The position numbers were made by a program, and so were the translations under genes. From Candidatus Vogelbacteria bacterium (GTDB lineage Bacteria > Patescibacteriota > Minisyncoccia > Phycocordibacterales > XYD1-FULL-46-19): a stretch of DNA of 32,042 nucleotides. Where the stretch lies: NCBI GenBank assembly GCA_903864935.1, contig CAIPHT010000007.1, forward strand, positions 80,293 to 112,334, in the 5' to 3' direction. Below, piece after piece: positions 1 to 32,042 of this stretch. The notes beneath the pieces were generated by a model that worked only from the letters and a program-made list of their open reading frames with translations, did not search any database and had not been told where the DNA came from. The stretch's first letter is position 1; the number at the start of each line of letters is the position of its first letter.

Positions 1-1
1 T

Positions 2-973
2 TGCCAGGAGCGAGCGCTTAAACTTTTTAAATTAAAAAAGGCTGAGTGGGCCGTTAATGTTCAGGCTCTGTCTGGTTCGCCGGCCAATCTCGCTGTTTAT
101 CTTGGTCTAGTAGAAAAAGGCGGAAAGATAATGGGGATGGCCCTCTCTTCTGGTGGCCACTTAACTCATGGGCACAAAGTTTCTGTCACCGGGAAATTCT
201 GGCAACAAATTCCTTATGGTGTTGATAAGGAGACCGAAGAATTAGACTACGAAGTTATTAAAAGAATTGCGGTGAAAGAAAAACCCGATATTATTGTGGC
301 TGGCTTTACCGCTTATCCGAGAAAGATTGATTGGGCGAAGTTCCGAGAAATTGCGGATAGTTGCGGAGCAATATTAATGGTTGATATGTCTCACATCGCT
401 GGTTTAGCGGCGGGTGGCGCTCATCCATCACCTTTTCCCTTTGCTGATATTGTCACGACCACGACCCATAAGACCTTGCGCGGTCCTCGAGCCGGTTTGA
501 TTTTTTCACGAATTGATAATCGTGAACTGAATAAGAAAATTGATAAAGCCGTTTTCCCTGGTCTCCAGGGTGGACCACACCTTAATCAGATAGCGGCGGT
601 AGCTGTAGCTTTAGATGAGGCAATGAAGCCAGAATTTAAAATCTATGCCAAGCAGGTCATCAAGAATGCCAAAACTCTGGCGGGAGAATTAAAGAAAAAA
701 GGCTGGCGCCTTGTCTCGGGTGGGACAGATAATCACTTATTATTGATAGATGTTGCCAGCTCAACGGATAATAAAATTACGGGGAAGATGGCTGGGGAAC
801 GACTTGAAAAAGAGGGGATTATCGTTAATAAAAACACTATTCCTTTTGATACTCGCACCCCCGTTGATCCGTCAGGGATTCGCCTAGGAACGGCCGCTGA
901 GACAACGCGCGGTAAGAAAGAAAAAGATATGATTAAAATTGCCGAGAGGATTGATAAAATTTTAAGAAAATAA
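2..973 (+). CDS. glyA: Serine hydroxymethyltransferase, 5' end missing
   Basis: PLP enzyme that interconverts serine and glycine and charges tetrahydrofolate with a one-carbon unit in the cytoplasm. The reading frame is open from base 2 and enters the window inside the gene; the first readable part includes ALSGSPANLAVY, a strongly conserved SHMT stretch. Further on are the SGGHLTHGH segment and TTTTHKTLRGPRAG, whose Lys is the PLP Schiff-base lysine of the family. The tail GIRLGTAAETTRG is also typical. The ATG at 131 is internal and is not the real start. The stop is followed after 1 bp by dut, so the two are probably cotranscribed. Identification is secure; only the N-terminal part is missing because of the window edge. 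Confidence 0.96.
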   Translation, partial: CQERALKLFKLKKAEWAVNVQALSGSPANLAVYLGLVEKGGKIMGMALSSGGHLTHGHKVSVTGKFWQQIPYGVDKETEELDYEVIKRIAVKEKPDIIVAGFTAYPRKIDWAKFREIADSCGAILMVDMSHIAGLAAGGAHPSPFPFADIVTTTTHKTLRGPRAGLIFSRIDNRELNKKIDKAVFPGLQGGPHLNQIAAVAVALDEAMKPEFKIYAKQVIKNAKTLAGELKKKGWRLVSGGTDNHLLLIDVASSTDNKITGKMAGERLEKEGIIVNKNTIPFDTRTPVDPSGIRLGTAAETTRGKKEKDMIKIAERIDKILRK

Positions 974-974
974 T

Positions 975-1391
975 ATGAAAATAAAAATTAAGAAGCTTGT
1001 ACCAGAAGCGATAATTCCTAATTATGCCCGACCCGGAGATGCTGGTATGGATATTTGTGCTGTCAGTAAAAATGAGACAGAAAATTATGTTGAGTATGGT
1101 ACAGGACTATCCTTCGAGATGCCCGATGGCTATGCGATGCTTATCTTTGGGCGAAGTAGTGTCACTAATACCAATTTAATGGTGGCCAATGCTGTGGGAG
1201 TTTTGGATTCTGGTTATCGAGGCGAACTTAAAATGCGTTTTAGAAAAAATGGACCGATTGATTATGTTGTGGGGGATAGGATTGGGCAGATCTTAATTGT
1301 TCCTTTTCCTAATATCGAATTTGAAGAGACCGACGAACTCTCTTCTTCTGCTAGAGGAGACGGAGGTTTTGGTAGTACGGGCAAGAGCTAA
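975..1391 (+). CDS. dut: dUTP diphosphatase (trimeric dUTPase)
   Basis: Hydrolyses dUTP to dUMP and pyrophosphate, keeping uracil out of DNA and supplying dUMP for thymidylate synthesis. All five motifs of the trimeric family are visible in order: PGDAGMDI, GRSSVTN, GVLDSGYRGEL, GDRIGQILI and the C-terminal glycine-rich RGDGGFGSTG that closes over the active site. The 138-residue length is normal. The usual RSS of motif 2 is present as GRSS. The start codon is 1 bp after the glyA stop and has no Shine-Dalgarno, so translation is probably coupled to glyA. Confidence 0.95.
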   Translation: MKIKIKKLVPEAIIPNYARPGDAGMDICAVSKNETENYVEYGTGLSFEMPDGYAMLIFGRSSVTNTNLMVANAVGVLDSGYRGELKMRFRKNGPIDYVVGDRIGQILIVPFPNIEFEETDELSSSARGDGGFGSTGKS

Positions 1392-1402
1392 ATAGACAAC
1401 AC

Positions 1403-1430
1403 TTGGCTAAATAGCCAAAAATGCTAACAT
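1403..1430 (+). promoter_or_regulatory. Predicted argS promoter, near-leaderless
   Basis: TTGGCT (1403-1408), 16 bp spacer, TAACAT (1425-1430) preceded by TGc, an extended -10. The -10 ends 6 bp before the argS ATG at 1437, so the transcript would start at or within a base or two of the start codon. No Shine-Dalgarno is present. This is inference from motif and spacing only. Confidence 0.5.
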
Positions 1431-1436
1431 AGTTAA

Positions 1437-3215
1437 ATGGCTAATAATTGGTTAATCGAAGAAATTACTAAGGCGACTAAGTCGCTCGGTTTAGATTTGT
1501 CCGAGGGAGAGATTAAGCTTGATCACCCTACAGACTTAGTTTTGGGTGATTTTTCTACTAATGTCGCCATGTCTTTAGCTAAAAAGGCTGGCAAGAATCC
1601 TAAAGACTTAGCTGAAGAAATTAAGACTAAAATTCTTGAACAGGCCAACCCTAATATCAAAGATATCCAAGTGGCTGGTCCGGGGTTTATTAATTTTTAT
1701 TTAAGCGACGAGTTTTTTGCCAAGACTCTTCAAGAAATTTTAACTAAGCCTGAAACTTTTGGAGAGACTAAGGTCTTGTCGGGACAGAAAGTGATGGTTG
1801 AATTTACTGACCCGAACCCGTTTAAAGAATTTCATATTGGTCATTTGATGAGCAACACTGTTGGAGAGTCTATCTCGCGTTTAATTGAAAAAAATGGTGC
1901 GGAGACCAAGCGTGCTTGTTATCAGGGTGATGTGGGTATGCATGTGGCGATGACGATGTGGGGGATGCTTAAACTTGAGGCCGATCTGCCTAAAGAGGAG
2001 GCGACAGTTAGAGAGAAAGTAAAATTCTTAGGTCAGGCTTACGCTTTTGGTGCGACTGAATATAAAGAGGGAAGCGATAATGCTAAAGAAGGGATAACGA
2101 TTATAAATAAAAAGTTATACAAACGAGCCGACCCTAAGGTAAATGATCTCTATGACCTTGGTCGCCAGTGGAGCCTAGATTATTTTGAGACTATTTATGC
2201 CAAGCTTGGGACGAAGTTTGATTATTATTTCTTTGAGAGTGACACGGCCGAAGTGGGGCAGAAGTTGGTGGAAGAAGGTTTGGTTAAAAATATTTTTGAG
2301 AAAAGTGATGGGGCCGTTGTCTTTCATGGTGAAGCTTTTGACCCTAAGCTCCACACCCGCGTCTTCTTAAATGCTGAAGGTCTTCCAACTTATGAGGCTA
2401 AAGAGCTTGGCTTGGCCAAGATCAAGGCGGGTAAATATGCCGCCGATGTCTCCATCTCTATCACCGGTAATGAGATTAATGATTATTTCAAAGTTGTCTT
2501 GCGGGCAATGCAAGAATTGATGCCCGAGATTGCGGAGAAGATTAAACATCTTTCTCATGGCATGCTCAGGTTGCCAACTGGCAAGATGTCCTCTCGTACG
2601 GGGCAAGTTATTACCGCTGAATCGTTGATTGATGAGGTTAAAGAAAAAGTTTTAGAAAAAATTAAAGACCGTGATTTTAGCGATGAAGAGAAAAATGATA
2701 TTGCGGAGAAGGTGGCCGTGGGTGCGCTTAAGTATTCGATCTTGAAGCAGGGGATAGGCAAGGACATTATTTTTGATTTCGATAAGTCACTTTCTTTTGA
2801 GGGCGACTCGGGTCCCTATCTTCAATATGCTTACACCCGGGCGTTGTCGGTTCTCAAAAAAGCCGAAAACTTGGAGGCTAAGCCTCTAAGCGAGGCTGAC
2901 GCAATTTCGAAGTTGGACTTCGATGTGCCCGAAGTCCAACTTCAGAAATTGCCAGCCTCGACTTCGATTGCGACTCTTGAATCCCTGCTCTACCGCCTCC
3001 CCGAAGTCACCGAATCCGCTTATCAAGAACTCGCTCCCCAACAAGTCTCCACCTACCTGATTGAGGTTGCCGGTGCCTTCAATAGCTTCTATGCTCAGAA
3101 CCAAATTATTGGCAGTGACAACGAAGTCTATTTCTTGGCCCTCACTCGTGCCACTTCAATTGTTCTCAAAAATGGTTTAGGCCTTTTGGCAATTCCAGTT
3201 TTGGAGAGGATGTGA
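1437..3215 (+). CDS. argS: Arginyl-tRNA synthetase
   Basis: Class I synthetase charging tRNA-Arg. The N-terminal additional domain covers about residues 1-110, with the typical GDFSTNVAMSLAKKAGKNP segment. The catalytic core has FTDPNPFKEFHIGHLMSN near residues 128-144 (HIGH motif) and GKMSSRTGQVI near 381-391 (KMSKS equivalent). The C-terminal helical anticodon-binding DALR domain ends in AGAFNSFYAQNQII and a final LERM, which is common in the family. The 592 residues are close to the usual size. The start has no ribosome site but sits just behind a -10 box. The TGA stop lies inside a 12-bp hairpin. Confidence 0.96.
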   Translation: MANNWLIEEITKATKSLGLDLSEGEIKLDHPTDLVLGDFSTNVAMSLAKKAGKNPKDLAEEIKTKILEQANPNIKDIQVAGPGFINFYLSDEFFAKTLQEILTKPETFGETKVLSGQKVMVEFTDPNPFKEFHIGHLMSNTVGESISRLIEKNGAETKRACYQGDVGMHVAMTMWGMLKLEADLPKEEATVREKVKFLGQAYAFGATEYKEGSDNAKEGITIINKKLYKRADPKVNDLYDLGRQWSLDYFETIYAKLGTKFDYYFFESDTAEVGQKLVEEGLVKNIFEKSDGAVVFHGEAFDPKLHTRVFLNAEGLPTYEAKELGLAKIKAGKYAADVSISITGNEINDYFKVVLRAMQELMPEIAEKIKHLSHGMLRLPTGKMSSRTGQVITAESLIDEVKEKVLEKIKDRDFSDEEKNDIAEKVAVGALKYSILKQGIGKDIIFDFDKSLSFEGDSGPYLQYAYTRALSVLKKAENLEAKPLSEADAISKLDFDVPEVQLQKLPASTSIATLESLLYRLPEVTESAYQELAPQQVSTYLIEVAGAFNSFYAQNQIIGSDNEVYFLALTRATSIVLKNGLGLLAIPVLERM

Positions 3216-3238
3216 TTTTTATCGCAGATAAAAATCAC
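3212..3238. terminator. Perfect 12-bp hairpin over the argS stop codon
   Basis: GTGATTTTTATC (3212-3223), loop GCA, GATAAAAATCAC (3227-3238). The stop codon TGA of argS lies in the left arm. The stem is AT-rich and has no clean U-tract after it, so it is a weak terminator at best. It could also protect the 3' end of the mRNA. A shorter arm pair ACTCC/GGAGT follows at 3237-3257. Confidence 0.4.
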
Positions 3239-3273
3239 TCCGAGCGAAGCGAGGAGTAAATAAGTAGCAAATC

Positions 3274-3294
3274 ATCCCGAGCTTGTCGAAGGAT
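3274..3294. repeat. Short REP-like palindrome (GAGCTTGTCGA core)
   Basis: ATCC-CGA-GCTTG-TCG-AA-GGAT folds on itself. Sequences with the core GAGCTTGTCGAAGGA are known as short intergenic palindromes in many unrelated bacteria. Only one copy is seen in this window, so the call rests on that general knowledge. Confidence 0.45.
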
Positions 3295-3305
3295 AAAACA
3301 AATCT

Positions 3306-3335
3306 CGCCCGGGTACGCATGTGCGTACCCGGGCG
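3306..3335 (-). terminator. 30-nt perfect palindrome, probable terminator of the small - strand gene
   Basis: CGCCCGGGTACGCA, TG, TGCGTACCCGGGCG: fourteen uninterrupted pairs with a 2-nt centre. It lies 17 bp beyond the stop codon of the - strand gene at 3353-3565. Read on the - strand it is followed by GAGATTTGTTTTA, a moderately T-rich tail. As an RNA it would be a very stable hairpin, and as DNA it could extrude as a cruciform. Confidence 0.5.
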
Positions 3336-3352
3336 GGGCTGGATGGAAGGGC

Positions 3353-3565
3353 TCACTTGACTCCTTGGTCGTCGAGAAGGGTCTTGAAGTGATCAAAAAG
3401 CGTCTTGTCCTCCTTTTCGTTGATTTGGACTCTGGTTTGCCCATTTCCCGCTGACCAGGCCGTAATGCTTATTCCCTCCGGTGTGCAGGCGATGGTTACT
3501 GTCTTTCCACCACTTGTTGGTCCGAAGTTGACCTCGTTGGTCCTTCGCTGAATGTATAGGCTCAT
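3353..3565 (-). CDS. Small protein of unknown function (70 aa)
   Basis: I do not recognise this protein. It is accepted as a gene because its start has a textbook ribosome site: AAGGAG at 3572-3577 on the - strand, 6 nt before the ATG. It also has a plausible promoter (TTTACA-17-TACTAA) and a hairpin after its stop. The sequence looks like a compact beta-rich fold: MSLYIQRRTNEVNFG, then alternating short strands (KTVTIACTPEGISITAW, TRVQIN), ending in a charged helix. There is no signal peptide or membrane segment. Codons are richer in C/G at third positions than in argS or ileS, which may mean a different origin. It is divergent from ileS and shares its promoter region. Confidence 0.65.
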   Translation of the reverse strand: MSLYIQRRTNEVNFGPTSGGKTVTIACTPEGISITAWSAGNGQTRVQINEKEDKTLFDHFKTLLDDQGVK

Positions 3566-3592
3566 GGCATGCTCCTTTCTTTTCTACCCCCA

Positions 3593-3621
3593 TTAGTATC
3601 AAATATCCACGATATTGTAAA
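3593..3621 (-). promoter_or_regulatory. Predicted promoter of the small - strand gene
   Basis: On the - strand: TTTACA (3616-3621), 17 bp, TACTAA (3593-3598) with TGa before it. The -35 overlaps the -35 of the divergent ileS promoter almost base for base, so polymerase could probably use only one direction at a time. Confidence 0.45.
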
Positions 3622-3643
3622 TATCCTTATTTTACGGTAAATT
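3615..3643 (+). promoter_or_regulatory. Predicted ileS promoter, near-leaderless
   Basis: TTGTAA (3615-3620), 17 bp, TAAATT (3638-3643), then 6 bp to the ATG at 3650. No ribosome site is present. The arrangement matches that of argS, rpsF, ftsK and other operon heads in the window. Confidence 0.45.
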
Positions 3644-3649
3644 AGAAGA

Positions 3650-6600
3650 ATGTCTGACGAAAAGCCAGAAGTCTTAAAATCTGATATTGCCAAGCGGGAG
3701 GAGGAGATCCTGAAGTTTTGGCAGGATAATAAAATTTTCGAGAAGACTTTTGAGAAGGAGTCACCTCAAGGTGAATTCGTCTTTTATGATGGGCCACCAT
3801 TTGCAACAGGCACCCCTCACTATGGTCACTTAATTGCTGGGACGATTAAGGACGTTATCCCTCGTTACAAGACGATGAAGGGTTATCACGTGCGTCGCCG
3901 TTGGGGTTGGGATTGTCATGGTCTACCAGTAGAGAACATTGTTGAGAAAGAATTGGATCTCAAGTCTAAGAAAGATATTCTTGATTATGGTATTGAGAAT
4001 TTTAATGATAAGGCGCGGGCTGTTGTCATGCGTTATGCCAATGAATGGAAGAAGGTGGTGCCACGTTTGGGTCGCTTCGTTGATATGGAGGATGATTATC
4101 GCACCATGGACGCCTCTTACTCCGAGACGACATGGTGGATCTTCAAACAACTTTTTGATAAAGGCTTAATCTATGAAGGTTATAAGTCAATGCATATTTG
4201 TCCTCGTTGTGAGACGACACTCTCGAACTTCGAGGTAACTCAAGGTTATAAAGATATTACGGACATCTCGGTCACGGTTAAATTTGAATTAGTAGGCGAG
4301 CCGGGGACTTTTGTGCTCGCCTGGACAACCACTCCTTGGACTCTGCCCGGCAACGTGGCTTTGGCTGTTAACTCGGAGATTGATTATGCTGAAGTCGAGA
4401 TTGAAGGAGACGACAATAAATATATTTTAGCTAAATCAAGAATCGAGGCAGCCTTAAAAAATAATTTTAAAATAATCAGAGAATTTAAGGGCGCCGATTT
4501 AATTGGCAAAAAGTACAAACCAGTTTTTGATTATTACGTTGACGATGCAAAATTAGAACACCGTGAGAATGGCTGGCAAATTTATGGCGCTGATTTTGTT
4601 ACAACCGAAGATGGTACCGGTGTGGTTCATATTGCGGCCTTTGGTGAGGATGACATGAATTTGATTCGCGAGAAGAATTTGCCTTTTATCCAGAATGTTG
4701 AGATGAACGGAGCTTTCAAACCGGAGGTTAAGGATTGGGCTGGTCTCAAAGTAAAACCAAAAGAGAATCCTCAATCAACAGACATTGAGGTTCTTAAGTC
4801 TCTAGCCGGGAAGGGAACACTTTTTGCCAAAGAGAAATTTACTCACTCCTATCCTCACTGTTGGCGTTGCGATACTCCACTTCTTAATTATGCCACCTCC
4901 TCTTGGTTTATTAAGGTGAGCTCTTTTCGAGATAAATTAGTTGAGGCAAATCAGAAGGTAAATTGGGTCCCGGATCATGTGCGTGATGGCCGTTTTGGCA
5001 AATGGCTCGAGGGGGCACGTGACTGGGCAATCTCGCGAACTCGTTTTTGGGGGGCGCCATTGCCCGTTTGGCGTTGTACCGACTGCGGGGCAATAAAAGT
5101 TTTTGGCTCTGTTGATGAGTTAGTTTCAGCCCTGCCTCAATCTAAAAATAAATATTGGGTAATGCGCCATGGTGAAGCCACATCTAACCTCCACGATTCT
5201 ATTAGTTCTAATCCAAGTGAAGAGAATCATTTGACCGAGAAGGGGAGAGAAGAGATTGTGGCGAGCGCTGAGAGCTTGAAGGAGAATAAAATTGATTTAA
5301 TTATTTCTTCGAATTTTATTCGAACAAGAGAGACGGCAGAGCTTGTGGCGAAGACCTTGGGACTTTTGCCAGAGCAAATTGTGATTGACGAGCGCTTGGG
5401 GGAAATTCAGCCAGGGGACTTCGCTGGGGGTTCTTGGCGTGAATATAACCTAGCCTTTGGCTCGCGCCTAAATCGACTCCATAATCATCTGCCAACCGGG
5501 GGTGAGAATTATAATGATGTTCGTCGTCGAATTATGTCGGCTATTTATGATATTAACGAGAAACACCAAGACAAGAATATCTTGGTTGTTAGTCATGGCC
5601 TGCCTTTATTTATGGCGCAAGCCAGCGTTTCTCGTTGGACGGATAAAGAGATTATTGATGCGCCTCATCGAGGCAAAGATTTTGCCAATGCCGAAGTTCG
5701 ACCTCTAAACTTTGTTCCGCTTCCTCACAACCGTAATTATGAATTAGATTTGCATCGCCCGTTTATTGATGAGGTTTCTTTCCCTTGTGCTTGTGGCCAG
5801 AGCTTCAAACGAGTGCCTGATGTCTTCGATTGTTGGTATGAGTCCGGCTCAATGCCTTATGCCGAAGATCATTATCCTTTTGGAGAAAATAGCCCGATTG
5901 ACCCAACGAAAGGGCTAGGCTTTCCAGCTGATTTTATCTCTGAAGGTCTTGATCAGACTCGTGGTTGGTTTTATAGCCTTATCGTTCTTGGGGTCGCCTT
6001 GTTTGATAAGAGCCCCTATCAGAATGTCGTGACCAATGGTCTGGTTTTGGCCGAAGATGGCCAGAAGATGTCCAAACATCTCAAGAATTATCCTGATCCA
6101 ATGGATGTTGCCAATCGCTTAGGAGCGGATGCTTTGCGCTTGTATCTAATGTCTAGCCCCGCTGTGCGTGGTGAGGACCTCCTCTTTTCTGAGAAAGGGG
6201 TGGTAGAGATTGGCCGACGCATAATCTCACGTCTACTTAACGTCTTATCTTTTTATCAGTTGTATACAGAAGAGGCGGTGGGCATCGAGGAGAGGCCTGC
6301 CCGTCCGGCAGGCGGGCCTCGGGCTCACTTGAGGACTCACCTCGGCATCAATCTTGATGAAGCTAAAAACGTTCTAGATCTTTGGATTCTCGCTCGTCTC
6401 GATGAGACAATTAAGCAAGTCACTAATTCTTTGGATCGTTATGAGATCGATCGTTCCATTCGCCCCATTGATGATTTTGTTGAAGACCTTTCTACTTGGT
6501 ATTTGCGTCGTTCACGAGATCGCTTTAAGGAAGATGGCCCCGACAAGGACATGGCCATTACGGTGACCAGTTTTGTGTTGCAAGAAATTGCTAAAGTCTT

Positions 6601-7222
6601 GGCCCCGCTCACCCCGTTTGTCTCAGAGATGATTTATCAAGAGCTTAAGACCGAACAGGACGAACTTTCTGTCCATCTTATCTCTTGGCCCAACTTCGAG
6701 CTTAAAGAAAAGGTTGCTGGTGAGAAAGAGCGCGCTATCTCTTTAATGGCTGAGACTCGACGTGTCGTATCCTTAGGGCTAGAATTTCGTCAGATACTCA
6801 AGGTTAAAGTGCGTCAGCCCTTGGCTGAGCTCAAGGTTAAGGCCGGAGTCTTGGCTGGACAGAATGATTATATTCAATTGATTGGTGATGAACTAAATGT
6901 TAAAGAAGTTACTTTTAACCAACCAATTGAAGATGAGGTTTGGCTTGATGGGGAAGTGGGGCCTGAGTTGATGGCTGAGGGCACGGTGCGTGAATTGGTG
7001 CGTCAGATTCAGGAGCGACGCAAGACTCTCGGTTTCAATCCGAACCAGAAAATCGAATTAATTATTGAAGCTGACAATTCGGGACGAGAAATTTTGCGCA
7101 AATATGAGAAGGAGTTAAAATCGGGGACAAATACCGAGAAACTCGATTATGCCATTGTCTCTGACGGGGAGGCCTTTGAGGCGAATGAAATACCTTTCAA
7201 AATAAAGATTATTAAACTTTAG
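3650..7222 (+). CDS. ileS: Isoleucyl-tRNA synthetase with inserted histidine-phosphatase domain
   Basis: Class I synthetase charging tRNA-Ile, here 1190 residues. The HIGH motif is HYGH at 57-60 and the KMSKS motif is KMSKH at 806-810. The CP1 editing domain (about 200-400) includes LAWTTTPWTLPGN and EDGTGVVHIAAFGEDD. The family line DWAISRTRFWGAPLPVWRC is followed by CTDCGAIKVFGSVDEL, which normally continues into ...LHRPFIDEV. Here about 200 residues (496-697) intervene, with VMRHGEATSN (His507), SNFIRTRETAEL, a LGEIQPGDF acidic segment and VVSHGLPLF (His649), the core of the phosphoglycerate-mutase-like histidine phosphatases. The synthetase then resumes at ELDLHRPFIDE and VFDCWYESGSMPYAE. 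A second oddity is a repeat-derived loop at residues 882-895. The C-terminal anticodon domain is intact. No frameshift is needed anywhere. Confidence 0.95.
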   Translation: MSDEKPEVLKSDIAKREEEILKFWQDNKIFEKTFEKESPQGEFVFYDGPPFATGTPHYGHLIAGTIKDVIPRYKTMKGYHVRRRWGWDCHGLPVENIVEKELDLKSKKDILDYGIENFNDKARAVVMRYANEWKKVVPRLGRFVDMEDDYRTMDASYSETTWWIFKQLFDKGLIYEGYKSMHICPRCETTLSNFEVTQGYKDITDISVTVKFELVGEPGTFVLAWTTTPWTLPGNVALAVNSEIDYAEVEIEGDDNKYILAKSRIEAALKNNFKIIREFKGADLIGKKYKPVFDYYVDDAKLEHRENGWQIYGADFVTTEDGTGVVHIAAFGEDDMNLIREKNLPFIQNVEMNGAFKPEVKDWAGLKVKPKENPQSTDIEVLKSLAGKGTLFAKEKFTHSYPHCWRCDTPLLNYATSSWFIKVSSFRDKLVEANQKVNWVPDHVRDGRFGKWLEGARDWAISRTRFWGAPLPVWRCTDCGAIKVFGSVDELVSALPQSKNKYWVMRHGEATSNLHDSISSNPSEENHLTEKGREEIVASAESLKENKIDLIISSNFIRTRETAELVAKTLGLLPEQIVIDERLGEIQPGDFAGGSWREYNLAFGSRLNRLHNHLPTGGENYNDVRRRIMSAIYDINEKHQDKNILVVSHGLPLFMAQASVSRWTDKEIIDAPHRGKDFANAEVRPLNFVPLPHNRNYELDLHRPFIDEVSFPCACGQSFKRVPDVFDCWYESGSMPYAEDHYPFGENSPIDPTKGLGFPADFISEGLDQTRGWFYSLIVLGVALFDKSPYQNVVTNGLVLAEDGQKMSKHLKNYPDPMDVANRLGADALRLYLMSSPAVRGEDLLFSEKGVVEIGRRIISRLLNVLSFYQLYTEEAVGIEERPARPAGGPRAHLRTHLGINLDEAKNVLDLWILARLDETIKQVTNSLDRYEIDRSIRPIDDFVEDLSTWYLRRSRDRFKEDGPDKDMAITVTSFVLQEIAKVLAPLTPFVSEMIYQELKTEQDELSVHLISWPNFELKEKVAGEKERAISLMAETRRVVSLGLEFRQILKVKVRQPLAELKVKAGVLAGQNDYIQLIGDELNVKEVTFNQPIEDEVWLDGEVGPELMAEGTVRELVRQIQERRKTLGFNPNQKIELIIEADNSGREILRKYEKELKSGTNTEKLDYAIVSDGEAFEANEIPFKIKIIKL
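6292..6334. repeat. Palindromic REP-like sequence translated in frame inside ileS
   Basis: GCCTGCC-cgtcc-GGCAGGC (6295-6313) is followed by CCTCGGGCTCACTTGAGG (6317-6334). The latter is the exact reverse complement of the central 18 nt of the intergenic palindrome at 23843-23860, and differs at two positions from 22829-22846. It encodes ERPARPAGGPRAHLR in a variable loop between the catalytic core and the anticodon-binding domain. Confidence 0.75.
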
Positions 7223-7225
7223 ACT

Positions 7226-7804
7226 ATGGCCTATCGCCATTACGAAACTCTCGGTTTGGTCTTGAGCTATAGTTCTCAGGGCGAAGCTAATCGGCTGTAT
7301 AAGGTCTTGACCCCTGATTTTGGCTTGATCCTTGTCTTAGCTCAAGGTGTACGATTAGAGAAATCTAAGCTTCGTTATAATCTGCAAAATTACCACTTGG
7401 TTAAACTTAACCTGGTGAGAGGTAAGGAGTATTGGCGTTTGACTGGTGCTGAGAAAGAGATTGCGGCAAATAAGGACCAAGTCGCTTTTCTTCATAAAAT
7501 TAGTCTCATTCTCTTGCGCCTGATCCATGGCGAAGAGGCGAGTGGGGTTATTTTTTCTGATTTGAAGCAGGCGTGGGATTTGTTAGCTCAAGAGGCAAAG
7601 CCTGCGCCTAGTAAGTTAGAAGACCTAGAGATTTTTGTCATTGTGAGACTTCTCTTCAGCCTTGGTTATTTAGCCACCGGAGATTTGACCGAACCGATAA
7701 TTAAGACCCTGATTTTTAATTGGGTTGATATTGATTTTGTCGCTGACCAGCGATTAGCTTTAATTAATATTATCAACAGCTCTCTTGCTCAGAGCGGGCT
7801 GTAA
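7226..7804 (+). CDS. recO: DNA repair protein RecO, short form
   Basis: Recombination mediator that helps RecA load on SSB-coated single-stranded DNA. The N-terminal OB-fold is recognisable: ETLGLVLSYSSQGEANRLYKVLT, then FGLILVLAQGVR and KSKLRYNLQNYHLV. An all-helical C-terminal half follows. At 192 residues it is shorter than the usual 230-250 and lacks the Cys4 zinc site of many RecO proteins. It starts 3 bp after the ileS stop with no ribosome site of its own, so it is most likely expressed with ileS. ssb and recA, its working partners, are in the same window. Confidence 0.85.
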   Translation: MAYRHYETLGLVLSYSSQGEANRLYKVLTPDFGLILVLAQGVRLEKSKLRYNLQNYHLVKLNLVRGKEYWRLTGAEKEIAANKDQVAFLHKISLILLRLIHGEEASGVIFSDLKQAWDLLAQEAKPAPSKLEDLEIFVIVRLLFSLGYLATGDLTEPIIKTLIFNWVDIDFVADQRLALINIINSSLAQSGL

Positions 7805-7818
7805 GGAGGACTCTTTTG

Positions 7819-7827
7819 TGTTATTAT
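7819..7827 (+). promoter_or_regulatory. Extended -10 element before the 7835 gene
   Basis: TGtTATTAT (7819-7827) ends 7 bp before the ATG at 7835. No convincing -35 is seen. An AAGGAGG at 7803-7809, on the recO stop codon, is too far upstream to serve that ATG. It could serve a five-codon reading frame, GTG TTA TTA TTT TAG (7818-7832). Confidence 0.4.
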
Positions 7828-7834
7828 TTTAGTT

Positions 7835-9754
7835 ATGGATAAACTCGATTCGTTTGATGAAGAAGAGAGTCTCGACCGTTTTAAGCGTCGTCTCGAACGC
7901 AATATTCCCGCTTCTTTAAATTTGCGTCCAACTCGTCTCCCACGAGCCGACTTTAATGTCCGACGCAATTGGGATGATGAAGGAACTGAACTATTCGACC
8001 CCGCTTTGAAGAAGGCTAAGACGGGGGGTGGCTGGCTTAATAAATTTTTTCTTGGGGCCTTGATCTTCTTTTTGGCAACCCTGGCGGTTGCTGTCTACGT
8101 ATTATTTTATAGTACCAATATTGTCTCAGCCAGCAATATTGATCTTGAGGTTAAGGGCCCGAACCAATTGCGCTCAGGCGATGAGCTTAATTTAGAAACA
8201 ACTATCCGCAATCGCAACAAGGTGACCTTGCGCGATGTGAGCATAACTATCACTTATCCGGCGGGGACCGTTGATTCACTTGAGACAGCTAAAGATCTTC
8301 CTCTCTGGCGACAGACAGTGGCCGATCTTAACCCGGGACAAAGTGCTATGGTTGGCAGTCGGGCGGTAATTTATGGCGCGCAGAATAGTAGCCAGAAGAT
8401 TGTTCTGAAGATTGAGTACCACATCCCTGACTCCAACGCCATTTTTACCAAAGAGACCGAGTACCAAGTTCTAATTGGCTCGGGAACGATCGATCTAAGC
8501 TATGACTTGCCGGCGGAGATTAACTCGGGCAAAACCTTTACTTCTGATCTGAAGATCACTTCTAATTCTAAGTCAGTTCTCCGTCAGGTGGCACTCAAGA
8601 TTGAGTATCCGCTTGGCTTCGATTTCCTGTCAGCCGATCCTTCTCCCACGACAGGCGAGCAAATTTGGTATCTCGGGGACCTTGCGCCCGGAGTTAGTCG
8701 GGATATTAAAATTACAGGGAGTCTCTCGGGAGCAAGCGAGGAATTAAAATCTTTTAAGGTGACCATTGGTCTTGATAAAACGGGGGGCACTGGTGATATC
8801 AGTTCAGAATACGGCTCTTTATTTAAGACGGTTAATCTGAAGAAGGATTTTGTGAGTGCGACGATTGATCTTCGTGGTAAGACCTCGCTGGCTCCGGGCG
8901 ACCGCCTCGAGGGGGGTATCAATTGGACGAATAATTTGCCCGACAAAGTAATTAATGGTTCACTCGAATTGTTCTTGTCTGGGAGTCTTATCGATAAACG
9001 AACGGTTGATAGTCGGGACGGCTTTTATAATTCTTTAACCAATTCTATTATCTGGGACAAGACAACAATTGCGAGTCTTGGCCTCCTTACCCCGGGAGAT
9101 ATTGGTCAATCGAATTTTAGTTTTACCACTTTGCCTCTGAGCGCCGTCCCTGGGGGAGTAGCTTCTCCGATTAATTTGCGATTAGTCTTTAAGGGGACGC
9201 GAGTTACGAGTGATGAGTTTAGTGAGGATGTGGCGACCGAAGTTGTTAAAAGTTTGAAGATAGGGACCTTGGTTAAGTTTGCCTCAGGTGGATCATACTT
9301 TGTCGGACCTTTCAAAAATACTGGTCCTTTGCCACCTAAAGTGGGGGAGGAGACTACTTATACAATAACTTGGTCGGTGACGAATCCGACGAATCCGGTC
9401 AAATTGGCTAAGGTGACAGCCAAACTCCCGTTGTATGTTAAATGGTTGTCAGCTATCGCCCCCCTTGATGAAAAGGTTATTTATGATAAAAATAATAATG
9501 AGGTGACTTGGAATTTGGGTCAGGTTGAGCCGAGCGCTTCTGGCGATTTGCCTACCCGTCAGGCCTCCTTCCAGCTATCGATTACCCCAAGCTTGAGTCA
9601 ATTGGGGGAGGCAGTGGAGCTCTTGAAGAGTATCAATTTTGAGGGTGAAGATGCCGTGACTGGGGAGAAAATCAACCTCTCTGCTCCAGTTATCGACACT
9701 AGATTATCGGCTGACCCTAGCTTTAGCGCTGGGCAAGAAAAGGTGGTAGAATAA
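7835..9754 (+). CDS. Membrane-anchored protein with repeated Ig-like (DUF11-type) domains
   Basis: No specific function recognised. The first 70 or so residues are charged and probably cytoplasmic. One membrane helix follows at about 71-93 (FFLGALIFFLATLAVAVYVLFY), and the rest is probably outside. The outer part shows about four similar beta-rich units. Each has a strand such as IDLxxxxPxxxxSGxxxxxxxxIxN and ends in WxLGxLxPGxxxxxxI; these start near residues 100, 223, 345 and 500. This resembles the DUF11/CARDB group of stalk-like domains. It sits between recO and glyQS and has its own -10 box. It may be a structural envelope protein linking membrane and surface. Confidence 0.8.
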   Translation: MDKLDSFDEEESLDRFKRRLERNIPASLNLRPTRLPRADFNVRRNWDDEGTELFDPALKKAKTGGGWLNKFFLGALIFFLATLAVAVYVLFYSTNIVSASNIDLEVKGPNQLRSGDELNLETTIRNRNKVTLRDVSITITYPAGTVDSLETAKDLPLWRQTVADLNPGQSAMVGSRAVIYGAQNSSQKIVLKIEYHIPDSNAIFTKETEYQVLIGSGTIDLSYDLPAEINSGKTFTSDLKITSNSKSVLRQVALKIEYPLGFDFLSADPSPTTGEQIWYLGDLAPGVSRDIKITGSLSGASEELKSFKVTIGLDKTGGTGDISSEYGSLFKTVNLKKDFVSATIDLRGKTSLAPGDRLEGGINWTNNLPDKVINGSLELFLSGSLIDKRTVDSRDGFYNSLTNSIIWDKTTIASLGLLTPGDIGQSNFSFTTLPLSAVPGGVASPINLRLVFKGTRVTSDEFSEDVATEVVKSLKIGTLVKFASGGSYFVGPFKNTGPLPPKVGEETTYTITWSVTNPTNPVKLAKVTAKLPLYVKWLSAIAPLDEKVIYDKNNNEVTWNLGQVEPSASGDLPTRQASFQLSITPSLSQLGEAVELLKSINFEGEDAVTGEKINLSAPVIDTRLSADPSFSAGQEKVVE

Positions 9755-9770
9755 AAAAATGACAAATAAA

Positions 9771-9777
9771 AAGGAGG
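9771..9777 (+). promoter_or_regulatory. Shine-Dalgarno deciding the glyQS start
   Basis: AAGGAGG, 8 nt before the ATG at 9786. An upstream in-frame ATG at 9759 would place this motif inside the coding region, so 9786 is preferred. Clear Shine-Dalgarno sites are uncommon in this window. Confidence 0.7.
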
Positions 9778-9785
9778 ATAATTTA

Positions 9786-11081
9786 ATGGAGAAAATCGTG
9801 TCGCTTGCCAAGCGTCGCGGTTTTGTTTTTCAAGGCTCGGAGATTTATGGGGGCTTGGCGGGGACTTGGGATTATGGCCCTCTCGGTTTAGCGCTTAAAA
9901 ATAATATCAAGAATCTTTGGTGGCAGAAATTTGTTCTTGACCGTGAAGATATGTATGGCTTGGATGCCGCTATTATTATGGCCGGTCGCGCTTGGGAGGC
10001 ATCAGGTCATGTTGCGGGTTTTGCCGATCCGATGGTGGAGTGTGAGAAATGTCACAAGCGTTTTCGTGAGGATCAGACCGATGGGAAGTGTCCAGAATGT
10101 GCTGGCAATTTAAGCCAAGCGCGACAATTCAACATGATGTTCAAGACTCAGATTGGCGCGGTGGAGGATTCTTCAGCGACAGTTTACCTTCGCCCTGAGA
10201 CCGCTCAAGGTATTTTCGTAAACTTCAAGAATGTTTTAGATGCTTATCATCCCAAATTACCTTTTGGTATCGCGCAGATTGGCAAAGCCTTTCGTAATGA
10301 GATTACCCCTCGTGACTTCGTCTTCCGCACTCGTGAGTTTGAGCAAATGGAGATAGAGTATTTTACCAAAGAAGAAAATTGGCAAGATAATTTTACCGCA
10401 CTACACAAAGAAATGCGCTCTTATATAGAATCGCTGGGTATCCCGAGTGATAAAGTCTATGACCTAGAAGTTCCCGAAGAAGACCGAGCCTTTTATTCCA
10501 AGCGCACAATTGATTTAGAATTTGATTATCCCTTTGGTCGCAAAGAGCTTTGTGGTCTCGCTTACCGCACCAATTATGATCTCTCTCAGCACGCCGAGTT
10601 TAGTGGTAAAGATCAGAATTATTTTGACGAACAAACCGGCGAGAAATTTATTCCCCATGTTATTGAACCTTCTTTTGGTGTTGACCGCTTGGTCTTGGCC
10701 GTCCTCACGAGCGCTTACACAGAGGACGAATTGGGGGGAGAGCCTCGGTCTTACTTAAAATTGAATTATAATGTGGCCCCAATTAAAGCCGCCATCTTTC
10801 CTCTGCTTAAAAATAAGCCCGAACTAGTAGACAAAGCTCGTGAATTGTACCGGATGCTTAAGAGGGAAGTAGGCCAAGTTGCCTTCGACGACAATGGCAA
10901 TATTGGCAAGCGCTATCGCCGACAGGATGAGATTGGCACACCTTATTGTATTACGGTTGATTTTGACACTCTGGGCGAGAAGCCAGAGCTCTTAGACACT
11001 GTCACTGTTCGTGATCGCGATACTGGCGACCAACAACGTCTCAAAATCTCCGAACTTGTGGAGTTTCTCAAGTCTAAATAA
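9786..11081 (+). CDS. glyQS: Glycyl-tRNA synthetase, dimeric type
   Basis: Class II synthetase charging tRNA-Gly. The start MEKIVSLAKRRGFVFQGSEI is the classic N-terminus of the alpha2 type. A CEKCHKRF...CPECAG segment may bind zinc. Motif 2 is RNEITPRDFVFRTREFEQMEIEYF and motif 3 is EPSFGVDRLVLAVL. The C-terminal anticodon-binding domain (PIKAAIFPLLKNKPELV onward) ends in the usual RDRDTGDQQR strand pair. At 431 residues it has normal size. The ribosome site at 9771-9777 fixes the start. The gene lies 31 bp after the membrane protein gene, so the two are probably cotranscribed. Confidence 0.96.
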   Translation: MEKIVSLAKRRGFVFQGSEIYGGLAGTWDYGPLGLALKNNIKNLWWQKFVLDREDMYGLDAAIIMAGRAWEASGHVAGFADPMVECEKCHKRFREDQTDGKCPECAGNLSQARQFNMMFKTQIGAVEDSSATVYLRPETAQGIFVNFKNVLDAYHPKLPFGIAQIGKAFRNEITPRDFVFRTREFEQMEIEYFTKEENWQDNFTALHKEMRSYIESLGIPSDKVYDLEVPEEDRAFYSKRTIDLEFDYPFGRKELCGLAYRTNYDLSQHAEFSGKDQNYFDEQTGEKFIPHVIEPSFGVDRLVLAVLTSAYTEDELGGEPRSYLKLNYNVAPIKAAIFPLLKNKPELVDKARELYRMLKREVGQVAFDDNGNIGKRYRRQDEIGTPYCITVDFDTLGEKPELLDTVTVRDRDTGDQQRLKISELVEFLKSK

Positions 11082-11131
11082 CCTTATAGAATAAGGCCAA
11101 ATGGAGGTCTCGCCTCCACAAGCCGTAGCCC

Positions 11132-11161
11132 TTGACAAGATGGGTTATTTGGGTGTATAAT
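11132..11161 (+). promoter_or_regulatory. Strong sigma-70-type promoter
   Basis: TTGACA (11132-11137), 18 bp, TATAAT (11156-11161): both hexamers match consensus. Transcription would start near 11168 and give a leader of about 135 nt before the ATG at 11303, unlike the leaderless arrangement of most operons here. Confidence 0.75.
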
Positions 11162-11194
11162 ATGGGAGTATTTGAACATTGAGAAAACTTGCGA

Positions 11195-11246
11195 TTTGCC
11201 ATGGCAGAAAGGGCCTTAAGTTTAGGGTTTTTTCTGCTGTGGCAAA
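11195..11246 (+). promoter_or_regulatory. Large hairpin in the 5' leader of the 11303 gene
   Basis: TTTGCCATGGCAGAAA (11195-11210) pairs along all 16 positions, two of them G-U, with TTTCTGCTGTGGCAAA (11231-11246) around a 20-nt loop. It lies between the promoter and the start codon. It may be a regulatory leader or a protein-binding site. I cannot match it to a known riboswitch. Confidence 0.6.
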
Positions 11247-11302
11247 ACTAATCTTTCCGCATTTGGGCGGTTATGACCAACAACTACAGCAAGGAGCATA
11301 AG

Positions 11303-11932
11303 ATGAAACTTGGACAGGCGATGCAGTTTGTTGGGATGTTGCTCACGAATGTTGCGTGGGGAAACATCAAACGGGACATTCAGCCCCTTCTGATGGGTGA
11401 TGAGCCTGGACGAATTGCGCAGGAGTTCGCGCGGTTCGTCGAGAATGGCTGTCGCCTTATTGTTGGGGAGCCGAAAGTTCTCCGACTGGACTCGAGCCAT
11501 AACTTTGACCCCGCCGAATTCATCGGCCAGGGTTGGACGGTCTGGCGGGGTCCGAAGGATGGTAACGGCCTCGAGGGCGAAGAAGAGCTCGACGTCAAGG
11601 AAAGCAACTTGGCCGAGATTGACTTCGGCCAAGTTCTCTTCGAAACCTGTCTCAGGGAGGGTGAAACCTCCATCAAGGGCGAAGAGAAACTCCAGCGGAT
11701 GATTGCTTTTGGCAACATCCGTCTCGGTGGGAAGGCCTTCCTTGACCTGTGGCTTGATTGGCAGGCCAACAAGGAGAATTCCGTCTTGGAGTGGTTGCAT
11801 CGGAATCGTCAGATCACCTACCTGGATTTCTTCGGGTTGGTTCTGCGGAGTCCGAGCGGCAACCGGTACGTGCTCTATCTGTACCGTGATGACGATGGCC
11901 AGCTCGGAGGGCGGGGTTCAACCTCACCTTAG
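11303..11932 (+). CDS. Protein of unknown function, CPR-type accessory family
   Basis: Function not recognised. The ATG at 11303 is chosen because AAGGAG at 11291-11296 lies 6 nt before it; an ATG at 11273 has no such support. The protein has 209 residues, is soluble, acidic in the middle and has no signal peptide. Visible landmarks are VWRGPKDGNGLEGEEELD, IKGEEKLQRMIAFGNIRLGGKAF and the C-terminal ITYLDFFGLVLRSPSGNRYVLYLYR, which looks like a strand pair. From memory, similar proteins with a WRGP...GL.GEE line recur in Parcubacteria, but this is unverified. Codons end in C or G much more often than in neighbouring genes, suggesting transfer or different selection. It is transcribed from a strong promoter through a structured leader and lies beside a toxin-antitoxin pair. 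Confidence 0.75.
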   Translation: MKLGQAMQFVGMLLTNVAWGNIKRDIQPLLMGDEPGRIAQEFARFVENGCRLIVGEPKVLRLDSSHNFDPAEFIGQGWTVWRGPKDGNGLEGEEELDVKESNLAEIDFGQVLFETCLREGETSIKGEEKLQRMIAFGNIRLGGKAFLDLWLDWQANKENSVLEWLHRNRQITYLDFFGLVLRSPSGNRYVLYLYRDDDGQLGGRGSTSP

Positions 11933-11974
11933 GGTATAGATGTGTTCTGGTGCGAGAGGGGGGTCTTTTTGAAC

Positions 11975-12004
11975 TTGACATCCTGTAGCACAAATTGCTA
12001 CAAT
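11975..12004 (+). promoter_or_regulatory. Toxin-antitoxin promoter
   Basis: TTGACA (11975-11980), 18 bp, TACAAT (11999-12004). The -10 ends 6 bp before the antitoxin ATG at 12011, so the mRNA is predicted to be leaderless. Confidence 0.7.
11984..12002. promoter_or_regulatory. Operator palindrome of the toxin-antitoxin operon
   Basis: TGTAGCA-caaat-TGCTACA is a perfect 7-bp inverted repeat lying between the -35 and the -10 and covering the first half of the -10. Ribbon-helix-helix antitoxins normally bind such palindromes to repress their own operon, so autoregulation is the likely use. Confidence 0.65.
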
Positions 12005-12010
12005 AGGGGT

Positions 12011-12226
12011 ATGAGAACAACCTTAAACATTTCGATGCCGGTGGCGATGAAGAAGAACGTGGACCTAGCGGTTAAGGAGGGCAATTATGCTTCAGTTAGC
12101 GAGTTCCTTCGTGATGCTATCCGGGCGCTAGAAGAAAACAAATTATTTAAAGATATTATGGAGAGCGAGCGAGAATTTGCCGCTGGTAAGGGTAAGAAAC
12201 TCCGTTCTTTGAGAGACCTTATGTAA
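12011..12226 (+). CDS. Antitoxin, ribbon-helix-helix (ParD/CopG-like)
   Basis: Seventy-one residues. The N-terminal strand MRTTLNISMP is followed by two helices (VAMKKNVDLAVKEGNYASVSEFLRDAIRALEEN), the standard ribbon-helix-helix DNA-binding fold with the ParD-like SVSEFLRDAIR signature. The tail from residue 48 is charged and would wrap the toxin. The frame extends upstream to an ATG at 11942, but that would put the promoter inside the gene. The promoter, the operator and the usual RHH length all favour 12011. The toxin gene follows 4 bp after the stop. Confidence 0.85.
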   Translation: MRTTLNISMPVAMKKNVDLAVKEGNYASVSEFLRDAIRALEENKLFKDIMESEREFAAGKGKKLRSLRDLM

Positions 12227-12230
12227 ACCC

Positions 12231-12488
12231 ATGGAGATCGAATATTCTCCAAAATTTATGAGGCAATTCAAGAAATTGCCGAAGGAAGCAAAAGAGTCCG
12301 CCCTGAAGTGTGAGAAATTATTTAGAAAAGATCCTTTTGACCCCAAATTAAAAACACACAAATTGCACGGGGTACTGAGAGAATACTGGGCTTTTTCTAT
12401 TTTTTATGATTGCCGTATTTGCTTCGCGTTTATGGAGAGTAATTTTGTAAGATTTCATACTATTGGCAATCACGATATTTACAATTAA
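12231..12488 (+). CDS. RelE/ParE-superfamily toxin
   Basis: Eighty-five residues with the family layout: MEIEYSPKFMRQFKKLPKEAKE (strand and first helix), a second helix, then the strand HKLHGVLREYWAFSIFYDCRICFAF, and the C-terminal VRFHTIGNHDIY typical of YafQ/RelE-like proteins. Known relatives cut mRNA in the ribosome or poison gyrase. The HKLHG...R...F..IG.HD.Y pattern leans towards the mRNA-cutting side, but the sequence alone does not settle it. It is coupled to the antitoxin gene upstream. Confidence 0.85.
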   Translation: MEIEYSPKFMRQFKKLPKEAKESALKCEKLFRKDPFDPKLKTHKLHGVLREYWAFSIFYDCRICFAFMESNFVRFHTIGNHDIYN

Positions 12489-12531
12489 TTTTATAAAAAT
12501 CGTTGGCCTAGCGGGGGAGGGGAAATTGATG

Positions 12532-12537
12532 TATAAT
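12532..12537 (+). promoter_or_regulatory. -10 box before the transporter gene
   Basis: A consensus TATAAT ends 10 bp before the ATG at 12548. No good -35 is found at normal spacing; TTGGCC at 12503 is 23 bp away. The predicted leader is about 4 nt. Confidence 0.4.
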
Positions 12538-12547
12538 AGCCATACTT

Positions 12548-13591
12548 ATGGAGGAGATTAAGAATGTTCGATTAAATATCCACACTGGTACGGTCATTAA
12601 GATTTTACTCGTTTTGGCGGTGGCTTGGGCTGTTTACCTGTTGAAGGATTTGGTTTTGGTTTTATTGACGGCGGTGGTTATTGCTTCGGCGGTGAATCCG
12701 GCGGCCAATTGGTTTGGGCGTCATCGGGTTCCTCGAGTTTTGGCCGTCTTAATTGTCTACGTTTTAGCCTTTAGTATTATTCTGGGCACTTTCTTCTTCT
12801 TCTTGCCGCCCCTCTTTGAGGATTTCTCAGGGATTGCTTTTAAAATTCCGTCACAAATCAATAGTCTGGTTTCTACTAATCCCTCATGGAATACCGTTAT
12901 AAATCTGTTCGGCAATTTCTCTACCAAGATGTCGGCCCAAGATGTGGTAAGTCAGGGGGTAATGAATTCACCTTTACCGAGCAACGTCTTCGAATTAACC
13001 CGAGCCATTTTCTCTGGTCTATTGAGTTTTGTCTTGATTGTTGTTATTTCCTTCTATCTTGCTGTGCAGAAAAATGGGGTAGAGAATTTCTTGCGCGTTG
13101 TTATTCCTAATCGTCGCGAAGAATATATTATCGATCTTTGGCGCCGCACGGAGATTAAGATTGGTCGCTGGATGCAAGGTCAACTTATCTTGGCGGCGGT
13201 GATTGGTCCGTTGGTCTTTCTTGGGCTAACACTCTTCCAGATTAAGTATGCTCTAACTCTGGCCATTGTGGCTTCGGTCTTCGAGATTATCCCAATTTTT
13301 GGACCAATTCTCTCTTCGGTACCGGCTGTTCTCTTGGGTTTTGGCGACAGCGTCACCCTTGGTTTGATTATGGTTGGCTTCTATTTGATTGTTCATCAAT
13401 TCGAGAATCATCTACTCTATCCTTTGGTGGTGAAAAAAATTATCGGAGTTAATCCTTTGATTGTAATTTTGTCACTCTTGGTGGGTTATGAGCTCTTCGG
13501 TTTCTTGGGCATCATTCTTTCTGTCCCGATGGCCACCTTGTTGATGGAGTTTGTTGGTGACATCGAGAGGAACAAACACACCAATGTCTAA
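12548..13591 (+). CDS. AI-2E family transporter (TqsA/PerM-like)
   Basis: A 347-residue polytopic membrane protein. Hydrophobic segments lie at about 17-50 (two close helices), 62-90, 150-172, and a long run from 213 to 330. The segments FEIIPIFGPILSSVPAVLLGF and HQFENHLLYPLVVKKIIGVNPLIVILSLLVGYELFGFLGIILSVP are the strongest signature of the AI-2E/PerM family. Members export a range of small molecules or ions; the substrate cannot be told here. Its last 8 bases overlap the start of metG, indicating cotranscription. Confidence 0.9.
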   Translation: MEEIKNVRLNIHTGTVIKILLVLAVAWAVYLLKDLVLVLLTAVVIASAVNPAANWFGRHRVPRVLAVLIVYVLAFSIILGTFFFFLPPLFEDFSGIAFKIPSQINSLVSTNPSWNTVINLFGNFSTKMSAQDVVSQGVMNSPLPSNVFELTRAIFSGLLSFVLIVVISFYLAVQKNGVENFLRVVIPNRREEYIIDLWRRTEIKIGRWMQGQLILAAVIGPLVFLGLTLFQIKYALTLAIVASVFEIIPIFGPILSSVPAVLLGFGDSVTLGLIMVGFYLIVHQFENHLLYPLVVKKIIGVNPLIVILSLLVGYELFGFLGIILSVPMATLLMEFVGDIERNKHTNV

Positions 13592-15047
13592 GCCTTTTTA
13601 TATCACCACAACCTTGCCTTATGTTAATGCTCCTCTCCATATGGGGCATGCTCTAGAGTTTGTTCGAGCCGATGCCATCGCTCGTTACAAGAAGTTGATT
13701 GGCGAGGATGTTTATTTCAACACGGGGACCGACGAACACGGTCTGAAGATTTTTGAGAAGGCGAAGGAGCAGGGACTCTCTGTCCAAGAATTTGTCGACC
13801 GAGGCTTCGCCATTTTTCAAGAACAACTTAAGATGTTTGGGGTGAGCGAAGACATCCACTTTATGAGGACGACCAACCCGAGCCACGTGAAGGCGGTGCA
13901 AGAATTCTGGCGACGAGTGGCAAGTAACGGTTATATTTATAAAAAGAATTACGAAGCTAAATACTGCTCAGGTTGTGAGAGTGAGAAGACTGATTCAGAA
14001 TTGGTAAATGGTGAATGCCCGCTCCACCCTGGTTTGCCTATCACCCTTATCAACGAAGAGAATTATTTTTTCAAATACTCTGCTTTTACTGATAAGCTCT
14101 TAGAGTTTTATAAAAAAAATCCTAAGTTTGTTGTGCCCGATTTCCGCTTTGGTGAGATTCGTAATTTTGTCGAGACTGGCTTGCAGGATTTTTCTATTTC
14201 TCGTTTGAAGTCTAAGATGCCCTGGGGGATAGAGGTACCGGAGGACCCTGAGCAGGTTATCTATGTTTGGTTTGATGCGTTAGTGAATTACATCTCCACA
14301 TTAGGTTGGCCTTGCCTCGCAGAAGCCTCTGGCGAAGGTGGGCCTGATTTATTTGAAAAATATTGGGTGGGAGGCACACCGACACAATACTGTGGCAAAG
14401 ACAATCTCCGCTTCCAGTCCGCGATGTGGCAAGCCATGTTGATGGCTGCTGACCTTCCCAATTCGCACCAGATTGTTATTGACGGCTTCATTACTGGCGA
14501 GGGGGGAGTCAGAATGTCTAAGACAATTGGGAATGTGGTTGATCCACGCGATGTGGTAGATGAGTATGGTACAGATGCTTTGCGATACTTCTTGTTGCGA
14601 GAAATCAATAGTTTCGAAGATAGCCCTTTTACCATCGAGCGCTTCAAAGAAGCTTATAATTCTGGTCTAGCTAATGGTTTAGGAAATCTCTCTTCTCGCA
14701 TCTTAACCCTCTCCGAGAAATATCTGGATAAGTGCCCTGATATTCCGACATCATCAATTCCCCCTGAGTATTTTAAGTTTTACGAAGAATTCGATATCAA
14801 GAAAGCGATGGATTATATCTGGGACAAGATTCAAGTTCTTGATCGTAGAATTCAAGAAGAAGAGCCCTTCAAAGTTATAAAAGTTGATGACGCGAAGGGG
14901 AAGGAGATGATTAAGAATTTAGTCCTTGATCTTTATGACATTGCGCGAATGCTTAACCCGGTGATGCCCGAGACCAATATTAAACTTAAGAAACTTATCA
15001 AAGACAACAAGAAGCCTGAAGTCCCGCTCTTCTTGCGCAAAGACTAA
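13584..15047 (+). CDS. metG: Methionyl-tRNA synthetase
   Basis: Class I synthetase charging tRNA-Met. The start at 13584 gives MSKPFYITTTLPYVNAPLHMGHALEF, with HMGH at residues 19-22. An upstream ATG at 13551 in the same frame adds 11 unrelated residues and lies inside the transporter gene. The connective peptide has a zinc knuckle, YCSGCESEKTDSELVNGECPLH. Further on are YVWFDALVNYIS, the KMSKS equivalent GGVRMSKTIGNVVDP near residue 310, and a helical anticodon domain. It ends at 487 residues with no C-terminal EMAP-like tRNA-binding domain, a short form. It overlaps the upstream gene by 8 bp and is followed 1 bp later by tatD. Confidence 0.95.
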   Translation: MSKPFYITTTLPYVNAPLHMGHALEFVRADAIARYKKLIGEDVYFNTGTDEHGLKIFEKAKEQGLSVQEFVDRGFAIFQEQLKMFGVSEDIHFMRTTNPSHVKAVQEFWRRVASNGYIYKKNYEAKYCSGCESEKTDSELVNGECPLHPGLPITLINEENYFFKYSAFTDKLLEFYKKNPKFVVPDFRFGEIRNFVETGLQDFSISRLKSKMPWGIEVPEDPEQVIYVWFDALVNYISTLGWPCLAEASGEGGPDLFEKYWVGGTPTQYCGKDNLRFQSAMWQAMLMAADLPNSHQIVIDGFITGEGGVRMSKTIGNVVDPRDVVDEYGTDALRYFLLREINSFEDSPFTIERFKEAYNSGLANGLGNLSSRILTLSEKYLDKCPDIPTSSIPPEYFKFYEEFDIKKAMDYIWDKIQVLDRRIQEEEPFKVIKVDDAKGKEMIKNLVLDLYDIARMLNPVMPETNIKLKKLIKDNKKPEVPLFLRKD

Positions 15048-15048
15048 G

Positions 15049-15906
15049 ATGAAGCCGAAATTTTTTGACGCGCATACCCATCTTAATATGCTCGATGATT
15101 ATCTTCGTCGGCCAGAGGAAGTGGTGTCGAGTTGGCAAGCGGTGGGGGACAAGGCTATAAAGGAAGGCGTTAATTTTGTAAATATTGGGGCAGACTTGCC
15201 TTCGTCTCGCTTGGCCATTGAGCAAGCCGAATATTTTGGTACTAAGGGCTTGGCCACTGTCGGCCTGCACCCGACGGAGAGTGACGCCAACGACTTTGAC
15301 ACGATTGCTAAATTGGCCGAAAGTGAGAAGGTAGTGGCCATCGGCGAATGTGGGCTTGAGTATTATCGAATTGACGATGAGGACGTGAAGGCCAAGCAGT
15401 GTGAACTTTTTATCAAACATATCGAACTGGCGCTTAGATTGGGTAAACCCTTGATGATCCATTGTCGAGCGACCGAGAATAATACCAAACAAAATCATGG
15501 CTCTCCTCTGGTCATAGACGCTCACGAAGATTTGCTTGAGATACTGGCCGGCTATAGAAGTGAGGTGGGAGATAGACTTAAGTTTAATATGCATTTTTTT
15601 ACTGGGACCTGGGAGGTGGCGAAGAAATTTATCGAGCTCGGAGGCTATTTCTCCTTCAACGGGGTCATTACTTTCACCAGCCAATATGACGAGGTGGTGA
15701 AGAATCTGCCAATCAACCGAATAATGTCCGAGACGGATGCCCCCTTGGTTGCCCCTGTCCCACACCGGGGAGAGCGCAATGAGCCGGCCTATGTTCAATA
15801 TGTGGCCGAACATATTGCCAAGCTCCGCTCGGAGCCCCGCGAGGAGGTCTTGGCGGCCTTGGTCCAGAATGCCCTTAAATTCTTTGACATTAGCCCTAAG
15901 AACTGA
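15049..15906 (+). CDS. tatD: TatD-family metal-dependent DNase
   Basis: TIM-barrel hydrolase of the TatD family, whose members act as 3'-5' DNases or deacylases. The metal ligands are visible: HTH at residues 9-11, Glu in AIGECGLEYY, His in LMIHCRA, His in FNMHFFTGT and Asp in MSETDAPLV. VGLHPTE and VNIGADLPSS are further family lines. The 285 residues are slightly longer than usual (about 260). It starts 1 bp after metG; the metG-tatD neighbourhood is common in bacteria. Its last bases contain the promoter for rpsF. Confidence 0.92.
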   Translation: MKPKFFDAHTHLNMLDDYLRRPEEVVSSWQAVGDKAIKEGVNFVNIGADLPSSRLAIEQAEYFGTKGLATVGLHPTESDANDFDTIAKLAESEKVVAIGECGLEYYRIDDEDVKAKQCELFIKHIELALRLGKPLMIHCRATENNTKQNHGSPLVIDAHEDLLEILAGYRSEVGDRLKFNMHFFTGTWEVAKKFIELGGYFSFNGVITFTSQYDEVVKNLPINRIMSETDAPLVAPVPHRGERNEPAYVQYVAEHIAKLRSEPREEVLAALVQNALKFFDISPKN

Positions 15907-15912
15907 TAATAT
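15884..15912 (+). promoter_or_regulatory. Strong promoter for rpsF-ssb-rpsR inside the end of tatD
   Basis: TTGACA (15884-15889), 17 bp, TAATAT (15907-15912) with TGa directly before it, an extended -10. The -35 and most of the spacer are still tatD coding sequence. The -10 ends 9 bp before the rpsF ATG, leaving a leader of about 2 nt. Confidence 0.75.
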
Positions 15913-15921
15913 AAGCCCCGT

Positions 15922-16416
15922 ATGGCGAACGCCGAAGAAATGAAGATTTATGAAATTGGGTACCTCTTGGTGCCTTATTTGCCAGCTGAAGAAGTGGGCA
16001 AAGCGGTAGAGAAATCCATTAAGGCTAAGATTTTGGCCTCTGGTGGAGAGATAACTAGCGAGATGGATCCTGTTATGACCCGTTTGGCTTATGTTATTAC
16101 TATGGTTATCAACAACAAGCACACCAAATTCTCTGATGGCTATTTTGGCGCCTTGCGCTTCAAGGCCCTTCCCGCCTTTGCTAACACCTTTGAGGCTGAG
16201 CTCGCTAAAGATGATATGGTTATTCGTTCCATTACTATCGCTCTTCCTAAGGGCTCAGAAAATATTGTTACCCCTAAGAGAGTCCCTACCCCTCGTCGTG
16301 AGGAGAAGGTTTTTGAAATTGAGCGCATTATTCCTGACAAGGAAGAAGAGAAAGTGGCTCTCTCCGTTGAAGATTTAGATAAAGAAATCGACAAACTCGT
16401 CGAACCAGCTGAGTAA
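15922..16416 (+). CDS. rpsF: Ribosomal protein bS6 with extended tail
   Basis: Small-subunit protein that pairs with bS18 on the platform of the 30S. The first 120 residues have the S6 layout: MKIYEIGYLLVPYLPAEEV, the central strand RLAYVIT, and FEAELAKDDMVIRSITIAL. From about residue 110 there is a long charged tail (PKRVPTPRREEKVFEIERII...DKEIDKLVEPAE), making 164 residues against the usual 95-135. The classic rpsF-ssb-rpsR order is kept. Its own strong promoter means the ribosomal group need not depend on metG-tatD. Confidence 0.93.
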   Translation: MANAEEMKIYEIGYLLVPYLPAEEVGKAVEKSIKAKILASGGEITSEMDPVMTRLAYVITMVINNKHTKFSDGYFGALRFKALPAFANTFEAELAKDDMVIRSITIALPKGSENIVTPKRVPTPRREEKVFEIERIIPDKEEEKVALSVEDLDKEIDKLVEPAE

Positions 16417-16425
16417 ATTAAAACT

Positions 16426-16893
16426 ATGTATCTCAACAAAGTTTTTATCTTAGGTAATCTCACTCGCGATCCAGAGAAGCGTTCTCTTCCTTCTGGTGCC
16501 GCTGTCGCCAGTTTTGCTCTCGCCACCACTCGAGTTTATAAAGATAAGAACGGTGCCAAACAAGAGGATACTCAATATCACAATGTTGTTGCTTTTGGTC
16601 CGCAAGCTGAGACCATTGCTCAGTATATGAAGAAGGGGAGTTCGATTCTTGTCGAAGGCCGCTTGCAGACCCGTAGTTGGGATGCCCCAGATGGTACCAA
16701 GAAGTATCGCACCGAGATTATCGTTGACGCCTTCCAATTTGGCCCTAAGCGTGACGGTGTTGCTAGTGCTTATCAAGCTCCAGCTGAAGGAGGAAGTGCT
16801 CCTAAGTCTGGTCAGCCTGCCCAATCCGCTCCTGAGCTTGAGACTATCCAGTATCCCACCGAAGAAATAAACGTCGATGATATCCCGTTCTAG
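16426..16893 (+). CDS. ssb: Single-stranded DNA-binding protein
   Basis: The OB-fold spans about residues 1-105: MYLNKVFILGNLTRDPEKRSLPSG, then ASFALATTRVYKD, TQYHNVVAFG, AQYMKKGSSILVEGRLQTRSW and KYRTEIIVDAF. A short flexible linker leads to the acidic tip NVDDIPF, the binding site for RecO and other repair partners. At 155 residues it is normal for the family. It lies between rpsF and rpsR, as in many bacteria. Confidence 0.96.
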   Translation: MYLNKVFILGNLTRDPEKRSLPSGAAVASFALATTRVYKDKNGAKQEDTQYHNVVAFGPQAETIAQYMKKGSSILVEGRLQTRSWDAPDGTKKYRTEIIVDAFQFGPKRDGVASAYQAPAEGGSAPKSGQPAQSAPELETIQYPTEEINVDDIPF

Positions 16894-16934
16894 ATTTAAA
16901 AATTAGGTCAATTAGAAATTAGAAATTTAAGAAA

Positions 16935-17159
16935 ATGATGATAAAGAAACAAACAATCAGTCGCCAGTGCTCATTTTGCACTAATAATGTCAAAGATATC
17001 GATTATAAGGATATCGAGACCTTGAAGACCTGTGTCGACACCCACATGCGCATCAGCAAGCATCGCAAGACCGGTGTCTGTGCTAAGCACCAGAGAAGCC
17101 TTGCTTTGGCTATCAAGCGTGCCCGTTTTATGGCTCTTCTTCCTTATTTGGCTGGCTAG
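16935..17159 (+). CDS. rpsR: Ribosomal protein bS18, zinc-binding form
   Basis: A 74-residue small-subunit protein. CSFCTNNVKDIDYKDIETLKTCVDTHMRISKHRKTGVCAKHQR holds four cysteines spaced for a zinc site (the C+ form), and the C-terminal HQRSLALAIKRARFMALLPY is the universal bS18 signature. Two adjacent ATGs (16935 and 16938) are equally possible starts. The gene is followed directly by a strong terminator at 17191-17218. Confidence 0.95.
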   Translation: MMIKKQTISRQCSFCTNNVKDIDYKDIETLKTCVDTHMRISKHRKTGVCAKHQRSLALAIKRARFMALLPYLAG

Positions 17160-17219
17160 AGGCGCTCGACTTAACTCACCAAAACAACACAGAAAACCCC
17201 TCCAGCGAGGGGTTTTCTT
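17157..17219 (+). repeat. Left copy of 62-63 nt inverted repeat, containing the rpsR terminator
   Basis: Starts at the TAG stop of rpsR. It matches the reverse complement of 18296-18357 with 4 mismatches and 1 gap, and the last 35 or so bases are identical. It contains the hairpin AGAAAACCCCTC-CAGC-GAGGGGTTTTCT (17191-17218), a 12-bp stem that would terminate transcription on either strand. Confidence 0.85.
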
Positions 17220-17381
17220 ACGTTTCGTCATGGCCATTTTGCCATCGTTCTTCGCCTTGCTCAGAACATGAGTAATGGCAAAAACCGGCTGGCCGTGCTT
17301 TGCGACTGTGTCCGCCAAAACTTCAGTGTCGGCGGGGGTTGTTTTAGTGAATTAAGTCTCGCTTTGTTGTTGAAGTGTCTG

Positions 17382-17435
17382 TTATCCACAGGAACCCCTT
17401 GACCGGGGTTTTTGTTTTGGTAGAATGTAATCAGA
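17382..17435 (+). promoter_or_regulatory. Promoter block 1 with DnaA box
   Basis: It holds a perfect DnaA box TTATCCACA (17382-17390), then AACCCC-TTGACC-GGGGTT, a hairpin whose loop is the -35 (TTGACC, 17399-17404), a T-rich 16-bp spacer, and TGgTAGAAT (-10 at 17421-17426). The whole 54 nt recur at 17733-17786 with one mismatch. The hairpin plus T-run could also act as a terminator for anything transcribed from the left. Confidence 0.65.
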
Positions 17436-17690
17436 TTAGTTTGCGCCGTTGTGTTGACAAAGCCAGATGGTTCGCTACAGGACTCAGCCTGTGGCAAGAA
17501 AGTTTGCCCGTGCTATCCGACCGCTAAGCACGCACAGTTAACCCTTAAGCAAGGTTGCGCATCGCTCTTGGCAATAGAGCAAAACCATCACCTTCGTTGC
17601 CGCTCCCGAAGGGACCTGAGATACGCCGTGGCTTTTCGACACTTTTTGATGCCGCCCTTACACCTTCGTGTGCGGGGCGGCTCTTTCTTT
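17433..17690 (+). ncRNA. Predicted structured RNA 1
   Basis: The stretch begins just after promoter block 1 and ends in the terminator GCCGCCC...TTCG...GGGCGGC plus TCTTTCTTT (17651-17690). No believable reading frame with a start site covers it. Self-complementary pieces are dense: a long-range pair GATGGTT (17466-17472) with AACCATC (17583-17589) encloses ACAGG/CCTGT, GGCAA/TTGCC, GTGCT/AGCAC, AACC/GGTT and CTCT/AGAG. CCTTCG/CGAAGG comes after. I compared it by eye with conserved cores of RNase P RNA, tmRNA, SRP RNA and 6S RNA and saw no match. Function unknown. Confidence 0.55.
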
Positions 17691-17706
17691 GTATTAAAAA
17701 ACTTCC

Positions 17707-17736
17707 TTGTCATTGTTAGTAAGGGAATGCTATTAT
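17707..17736 (+). promoter_or_regulatory. Additional promoter-like element overlapping a DnaA box
   Basis: TTGTCA (17707-17712), 18 bp, TGcTATTAT (-10 at 17731-17736). It resembles the promoter of RNA 3 (18142-18171), including GGGAATGCTA. The -10 overlaps the DnaA box, and a transcript would run straight into the hairpin of promoter block 2, so real use is doubtful. Confidence 0.3.
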
Positions 17737-17786
17737 CCACAGGAACCCCTTGACCGGGGTTTTTGTTTTGCTAGAATGTAATCAGA
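17733..17786 (+). promoter_or_regulatory. Promoter block 2 with DnaA box
   Basis: Second copy of the 54-nt block: TTATCCACA (17733-17741), hairpin AACCCC/GGGGTT with TTGACC (17750-17755) in its loop, and TGcTAGAAT (-10 at 17772-17777). It differs from block 1 by a single base just before the -10. Confidence 0.65.
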
Positions 17787-18064
17787 CCTGTTCACATTTG
17801 TTATTGGTAAGCTCGTTCCACCCCGGCGCGTGATTTGGTGGAAAAACTTCTCAATACTCATGTGATGGCCTCCGCATCTCGACGTTGTGTGGCCAAGCTC
17901 TTTTCTCAGACAAAGATCGTCTGACCATCCGCATGTTGCCTCCAAGTGCAACAAACGATCTGGACATTCATGCTCATGCTGTATGTCCGCTGCCTGACAT
18001 CGCCCAGAGCGTGTCACACCCAGACCGCCCAAAGCTTCGGCTAAGGGCGGTCTACTATTTTTAT
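17784..18064 (+). ncRNA. Predicted structured RNA 2
   Basis: Starts after promoter block 2. It ends in the strong terminator AGACCGCCC-(AGC TTCG GCT)-GGGCGGTCT followed by ACTATTTTTAT (18022-18064). Inside are CCACC/GGTGG, ATGGCC/GGCCA, CAGAC/GTCTG, GATCGT/ACGATC enclosing TGTTGC/GCAACA, GGACAT/ATGTCC and TGACA/TGTCA. The body is not obviously similar to RNA 1 although the promoter is nearly identical. Short open frames on both strands lack ribosome sites and protein-like composition. Function unknown. Confidence 0.55.
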
Positions 18065-18091
18065 AAAACTTTGCTATTCTTCTTTTCTTTC

Positions 18092-18128
18092 CCGCCAGAC
18101 CTTGAGAGGCCGCCCAAAGGTCTGGCGG
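18092..18128. repeat. CCGCCAGACC-family palindrome
   Basis: CCGCCAGACCTT (18092-18103), 13-nt loop, AAGGTCTGGCGG (18117-18128): a perfect 12-bp stem followed by TGTTTTTATATT. Same family as the elements at 18965, 22820 and 23835. It could back up the terminator of RNA 2. Confidence 0.75.
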
Positions 18129-18141
18129 TGTTTTTATATTC

Positions 18142-18171
18142 TTGCCCTTTGTAGTAGGGGAATGCTAAACT
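18142..18171 (+). promoter_or_regulatory. Predicted promoter of RNA 3
   Basis: TTGCCC (18142-18147), 18 bp, TGcTAAACT (-10 at 18166-18171). It shares about three quarters of its bases with the element at 17707-17736. Confidence 0.45.
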
Positions 18172-18177
18172 GAAATG

Positions 18178-18295
18178 ACAGGAACTGATGACGTGGCAAA
18201 ATCGTCGTACGTTCCTGGGATATTGTTCTTTTTAGAATTGTCCTGCTCAAAAAATTACCACCCTCGGCCTCCGGCCTCGAGGGTGTTTTTCTTTT
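18178..18295 (+). ncRNA. Predicted small structured RNA 3
   Basis: About 118 nt. First comes a hairpin closed by CAGGAAC/GTTCCTG with GACG/CGTC inside, then a second imperfect hairpin (GGATA...TTGTCC), then the terminator CACCCTC-GGCC-tcc-GGCC-tc-GAGGGTG with TTTTTCTTTT. It ends exactly where the right inverted repeat begins. No reading frame. Function unknown. Confidence 0.5.
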
Positions 18296-18357
18296 AAGAA
18301 AACCCCTCGCTGGAGGGGTTTTCTGTGTTGTTTGGTTGGTTAAGCCGAGTGCCTCTA
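18296..18357 (-). repeat. Right copy of inverted repeat, containing the efp terminator
   Basis: Inverted partner of 17157-17219. Read on the - strand it starts at the TAG stop of efp and holds the same 12-bp terminator hairpin (18297-18324). The coding sequences before the two stops are not alike, so the similarity starts exactly at the stop codons. Confidence 0.85.
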
Positions 18358-18918
18358 ATTGACGCGCTCTACGTACTCACCAGAGTCGGTATTGATACGA
18401 AGCACGTCGCCTTCATTGATGAACATTGGCACATTGACGGTGAAGCCAGTTTCGAGTTTGACCTGTTTGAGACCACCTTGCACAGTGTTACCTTTAACAG
18501 CAGGGGCGGCTTCGATGACCTTGAGTTCAACCTTAATCGGCACTTCAACTCCCAAGACCTTGTCATCGAAGGAGATAAGTTCTACTAGGGTATTTTGCTT
18601 CACAAAGTGGATTTGTTCGCCCACCTGATCAGCATCAAGCTCGAAGCGCTTGCTAGGGTCTTTCTCTTCGCAGAACCAATATTTACCCTTGGCCTCATAG
18701 AGATACTTAACCTTGCGACGATCTACCTCAGCTTCTTCAGCTTTCTCGCTCTGATGGAAGGAGACCTCCATCACCTTACCGGTGAGAAGATTCTTCATTT
18801 TAACAGCATTAACCGGCTTCCTCTGTTGTTTGCGGAAGACGTGGGAGGTGAGGATCTCAAAAGGGGCCCCTTCGTAGAGGATAACCTTGCGCTCTTTGAT
18901 TTCATTATATTCCAACAT
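18355..18918 (-). CDS. efp: Translation elongation factor P
   Basis: tRNA-shaped factor that rescues ribosomes stalled at proline runs. All three beta-barrel domains are present in 187 residues: the N-terminal KOW-like domain with EGAPFEILTSHVF and AVKMKNLLTGKV, a middle domain, and the C-terminal GLKQVKLETGFTVNVPMFINEGDVLRINTDSGEYVERV signature. The tip loop that reaches the peptidyl centre reads RKQQRKP instead of the common KPGKG and seems about one residue shorter, with R33 or K34 near the modified position. The modification state cannot be predicted. It faces rpsR across the RNA island. Confidence 0.95.
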   Translation of the reverse strand: MLEYNEIKERKVILYEGAPFEILTSHVFRKQQRKPVNAVKMKNLLTGKVMEVSFHQSEKAEEAEVDRRKVKYLYEAKGKYWFCEEKDPSKRFELDADQVGEQIHFVKQNTLVELISFDDKVLGVEVPIKVELKVIEAAPAVKGNTVQGGLKQVKLETGFTVNVPMFINEGDVLRINTDSGEYVERVN

Positions 18919-18927
18919 AGTAATAGG

Positions 18928-18956
18928 ATATTAACTGAAAAATACTTAATTTTCAA
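18928..18956 (-). promoter_or_regulatory. Predicted efp promoter, near-leaderless
   Basis: On the - strand: TTGAAA (18951-18956), 17 bp, TAATAT (18928-18933), then 9 nt to the ATG at 18918. No ribosome site. Confidence 0.6.
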
Positions 18957-18964
18957 GGGCTTCA

Positions 18965-19051
18965 CCCCGCCAGACCAATCTTCTAAAAAGTCCTCGGATC
19001 TCCTCAATCTACGATTTCGGCCAGACATTTTTATCAGATTGTCTGGCGGGG
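18965..19051. repeat. Composite palindromic element with 39-nt core
   Basis: Ends CCCCGCCAGACCAATC (18965-18980) and GATTGTCTGGCGGGG (19037-19051) are inverted copies with one extra base. Between them lies a 39-nt sequence (18980-19018) that recurs exactly at 23785-23823, then a smaller palindrome GCCAGACA/TGTCTGGC. No coding capacity. It lies between efp and recA. Confidence 0.8.
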
Positions 19052-19076
19052 AGAGCCTGTTCTGGTTGGCTGGTTT

Positions 19077-20126
19077 TTACTCTTCATCATCAGAAGACCC
19101 ACCGCCAATCTCTCCCGAGAGTAGGGGTTTGATCTTCTCAACAAGTTCCTCCTGAATTTCCGGGTTCTCCCTTAAGAAGAGGCGAGCGGATTCATAACCT
19201 CGGCCTAATTTAATTTCTGATTTGCCAGTGCCGTAGCTGTAGCTTGAGCCGGATTTATGGAGAACATTATACTTCTCGCCAAGAGCCAAGACCTCACCCT
19301 CGGGGGAGATACCCTCATTGTAGAGGAGATCGAATTCAGCTTGTCTGAAGGGAGCCGCCACCTTGTTCTTCACAACCTTCACGCGGATACGGCCACCAAT
19401 AATTTCCTCACCTTTCTTGATTTGGGCGATACGGCGCACGTCCATACGGACGGAGGCATAGAACTTAAGCGCCTTGCCACCCGGCGTGGTCTCAGGGTTG
19501 CCAAACATGACTCCGATTTGCATACGAATTTGGTTGATGAAGATAACGACGGTCTTACTCTTATCGACAATGGAGGTCATCTTGCGGAGAGCCTGCGACA
19601 TTAAGCGGGCTTGTTTGCCGACATGGTAATCGCCGACATCACCCTCAATCTCGTCCTTGGGGGTTAGGGCGGCCACGGAGTCGATAACCACGACGTCAAT
19701 TTTGCCTGAGCGGATAAGGCTCTCGGCAATTTCTAAGGCCTGTTCGCCATAATCTGGCTGAGAGATAAGTAATTCGTCGGTTTTTACTCCTAAGCGAGCC
19801 GAATATTCTGGATCCATGGCGTGCTCGGCATCGATGAAGGCGCAGATGCCACCATTCTTCTGGGCCTCGGCCACAATATGGAGAGCCAGTGTCGTTTTAC
19901 CTGATGATTCTGGTCCATAAATTTCGATAATACGACCGCGGGGGACACCGCCAATGCCAAGAGCGGCATCAAGAGCCAACGATCCTGTTCCGATCGAGTC
20001 CACGCCAACCTTCGGCTTGTCACCTAATTTCATAATAGACTCATCACCAAACTTGCTCTGAATCGCGCGAATGGTCTCAGCGATACTCGCTCCGGACTCC
20101 TTACTTGCTTTTTGTTTCTTTGCCAT
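19077..20126 (-). CDS. recA: Recombinase RecA
   Basis: Strand-exchange ATPase for homologous recombination. Walker A is GPESSGKTT at residues 71-79. [16 protein letters not shown] and the L2-region line [32 protein letters not shown] are near-invariant in RecA. The 349 residues end in an acidic tail (GGGSSDDEE) as usual. Three bases of the ATG region are preceded by no ribosome site; a small hairpin TTCGC/GCGAA lies upstream. No SOS-box-like palindrome was evident near the start. It probably follows ftsK and the small Ig-like gene on the same strand. Confidence 0.97.
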
Positions 20127-20170
20127 ATTTTTTGCTTGCCCTGTGATTCGCGTCAGCGAATTTTACGGGG

Positions 20171-20533
20171 TTATTTATTAAATACTAATTGAACCTTTTT
20201 TTCTATTTTTCGGCCGAACTTATCTTGAGCCATAATCTCTAACTGATTATAACCGCTGGCCAGGAGATATGGTTCGTTGAAGTTGCCGTCTTCGTCGGTA
20301 AATATCTTTCTCCCGTTGATAAAAATTTGGCTAATTCTCTCGGCCTTACCCTTCACATTCACCAAGTCGCTCTGGCAATTTGTCCCGTCAGCGGGGGAGG
20401 AGAGGATAATCTCGGGACCAACAGCAAGGTTCTTAATCTTGAGAGCTGAATAGCCAACAACAAGCAAGACAACGGCCACTATCACTAGGGGTTTAACTAA
20501 GAGCCGACAATCTTTTTTGGGGTTATAATTCAT
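20171..20533 (-). CDS. Small single-pass membrane protein with Ig-like domain
   Basis: A 120-residue protein. The ATG at 20533 is preferred: it overlaps the ftsK stop by 11 bp and gives a short basic N-terminus (MNYNPKKDCR) before one membrane helix at about 14-32 (LVKPLVIVAVVLLVVGYSAL). A longer frame up to 20611 would lie mostly over ftsK. The outer part is a single Ig-like domain: ILSSPADGTNC, VNVKGKAERISQIFINGRKIFTDEDGNFNEPYLLASGYNQLEIMAQDKFGRKIEKKV. It resembles the glucodextranase-B-type fold. The role is unknown; overlap suggests joint expression with ftsK. Confidence 0.8.
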   Translation of the reverse strand: MNYNPKKDCRLLVKPLVIVAVVLLVVGYSALKIKNLAVGPEIILSSPADGTNCQSDLVNVKGKAERISQIFINGRKIFTDEDGNFNEPYLLASGYNQLEIMAQDKFGRKIEKKVQLVFNK

Positions 20534-22769
20534 CACTGCTTTCTTCGGTTGGGATACCAATTGCTTCACTACCATAAACTTCGCGGGCCTTAGCTCCAGA
20601 GCCGGCCCCAATCACGCCTCGTTCCTCAAGCATGTCGAGGAGGCGAGCGGCCCGAGCATAACCGACTTTAAGCTTACGCTGGAGATAAGAGGCCGAGGCT
20701 TTGCCGGCTTCCATTACGGCCATGCGGGCATCTTCGTAGAGGTCATCATCACTGTCGCTACCAAATTCATCAGTAAAGATGCTCTTGCCGCCCGCGCCAC
20801 TGGCCCCATTTCCCGAGAGAGCTTCCTCGGCTGAGAGGTTGAGATCGCTAGGGAGAGCATCGGTATATTGCTCAGCGAGATAGGTAACCACTTTCTTAAC
20901 CTCCTCCTCGGTAATATAGGCAGACTGAATACGAGCCGGCTTAGACATTTCACCTGAGATATAGAGCATGTCGCCAGCGCCTAAGAGTTTCTCAGCACCG
21001 GCGGAGTCTAAGATGGTGCGGGAGTCAATTTGCGAAGCTACCTGAAGAGCAATACGAGAAGGAATGTTCGCCTTGATCAAACCAGTAATAACCTCAACGG
21101 ATGGGCGCTGGGTCGAGAGGATGAGGTGGATACCGACGGCGCGTGACATCTGAGCGAGACGTACAATCGCTGCTTCAAGTTCTCTTGGATAACTGGTCAT
21201 AATATCAGCCAACTCATCGATAATAACAACGATATAAGGCATGCGCTCTACTTCATCTTGCCCTTCGTCACCTTTCTTGATGGGTTTGTTGAGAATATTT
21301 TTGTGATAAGACTGAATATCGCGCACGGCCTCCGCTTCTAAGATGTCATAACGACGATCCATTTCTTTGGCCAACCAGCGAAGAGCAGCAATGGCCTTCT
21401 TGGGCTCAGTGATAACTGGTGTGAGGAGATGAGGGATCTTATTATAGAGAGTGAGTTCGACACGCTTAGGGTCAATCATGACGAAGCGCATTTGTTCTGG
21501 TGGATTGCGATAGAGGAGGGAGGTGATAATGGCGTGGATGGTGACCGACTTACCCGAACCGGTGGCCCCGGCAATTAACATGTGGGGAGCCTTAGCGATA
21601 TTAGAGTAGCGAGGCGCGCCGGAGATATCGCGACCCAAGGCGACATAGAGTGGGTGGTTAGATTCAGTGAAGTCGGGGGTGGAGAGGAGAGAGGGGAGGC
21701 GAATGATCGCCTTGGTCTTGTTGGGAATCTCGATACCGACAAGAGACTTGCCAGGGATAGGGGCCTCGATACGTAGAGGGTGAGCAGCGAGCGACAAGGA
21801 GAGGTCGTTTTGGAGGGCGACAATGCGCGAGAGCTTGACCCCTTCGGCTGGCTTCAGGGCATAACGAGTAACGGTTGGTCCAATTGAGACCTCGTCCATC
21901 TCAACAGTGATGCCGAAGTTGCCGAGGGTGCGCTTGATGATGTTCGCGTTCGCTTTAATATCGCCGGCGTTTGGTTTGCCACTATCTTGTTCAAGCAGGG
22001 AGAGGGGTGGGGGAGAGAAGTCGCCTGCTGAGGCGCGTCGGCCTAAGAAGGAGAGCCCGCCGAAGAGGCCGGCTTCACCCCCCTTCACCTTGAGGTCGGT
22101 ATTTTGTTTGTCATCTTTTTTGTCACCAGTCTTTGCTTCTTCCTCTGTTGCCTTGGTGACGGCCTTGTTGTCGTCTTCACTCTCACCGTTAACCTTCAAG
22201 TTCTGTTGTTCGTCTTCGACAATCTCCGTTTTGCGTCCGAATAATTTCTTCCAGAGAGCGAGACCTAAGATTTGCGGTGTGTCGAGGGCGACAAGCAGAG
22301 AGACAAGAACGACAGCGCCTAAGAAAACGAGACTGGCATAAGTATCAAAATAATTTAAAAGAGGGGAGGCGACATGTGAGCCGATAATCCCACCGGTCTC
22401 AGGTTTATTGATAATGCTCAAGCCACCCAAGACAGCGACTAAGAAGAGGGCTCCACTGATCGCCTTAGTAGTGACCAAGCCAACCTTAATTGAGCGAAGG
22501 AGAATAACGCCAAAACAAAGTAATAAGAAGGGTACGAGGTAGAAGCCCCAACCAAAGAGTTTGTCTAATAATTGGTAGCTCAATTGTCCAGCTCGGCCAC
22601 CAATATTGAAGCGCGCTAGGACAAAGAAAATGGAGGCCGCGAAGGCAAAGACGGCAATAATGGCGCGCTTGGTCTCGCTCTTCAGGAGCTTAACTTTTTC
22701 TTTGGTCTCATCCTCTTTTTGTCCTCGAAGTTCTTTCTTTTGTTTTTTGCTAACTTTCATTTGTTTCAT
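20523..22769 (-). CDS. ftsK: DNA translocase FtsK/SpoIIIE
   Basis: Septum-bound motor that pumps chromosomal DNA during division. Four or so membrane helices lie in residues 30-175, followed by a charged linker of about 75 residues (rich in K, E and D). The alpha/beta motor begins near 260, with Walker A GATGSGKSV near 400-408, the Walker B line MPYIVVIIDELADIM and the HLILSTQRPSVEVITGLIKANIPSRIA segment. The C-terminal winged-helix gamma domain (KASASYLQRKLKVGYARAARLLDMLEERGVIG) would read orienting sequences such as KOPS. The 748 residues are typical for the SpoIIIE-like short form. Confidence 0.96.
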   Translation of the reverse strand: MKQMKVSKKQKKELRGQKEDETKEKVKLLKSETKRAIIAVFAFAASIFFVLARFNIGGRAGQLSYQLLDKLFGWGFYLVPFLLLCFGVILLRSIKVGLVTTKAISGALFLVAVLGGLSIINKPETGGIIGSHVASPLLNYFDTYASLVFLGAVVLVSLLVALDTPQILGLALWKKLFGRKTEIVEDEQQNLKVNGESEDDNKAVTKATEEEAKTGDKKDDKQNTDLKVKGGEAGLFGGLSFLGRRASAGDFSPPPLSLLEQDSGKPNAGDIKANANIIKRTLGNFGITVEMDEVSIGPTVTRYALKPAEGVKLSRIVALQNDLSLSLAAHPLRIEAPIPGKSLVGIEIPNKTKAIIRLPSLLSTPDFTESNHPLYVALGRDISGAPRYSNIAKAPHMLIAGATGSGKSVTIHAIITSLLYRNPPEQMRFVMIDPKRVELTLYNKIPHLLTPVITEPKKAIAALRWLAKEMDRRYDILEAEAVRDIQSYHKNILNKPIKKGDEGQDEVERMPYIVVIIDELADIMTSYPRELEAAIVRLAQMSRAVGIHLILSTQRPSVEVITGLIKANIPSRIALQVASQIDSRTILDSAGAEKLLGAGDMLYISGEMSKPARIQSAYITEEEVKKVVTYLAEQYTDALPSDLNLSAEEALSGNGASGAGGKSIFTDEFGSDSDDDLYEDARMAVMEAGKASASYLQRKLKVGYARAARLLDMLEERGVIGAGSGAKAREVYGSEAIGIPTEESSDEL

Positions 22770-22776
22770 TCTTTAG

Positions 22777-22785
22777 ATTATAACA
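22777..22785 (-). promoter_or_regulatory. Extended -10 before ftsK, near-leaderless
   Basis: On the - strand TGtTATAAT ends 7 nt before the ATG at 22769. No clear -35 is seen, as is common for extended -10 promoters. Confidence 0.55.
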
Positions 22786-22819
22786 ATTTTTAGTTATCCC
22801 CACCACACTTTTTCCTTTC

Positions 22820-22855
22820 CCCGCCAGGCCTCGGACTCATTTGAGGCCTGGCGGG
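22820..22855. repeat. CCCGCCAGGCC-family palindrome
   Basis: CCCGCCAGGCCTC (22820-22832) and GAGGCCTGGCGGG (22843-22855) form a perfect 13-bp stem around a 10-nt loop. The loop orientation is the reverse of that in the copy at 23835. It lies between the divergent ftsK and regulator genes. Confidence 0.8.
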
Positions 22856-22870
22856 AAGAAAAATTGATTA

Positions 22871-22900
22871 TTGGACAAACGAAAATGAACGGTGTATAAT
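22871..22900 (+). promoter_or_regulatory. Promoter of the winged-helix regulator, with GGACAA repeats
   Basis: TTGGAC (22871-22876), 18 bp, TATAAT (22895-22900). GGACAA occurs at 22873-22878 (over the -35), 22904-22909 (at the predicted start of transcription) and 22930-22935. These placements fit operator sites, possibly for the protein encoded next. Confidence 0.6.
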
Positions 22901-22955
22901 AAAGGACAATATAAAGGCCAGTTAATTAAGGACAAAAGACAGTAAAAAGACCTAT

Positions 22956-23762
22956 ATGGATAACCAAAAAGACAATCACAAGTGGTCCCATTATGTGTCC
23001 CTTAAGGGTCATAAATTAACCCAAGCTGTTTACCTGGTTACTTCTTTGTTGCCAGACAGCGAACCTCTCAAGTGGCGATTAAGAGACATCGCTCTCGATG
23101 TCTTATCGGACGTCTCTGTTTTGGATCCAGGCTTTGACCATTCCTCCGGCCTCTCTTCAACCGGGAGCAATAGCCAGCTCTCACCACTCTTCAAGGTTCC
23201 TGTCCTTGAGTCAGCTAGTACCAAAGTTGGTCAGCTTATTTCTTGGTTCGAGGTGGCTCTGGCGGGCAACTTCTCGGCTGATCTCAACTTGGTTCTTGTG
23301 CGTAATGAATACCAAGAATTCAATAAACTTTTGCAGGAGAGAATCAAGTCGACCGGGCTTAATAAACTTGTCCACTTGAGTACCGATGATTTGCTTTTGC
23401 CGGCATCGGCTCCCGCCACAATTTCTCCCGCTGAAGAAAATAAAAAAACTTTGAGCAACATGTCTCATAGTTTGTCCCATAAACAAGAGTCTCATCCTAT
23501 GGGACACAAAGAGGTGGGGGAGAGCCCTTATCAGAAACTTAGTCGCTTGCCTCATAAGAGTCGCGATGTCGCTAAGGACTCTCGTCGCTCTTTAATTATA
23601 AGCTTTTTGAAGGGAAAAGACTGGACATCAATAAAGGACATTACCGAAGCAATTAGCGGTTGTAGCGCCAAGACAATCCAGCGCGAGCTCTCCGACCTTG
23701 TCCATCAGGGTGTCCTTAAGAAAAAAGGGGACCGTCGCTGGAGTCGTTACCTGTTATCTTAA
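22956..23762 (+). CDS. Putative winged-helix transcriptional regulator
   Basis: A 268-residue protein. The last 60 residues (SRRSLIISFLKGKDWTSIKDITEAISGCSAKTIQRELSDLVHQGVLKKKGDRRWSRYLL) form a clear winged helix: three helices with recognition helix SAKTIQRELSDLV and a wing KKGDRRWSRY. The N-terminal 130 residues are helical (GHKLTQAVYLVTSLLPDSEPLKWRLRDIALDVL) and could be a dimer or sensor part. They are joined by a low-complexity His/Ser-rich linker at about 165-200. From memory the TSLLPDSEPLKW line occurs in other Parcubacteria proteins, but I cannot name the family. No membrane segment. The ATG has no ribosome site; the leader is about 50 nt. Binding target not known; the GGACAA repeats before the gene are candidates. 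Confidence 0.7.
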   Translation: MDNQKDNHKWSHYVSLKGHKLTQAVYLVTSLLPDSEPLKWRLRDIALDVLSDVSVLDPGFDHSSGLSSTGSNSQLSPLFKVPVLESASTKVGQLISWFEVALAGNFSADLNLVLVRNEYQEFNKLLQERIKSTGLNKLVHLSTDDLLLPASAPATISPAEENKKTLSNMSHSLSHKQESHPMGHKEVGESPYQKLSRLPHKSRDVAKDSRRSLIISFLKGKDWTSIKDITEAISGCSAKTIQRELSDLVHQGVLKKKGDRRWSRYLLS

Positions 23763-23767
23763 AAAAT

Positions 23768-23870
23768 CCCGCCATCAGAACATGCTTCTAAAAAGTCCTC
23801 GGATCTCCTCAATCTACGATTTCCTTTTCCCTTCCCCGCCAGACCTCAAGTGAGCCCGAGGTGTGGCGGG
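23768..23870. repeat. Composite palindromic element with 39-nt core, second copy
   Basis: CCCGCCA (23768-23774), then the same 39-nt core (23785-23823) as at 18980-19018, then the palindrome CCCGCCAGACCTC (23835-23847) / GAGGTGTGGCGGG (23858-23870) with one mismatch. The order of parts is the same as in the first copy. This fills the first 110 bases of the 529-bp gap before the surface protein gene. Confidence 0.8.
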
Positions 23871-23978
23871 TGTAGCCCTCCCTTGGTTGCTAAAAATAGC
23901 ATTTTAGTGTAGTATATTAAGGTCTGTTTTGGACCTAAAAGTATGGCGTTCCCGTATATGTTATCAGCTTAGCTATAG

Positions 23979-23987
23979 TTATCCACA
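23979..23987 (+). promoter_or_regulatory. DnaA box upstream of the surface protein promoter
   Basis: Perfect TTATCCACA, 8 bp before the -35 at 23996, a position close to that in the two blocks of the RNA island. Confidence 0.45.
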
Positions 23988-23995
23988 AACAGTTT

Positions 23996-24024
23996 TTGCT
24001 TCCGCTTGTAGCGGGCTGTATAAT
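23996..24024 (+). promoter_or_regulatory. Promoter of the surface protein gene
   Basis: TTGCTT (23996-24001), 17 bp, TATAAT (24019-24024). The spacer itself can form CCGCT/AGCGG. Transcription would start near 24031, leaving a leader of about 260 nt. Confidence 0.65.
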
Positions 24025-24030
24025 AGTAGG

Positions 24031-24291
24031 CAAGGGTCATTGACAACCGAATCTTCGTTTTAGTTGTCTTTAAAAAAGTGTCGTTTTTGCTTTGCTCGGT
24101 CGCCCGTCAATTGACGGAAAGCAAGGCTCCAGGTTCGTCAATTTCGTCCCCAACTAATAGCCTAAAAGTTCTTAGCTAAAAGCTATAACCTTCAAGCTAA
24201 AACCTTTCTGTCTGCTAGTTGGTGTCGAGGTGTACGAGCCAACAAATTATTAGGGATTATAAGTTTAGTTATTATAAGTAAATTATAAATC
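24031..24291 (+). promoter_or_regulatory. Long structured 5' leader of the surface protein mRNA
   Basis: No reading frame of note. Possible stems: GACAAC/GTTGTC; TTGCTTT/AAAGCAA enclosing CCGTCAATTGACGG; TTAGCT/AGCTAA; CCAACTA/TAGTTGG spanning about 80 nt and enclosing others; and TTGG-TCG/CGA-CCAA near the end. The last 40 bases before the ATG are almost only A and T and unpaired. It may stabilise the mRNA or regulate translation. I cannot match it to a named riboswitch. Confidence 0.5.
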
Positions 24292-26199
24292 ATGAAAAAA
24301 ATTGCTTTAGTTCTCGGTCTCGTGTTGGCTTTCTCCATGGTGAGTGTTGCCAGCGCTGCCACCGTTGCTGAATTGCAAGCTCAGCTCGCTGCCCTTACAG
24401 CTCAAATCGCTGCTATGGGTGGTAGCACTGCTTCTGTCAGCTCCGCTCCTTCTATTACCAAGTCCTTGACTATCGGTTCCAAGGGTGATGAGGTCACCGC
24501 TCTCCAGAAGTATTTGGAGGACGAAGGTCTTCTCGTTATGCCTGCTGGTGTTGATTACGGCTACTTCGGTGCTCTTACCAAGAAGTCTGTTATCGCTTGG
24601 CAGAAAGCTAACGATGTTAGCCCAGCCTCCGGTTACTTTGGTCCTCTCTCACGAGCTAAGTTAGCTGGTTTGGTTACTACTGCTCCTGTTGGCGGTGTCA
24701 CTACTCCTGTTGTTGGCTTGGATCAAAAGGATGGCTCTGTTACTGTCGCCATTAACACTTCTCCTGCCAATGCTACTGTTGTCAAGAAGGGTGAGACTAA
24801 GGATGTCATTTCTTATAACTTCAAGGCTACTGCCGGAAATGTTTCCGTTAGTCGTATTGATTTTCGTTTTGACACCCGAGCTTGGCTTTACTTCAACAAA
24901 GCTGATTTAGTTGATGGTTCCGGCAATGTTGTTGCAACAAAGAACCTTACTTCCTCTGATTTTACGGAGATTACTGCAAACACTTCGTACATGATGAGAA
25001 TGGAAAATGTTAACTTTGTTGTTGTTCCAGGTGCAGACAAAGACTTAACCTTAAGACTTACAGCTGCTCCTTCTAGTGACAGAACTGCTACCACCATCAC
25101 TGTTACTTCTCCTGCTGGTTCTATTAGAACTATCAATGGGAAGGGCTTTACTGATTCTTTGGGTGATGTCACCTTGTCACGTACAATTAGCTACCAAGCT
25201 GCTTCTACTGGTAACTTGATTATCTCTTTGGATTCAACAACTCCAACTGCTGGGATTGTTGGCGTAAGCCAAAGCTCTGAGACCGTTGCTCCTTTAGCTG
25301 TTATTAGTGTTAGAGCTGAGAACAACGATGTTACTCTAAATAGCTTGGCTGTTAAGTTGACCGCTACTGCTAATTTGGTCACTGCCTTGGATCTCTATAA
25401 GGGCGATGTCAAAATTGCTTCGGCTGATCAAGTTACTGGTACCTCTACCTTTAGTGACTTGAATCTTACCGTTACCCCTGGCACTCAGAACATTGCTAAG
25501 TTAGTAGTTAAGGCTCGTCTTGCTGGACAAGGAACTTCTCCTATCTATGCTGACGGCGCCACTGCTTACATTACTGTAGACCCAGACGGTGTTGGTACCG
25601 TCCCTACAAATTCAAGTGTTTCTGCTACTGATGCTTTGTTCAACACCGCTACTGTCTCTGGTTCAACCTTTAACAGTTATGTCCAGACTGTTTACTACAA
25701 GTCTGTTGGTTTTGCCAAGCTCTCAGTTAACGGTCTTACTGCTCTAAGAAATTCCACGACCCAGGCTTTGACAACTTACAATGATCCAACTAAGGATTAT
25801 GTAACATTTAGAGTCACTGCTGGTGATTATGACACCTATTTGTTGAAGGGTGGTATTGCTACCACTTCAGCTACTGCTGCTACTTCTACTCCTAACTATG
25901 GTGTTATCTTCTCCACAAATGCTACTACCACTACTAGTGTAGTAGTTGACCACTTGGCTGGTTCAACTTACAATTCGTCTGAGGATGGCACTTATACCTA
26001 TAAGGTACCAGCTGGCCAATCTCGTGACTTTATTGCTAAGATTGGTATGAACACTTCTGGTCTCGCTGCTGCTACTGCTGCTAATGTTACTGGTCAGGTT
26101 ATCGGTTTTGGTTGGGCTTTGTCAGATACCATCAGTGGTACCTTGTATAGCTCCAATATGACTGATTACAAGTTCCAGTCTAGCGCCTTCGCTTACTAA
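24292..26199 (+). CDS. Abundant surface protein with peptidoglycan-binding domain (S-layer-like)
   Basis: A 635-residue exported protein. The signal peptide is residues 1-22 (MKKIALVLGLVLAFSMVSVASA, cleaved after ASA), followed by a short coiled segment (VAELQAQLAALTAQIAAM). A peptidoglycan-binding type 1 domain spans about 55-125 (LTIGSKGDEVTALQKYLEDEG, GYFGALTKKSVIAWQKAN, GYFGPLSRAKL). The remaining 500 residues are Ser/Thr/Ala-rich beta repeats with no enzyme motif. Codons are narrowly biased to GCT, GTT, ACT and AAG, unlike neighbours, which points to very high expression. With its strong promoter, long leader and strong terminator, it is a good candidate for the main cell-surface layer protein. 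Assignment as the S-layer subunit is inference. Confidence 0.85.
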   Translation: MKKIALVLGLVLAFSMVSVASAATVAELQAQLAALTAQIAAMGGSTASVSSAPSITKSLTIGSKGDEVTALQKYLEDEGLLVMPAGVDYGYFGALTKKSVIAWQKANDVSPASGYFGPLSRAKLAGLVTTAPVGGVTTPVVGLDQKDGSVTVAINTSPANATVVKKGETKDVISYNFKATAGNVSVSRIDFRFDTRAWLYFNKADLVDGSGNVVATKNLTSSDFTEITANTSYMMRMENVNFVVVPGADKDLTLRLTAAPSSDRTATTITVTSPAGSIRTINGKGFTDSLGDVTLSRTISYQAASTGNLIISLDSTTPTAGIVGVSQSSETVAPLAVISVRAENNDVTLNSLAVKLTATANLVTALDLYKGDVKIASADQVTGTSTFSDLNLTVTPGTQNIAKLVVKARLAGQGTSPIYADGATAYITVDPDGVGTVPTNSSVSATDALFNTATVSGSTFNSYVQTVYYKSVGFAKLSVNGLTALRNSTTQALTTYNDPTKDYVTFRVTAGDYDTYLLKGGIATTSATAATSTPNYGVIFSTNATTTTSVVVDHLAGSTYNSSEDGTYTYKVPAGQSRDFIAKIGMNTSGLAAATAANVTGQVIGFGWALSDTISGTLYSSNMTDYKFQSSAFAY

Positions 26200-26247
26200 A
26201 TTTAACCTCTTGTGCTTCAGTTAACTTAGGTTAGCTGGTGGGTTATC

Positions 26248-26275
26248 AAAAAACCGCCCCGAAGGGCGGTTTTTT
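26248..26275 (+). terminator. Strong terminator after the surface protein gene
   Basis: AAAAAACCGCCC-CGAA-GGGCGGTTTTTT (26248-26275): a 12-bp stem with T-run, symmetrical enough to work in both directions. Confidence 0.9.
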
Positions 26276-26333
26276 GGTGCAGATTAATGGATTAATGGGG
26301 TCAGTCACCATTTTCTTATTCTTCTTTTCTTTA

Positions 26334-26339
26334 TATAAT
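26334..26339 (+). promoter_or_regulatory. -10 box before the transposase gene
   Basis: Consensus TATAAT, 7 bp before the ATG; no clear -35 in the T-rich stretch upstream. Confidence 0.4.
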
Positions 26340-26346
26340 ATATCTA

Positions 26347-27021
26347 ATGCCTAGATTAGAAAGAATTGATGTTGGTAATAATGTCTATCACATTCTCAAT
26401 CGAGCCAATGCCCGAGCCCAAATTTTCTATAATGATAATGACTACAAACTTTTTGAAAGTATTTTAGAAGAAGCGGTTGAGAAGTTTAAGATGCGTTTGT
26501 TGGCATATTGCCTAATGCCCAATCATTGGCACCTCGTTCTCTATCCAAGGAATGATGGTGACCTAGCTCTTTTTATAAGTTGGTTGACCAACACTCACAC
26601 CCGACGCTGGCACACCGAGAAGGGAACGGTGGGTGAGGGGCATCTCTATCAAGGACGATATAAGTCTTTTCTTTGTCAGGATGATGGCCATTTCTTAACC
26701 CTTGTTCGTTATGTGGAGAGAAACGCTAAGAAAGCTAAACTAGTTTTGAAGTCCGTGGATTGGCCGTGGTCTAGCGTCTGGCGTCGAGAAAAAGGGACAG
26801 ATAAACAGAAGAAAATTTTGGCCCCTTGGCCAGTGCCTCGACCAGAAAATTATCTTCTTTGGTTAGATCAATCACAGTCTGAGGAAGAAGAGGGGACGAT
26901 AGAAATGTCTGTACTTAAGAGTAGCCCTTTTGGTTCCCTGGATTGGATGGAGGATGCTGTGAAAAAATTTAACTTAGAACAAACCCTGCGAAGAGTGGGG
27001 AGACCAAGAAAAGGGGGCTGA
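26347..27021 (+). CDS. REP-associated tyrosine transposase (Y1/HUH)
   Basis: A 224-residue single-strand DNA transposase of the IS200-related RAYT group. The HUH metal site is MPNHWHLVL with His60 and His62. The likely nucleophile is Tyr122 in VRYVERNAKKAKLV, the place of the usual YI..NP line. Other family lines are YHILNRANARAQIF near the start and GHLYQGRYKSFL. A C-terminal extension (from about 175) ends in RRVGRPRKGG, a basic AT-hook-like tail. In other bacteria RAYT proteins act on REP palindromes. This window has palindromic repeats, but the link to this enzyme is only inferred. Confidence 0.9.
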   Translation: MPRLERIDVGNNVYHILNRANARAQIFYNDNDYKLFESILEEAVEKFKMRLLAYCLMPNHWHLVLYPRNDGDLALFISWLTNTHTRRWHTEKGTVGEGHLYQGRYKSFLCQDDGHFLTLVRYVERNAKKAKLVLKSVDWPWSSVWRREKGTDKQKKILAPWPVPRPENYLLWLDQSQSEEEEGTIEMSVLKSSPFGSLDWMEDAVKKFNLEQTLRRVGRPRKGG

Positions 27022-27094
27022 CCCCATTTTCATTTTATCCATTTTACTTACTGTCGCTTATTTCTTATAATTAGAGTAATAAAAAGTCTATGTT

Positions 27095-27103
27095 TTATCC
27101 ACA
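27095..27103 (+). promoter_or_regulatory. DnaA box upstream of the 27121 gene
   Basis: Perfect TTATCCACA ending 17 bp before the ATG. A possible -10 (TAAATT, 27106-27111) lies directly after it. Confidence 0.4.
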
Positions 27104-27120
27104 ATTAAATTTCTAACGGG

Positions 27121-28104
27121 ATGGCAGATGCACCAAGTAGTGATGGGGGAGGCGCGGGCGCCTTTTGGCTTATCTTTATTATTCTTATTTTGTTCGTGAT
27201 GTGGATCCAGGGTGGGGGTCCTTCACGAGGCAAGCATGAGAGTCTCTTTACCCTGTCCACTTCTTCAGAGAATTCTTCTCTTTCACAATCTTCTTCTGGC
27301 GGTAGTGCTGGTAATGACGAGGGATCAGTGGCGAACCCTAGTCCTTATAAGGGTCAAATTAGTATAGAGACCGGTACAGCCGCTTCGACTGACCAGCCAA
27401 ATCAAGAGTATATTGTTTTGCGCGCTGGTGGTAGCAATTCGACTTCGATTAATATCGGTGGCTGGACCTTAAGTAATGGTCGCAGCGAAAAAACTTTTGA
27501 CATCAATGGCAATGCCGTCTCGGGCCAATCGGTTTACGTTCTGATACCCAAGAAGGGGATTGCCCTCTATAATCCCTATCAGCCGGCGAGCAATATTTTG
27601 GTTCCCATTACTCTTAAGCCTGGGGAGAGTGCAGTCATTACGACAGGGCAACTTCCTTCAACGGGGTCTGTTACTATTCGAGACAATTTCAAGGTTAATC
27701 GTTGTTTAGGTTATGTGGCCGATAATACAACTTATCAATTTGTTCCTGATCTTAATTATCGCTGCCCCGATGTCAGCGAAATGGTTGGCCTCAGTGACCT
27801 AAGTGATATCTGTTTTGATTTTGCTCAGAGTATCAGCGCTTGTCATGAACCGAAGTATTCCTATGTTGAAGATCAAGGCGATTGTCTTGAGGGTAATTGT
27901 AGCCTGAATAGTTACTGTCAAGGTGTAATTAAGAATAATTTGAATCCCCAAGCCTGCTTTAAAGAATTTTCTAAAGATAAAGATTTTGTTGGTCCAGAGT
28001 GGAGGGTCTTCCTCAAGCGAAGTCTGGAACTTTGGTCTGAACGTCGCGAGACCATCTCGCTCTACGATGCCGCTGGTCGTCTTGTTGACCAAGCGACCTA
28101 TTAA
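27121..28104 (+). CDS. Membrane-anchored lamin-tail-like domain protein
   Basis: A 327-residue protein. One membrane helix at about 14-30 (AFWLIFIILILFVMWIQ) follows a short Gly/Ser N-terminus, then a Ser-rich linker. A beta domain of lamin-tail type begins near 75: ISIETGTAASTDQPNQEYIVLRA, INIGGWTLSN, then QSVYVLIPKKGI and GESAVITTG. The C-terminal half carries eight or so cysteines (NRCLGY, YRCPD, DICFD, ISACHE, GDCLEGNCSLNSYCQG, PQACFK) that probably form disulphides outside the cell. It ends with a second strand pair, ISLYDAAGRLVDQATY. It is one of a row of exported proteins. Function unknown. Confidence 0.8.
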   Translation: MADAPSSDGGGAGAFWLIFIILILFVMWIQGGGPSRGKHESLFTLSTSSENSSLSQSSSGGSAGNDEGSVANPSPYKGQISIETGTAASTDQPNQEYIVLRAGGSNSTSINIGGWTLSNGRSEKTFDINGNAVSGQSVYVLIPKKGIALYNPYQPASNILVPITLKPGESAVITTGQLPSTGSVTIRDNFKVNRCLGYVADNTTYQFVPDLNYRCPDVSEMVGLSDLSDICFDFAQSISACHEPKYSYVEDQGDCLEGNCSLNSYCQGVIKNNLNPQACFKEFSKDKDFVGPEWRVFLKRSLELWSERRETISLYDAAGRLVDQATY

Positions 28105-28113
28105 TTAAGGGGC

Positions 28114-28122
28114 TGTGGATAA
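28114..28122 (-). promoter_or_regulatory. DnaA box between the 27121 and 28170 genes
   Basis: TGTGGATAA on the + strand, which is TTATCCACA on the - strand. Confidence 0.35.
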
Positions 28123-28169
28123 GTGGGGTGGCAGAAGAGGTGGGTTTTCTATATTATTAAAAATAATTT

Positions 28170-28670
28170 ATGGACAAAGTGGGGAGAAAATGGCGAAGTG
28201 GTAAATTGATCTCTTTAGGATCAGTTATTTTTGTCCTTATCGTGGTTGTCGTCGTTTTGCAGACCAAACTTATCCCACGACTTATTCAACATTATAATGA
28301 ACAAAAAGTTTTGTCTCAGATTGAGAATCTGAAGCAAGCTTATCGCAACGATACCCTCGGGGGCGCAACACCCGAAGAAACTTTGAAAATGTTTGTCACG
28401 GCCTTCAAAGCGGGGGACCTGGAGCTCGCCAGCAAATACTTCATCCCCGAGAAGCAGTCCGAATATCTGGCCAAGATGCAAAATTGGGTGAAGTTGGGCA
28501 AGAAGGAGGAGATTTTAAGGTCGCTAGAAAATTCGAAAATGTTTGGACAGTTGAAACCTGATAGTTTCCAAGCTGATATGGGGGAAGTTGATAAAAATAA
28601 TAGAGCTGTAAGTTTTGTTGAATTTATAAAAAATAAGTTCACTGACAAATGGAACATAAGCGGCATGTAA
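28170..28670 (+). CDS. Small membrane-anchored protein of unknown function
   Basis: A 166-residue protein. An N-terminal membrane helix at about 14-33 (LISLGSVIFVLIVVVVVLQT) is followed by a helical and mixed domain: GGATPEETLKMFVTAFKAGDLELASKYFIPEKQSEYLAKMQ. That line resembles the cone-shaped NTF2-like/DUF4878 group, where a similar LxxFxxAxxxGDxxxAxxYF pattern opens the fold. No catalytic residues can be named. It overlaps the next gene by 22 bp, so the two are probably translated from one mRNA. Confidence 0.75.
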   Translation: MDKVGRKWRSGKLISLGSVIFVLIVVVVVLQTKLIPRLIQHYNEQKVLSQIENLKQAYRNDTLGGATPEETLKMFVTAFKAGDLELASKYFIPEKQSEYLAKMQNWVKLGKKEEILRSLENSKMFGQLKPDSFQADMGEVDKNNRAVSFVEFIKNKFTDKWNISGM

Positions 28671-31051
28671 AGATAATCCTAATTCTAGCGTTGGCGCTCT
28701 CGCCTGCGCTAGTTTTTGGTTACGATAATACCAAGACTCACCCCATGCTTACGAGTGAAGCAATTAAACTTAGTGAGGCGAGCGGACAAAGCAATTTTAA
28801 TGAGAGTGAGAAGGAGCGCATAATTCAAGGCTCAATCGACGAGGATAATGTGCCCCGTTGGCTGGAGCACTTCTATGACCCGATTAATAATCGGGGACTA
28901 AATAGTGGGCAATTCAACACTTCGAAGGCTTGGGCCCATGGCCGAGCCCTTGTGCCCAATGATTATACTTGGGACAATTCTATCTATGACTATGCTTATG
29001 GTGATAAGAATCAGGGTCTCTATGCCTTGGGTCATGTCATCCATTTAGTGCAAGATGCGACCGTACCCGATCATACTCGCGATGATCCACATCCGATTGT
29101 TAAGACTTATGAGACTTACTCTTACGACCAGAATTCGGTGGCCAAGAGTAGCCCAATTTATTTGAATACTATTGATGCTTATTTTGATTCGGCCGCTAAT
29201 TTTGCCAATGGCAATTTCTTTAGTGATGACACTATACTTAAATATTATGCGAATCCGAAGATCATGAATGAGAAATGGGAAAGAGATTCGACTGGTGTTG
29301 ATGTGGATTTTGGAATTGGTAACTACGGCAGAATAGTTCTTATAAAAAGGCTCAGGGATAATTTCGGCGTCTTAAGAACAGAATACTCCCTCAAAGATAC
29401 AGACAACAAAGTCATGTCCGATTATTGGAATACTTTGGCGCCGAAGGCTGTGGGGTATAGCGCGGGGATAATTAAATTATTCTTGGCTGAAGTTGAGAAG
29501 GAGAAAATGAGCGGGGCGCTCAAAGAGGCTCGCACGCCGTGGTGGGAGAAGCTCTTGAATCTGGCCAAAGTTAGAGTGGATCAAGTGCTGGCCTCGGTTA
29601 ATCTCTCGATAAGTGAAGGGGCGAAGAGTGGCCCGGCTGGGACAATCCCACCTCCTTCAACTAATGGCGAAACAGCGACGGGGGATTCGGGGGAGACAAG
29701 CTCGGCTCAAACGGATCAGGATAAATTAATTGAGACGCGAGATAAATTGCAAAAATTGCGCTCGGATCTTGATAACCTGACCGGCCAAGGTGAGACAGCT
29801 ATCCTACCAGTTATTCATTCGGTCAATTCGGCCTTGGCTCTTGCTGGAGCGCCAACGCTTGATACTGACAAACCAACCACGACTGAGCCTAAACCTGAGG
29901 CGGTTATTATCCTCCCACCTATTATCACAAGCCCCGCCGATTTTGCCCAAACTTTTGCCACCAGTTCCATCACCTTTTCTGGTACGGCTTCATCCGGCTT
30001 GGCTATCCTTAACAGTTTTAATAATGAGCGAGCGACGACCAGTGAAGCTGGTGAGTGGACCATGGTTCTTAATGATTTACCTCAAGGCACCAGCACGATT
30101 AAATTCTGGGCGAGTGATAGCGATGGTAATATTTCTTCAACAACTGATGTTGCTATAAATATTGACTCCATTCCTTTAGAAATTAATCTAACAATTAGTA
30201 ATTGTGCGAGTTCCTTGGCCAACAATTTTTGTTTGCTTAAACCGACAAGCACCCTTAATTTTTCTTGGTCGGCCACTAAGCCGGGAGATTATAAATATGA
30301 TTTAATAAAAAGCGAGTATGATTGGGGCGAGGATTGGTATGAGCCGGAGATTGCCCTTGCTTCTGTTACAGAGACGAGTGGCTTGGCAAATCTAAACTTC
30401 GGTTCTAAAGATTTGTTCCGAGAATTCAAATGGCAAGTGGTCGCCCGCGATGCTAATTCGGGCGAGGTGGTGGCTTCGAGTAGCGAAGTTCACACCGTCT
30501 TCCATCCTCGCCCCGTGGTGATTAATGAGATTGGTTGGGCCGGGACCGTGAACTCTAATTTGGACGAATGGCTTGAGTTGAGAAATTATCTCACGAAGCA
30601 GGCCGTTGATCTAACTGGTTATTATCTAGCCGACAGCGCTAAAACTTGGACTATTAATTTATCTGGCGAGATACCGGTTAAAGGCTATTATCTGATTGAG
30701 CGAGGGAATGACGATGTCATTAGTAATCGTTCGGCGCAGCTTATCGATAATTTTGTTTCTGACCCGAGCCTTAAGGCTTTGGGGCCGGCGAATCTCAGTT
30801 TAAAATTGTGGCGCAAAACGTCGGTGGGCGACGAACTTGTTGACGAGACTCCGCTTTGGGACAAGACAGGGGCGGAGCCTGGTTCGCTCGAACGAACTTT
30901 CGAAAATGCGATTTCTACCAATCTCTCCGCTTGGAGCGATAACAGTGGGTGTCGCGCCTCAGATGGTTCTTGTGCCCTTGATCGAAATGCGACAACGACT
31001 TTTGGGACACCTGGTGTCATCAACTTCGCGAGCATCCCGCGTCGGTGGTAA
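28649..31051 (+). CDS. Exported zinc-phospholipase-C-like protein with Ig and lamin-tail domains
   Basis: An 800-residue exported protein with a signal peptide at 1-24. Residues 25-285 resemble the zinc-dependent phospholipase C / S1-P1 nuclease fold: THPMLTSEAI, IIQGSIDEDNVPRWLEHFYDP and YALGHVIHLVQDATVPDHTRDD, with His and Asp residues placed as metal ligands. A charged coiled stretch and linker (about 340-425) lead to an Ig-like domain (about 428-507, ITFSGTASSG...IKFWASDSDGNIS). A second beta region follows, then a lamin-tail domain from about 622 (VVINEIGWAGTVNSNLDEWLELRNY...DLTGYYLADS). Known relatives hydrolyse phospholipids or nucleic acids; which one applies here is not clear. The partly overlapping gene before it may be a partner. 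Confidence 0.8.
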   Translation: MEHKRHVKIILILALALSPALVFGYDNTKTHPMLTSEAIKLSEASGQSNFNESEKERIIQGSIDEDNVPRWLEHFYDPINNRGLNSGQFNTSKAWAHGRALVPNDYTWDNSIYDYAYGDKNQGLYALGHVIHLVQDATVPDHTRDDPHPIVKTYETYSYDQNSVAKSSPIYLNTIDAYFDSAANFANGNFFSDDTILKYYANPKIMNEKWERDSTGVDVDFGIGNYGRIVLIKRLRDNFGVLRTEYSLKDTDNKVMSDYWNTLAPKAVGYSAGIIKLFLAEVEKEKMSGALKEARTPWWEKLLNLAKVRVDQVLASVNLSISEGAKSGPAGTIPPPSTNGETATGDSGETSSAQTDQDKLIETRDKLQKLRSDLDNLTGQGETAILPVIHSVNSALALAGAPTLDTDKPTTTEPKPEAVIILPPIITSPADFAQTFATSSITFSGTASSGLAILNSFNNERATTSEAGEWTMVLNDLPQGTSTIKFWASDSDGNISSTTDVAINIDSIPLEINLTISNCASSLANNFCLLKPTSTLNFSWSATKPGDYKYDLIKSEYDWGEDWYEPEIALASVTETSGLANLNFGSKDLFREFKWQVVARDANSGEVVASSSEVHTVFHPRPVVINEIGWAGTVNSNLDEWLELRNYLTKQAVDLTGYYLADSAKTWTINLSGEIPVKGYYLIERGNDDVISNRSAQLIDNFVSDPSLKALGPANLSLKLWRKTSVGDELVDETPLWDKTGAEPGSLERTFENAISTNLSAWSDNSGCRASDGSCALDRNATTTFGTPGVINFASIPRRW

Positions 31052-31081
31052 AAAGTTTTTTATAAATTTAAAATAAATAAA

Positions 31082-32041
31082 ATGAAAAAAATTATTCTCG
31101 TTTTTCTTTTTGCCCTGTTCTTGTTTCCTGTATTAACTTGGGCAATATCGGTTAATATTAATACTGCCGGCTTGAGCGAGCTTGATAATATTACCGGCGT
31201 TGGACCGGCTATCGCTCAGAAGATTATTGATTACCGCATCGCCAATGGATCGTTCAAAACCATTGAAGAAATAAAGAATGTTAGTGGTATTGGCGATGCC
31301 ACTTTTTTAAAAATGAAAGATCAAATTACTGTTGGCGGGGAATCTGGGACAGGGGGTGGAGCGGAAGTAAAAAATGCCACAGACCAAACCGTAACATCTG
31401 ATGACGGCACGACGGATGAACCATCCGTTAATACTAATCAGGCGAACCCAACTAATTATAGCCAGGAGACTTTCAAAATCGGGGCTGGGCGCGAGAGACT
31501 GGCCACGGTGCGAACACCAATTCTATTTTTTGCCACACAAAGTAAAAAGGGCAAAGACACAAATGCTTTTACTTGGAGCTTTGGTGACGGGACAAGTGCC
31601 ACGGGAGCAAAAGTTTACCATATTTATCAATTCCCGGGAGTTTATAATGTTGTCTTGAATGGGGCCATAGATAAAAATGAGGAAGCTGTGGCAAGAACAA
31701 AAGTTACTGTCTCTGAACCTAAAATTAAAATAACGGACGTTAATCCTGAACTTGGTTTTGTCGAGATAATGAATAGTAGTGACAAAGAACAGAACCTGAA
31801 TAACTGGATTTTATCATCCTTGGAGAAGAAATATGTTTTCCCAACTGACACAATTATTAGCCCCAAGACTTCACTCAAAATTCCACTCGACCTCCTTGGG
31901 TTTAATCGTAAATTATTGGATAACCTTAACCTTGCCTATCCAGACGGGGGAGTGGTGAGTGTTGCCAATTCGCAAAACGGTAGTAGTTCTGGGCAATTGT
32001 CTGAACTTAAAAAGAAGTTGGCAAAAATCAAATTGAAATAA
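31082..32041 (+). CDS. Exported ComEA-like helix-hairpin-helix, PKD and lamin-tail protein
   Basis: A 319-residue protein, complete, with its stop one base before the window end. The signal peptide is residues 1-21. Residues 23-83 are a ComEA-type double helix-hairpin-helix DNA-binding domain (VNINTAGLSELDNITGVGPAIAQKIIDYR, SFKTIEEIKNVSGIG). A Gly/Thr-rich linker follows, then a PKD-type Ig domain at about 135-210 (FTWSFGDGTSATGAKVYHIYQFPGVYNVVL). A short lamin-tail-like region comes next (ITDVNPELGFVEIMNSSDKEQNLNNWILSS). The C-terminal end is a basic helix (LSELKKKLAKIKLK). ComEA binds incoming DNA in natural transformation, so surface DNA capture is a sensible guess. The added domains would hold it in the envelope. 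Confidence 0.85.
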   Translation: MKKIILVFLFALFLFPVLTWAISVNINTAGLSELDNITGVGPAIAQKIIDYRIANGSFKTIEEIKNVSGIGDATFLKMKDQITVGGESGTGGGAEVKNATDQTVTSDDGTTDEPSVNTNQANPTNYSQETFKIGAGRERLATVRTPILFFATQSKKGKDTNAFTWSFGDGTSATGAKVYHIYQFPGVYNVVLNGAIDKNEEAVARTKVTVSEPKIKITDVNPELGFVEIMNSSDKEQNLNNWILSSLEKKYVFPTDTIISPKTSLKIPLDLLGFNRKLLDNLNLAYPDGGVVSVANSQNGSSSGQLSELKKKLAKIKLK

Positions 32042-32042
32042 A

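Follow-up and report, generated by a model that had tools for sequence, protein, structure and literature searches.

Several described systems come close to the protein analysed here. Branch-1 histidine phosphatases (HPs; PF00300), such as PhoE, CobC, PspA and GpgP, share with our domain their fold and the full catalytic set; the difference is that the latter is nested in an aminoacyl-tRNA synthetase and scores below the cut-off of every HP equivalog tested. The bifunctional RNase H/acid phosphatase PRK07238, the best-scoring HP profile for our domain, combines a CobC-like HP with an enzyme of nucleic acids, but as an end-to-end fusion. A precedent for an enzyme domain in isoleucyl-tRNA synthetase (IleRS) is the IleRS–N-acetyltransferase family NF040702, and a GNAT domain is nested in one patescibacterial IleRS (L204). 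With type-2 IleRS (TIGR00392; PDB 8c8w, 8wnd, 1ile) the host shares the class I motifs, the CP1 editing domain, the CP3 zinc ribbon, the anticodon domain and the DUF5915 C-terminus, but where the solved IleRS with residue alignments shown have a short loop, this one has an HP of 190 aa. To our knowledge, the extra domains of synthetases are mostly appended at the ends, whereas the proteins described below have whole, catalytically intact enzymes nested in catalytic or editing domains, and these differ between relatives at one slot.

The gene lies in the window (the whole stretch of DNA that was analysed, 32,042 nucleotides), and its features, in window coordinates, are as follows.

3650..7222, + strand: ileS, isoleucyl-tRNA synthetase of 1190 aa with nested HP (ORF without internal stop, profile matches, Foldseek)
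3818..3829, + strand: HYGH, the class I HIGH motif, aa 57–60 (sequence)
5075..5086, + strand: first zinc-ribbon Cys pair of CP3, C476/C479 (CTDC), upstream of the insert (sequence; 73–78% conserved)
5141..5719, + strand: nested branch-1 HP, the insert proper, aa ~498–690 (PF00300, HP-less relatives, AlphaFold)
5165..5173, + strand: RHG motif R506-H507-G508 with the nucleophilic His507 (R and H in 176/176 nested HPs and in 63/63 IleRS)
5309..5323, + strand: S554 to R558, the latter being the second catalytic Arg (both residues in 176/176)
5402..5404, + strand: E585, presumed proton donor (Glu in 172 and Asp in 4 of 176)
5594..5596, + strand: H649, second catalytic His, in VVSHGLPL (175/176)
5786..5794, + strand: second zinc-ribbon Cys pair, C713/C715 (CAC), downstream of the insert (sequence; 74% conserved)
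6065..6079, + strand: KMSKH, the class I KMSKS motif, aa 806–810 (sequence)

By its sequence the host is an IleRS, predicted to aminoacylate tRNA-Ile: it scores 862.5 bits with the ileS profile TIGR00392 (cut-off 621.4) and has the class I motifs and an anticodon domain (Anticodon_1, E 7e-29). It lacks a GNAT domain and reaches 302 bits with NF040702, the cut-off of which is 1999. The AlphaFold model of the whole protein (pLDDT 89.7, pTM 0.84) has as its best Foldseek matches IleRS2 of P. megaterium (8c8w/8c8v) and yeast IleRS (8wnd), so that the fold, as modelled, is closest to type-2 (eukaryote-like) IleRS. The initial annotation of this DNA had recognised a histidine-phosphatase domain inside IleRS, and the matches to both PF00300 and TIGR00392 within one uninterrupted ORF bear it out.

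The boundaries of the domain needed adjustment. It had been placed at aa 496–697, between segments thought to be adjacent in ordinary IleRS, and alignments to yeast and bacterial type-2 IleRS structures indeed skip aa ~492–698 outright. The two flanks (GSVDEL, starting at aa 486, and ELDLHRPFIDE, starting at aa 698) are, however, joined in ordinary IleRS by a loop of roughly 5–25 residues, which reads VIGSIEELKSHLAPGSNLPTNSEGEIDLHRPYID in the HP-less relative G015. Because HP-less relatives keep such a loop, the insert proper comprises aa ~498–690, and the PLPHNxxYELD tail is part of the IleRS loop and lies outside the inserted domain. Within the CP3 subdomain, the insert separates the two Cys pairs of the zinc ribbon; CP3 spans residues 459–526 in yeast IleRS, where the tRNA site is lined by the CP2–CP3 linker that immediately precedes it (PMC7955072). 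Independent assemblies contributed well over 100 contigs with the same insert, which excludes chance and misassembly, and an assembly artefact was therefore rejected as the source of the HP-containing IleRS.

Membership of the insert in the HP family is clear. PF00300 matches aa 503–664 of the whole protein (E 2e-31), and the isolated insert scores 114.3 bits against a gathering cut-off of 21.7. The RHG and second-His motifs noticed at the outset are present (MRHGEATSN from aa 505, VVSHGLPL from aa 646), and the full branch-1 set can be assigned as R506, H507, R558, E585 and H649, so that the acidic segment noticed with the two histidines resolves to Glu585 and the second Arg to R558. The nucleophile is present in all 176 nested HPs that were compared, from IleRS and ValRS, and the second His is lost only in the ValRS L213; relatives devoid of both histidines, which would have spoken against activity, were not encountered. 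No degenerate HP was seen in a long IleRS in this set, which was recruited by similarity and could have let a totally degraded insert escape. In an alignment of 63 IleRS, invariance within the HP is confined to the columns of R506, H507, G532, S554, R558, E585 and H649. The catalytic residues are thus better conserved than the flanking zinc cysteines (73–78%), while the mean column identity of the HP is 0.49 versus about 0.6–0.7 in the synthetase core, and the C-terminal half of the HP is poorly conserved. Pairwise dN/dS values of 0.04, 0.14 and 0.19, from pairs with unsaturated dS, indicate that the nested HP is under purifying selection. Modelled alone, the HP gives an intact and confident fold (pLDDT 94.3, pTM 0.91) and not the collapsed active site that would also have counted against function. 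Its nearest solved folds are mycobacterial hydrolases, the phosphoserine phosphatase (PSP) of H. thermophilus, GpgP, PhoE and CobC, with a Foldseek probability of 1.00 for PhoE, PSP, GpgP and CobC. The kept catalytic set and the predicted fold agree with the earlier expectation of activity, and the nested HP is very probably an active phosphomonoesterase.

Which phosphomonoester it acts on is not given by its subfamily, as none of the tested NCBIfam equivalog cut-offs for HPs was reached. The insert scored 75.6 bits with CobC alpha-ribazole phosphatase (TIGR03162, cut-off 162.9), 74 and 22.6 bits with the two dPGM models (NF038349, cut-off 225; TIGR01258, cut-off 81.7), and 80.3 bits with PRK07238 (cut-off 326), whose RNase H domain it lacks. 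A disguised glycolytic phosphoglycerate mutase was rejected, since a dPGM-like HP is encoded elsewhere in the genome and the insert falls far below the dPGM cut-offs. That separate protein (L002, G000:C4:41015-41623) is the only other HP of the genome, and its second catalytic His is apparently replaced by Ser (IIIAASGNSLRAL).

The HP-containing IleRS is widespread. A search with the insert located it within the IleRS frame of 56 of the 61 genomes of the order, including that of the window; G015, G036 and G043 have a clean IleRS of 974–980 aa without HP, and G005 and G052 were left undecided. A clean empty site was also seen in G256. The 113 genomes of the class yielded 106 IleRS frames, of which 70 have at least 1090 aa, 29 have 900–1089 aa and seven are shorter. 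Judged by frame length, about two thirds of the class (70/106) may thus have the HP, length being a fair but imperfect proxy: the 20 frames fetched included one of 1101 aa without HP and a contig-truncated one of 939 aa with it. Both states occur within one family (L253 without HP, L254/L262 with it). Outside the class, 16 of 118 IleRS frames have at least 1090 aa, and most of those fetched contain HPs (L202 and L203 do not). The named carriers include Nomura-, Zambryski-, Taylor-, Adler-, Colwell-, Yanofsky-, Nealson- and Doudnabacteria. A comparison of CPR lineages, proposed in the initial annotation, thus found the insertion to be common and its catalytic residues kept (56/61 order genomes, 176 nested HPs). 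A patescibacterial-type HP-IleRS also occurs in a metagenome-assembled genome of about 400 kb titled 'Spirochaetia bacterium' (L127, QYPD01000003.1), which is probably mislabelled.

The window IleRS is one of many class Ia synthetases with nested enzymes, as revealed by a survey of Patescibacteria in which PF00300 was run over 287 genomes of the phylum and long frames were inspected. HPs occupy four sites in IleRS, with up to three per protein. Members of family f119 mostly have two, at the site of the window protein (A) and at site B a little downstream, and the 1572-aa IleRS L102 has three, at B, at C (the loop after the MPYGSVHYPF segment) and at D (between the catalytic and anticodon domains). 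The occupant of site C differs between two genera of family f98: in L102 it is an HP, in L204 a GNAT domain (PF13673/PF00583), and L204 has an HP at D. HPs were also found in the ValRS L057, L060, L070/L206, L074, L108 (two), L211 and L213. The ValRS L206:1-3657 combines three nested enzymes: a HAD just before the TTRAET editing motif, an RBBP9-like Ser_hydrolase and an HP.

Corresponding slots exist in LeuRS, the frame of which is enlarged (at least 900 aa) in 16 of the roughly 37 relatives that gave a LeuRS match. The editing-domain slot of LeuRS and ValRS before TTRxDT is filled by an RBBP9-like hydrolase, an ASCH or a HAD domain, and a later LeuRS slot by NUDIX, NUDIX plus HAD, a hydrolase or a nucleotidyltransferase-like domain. 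A nested NUDIX with an intact Nudix box was found in L220, L221, L222, L223, L230, L232–L237, L239, L241, L243–L245, L247, L286, L291, L293, L294 and L297–L300, in at least two different slots; L220 has a HAD in addition. An ASCH domain (PF04266) is nested in the LeuRS L248, and an aminoglycoside-adenylyltransferase-like one (PF10706), the nucleotidyltransferase-like domain, in L240. The LeuRS of the window's own genome, encoded outside the window (995 aa; L219:398-3382, + strand, equal to G000:C6:43197-46181), has an RBBP9-like serine hydrolase (PF06821, GHSLG) in its CP1 editing domain immediately before KVFTTRADT, whereas that of the same-genus genome G001 lacks this hydrolase and has a different insert at the later slot. 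No nested enzyme was found in 104 MetRS frames, all of at most 614 aa. Some loops (L203, L211, L219, L290) contain apparent translated short repeats, e.g., ASGAKQSP, RQAQDDNSKRQAQDDN and DPSTGSGRAGS, and their sequences suggest that these loops are very insertion-tolerant.

The history of these insertions is only partly readable from phylogeny. A PMSF tree was computed for 81 HPs; the window's own HP, a duplicate row, was absent from it, and bootstrap convergence was incomplete. One group in this tree (95/90) unites the HPs from sites A and D of IleRS with two from ValRS, and the site-B HPs of f119, the other ValRS HPs and stand-alone HPs fall outside it. Several insertion events are indicated by the differing insertion sites, not by the tree. 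AU tests rejected neither a single origin of all ValRS HPs (p 0.15) nor the union of both HPs of f119 (p 0.17), and the number of independent captures is uncertain on these data.

We consider it somewhat better than even (probability about 0.55) that the HP is a self-contained module, that the IleRS bearing it in the CP3 loop is otherwise ordinary and serves as its carrier, and that the HP acts on a small soluble phosphate ester, the two activities being independent. IleRS, ValRS and LeuRS resemble carriers whose slots accept small enzymes that can be exchanged for one another. A small soluble phosphomonoester would phosphorylate His507 while R506, R558 and H649 bind the phosphate group and E585 donates a proton to the leaving group; water would then free the phosphate from phospho-His507. 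The IleRS would contribute abundance and essentiality as a carrier, and the loops of patescibacterial IleRS, ValRS and LeuRS would take whole small enzymes (HP, NUDIX, RBBP9-like serine hydrolase, HAD, GNAT, ASCH) that are gained, lost and exchanged. The insertion and its distribution, the empty sites, the invariant catalytic residues, the purifying selection, the predicted fold, the other slot occupants and the lack of inserts in 104 MetRS are direct results; we infer phosphatase activity, a small soluble ester substrate that is not a product of the synthetase, and the independence of the two activities. The main argument is the interchange of enzyme types at one slot, which disfavours a dedicated function in isoleucylation. 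The initial annotation had suggested that the phosphatase could be linked to aminoacylation, and a specific link is not supported: ValRS contains HPs as well, as do three further sites of IleRS; GNAT, HAD, NUDIX, alpha/beta hydrolase or ASCH domains fill the same or corresponding slots in relatives; and the HP is missing from three genomes of the order and from about a third of the class. Nevertheless, two observations weigh against the synthetase as a mere carrier. That these editing synthetases in particular have captured enzymes repeatedly could point to a common substrate connected with translation, and the fact that the HP has been kept in IleRS across the order speaks for some benefit of this specific pairing.

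The main rival, unlikely in our estimation, has the nested enzymes clearing away what class Ia synthetases generate as side or end products, with the HP coupled to aminoacylation through a locally formed substrate. HP and HAD would then act on AMP or another nucleotide monoester, NUDIX on Ap4A or related dinucleotides, and the RBBP9-like enzymes on aminoacyl esters. Such by-product clean-up stays alive because, of the synthetases looked at, the hosts are limited to IleRS, ValRS and LeuRS, with their ATP- and tRNA-dependent chemistry; each host found is a class Ia synthetase that consumes ATP and edits, and MetRS has no nested enzyme. The Nudix boxes of LeuRS are intact, CobC, a phosphatase of the nucleotide-like alpha-ribazole-5'-phosphate, is among the nearest NCBIfam neighbours of the HP, and CP3 follows the CP2–CP3 linker, by which the tRNA site of yeast IleRS is lined (PMC7955072). 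On the other hand, the ASCH, GNAT and nucleotidyltransferase-like inserts find no simple place in this scheme, and G043 and G256 manage without an HP in IleRS and, among the matches listed, without a stand-alone HP. Patescibacteria are thought to scavenge nucleotides, and dephosphorylating AMP would be wasteful in such organisms. Equally doubtful is a combined reading in which the three synthetases form a chassis with fixed slots and the cassettes jointly destroy nucleotide and aminoacyl by-products or toxic analogues where these are formed; of this reading, the chassis and its slots can be read straight from the sequences. A replacement of pyrophosphatase was also considered and rejected: the window's genome lacks PF00719, but 36 of 61 relatives have it, mostly alongside the HP, and there is no complementary pattern.

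It is improbable that the HP acts on adjacent RNA or protein, the target being a tRNA phosphorylated at its 3' end or a phosphorylated residue of the synthetase such as the KMSKS serine, which in other synthetases is targeted by HipA-type kinases. The position of CP3 beside the tRNA-binding linker would suit such a target, and HPs acting on phosphoproteins exist (SixA, UBASH3). HPs at four IleRS sites and in ValRS would, however, all need to reach one target, the nearest folds and profiles are those of small-molecule phosphatases, and the C-terminal half of the domain, where substrate contacts vary, is poorly conserved. Self-protection, in which the nested enzymes would inactivate phosphorylated or adenylate-like natural inhibitors of the host synthetase, is improbable too. 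GNAT and other enzymes inactivate microcin C-type toxins, the nested fold types (GNAT, NUDIX, HP, hydrolase, nucleotidyltransferase) resemble known drug-modifying enzymes, NCBIfam includes an IleRS with an acetyltransferase domain (NF040702), and gain and loss are patchy; yet order-wide retention under purifying selection is unlike resistance, and we know of no matching inhibitor. A structural or neutral decoration was rejected as very unlikely: the HP is dispensable and cleanly missing in relatives, but its catalytic set is invariant in 176 domains when the flanking zinc ligands are about 75% conserved, and dN/dS is well below 1.

The component families are known, and the surprising element is the pattern of exchangeable slots; in the limited, open-access literature searched we found no published account of HP-IleRS, HP-ValRS or NUDIX-LeuRS. 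This pattern makes testable the question of why the editing synthetases of minimal genomes carry phosphatases, NUDIX hydrolases and esterases. It is also a warning for annotation, as the 'missing' small enzymes of these genomes may hide within ileS, valS and leuS, and the slots represent natural insertion points for the engineering of class I synthetases. HPs with other partners in the phylum were noticed by eye: a 2-hydroxyacid/phosphoglycerate-dehydrogenase-like protein is fused to a PGM-like HP in L104 and L105, and a DedA/VTT-like membrane protein is fused to an HP in L110. Elsewhere in the window, the ORF at 26347-27021 (+ strand) resembles, also by eye only, a REP-associated (Y1) transposase.
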